Source: Mageeibacillus sp. UBA3708
Lineage (GTDB): Bacteria; Bacillota; Clostridia; Saccharofermentanales; Saccharofermentanaceae
Assembly: GCA_002371375.1 (NCBI GenBank)
Contig: DFIB01000164.1
Span: 1 to 11,506 of the forward strand
Direction of reading: 5' to 3'
Length of the DNA: 11,506 nucleotides
The notes under the pieces were generated by a model. That model worked only from the letters and a program-made list of their open reading frames with translations, did no database searches and was not told where the DNA came from. The translations under genes were made by a program, and so were the position numbers. This document shows, one piece after another, positions 1 through 11,506 of this stretch; within the stretch, counting starts at the first letter, position 1, and each line of letters opens with the position of its first letter.

Positions 1-1466
1 TGAACCTTGACCTTCTTGCGGATCGTCTCACGGTAAGGAACCTTCATATCAGCCAGGTCACACTCGACCTTGTACTTATCCTTGAGCTTGCTCTGGAGAA
101 CCTTAAGCTGCATGTCACCGAGACCTGAGAGAACCATCTGCTTTGTCTCGGGGTTGGTAACGATCGTGAAGCACTTGTCTTCGTCTGCAAGCTTTGCAAG
201 ACCGGACATGATCTTCTCTTCATCGCCCTTTGCCTTGGGTTCGATGCTCTTGGAAAGTACCGGAGTCGGGAACTTGATCTTAGGAAGCTCGAGAACTCTC
301 GAAGAGTCACACAATGTATCATTAGTCTCGGAGATCGAGAGCTTTGCCGTAGCACCGATATCGCCTGCGGTTACTGCGTCTGTGGGGATCTGCTTCTTAC
401 CTACGAGATAGAACAGACCGCCGATCCTCTCATCTTTGCCTTTTGTAGCATTGAAGAGAGTGGAGTTAGCCTTGACGGAACCTGCATTAACCTTGAAGAT
501 TGAGATCTTGCCGACGAACGGGTCGGAGATCGTCTTGAAGATGAAGCATGCCGTAGGATCGTTAATATCGCACTTAACTTCCTCTTCCTTACCGTCGGGA
601 TATGTAGCGATAACGGCGGGCTTCCTGCCTGCCGGAGGCGTATCCTTTGCTATACAGTTGAGGAGGAAATCAACACCTACGTTCATGTATGCGGAACCGC
701 AGTAGATAGGGTGAAGCTTACCTTCACGGAAGCCTGCGTGAACGCCGTGTCTGAACTCGTCTTCAGTGAAAGGCTCACCTGCGAAGAACTTCTCCATCAA
801 TGCGTCGTCTGCTTCGGCAACGACCTCATTGACCTTCTCCTGAAGCTCGTCTATACGTGCGTTGTACTCATCGGGAAGCGGGAACTCTGTTAGCTTGCCG
901 CTCTTCCAGTCGACCGAGAATGCCTTGCGGTTCATAACATCGACGATACCTGTCATCTGTCCGTTCTCCAAAATAGGGAAAGACAACGGTATAACGGAAG
1001 GACCGTAACGCTCCATCATTCTTGCTGCAACACCCTCGAAATCAGCATTAGGCTCATCCATTCTGTTAACGAAGAACAGGAAGGGAACGTTCTTGCCGTT
1101 GAGGAGTCTTATTGCTTTCTGTGAACCAACTGATGTGCCGCCTTTTGCGGATACCATTACGACTCCGCTGTCGGCGATTCTGATACCAGCCATCTCTTCA
1201 CCCAGGAAGTCAAAGTCACCGGGAGTATCGATGATATTGATCTTGCTGCCCTTGTACTCACAGGCTGCAACTTTGGCTGCTACAGACATCTGACGCTTGA
1301 TCTCTTCAGGGTCAAAGTCCATTACAGTGTTGCCGTCGGTGATCTTACCAAGGCGGTCGGTGGTTTTGGTGCAATATAACATGGCTTCTGCCAGAGTGGT
1401 CTTACCTGAACCGACGTGGCCGAACAAAGCGATGTTACGGATCTTGTCTGCGGAATATTTTTCCAT
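1..1466 (-). CDS. EF-G-like translational GTPase paralogue (5' part; C-terminus outside the window)
   Basis: The visible 488 residues follow the EF-G domain order: G domain to about residue 270, domains II and III, and the start of domain IV (VPYRETI near residue 478). The P-loop GHVGSGKT is at 16-23, the G3 motif DTPGD at 80-84 and the G4 motif NRMD at 134-137. Canonical EF-G has DTPGH, where the His is catalytic, plus RGITI in switch I and NKMD. Here these read DTPGD, RQMSV (58-62) and NRMD. That pattern, with the N-terminal SGKTTLAEAMLY, fits the EF-G-like paralogue family (EF-G2 type) rather than housekeeping FusA. Family members bind GTP, but their cellular role is poorly defined; a mycobacterial EF-G2 is reported to lack ribosome-dependent GTPase activity. 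The start is set by AAGGAGG eight bases before ATG 1466. Its own promoter lies in the gap shared with argC. I am confident of the superfamily and fairly confident of the paralogue assignment. Confidence 0.9.
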   Translation of the reverse strand, partial: MEKYSADKIRNIALFGHVGSGKTTLAEAMLYCTKTTDRLGKITDGNTVMDFDPEEIKRQMSVAAKVAACEYKGSKINIIDTPGDFDFLGEEMAGIRIADSGVVMVSAKGGTSVGSQKAIRLLNGKNVPFLFFVNRMDEPNADFEGVAARMMERYGPSVIPLSFPILENGQMTGIVDVMNRKAFSVDWKSGKLTEFPLPDEYNARIDELQEKVNEVVAEADDALMEKFFAGEPFTEDEFRHGVHAGFREGKLHPIYCGSAYMNVGVDFLLNCIAKDTPPAGRKPAVIATYPDGKEEEVKCDINDPTACFIFKTISDPFVGKISIFKVNAGSVKANSTLFNATKGKDERIGGLFYLVGKKQIPTDAVTAGDIGATAKLSISETNDTLCDSSRVLELPKIKFPTPVLSKSIEPKAKGDEEKIMSGLAKLADEDKCFTIVTNPETKQMVLSGLGDMQLKVLQSKLKDKYKVECDLADMKVPYRETIRKKVKV

Positions 1467-1513
1467 CAGTTTTTCCTCCTTCGATTTGGTATCAGATTAA
1501 ACATCCATTATCG

Positions 1514-1542
1514 ATTATATATGATTTGCTATGCGATTTCCA
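1514..1542 (-). promoter_or_regulatory. Sigma-A-type promoter for the EF-G-like gene
   Basis: On the minus strand a perfect -10 TATAAT (1519 to 1514) is preceded, across a 17-base spacer, by TGGAAA (1542 to 1537), four of six matches to the -35 consensus. Transcription would start near 1507, giving a leader of about 40 bases before the GGAGG and ATG at 1466. This is a sequence-based prediction. Confidence 0.6.
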
Positions 1543-1624
1543 CAAAAACTCTATAATGTCTGCATTTAAATTTGTGCATTTTTCAACGATTGCCACATTT
1601 TCGCCGGGAAAGGCATATAAAAAG

Positions 1625-1653
1625 TTGACTTTTGTATTTTTATGCATTATATT
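1625..1653 (+). promoter_or_regulatory. Sigma-A-type promoter of the arginine operon
   Basis: TTGACT (1625-1630) and TATATT (1648-1653) are separated by exactly 17 bases. The expected start near 1660 gives a leader of about 30 bases before ATG 1690. Such a short leader leaves no room for a T-box, riboswitch or attenuator, so control is more likely at initiation, by the palindrome lying over the -10. Confidence 0.75.
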
Positions 1654-1660
1654 GCATAAA
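1639..1660. promoter_or_regulatory. Putative ArgR operator (ARG box) over the argC -10 element
   Basis: Perfect 8-base inverted arms TTTATGCA and TGCATAAA flank the six-base centre TTATAT. The 18-mer at 1641-1658 agrees with the ARG box consensus WNTGAATWWWWATTCANW at all but three defined positions; the main change is TGCAT for TGAAT, a form also known from Streptomyces ARG boxes. It covers the -10 element, where bound ArgR-arginine would block RNA polymerase. A weaker possible second site, TCTGCATTTAAATTTGTG, lies at 1559-1576, about 80 bp upstream. The palindrome is seen directly. The ArgR assignment is inferred from similarity and from the operon it precedes. Confidence 0.6.
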
Positions 1661-1689
1661 CCATCATTGCTAATGTGAGGAATTGTTTT

Positions 1690-2772
1690 ATGTCGGACGT
1701 TAAAGAAATAAAAGTAAGTATTATAGGCGCTACGGGATATGTGGGAGCAGAGCTCGTAAGAGGCTTCTGCGCTCATCCTTATGCAGAAATTATACATCTT
1801 ACATCACAGAGCTTTGCGGGCAAAGCTTTCTCAGATATATATCCCGTATATAAGGGCGTGTGCGATATCGTGCTGGAAGAAGGCGACTATATACAGATTG
1901 CCAAGGATTCAGACCTTGTCATCACGGCACTCCCTCACGGTGTGTCATCCAAGACAGTTCCCGTTCTTCTGGAGAACGGTGCCAGGGTGATCGACCACAG
2001 CGGCGACTTCAGATATAAGGACCTGGCAACATACGAGAAGTCTTATAAGCTCGAACACCCCCATCCGGAGCTTCTGAAGGAGGCCGTGTATGGTCTGCCC
2101 GAGTTCTACAGGAATGAGCTTAAGACGGCAAGGCTTACGGCAAATCCCGGGTGTTATCCCACATGCTCCCTCATTGCACTTGCGCCATTTCTGGTACAGG
2201 GACTCATTGAACCGGACAGCATCATAATCGATGCAGTATCCGGCGTATCGGGAGCAGGAAGGAAATCAGATCTTGCCTACGCTTTCTGCGAGACAGATGA
2301 GGCATTCAAGCCCTACGGTGCAGTAGGCCACAGGCACACCACGGAGATCGCCGAGCAGTGCGGTTTCCTGTCGGCCAAGGCCGGCAGCGGCAGGACAGTT
2401 AAGAGTGTCACCTTCACTCCCCACCTCGCACCTTTCAAGAGGGGCATGCTCGCGAGCATCTATGCAAAGCCGTCCGCCGCTTTCGAGGAAGTAACGAGCG
2501 AGAAGATCAATGAAGTATATCAGGAGTTTTACAATAATGAGACGTTTGTGAGAGTTCTCACTAATAAGAACCTTCCTGATGTAAAATCGGTCTATGGTTC
2601 TAATTATATTGACGTTAACGGCCTTTATGACCCGGAGACGGGCGTCATAAAGCTGTTCTCTGCCCAGGACAACCTCGGCAAGGGAGCGGCTCTTCAGGCA
2701 ATCCAGGCAGCTAACTGCATGTTCGGTCTCCCTGAGGATACCGGACTTAAAAACATGGTAAGAGGTGTATGA
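1690..2772 (+). CDS. argC: N-acetyl-gamma-glutamyl-phosphate reductase
   Basis: ArgC performs the third step of arginine synthesis, the NADPH-dependent reduction of N-acetylglutamyl phosphate to N-acetylglutamate semialdehyde in the cytoplasm. The 360 residues show the Rossmann motif GATGYVG at 13-19, the catalytic-cysteine motif NPGCYPT at 152-158 (Cys155), and GHRHTTEI at 213-220 carrying the conserved active-site histidine region. Length and motif order suit a complete type-1 (about 350-residue) enzyme. A GTG at 1675 is in frame, but ATG 1690 is preferred: GTGAGGAA provides a GAGG nine bases upstream, and the predicted transcription start near 1660 would leave little leader for the GTG. 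It is the first gene of the operon, and argB follows almost immediately. Acetylated-ornithine recycling (argJ), which often follows argC in Bacillota, is absent here. Confidence 0.96.
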
Positions 2773-2774
2773 CA

Positions 2775-3716
2775 ATGGGCGAGAAATTCCCCCCTTTTAT
2801 TGGTGAAGATATGAAATCAAAAGTCGATAAGGCTCACATCCTTATCGAAGCTCTTCCCTATATCAAGAAGCTCAGAGGACAGACGATCGTTATCAAGTAC
2901 GGCGGCAATGCCATGATCAACGAAGACCTCAAGCAGTCAGTCATGGATGACATCGTCCTTCTCAAGTATATCGGTATCAACCCGATCCTCGTTCACGGAG
3001 GCGGACCGGATATCAATAATATGCTGTCCAGAGTAAATGTTGAGTCGCACTTCGTGAACGGCCTGAGATACACCGATTCCGACACGATGCAGATCGCACA
3101 GATGGTACTGATCGGCAAAACGAACAAGGAGATAGTAAGCAACCTGTGTGCCAAGGGTGCTAAGGCAATCGGGATCTCCGGCATAGACGGACAGCTCATT
3201 GAAGCTGAGAAGATGACAGTCGATCCCGAAGGTAACCCTGTCGATATCGGATATGTCGGAACGATCAAGAATATCGATACCACGGTATTATCTATGCTGG
3301 CCAACGACGAGTATATTCCCGTCATCGCCCCGATCGGTATGGGAGAGCAGGGCGAGAGTTACAATATCAACGCCGATACTGTCGCATCGGAAGTTGCAGT
3401 AGCGCTTCAGGCGTCCAAACTCATGATACTTACCGATGTGGGCGGCGTCCTCGAGAAGAAGGACGACGGAGAGAACCATATTATCCCCGTCCTTGATGAG
3501 CACGACATCGAAGACTGCATAAACCGCGGTATTATCTCCGGAGGCATGATCCCGAAGATCAACGGGTGCCTCGACACAGTCCGGCGAGGTGTTAACCGCG
3601 CCCACATTATCGACGGACGCATCCCGCACAGCCTCATCCTTGAGATATTCACGGAGAACGGCATAGGAACAATGATCGTAAAAGAAAAGAGGAACAATTA
3701 TGAGTATAGAAAATGA
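2775..3716 (+). CDS. argB: Acetylglutamate kinase
   Basis: ArgB phosphorylates N-acetylglutamate with ATP, the second and usually flux-controlling step. The amino-acid-kinase fold is clear: KYGGNAM at 41-47, the glycine-rich HGGGPDIN at 74-81, GLRYTD at 96-101, and a C-terminal [12 protein letters not shown] segment followed by the usual end of the family. Residues 13-35 form the N-terminal helix ([16 protein letters not shown]) characteristic of hexameric, arginine-inhibited kinases, so feedback inhibition at this step is expected. Three ATGs are possible. ATG 2775 has AGAGG nine bases upstream. ATG 2769 would overlap the argC stop but sits only three bases from that site. ATG 2811, with a weak GGTGAAG, would give the length closest to relatives. 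The first 12 residues are therefore uncertain. The reading frame ends 17 bases inside argD. Confidence 0.95.
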
Positions 3717-4917
3717 TCTTTATCTGACAAAAGACTACGATAAGAAATACTGCATGCAGGTGTTCGCACCTCTTGATGTCGCTTTTGTAAAAGGCAAGGG
3801 ATCATATCTGTATGATACGGAAGGCAACAAGTATCTGGATATGATAGGCGGAATCGCCGTAAATTCAGTTGGTCACGGTCACCCGGTACTGACAAAAGCA
3901 ATAGCTGACCAGGCAAAAAAGCTGATCCACTGCTCCAATTACTATTACATCCCCGGCAGAAGTGAACTTGCATATAACTTGTGCAGGAAGAGCTTCGCAG
4001 AGAAAGTATTTTTCTCTAATTCGGGAGCCGAGGCAAACGAGGCAGCTATCAAGCTCGCACGCGGATATTTCCATTACAAAGGTGAGGACAGATACGAGAT
4101 CATAACGGCAAAGATGAGTTTCCACGGAAGGACGATGGCAACTATAGCTGCCACGGGTCAAGAGAAATTCAGGACGCCTTTCGAGCCTGTAACGCCCGGT
4201 TTTAAGTATATCGAGTTCAACAATATCGACGAGCTTTATGAGGCGGTAACTGACAAGACGGCGGCTATCATGCTCGAGCTTATTCAGGGCGAGAGCGGTG
4301 TTCATCCCGCTGCACCGGACTTTGTTCTTGAAGTGCGTAATCTCTGTAATGAGAAGGGTATCCTCTTTATCGACGATGAGATCCAGACGGGAGTCGGACG
4401 TACCGGCAAGATGTTCTGCTATGAGCATTACGGCGTAAAGCCTGATATCATGACTCTTGCCAAAGGTCTTGCCGGCGGTGTTCCTATCGGGGCAACCCTC
4501 TGCACAGATGAAGTTGCAACAGGATTTCATGTGGGAGACCACGGATCGACTTTCGGCGGCAATCCGCTGGCAATGGCTGCAGGCAATGCAGTTCTCGGAA
4601 TAATCACCGAGGAAGGACTTCTGTCCAACGCGGATTATGTCGGAGATGCAATGATGACAGAGCTTCAGAGGCTGGCCCAGAAGTACCCGCAGGTCGTTCA
4701 GGTCAGGGGCAGAGGACTTCTCATCGGAATTGAATTCAACTCCCTGATCTCGGCTTCAATGATGAGATCGGTACTCTTCAAAAAGGGATTCCTGGTAAGC
4801 GCGATAGGAACATCAACGATAAGGATCGCTCCGCCGCTTAGTATCGCCAAATACGAGGCAATGTCCTTTGTAACAGCACTCGAGAAGATCCTCAAAGAGG
4901 AAAGCAAGAATAAGTGA
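3700..4917 (+). CDS. argD: Acetylornithine aminotransferase
   Basis: ArgD is a PLP-dependent class-III aminotransferase that converts N-acetylglutamate semialdehyde and glutamate to N-acetylornithine and 2-oxoglutarate; in some bacteria it also serves lysine synthesis. The 405 residues carry [12 protein letters not shown] (107-118), FHGRT (141-145), the cofactor-binding [12 protein letters not shown] (225-236), the Schiff-base lysine in TLAKGLAGG (Lys255), and [10 protein letters not shown] (281-290). Length is normal and no key residue is missing. The start ATG 3700 lies inside the end of argB, behind AGAGGAAC, which indicates translational coupling. Related class-III enzymes such as ornithine aminotransferase or 4-aminobutyrate aminotransferase are excluded mainly by the operon and by the closer match to ArgD motifs. 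Confidence 0.95.
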
Positions 4918-4927
4918 GGTAACCGGC

Positions 4928-5866
4928 ATGAAGCATTATATAGATTTTCACGAAGACGTAGGTATTGAAGAATTAGACAAGCTCCTTGATCTTGCCATCG
5001 ACATGAAGGCCAAGACAAAGGCACGCATCCCTCACCACTATCTCGAAGGACAGTCCCTTGCAATGATCTTTACCAAGTCATCCACGAGGACGCGCGTCTC
5101 ATTTGAGGTGGGTATGTACCAGCTGGGCGGTCAGGCCCTCTTCCTCTCAAATCACGATATTCAGATCGGCAGAGGAGAGACGATATACGACACTGCTCAC
5201 GTTCTGTCGGGAATGGTGGACGGTATCATGATAAGAACATTTGCCCACCAGGATATCGTAGATCTGGCAAGATATGGTTCGATTTCTGTCATCAACGGCC
5301 TGTCTGACGACCAGCACCCCACACAGATGCTTGCCGATCTCCTCACCATCAAGGAACACAAGGGCGGTCTTAAGGGCCTGAAGCTCGCATACCTCGGAGA
5401 CGGCAATAACGTTGCCAATTCCCTCCTGCAGGCCTGCGCCAAGGCCGGTATGGATGTGGCAATAGCATCCCCTGCCGACTATACATGCCCCGATAAGTAT
5501 GTGAAACAGGCGCTGAAAGACGCTGAGATAACGGGATCGAAGGTCCTCATGACGACAGACCCCTTCGAGGCGGCAACAGATGCCGATGTCATCTACACCG
5601 ACACATGGACTTCCATGGGTCAGGAAGATGAGAAGGCCAAGAGAGTTCAGATATTCAAGGATTATCAGGTCAACAGCAAGATAATGGGCGTTGCTCACAA
5701 GGATGCAATGTTCCTGCACTGCCTGCCTGCCTACCGCGGATACGAGGTAACTGAGGAGGTTATCGACGGACCGCAGAGCTTTGTTTTCGAGGAGGCAGAG
5801 AACAGACTGCACGCCCATAAGGCGATCCTCGTGAACTGCATGGCAAATATCGATGAGTTCATTTGA
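4928..5866 (+). CDS. argF: Ornithine carbamoyltransferase
   Basis: ArgF joins ornithine and carbamoyl phosphate to give citrulline. The 312 residues contain all signature motifs: the carbamoyl-phosphate loop SSTRTR (51-56), HPTQ (130-133), the ornithine-binding SMG loop (229-231) and HCLPAYRG (264-271, with the catalytic Cys265). Length is typical of an anabolic enzyme. The start ATG follows the argD stop by ten bases, and GAGG in the GTGAGGTAAC around the argD stop codon supplies the ribosome binding site. The SMG loop and ornithine context argue against aspartate or putrescine carbamoyltransferase. Its 3' end overlaps the next gene by 14 bases. argG, argH and the carbamoyl-phosphate synthase genes needed to finish the pathway are not in the window. 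Confidence 0.96.
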   Translation: MKHYIDFHEDVGIEELDKLLDLAIDMKAKTKARIPHHYLEGQSLAMIFTKSSTRTRVSFEVGMYQLGGQALFLSNHDIQIGRGETIYDTAHVLSGMVDGIMIRTFAHQDIVDLARYGSISVINGLSDDQHPTQMLADLLTIKEHKGGLKGLKLAYLGDGNNVANSLLQACAKAGMDVAIASPADYTCPDKYVKQALKDAEITGSKVLMTTDPFEAATDADVIYTDTWTSMGQEDEKAKRVQIFKDYQVNSKIMGVAHKDAMFLHCLPAYRGYEVTEEVIDGPQSFVFEEAENRLHAHKAILVNCMANIDEFI

Positions 5867-6380
5867 GTTCAGAAGAGCCGTACCGGAAGACGCAGAAGCA
5901 CTGTCGCACCTTATCAAGGGTGCGATGGTTACTTATTGCGAGGAATCGGAGATTCCCGAGGATCATCTGGAATCGATGACAGAGGAAGTGTCCACCATAA
6001 AGGACAGGATAGCCAACAACTACTGCCTGTGTTGCTTTGACGGCGATGAGCCGGTAGGAACGATCACACTGTCACTCGTATTTAACCCGCTGAAGTTCAA
6101 TTTCTCGGACAAGACTATGGATTATCTCAAGGACATCGTCATCGCGGGATACATCTCAAGATTTGCCGTAAGACGTGACCTGAGGAGCGGCGGACTGGGA
6201 GTGGATCTCATAAACGCGGCAATCGAACTGGCAGACCGTAAGGGGTGCGATTGCGCACTTCTTCATACGGCAGTAAATAATATGAGAATGGTGGCTTTCT
6301 ATAAGAACCGCGGATTCGAGGTAATTGACAGCGAATCGAGCAGAGGATATCTCAGAGGTCTGCTCGGCAGAAGAATCTGA
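5853..6380 (+). CDS. GNAT-family N-acetyltransferase, last gene of the arginine operon
   Basis: A 175-residue single-domain GNAT protein. The acetyl-CoA pyrophosphate-binding motif A (R/Q-x-x-G-x-G) is visible as RSGGLG at 111-116 after the strand ISRFAVRRDL. Motif B is seen as NNMRMVAFYKNRGFEVI around 142-158. The N-terminal FRRAVPEDAEALSHLI matches the family's opening strand and helix. No signal peptide or membrane segment is seen. The start ATG 5853 lies inside argF and has no clear ribosome binding site, so translation is probably coupled to argF termination. The substrate is not shown by sequence. Its size and position make a short-form N-acetylglutamate synthase (ArgA/NAGS) a reasonable hypothesis; another amine acetylase or a ribosomal-protein-type acetylase is equally compatible with the motifs. 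Confidence 0.85.
   Translation: MSSFEFRRAVPEDAEALSHLIKGAMVTYCEESEIPEDHLESMTEEVSTIKDRIANNYCLCCFDGDEPVGTITLSLVFNPLKFNFSDKTMDYLKDIVIAGYISRFAVRRDLRSGGLGVDLINAAIELADRKGCDCALLHTAVNNMRMVAFYKNRGFEVIDSESSRGYLRGLLGRRI
6337..6366. repeat. 8-bp inverted repeat at the end of the GNAT gene
   Basis: CGAGCAGA (6337-6344) and TCTGCTCG (6359-6366) form a perfect 8-bp stem with a 14-base loop, just inside the 3' end of the acetyltransferase gene. No T-run follows on either strand, so it is not a standard intrinsic terminator. It could slow or protect the ends of the two converging transcripts, or be chance within coding sequence. Confidence 0.35.
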
Positions 6381-6383
6381 GCC

Positions 6384-7334
6384 TTACTCACCGCAGCACA
6401 TACGTGTAACGAAGAAGCTGCAGTCCTTATACCGCCCGTCAGCGGCCAGGATGTCCCTTACAGCTCCGGCCTGTTCTCCGGTCCTGAACAGCCCGAAAAC
6501 AGCGCTTCCCGATCCTGTCATGAGAGACAGAACGCTTCCGTTATCATCAAGCGATCTTATGATATCGGCGATCACCGGAACTTCTTCTATACCGGGGGCC
6601 TGCAATTCATTTATAAGCAGGTCTTTGTGTGCGGTTATCAAAGCTTCAACAGCATCCATATCATCACCTGCCTCAACGACGGATTTGAACAGACCGATAT
6701 ATTCGTCTCTGTTGAATTCCACGACTGGCATGCTGTCGACCATGGCAAAGCTCTTAGGCGTGGACACACCGCACGGTGGCTTGACAATGAGAACCGGCCA
6801 CATGGGAATGCCCTCCACCTGTGTTACAACCTCGCCTACTCCCTCACAAAGGCACGTTCCTCCGTAGAGGAAAAATGGGACGTCAGCGCCTATATTGACT
6901 GCTATCTTATTAAGTTCTTCGTCGCTGAAAGGATTGCCGTAATGCTCCTGAAGGACCATGAGCACGGCTGCCGCGTCGGACGAGCCGCCACCCATTCCCG
7001 CTTCACTGGGGATCCTCTTGGTAAGCACTATCTCAGTAGACGGGAAAACTATCTTGTATTGCGCGCCTTCTCTGACAAGCTTGTTATGGTAATTGGCATA
7101 GAATCTGTCGGCCGCCTTGTAGCAGAGATTATGCTGCGGGTCTATGCCGTCGATCCCGCTGCATACCACACTGATCCCCGCAGGCCTGGAATCATCTATA
7201 TTTACCGTGATGTCATCATAGATATCTATCTCCTGCATCACCGTAAAGAGCTTGTGATACCCGTTGGGAAGCTTCCCGCAGATCCTCAGGAAAACATTGA
7301 TCTTGGCATCGGCCGATATCTCATAGCTGTCCAT
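6384..7334 (-). CDS. ispE: 4-diphosphocytidyl-2-C-methyl-D-erythritol kinase
   Basis: IspE is the GHMP-family kinase of the non-mevalonate isoprenoid pathway; it phosphorylates CDP-methylerythritol at the 2-hydroxyl using ATP. The 316 residues show AKINVFL at 10-16 (the conserved Lys11), NGYH at 24-27, the ATP-binding loop PSEAGMGGGSSDAAA at 109-123, and GADVPFF at 149-155 with the catalytic Asp151. A late GSGSAVFGLF matches GHMP motif 3. The length is slightly above the usual 280-300. The ribosome binding site GGGAGG overlaps the last codons of the upstream membrane-protein gene, whose stop is one base before this ATG, indicating coupled translation. The gene converges on the arginine operon with only three bases between the stop codons and no terminator in between. 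Confidence 0.96.
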   Translation of the reverse strand: MDSYEISADAKINVFLRICGKLPNGYHKLFTVMQEIDIYDDITVNIDDSRPAGISVVCSGIDGIDPQHNLCYKAADRFYANYHNKLVREGAQYKIVFPSTEIVLTKRIPSEAGMGGGSSDAAAVLMVLQEHYGNPFSDEELNKIAVNIGADVPFFLYGGTCLCEGVGEVVTQVEGIPMWPVLIVKPPCGVSTPKSFAMVDSMPVVEFNRDEYIGLFKSVVEAGDDMDAVEALITAHKDLLINELQAPGIEEVPVIADIIRSLDDNGSVLSLMTGSGSAVFGLFRTGEQAGAVRDILAADGRYKDCSFFVTRMCCGE

Positions 7335-7335
7335 A

Positions 7336-7734
7336 TCAGTATCCTCCCGTCATGAGACCTACCGTCAGTTCTTCCTTGTGTGATACAACATAACTCCTGA
7401 GCAGAAGATCACATATGCTTCCTATTACACCGATCACACCTCCGAACAGGACGTTGATCACAAGAAATATCACGATACTGTCTAAGCTCTTCTCATAGTA
7501 GGGGTAGATCCGCTGCGGCTCACGCTTAAAAAGATCTGCCGTGTTAAGCCTCGTTACGGATGCATAAATATTCCATCCGCCGCAGGCGATCATGGACAGT
7601 CCGATGCCGAACAGGAGAAGAGGTATTCCGAGAAGTATCTGAAATCCGGCGATGATTATCCAGACGACAGCCGATGCTCTCATCCTTCTTACCACAGTTC
7701 TTACCGTCTTACCACCGTCAATTATCTGTGACAC
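7336..7734 (-). CDS. Small integral membrane protein, function unknown
   Basis: I do not recognise a family. The 132-residue protein has a basic N-terminus (residues 9-19 with Lys9, Arg12, Arg16, Arg17 and Arg19), then one long or two short hydrophobic segments at about 22-60 (rich in I, L, G), a polar charged stretch with several tyrosines at 62-84, and another hydrophobic segment at about 86-112. It probably spans the membrane two to four times. The start is taken as GTG 7734, because GGAGG lies five bases before it, overlapping the preceding gene's last codons, and the preceding stop is one base away. An upstream in-frame ATG at 7800 would overlap the preceding coding region by 65 bases with no matching ribosome binding site. 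Its tight packing between a large membrane protein and ispE suggests co-expression with both. Confidence 0.8.
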   Translation of the reverse strand: MSQIIDGGKTVRTVVRRMRASAVVWIIIAGFQILLGIPLLLFGIGLSMIACGGWNIYASVTRLNTADLFKREPQRIYPYYEKSLDSIVIFLVINVLFGGVIGVIGSICDLLLRSYVVSHKEELTVGLMTGGY

Positions 7735-7735
7735 G

Positions 7736-9283
7736 TCATCCTCCGCTGATCTTTCTGAGAAACGGGTCTTCTCTATAATTGTAAGCCATAAAGTTATCAA
7801 TGAGAACAGGATTATCTCCGTCGTTTGCCAGAGTTACTATGTTATCTCTGACATTATTGATCTTTCCGCTCTGTGCCGCGATGTAGAATCCTCTGGCGAA
7901 CTCGGTCAGAGGCGTGACACTTCCGATGATAAGGCAGATGAACAGAAGCTTCTTCGCCTTAGACGATAATTGATATTTGATATCATCGCTCAGGAGCGAC
8001 TTTGTGCAGAGAACAAGAAGTACCATCAGGGCGGGAACGGAGAATCTCATAACAAAATCACTTGCTATGCCGATTGAAATAAACGGAGCAATCATGAGCA
8101 GTATTACGGTGGTCCAGTATACCGGATCCTTACCGTATCTCCTGTATATCAGAACGAAAAACACCATCACTTCCAGTATAAGGAACAGTATCACATGGCG
8201 CAGGATCACAGGATCTGATACATCATTTATCTTGAACCAAAGGAACGATCCAGATATTTCCGAATTATCATTTATTGTTGAATTAACGGCGGAATTCGTT
8301 GAGAAAAACTTAACAAACAACAGAAGCGGAATCACCGATATGAGATTGACCGGATCGAAGTACTCACGGCATTTTGCGGCAATCCTGAACTCTTTGCGCC
8401 TTACAGCTCCCGCGGCTGATGCCACAGCGCTGACGATCATGTAAACGAATACGCAAAGGAATGGGATCGGTCCTGCAAGAGAGCAGCACAGCCCCAGGAA
8501 AACATATCTGCCCGCATTCTTCTCAAGCAGAACACACAATATTACGATCCACGGTATGACAGCCTGATTGAACACCCAGAAGATGCACGTGGTCATGCTG
8601 GAATACTGAAGGAATCCCGACCACCATTCGATGTGAATGCCGCCGAGAGTAACCTCTTGAAAGAACAGTCTGTCGATAATGACGCCTACAATATCAAGAC
8701 CGGAGAAGCCTGTAAAAATGAGCGGGATCATCAGCTGCCTTTTGGAGTCAGCCGTCTTGATGAAGCACAGTATGAGGAGCATGACGATGAACACTCCCGC
8801 AGCCGTGAAGATCCAGAGGAGCTGGTTGCCGATGAACCAAAGCACATCTTCGCTGATACCGAGCTTTGCCAGTCCCTTCGTAATGAACGCCGGAACCATC
8901 CAGTGTCCCGTATAGTATACGAGCATGGAATCACGTTCGGGATATACTACGGGCCACGGTCTTGTTATAAGGTCACGGAACACGGCATTGCGGAAATTCC
9001 AGTCATACGACTGCGTGAAATGACCGCCCTGACCTCCGAAGAATGTCCAGACAATTGATACCGCGGCGTAGATAATAAGATTGCGTTTGCTGATCCTGAC
9101 CACTCCGGACCTGTCCGGAGCTCTCCTCTCCTTCCTTCTCTGAAGACAAAAGAATGTGATGACAACGCCTGCAAAGACTATCCCCAATATCCACAACCGC
9201 AAATAAAAAGAGAGGAAAATGAATACGGGCAATCCTATGAAAGCATAAATACAATACTTTATCCTGTCATAGGACAGCCCCAT
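7736..9283 (-). CDS. Multi-pass membrane protein, probably a GT-C-like glycosyltransferase
   Basis: The 515 residues contain around ten or more hydrophobic segments (for example about 11-47, 68-83, 155-175, 240-253, 258-290, 313-326, 361-380, 389-406, 413-426, 445-460). After the early membrane segments, a loop at 83-114 carries GGQGG, an acidic SYDWN (Asp94) and RPWPVVY, then LVYYTGHWMVPA (121-132). An acidic residue in the first large extracytoplasmic loop is typical of GT-C enzymes, which use polyprenyl-phosphate-linked sugars. A later DFVMRFSVPAL (409-419) resembles a motif I associate with uncharacterised bacterial membrane proteins of this type. No Pfam-level assignment is certain, and the substrate is unknown. 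ATG 9283 has GGAGG ten bases upstream. That site begins two bases after the T-run of a terminator, so expression must depend on read-through from veg or an unseen promoter. Confidence 0.8.
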   Translation of the reverse strand: MGLSYDRIKYCIYAFIGLPVFIFLSFYLRLWILGIVFAGVVITFFCLQRRKERRAPDRSGVVRISKRNLIIYAAVSIVWTFFGGQGGHFTQSYDWNFRNAVFRDLITRPWPVVYPERDSMLVYYTGHWMVPAFITKGLAKLGISEDVLWFIGNQLLWIFTAAGVFIVMLLILCFIKTADSKRQLMIPLIFTGFSGLDIVGVIIDRLFFQEVTLGGIHIEWWSGFLQYSSMTTCIFWVFNQAVIPWIVILCVLLEKNAGRYVFLGLCCSLAGPIPFLCVFVYMIVSAVASAAGAVRRKEFRIAAKCREYFDPVNLISVIPLLLFVKFFSTNSAVNSTINDNSEISGSFLWFKINDVSDPVILRHVILFLILEVMVFFVLIYRRYGKDPVYWTTVILLMIAPFISIGIASDFVMRFSVPALMVLLVLCTKSLLSDDIKYQLSSKAKKLLFICLIIGSVTPLTEFARGFYIAAQSGKINNVRDNIVTLANDGDNPVLIDNFMAYNYREDPFLRKISGG

Positions 9284-9300
9284 ACCGGTATTTCCTCCAT

Positions 9301-9337
9301 AAAAACAGAGGATGAAAACATTGCGCTTCCATCCTCT
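9301..9337 (-). terminator. Intrinsic terminator between veg and the GT-C-like gene
   Basis: On the minus strand the arms AGAGGATG (9337-9330) and CATCCTCT (9314-9307) form a perfect 8-bp stem. The flanking GAA and TTT can extend it by about three pairs. One G and then TTTTT (9305-9301) follow. It lies 19 bases downstream of the veg stop codon and ends two bases before the GGAGG of the next gene. It would end the short, strong veg transcript while allowing some read-through into the downstream operon. Confidence 0.75.
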
Positions 9338-9355
9338 TTAAAAACATCTTCAGGA

Positions 9356-9628
9356 TTATACTGCTTCCATCGCCTCAGCGGGATGATCGGCAACAAGCCC
9401 TACCCTTACTGTTCTCGTAAGAACATCCACATAACTGAAGCTTACGATCGTAAACTCGCCGGGATTGCGCTCACACTTCACTGTGAAAACATTAGGATAG
9501 CAGTAATCAACTTCTCCGACATATGTGATAATCCTTTTACGTCCGCCATTTGTCTTAAGCACGACTCTTCTGCCTTTGATCTCTTCGAACTTCTTGCGGC
9601 ACAGTTCTATATCAGAGCTGATTATCAT
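9356..9628 (-). CDS. veg: Veg family protein
   Basis: The 90-residue product matches B. subtilis Veg (86 residues) in order and motif: a helical N-terminus, GRRVVLKTNGGRKR at 19-32, YPNVFTVKC at 44-52 and FSYVDVLTRTV at 64-74, corresponding to the LKANGGRRK, YPSVFVIQ and YSYADVLTETV segments. Veg is a small cytoplasmic protein widespread in Bacillota. In B. subtilis it is transcribed very strongly and has been linked to biofilm matrix gene expression; its biochemical activity is not settled. ATG 9628 is preceded by GGGAGGG at good spacing. A near-consensus promoter lies about 110 bases upstream and a terminator follows closely, so it is probably made mostly as a monocistronic message. veg lies near ispE in B. 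subtilis too; here two membrane-protein genes separate them. Confidence 0.93.
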   Translation of the reverse strand: MIISSDIELCRKKFEEIKGRRVVLKTNGGRKRIITYVGEVDYCYPNVFTVKCERNPGEFTIVSFSYVDVLTRTVRVGLVADHPAEAMEAV

Positions 9629-9657
9629 ATGTATACCCTCCCTAATGAGTGGAGATT

Positions 9658-9696
9658 AATGTTTCCCGGGCTTTAAGAATTGATTACAGAAACATT
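9658..9696. repeat. Inverted repeat in the veg leader
   Basis: AATGTTTC (9658-9665) and GAAACATT (9689-9696) are perfect 8-base inverted arms separated by 23 bases. They fall within the predicted 5' untranslated region of veg, between the transcription start (about 9706) and the ribosome binding site. In RNA the stem is A/U-rich with a long loop. It may stabilise the message or be chance; no known riboswitch pattern is recognised. Confidence 0.3.
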
Positions 9697-9712
9697 TCCC
9701 ATTACGTGTATT

Positions 9713-9741
9713 AGAATAACAGCATGTCTTTTTTTTGTCAA
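9713..9741 (-). promoter_or_regulatory. Near-consensus sigma-A promoter of veg
   Basis: On the minus strand a perfect -35 TTGACA (9741 to 9736) and TATTCT (9718 to 9713) are separated by exactly 17 bases, beginning with an A-run that follows the -35. The layout resembles the B. subtilis veg promoter, a well-known strong promoter that also starts TTGACAAAAA. Transcription should begin near 9706, giving a leader of about 78 bases. Confidence 0.85.
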
Positions 9742-9748
9742 TTATATG

Positions 9749-9764
9749 CCACAATATATAGTGG
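9749..9764. promoter_or_regulatory. Putative NrdR box 1
   Basis: CCACAATATATAGTGG matches the NrdR box consensus acaCwAtATaTwGtgt at 14 of 16 positions, including every strongly conserved one; only the two outermost bases differ. It is the core of a longer near-palindrome with ATGCCAC and GTGGCAT arms (9746-9767). It lies seven bases upstream of the veg -35. NrdR is the ATP-cone, zinc-ribbon repressor that senses dATP/ATP and controls ribonucleotide reductase genes. Confidence 0.72.
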
Positions 9765-9779
9765 CATTTTGTAAAACTT

Positions 9780-9795
9780 ACACAAAATATAGTGT
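9780..9795. promoter_or_regulatory. Putative NrdR box 2
   Basis: ACACAAAATATAGTGT matches the NrdR consensus at 15 of 16 positions. Its centre is 31 bp from that of box 1, with a 15-bp linker, so the two face the same side of the helix about three turns apart; this is the usual arrangement of functional NrdR sites. It ends 48 bp before the -35 of the rightward promoter. Confidence 0.75.
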
Positions 9796-9843
9796 TTATA
9801 CACAACAAACTGTCCAAGCGCCCATATTACGCCTCACTTTAAG

Positions 9844-9872
9844 TTGAAAAGCCAAAAACTAGTATGTAAAAT
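9844..9872 (+). promoter_or_regulatory. Sigma-A-type promoter of the lipoprotein gene
   Basis: TTGAAA (9844-9849) and TAAAAT (9867-9872) are separated by exactly 17 bases, each five of six to consensus. The predicted start near 9879 lies after the upstream in-frame ATG at 9876, so translation should begin at ATG 9909. The leader contains AAGGGG at 9891-9896 as the ribosome binding site. Confidence 0.72.
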
Positions 9873-9908
9873 GTTATGTGTATTTTTATAAAGGGGAATC
9901 TTATTATC

Positions 9909-10538
9909 ATGGATCACAAAAGGACATTGTCTGCTCTACTGTGCCTGACCATGCTGTCCGGCCTTGCATCTTGCAGCAAGACAGAAGAGAGCGGCACATC
10001 CGCCACGGCAGCCACGGTTACTGAGAGCACTGCCTCATCAGAATCTGAGACATCCGGTCCTTCACAGATGTCGGGTTTTGAATACATCAATACCCTCAAG
10101 AGCTTTGAAGTCACATCAAATGACCTGAAGGACGGCGTCTGGTCTGACATAAATGCCAATAAGATCGACGCCAATAAATCTCCTGATCTCAGCTGGGAAG
10201 CCGTGGATGGCGCAGGACTTTATGTCATATTCATGATCGACCCCGATGCAGGCTACTGGCTGCACTGGAAGTCAGATGCCATAACAGAAACATCTCTTGC
10301 CGAGGGACAGGCCACAAGACAGGAATATGTTGGTCCGTACCCTCCCCCTGGATCAACACACACATATGAGGTCTATGTTTTCGCGCTTAAGGCTCCGGTT
10401 GAGAGAGTCAGAGGTCTGCTTAACGGCTCCAATGACAGGATCGAGGAATTCATTCTCGCTCTCGATACGGATGTAAACGGGAAACGCGGCAATATGATCG
10501 CATGCGGCAGATTGTCGGGTACATACACGGAGAAGTAA
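9909..10538 (+). CDS. PEBP/YbhB-family lipoprotein
   Basis: The 209 residues start with a lipoprotein signal peptide: basic MDHKR, a hydrophobic stretch, and the lipobox LASC with the lipid-modified Cys22. A Ser/Thr/Glu-rich linker follows to about residue 55. The rest is a phosphatidylethanolamine-binding-protein (Raf-kinase-inhibitor-like, YbhB/YbcL) domain: SPDLSW at 91-96, DPDA at 111-114, HW at 119-120, and GPYPPPG with a following His at 142-151. Family members share an anion-binding pocket, but bacterial functions are mostly unknown. The protein should be anchored on the outer face of the cytoplasmic membrane. ATG 9909 is chosen because it begins the signal peptide and lies downstream of the predicted transcription start; the spacing of 12 bases to AAGGGG is long but usable. 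fhs follows after 52 bases with no terminator, so the two may share a transcript. Confidence 0.9.
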   Translation: MDHKRTLSALLCLTMLSGLASCSKTEESGTSATAATVTESTASSESETSGPSQMSGFEYINTLKSFEVTSNDLKDGVWSDINANKIDANKSPDLSWEAVDGAGLYVIFMIDPDAGYWLHWKSDAITETSLAEGQATRQEYVGPYPPPGSTHTYEVYVFALKAPVERVRGLLNGSNDRIEEFILALDTDVNGKRGNMIACGRLSGTYTEK

Positions 10539-10590
10539 GATAACCGCTTAGAACGGCACAGTAATCAAATTAACATCAGGAGGAATTATT

Positions 10591-11506
10591 ATGCTCAGTG
10601 ACATCCAGATAGCACAGCAGGCAGAGCTTCAGCCGATTGATACGATCGCAGCAGGACTCGGGCTCAGATCCGAAGATCTTGAACATTACGGCAAGTACAA
10701 GGCCAAGGTAACGGCAGGTGCTGTCAGCAGGGCGGCGAAGCCTGTGGACGGCAAAGTCGTACTCGTGACTGCCATGAACCCCACTCCCGCAGGAGAGGGC
10801 AAGACGACTGTAAGTATCGGACTTGCTCAGGGTCTTGCCAAGCTCGGCAGGAATGTATGTCTGGCACTGAGAGAGCCTTCGCTGGGTCCCGTCTTCGGTG
10901 TAAAGGGCGGTGCCTGCGGCGGCGGATATTCACAGGTAGTCCCCATGGAAGATATCAACCTCCACTTCACCGGAGATCTTCACGCCATTACGGCTGCCAA
11001 TAATCTTCTTGCAGCCATGATCGACAACCACCTGTTCCAGGGCAACGAACTCGAGCTGGATGAGAACAGGATCCTGTGGAAGAGATGCATGGATATGAAT
11101 GACAGAGCACTCCGTCATATCACCGTAGGCGTAGGCGGCGGAACGAGCGGCGTTACGAGAGATGACGCTTTCCAGATAACGGCAGCTTCCGAGATCATGG
11201 CCACCCTCTGCATGGCAAGCGACATGGATGACCTCAAGGAGAGGATCTCCAATATCGTCATCGGATATAACAAGTCAGGCGGACTCGTTACTGCAGGACA
11301 GCTCGGTGCCGTCGGAGCAATGGCTTCACTTCTCAAGGATGCCCTGTCGCCTAACCTGGTTCAGACGATAGAGCATGTTCCCGCCTTTGTTCACGGCGGA
11401 CCTTTCGCGAATATCTCACACGGATGCAACACAGTGATCGCTACGAGAACGGCAATGAAGCTTGCTGACATCGTAATTACAGAAGCCGGATTCGGCGCTG
11501 ACCTCG
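10591..11506 (+). CDS. fhs: Formate-tetrahydrofolate ligase (5' part; C-terminus outside the window)
   Basis: Fhs joins formate to tetrahydrofolate using ATP, giving 10-formyl-tetrahydrofolate for purine synthesis, initiator-tRNA formylation and, through FolD, other one-carbon needs; in acetogens it is part of the Wood-Ljungdahl pathway. The 305 residues visible, of about 556 typical, contain the P-loop TPAGEGKTT at 65-73, [18 protein letters not shown] at 95-112, and the [18 protein letters not shown] segment at 125-142, all hallmarks of the family. ITEAGFGAD at 296-304 is the last conserved stretch before the edge. ATG 10591 has AGGAGG seven bases upstream. No strong promoter is visible in the 52-base gap from the lipoprotein gene. 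The window alone cannot say whether the organism is an acetogen. Confidence 0.96.

Follow-up and report, generated by a model that had tools for sequence, protein, structure and literature searches.

Two NrdR-type boxes stand in tandem upstream of veg in the DNA analysed here, a stretch of 11,506 nucleotides from Mageeibacillus sp. UBA3708 (the window), and the pair recurs at veg throughout its genus and beyond. Judging from sequence comparison, we think it likely that the boxes are a working NrdR operator, that its main target in this lineage is veg, and that bound NrdR lowers veg transcription. The operator type is a known one; what appears to be new is veg as a target of this regulator outside the ribonucleotide reductase (RNR) genes.

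The box pair and its genomic setting

The preliminary description of the window had reported tandem boxes, 31 bp apart, between veg on one side and a PEBP gene followed by fhs on the other. Our scan of the window recovers both boxes, and profile matches bear out the three genes. The features of the region are as follows:

9356..9628, minus strand: veg, 90 aa, VEG family (PF06257, 67.4 bits against a cut-off of 25).
9713..9718, minus strand: predicted veg -10, TATTCT with extended TG (10/12 hexamer matches, TG before the second hexamer).
9735..9762, plus strand: weaker promoter-like site, TTGTCA-16-TATAGT, its -10 inside box 1 (consensus match only).
9736..9741, minus strand: predicted veg -35, TTGACA, with a 7-bp gap to box 1.
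9749..9764, no strand assigned: NrdR box 1 (veg-proximal), CCACAATATATAGTGG, 14/16 to the NrdR consensus.
9780..9795, no strand assigned: NrdR box 2 (veg-distal), ACACAAAATATAGTGT, 15/16 to the NrdR consensus.
9844..9872, plus strand: candidate promoter toward the PEBP gene and fhs, TTGAAA-17-TAAAAT (consensus match only).
9909..10538, plus strand: PEBP-domain gene between the boxes and fhs (PF01161; lipoprotein-like signal by eye).
10591..11505, plus strand: fhs, formate-tetrahydrofolate ligase, cut by the window end (PF01268).

Compared with ACACWATATATWGTGT, which we take to be the NrdR box consensus, box 1 has two mismatches and box 2 has one. Their starts lie 31 bp apart, about three helical turns, with a linker of 15 bp. 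With up to three mismatches allowed, the window holds three NrdR-type matches against 0.12 expected, a number reached in 0/200 shuffles; the third match is box 2 read with a 2-bp shift. A matrix built from the nrdD-operon boxes of 15 genomes of the genus scores the pair at 39.0 bits, although this matrix is only partly independent, its training boxes having been picked with the consensus. No Rfam family was found between 9300 and 10700 at E values up to 0.1. The linker (9765-9779) and its counterparts in relatives frequently carry TTTTG...AAAA (TTTGCACAAAA, TTTTGTCAAAA), a pattern missing from one subclade of the genus.

The predicted veg promoter reads TTGACA-17-TATTCT with an extended TG. 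Both boxes lie outside this core promoter, 7 bp separating box 1 from the -35. The region holds 3 promoter-like sites against 1.8 expected. The first base of the candidate promoter toward the PEBP gene and fhs lies 48 bp past box 2, and likewise in one relative (L331) in which fhs is displaced in the same way; the PEBP reading frame is also present in a near twin of the window (L052).

The assembly that contains the window as contig C82 (2.40 Mb in 245 contigs, 86% complete, 4.5% contamination) has two nrdR genes, on contigs C175 and C223, whose products are 54% identical. Both NrdR proteins exceed the TIGR00244 cut-off of 124.65, at 172.8 and 174.2 bits, and both combine a Zn-ribbon with an ATP-cone (PF22811, PF03477). 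The gene before the C175 copy has ftsZ as its best NCBIfam match, at 264.8 bits against a cut-off of 295.2 (the gene is partial), and the gene before the C223 copy resembles it by eye. Since 135 of the 139 nrdR-positive genomes of the order, presumably Saccharofermentanales, show a single copy, one of the two probably comes from co-binned DNA. Besides the match on C230, extra partial NRDD matches lie on C207 and C22; together with the two nrdR genes they suggest co-binned relatives. As 139 of 142 genomes of the order have nrdR, its presence or absence was uninformative as a test of the boxes.

No RNR gene adjoins the boxes, as had been noted: none of the NRDD matches falls on C82, and PF02867 has no match in the assembly. 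In the 15 genomes of the genus that were searched, no RNR large subunit other than NrdD appeared: NRDD matches occur in 15/15 and PF02867 matches in 0/15. The nrdD gene of the window's assembly, above the cut-offs of the NrdD models, is itself closely preceded by two boxes 32 bp apart (C230:7301 and 7333; GCACAATATGTAGTGG and ACACTATATGTTGTGT), the second of which, in our own reading, fills the spacer of a possible TTCAAT-17-TAGAAT promoter. A 32-bp pair stands at the nrdD operon in all 15 genomes, directly before nrdD in 7 and before nrdG2-nrdD in 8; the gene ahead of nrdD in those 8 encodes about 232 aa, and the one that was profiled is NrdG2 above cut-off. At two of the 15 loci (L073, L083) another pair, 31 bp apart, has a higher consensus score. 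One further observation concerns L083, where a second tandem pair, AAACTATATATAGTAT/ATACTATATATAGTTT, occupies positions 3462-3508 near the nrdG2-nrdD pair of that genome (G021).

Single boxes are not enriched in the assembly, because 32 sites per strand with up to three mismatches (one a shifted duplicate) compare with 38 in a reversed-pattern control. Only two pairs 31 or 32 bp apart occur in it at up to three mismatches per box: the one at veg (C82:9749/9780) and the one at nrdD. The nrdD-trained matrix, run over 1.05 Mb of loci, gave 228 pairs of at least 14 bits, namely 35 at nrdD loci, 191 that, like the veg pair, have TTGAC or TTGAA within 24 bp, and a remaining 2 from veg loci. These 1.05 Mb consist of veg, nrdR, nrdD and fhs loci, many overlapping, so that the scan is a regional check and no census.

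Conservation of the pair and its distance to the veg promoter

For each locus, the 300 bp preceding veg were scanned for the best pair starting 31 or 32 bp apart, and this pair was judged against first-order Markov shuffles. In the genus, sampled by 61 distinct genomes of which two were dropped (one with 4 bases upstream of veg, one whose start was not parsed), the pair is present in 59/59 testable genomes at p up to 0.01. It is found in 23/23 genomes from other genera of the same family (f1), at p up to 0.017, and in a second family (f3) in 16/19 at p<0.01 and 17/19 at p<0.05, both misses belonging to genus g25. Neither a lack of nrdR nor loss of the boxes in close relatives, either of which would have spoken against the operator, is what we observe. 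Beyond these two families the pair is rare: 1/18 loci in family f2, 1/6 in family f4 (that one away from any recognised -35), and, outside the order, 3/69 loci at the level of the class (p up to 0.01), one of them in family f28; the class-level examination left out one weak match (G229) and the second match of G176.

In a named collection of 80 of the 164 relatives, covering Saccharofermentans sp., Mageeibacillus sp., Ruminococcaceae KHP2 and YRB3002 and many rumen, horse-feces and other assemblies, 72 of 80 loci have the pair at p<0.01. The spacing was probed at two widths. With 30-33 bp allowed, 30 or 33 was best in 20 of 65 genus loci (some genomes counted twice), mostly through the 2-bp shifted reading of box 2; with 29-34 bp allowed, 31 or 32 was best in all 25 f1 loci tested. 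Later conservation scans were fixed at 31 or 32 bp.

The boxes vary in quality. Perfect 16/16 boxes occur at veg in three genomes of the genus (L039, L068, L069), and box 2 falls to 9/16 in five others (G012, G060, G054, G046, G014). In a sister genus (g15) and in f3, the middle of box 1 departs from TATA, as in ACACAACTTCTTGTGG. After thinning to below 85% identity, which left 57 of the 73 loci, the mean pairwise identity is 0.71 for box 1 and 0.69 for box 2 (values inflated because the sites were chosen by match), 0.36-0.50 at the linker ends and 0.32 beyond; the predicted veg -35 and -10 reach 0.94 and 0.77. The veg promoters of these loci are near-consensus, with an extended -10.

The pair also keeps its distance to this promoter. 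Among the 73 named loci with p up to 0.02 (the other 7 of the 80 lying above this value), box 1 stands 6 bp from the veg -35 in 34, 7 bp in 34, 5 bp in 2 and 18 bp in 3. The last value equals 7 + 11, about one helical turn more, and the three loci that show it may represent few independent events. In these loci box 1 is between about 67 and 228 bp away from the start of veg. Relative to the predicted transcription start, the boxes lie at about -43 to -58 and -74 to -89. The alpha C-terminal domains of RNA polymerase bind in this upstream region at strong promoters.

Family f28 offers a different geometry. A 14/16 box fills 16 of the 17 bases between the TTGACA and TATAAT of veg in 3/3 genomes with veg in the sample, from two genera; among 350 shuffled regions, 0.3% gave a single box of at least 14/16. 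Such a placement is what one expects of a repressor. A partner box lies 42 bp away, about four turns, in L236, and a weaker one 31 bp away in L235; L237 has no clear partner. Extra 13/16 boxes were also seen in this family: CCACATTATATTGTAT, which L235 and L237 share at -42 relative to the profile match, and a further one in L237, located 120 bp farther upstream than the promoter box.

Target and sign of the proposed regulation

The preliminary description had favoured control of fhs, and through it of one-carbon supply, with veg or a relocated nrd gene as alternatives. An operator meant mainly for fhs, with veg a bystander, now seems improbable to us. In 58/80 named loci (by start motif) a divergent fhs does begin no more than about 1 kb from box 2, and since members of both f1 and f3 show it, this arrangement is probably the older one. 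Seventeen genomes of the genus, however, lack an adjacent divergent fhs at veg (neither the window's genome nor its near twin, in both of which the PEBP gene lies between, is among them). There fhs has no match in 6, of which five are at least 90% complete, consists of partial genes without upstream DNA in 2, and is separated in 9, placed elsewhere or turned to the same direction as veg. The veg pair is kept in 17/17 of these genomes at p up to 0.01 (five with box 2 at 9/16), and none of the 9 separated fhs genes has a pair in its 300 bp upstream (p 0.27 to 1.0). The predicted fhs -35 also lies at scattered distances from box 2 across 53 loci, except for 20 at 61-63 bp. Because the pair stays at veg in all 17 and is absent from all nine separated fhs genes, veg is, by this comparison, its constant partner and fhs is not, which turns the balance from one-carbon supply as the main function in the genus to the control of veg. 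Shared control of fhs is possible where that gene is still divergent. Toward fhs, TGGTATAAT abuts box 1 in eight named loci (L300, L301, L302, L307, L316, L319, L322 and L332); the TATAAT that this places next to the box is a point for fhs, as it would act as an extended -10 with box 1 in the spacer of an fhs promoter.

The gene ispE was considered as sole target and rejected: it follows veg within 2.4 kb in 42/80 named loci and does not in 33, 5 being too short, a count that rests on a crude motif. In L012, Nudix and HPr genes follow veg instead of ispE.

For veg as the main target, we suggest the following course of events. When dATP is plentiful, NrdR in its ATP plus dATP form would occupy the pair as a tetramer, and would therefore be expected on both the nrdD operon and veg. 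Bound NrdR would cover the region where the alpha C-terminal domains of RNA polymerase would dock, and the near-consensus veg promoter would fire more weakly. As dATP falls, NrdR would let go, and nrdD and veg would rise together. For veg we infer the binding of NrdR, the repressing sign and the polymerase contact alike.

Lying outside the predicted veg core promoter, the boxes do not fix the sign by their position. We favour repression because of that near-consensus core promoter, the f28 geometry and the precedent of Streptococcus pneumoniae nrdHEF, whose boxes lie upstream of the -35. The converse, NrdR bound upstream as an activator of veg that touches RNA polymerase, with veg and nrdD responding oppositely to dATP, strikes us as unlikely. 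A factor in contact with polymerase would be well served by the constant spacing between box 1 and the veg -35, whose two settings (5-7 and 18 bp) differ by about one turn, and Pseudomonas aeruginosa NrdR is reported to raise topA, according to PMC4409342. But a near-consensus promoter with an extended -10 fits a repressor better and hardly needs an activator, and the f28 boxes lie inside the core promoter. PMC12051234, moreover, terms the topA mechanism questionable and calls NrdR a repressor at S. pneumoniae nrdHEF, where -35 and -10 are downstream of the boxes.

The identity of the regulator could also be doubted: another protein with a similar palindrome might control veg, the resemblance to NrdR boxes being convergent. 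The drifting centre of box 1 in g15 and f3 would agree with this, and nrdR is too widespread in the order for its presence to discriminate. Still, we hold this to be improbable, given the 16/16 boxes at veg in three genomes, the 31- or 32-bp pairing that NrdR needs, and the detection of the veg boxes by a matrix from the nrdD operon. The presence of nrdR, the like pair at the nrdD operon and the conservation of the pair at veg all point to NrdR boxes. That they are left over from an nrd gene now elsewhere, or arose by chance, agrees with the missing RNR neighbour and is otherwise very hard to sustain: both boxes, their spacing and the distance to the -35 are conserved in two families.

A wider proposal is more speculative, and we put it forward as a possibility that may well prove wrong: an order-wide dATP switch with two targets, the nrdD operon and veg, contacting polymerase from a helix-phased site, tying an RNA-associated protein to dNTP supply, and with repeated origins, one in f1/f3 and another in f28, that differ in promoter geometry.

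Relation to known NrdR operators and to Veg

As described in PMC12051234, NrdR with ATP alone does not bind, and ATP plus dATP yields tetramers on two boxes; binding is strongest with spacers of 15-17 bp, and NrdR is presented as apparently RNR-specific. By its sequence, the veg site passes as an NrdR operator and differs in its target and in its position relative to the promoter. Like the operators of RNR operons, it comprises two 16-bp palindromes separated by 15-16 bp, and the same sites stand at the nrdD operon of the genus; those operators lie over the core promoter, though not universally, as S. pneumoniae nrdHEF shows, whereas here the constant neighbour is veg and both boxes are upstream of the predicted -35. 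The usual NrdR regulon consists of RNR genes and the gene here is veg, but an RNR target belongs to the definition of the regulon and not to binding.

Two systems come closest. At S. pneumoniae nrdHEF, according to PMC12051234, -35 and -10 are both downstream of the boxes as at veg, although the target is an RNR and the spacers are 24 and 26 bp. In L236 of f28 the two boxes at veg start 42 bp apart, which is comparable. The topA gene of P. aeruginosa is, like veg here, a proposed non-RNR target of NrdR, discussed and also questioned in PMC12051234. There, according to PMC4409342, a single box is involved and the reported activation is disputed, in contrast to a full pair in many species here. 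A conserved pair whose spacing to the promoter of another gene is fixed would make a clean non-RNR target. Among the literature matches listed we found no paper linking NrdR to veg; RegPrecise and subscription papers were outside the scope of this search.

PMC8307031 describes Bacillus subtilis Veg, of the same protein family, as constitutively expressed, and reports that loss of veg rescues the growth of a cspB cspD mutant, that Veg is mRNA-associated in Clostridioides difficile, and that its precise function is unidentified. If our reading is true, Veg gains a physiological input, the dATP status, and dNTP supply would be linked to an RNA-associated protein. Among the gut and sediment bacteria of this group, an NrdR switch beside veg would reach beyond the textbook RNR target. 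The isolate-like records KHP2 and YRB3002 carry the pair (L313, L325), so that the claim is probably open to direct test.

The window's Veg differs from that of B. subtilis in falling under the cut-off of the NCBIfam Veg equivalog NF046033 (59.9 against 135 bits). In addition, the Veg proteins of the order share three invariant cysteines in 11/11 aligned sequences (positions 10, 43 and 52 of the first), possibly metal or redox related.

Elsewhere in the window, an argF-like gene is preceded by argC, identified by profile, and by genes that look like argB and argD; no argJ was recognised by eye. Its end is overlapped by a gene for a 175-aa GNAT acetyltransferase (5853-6380), which might supply N-acetylglutamate.
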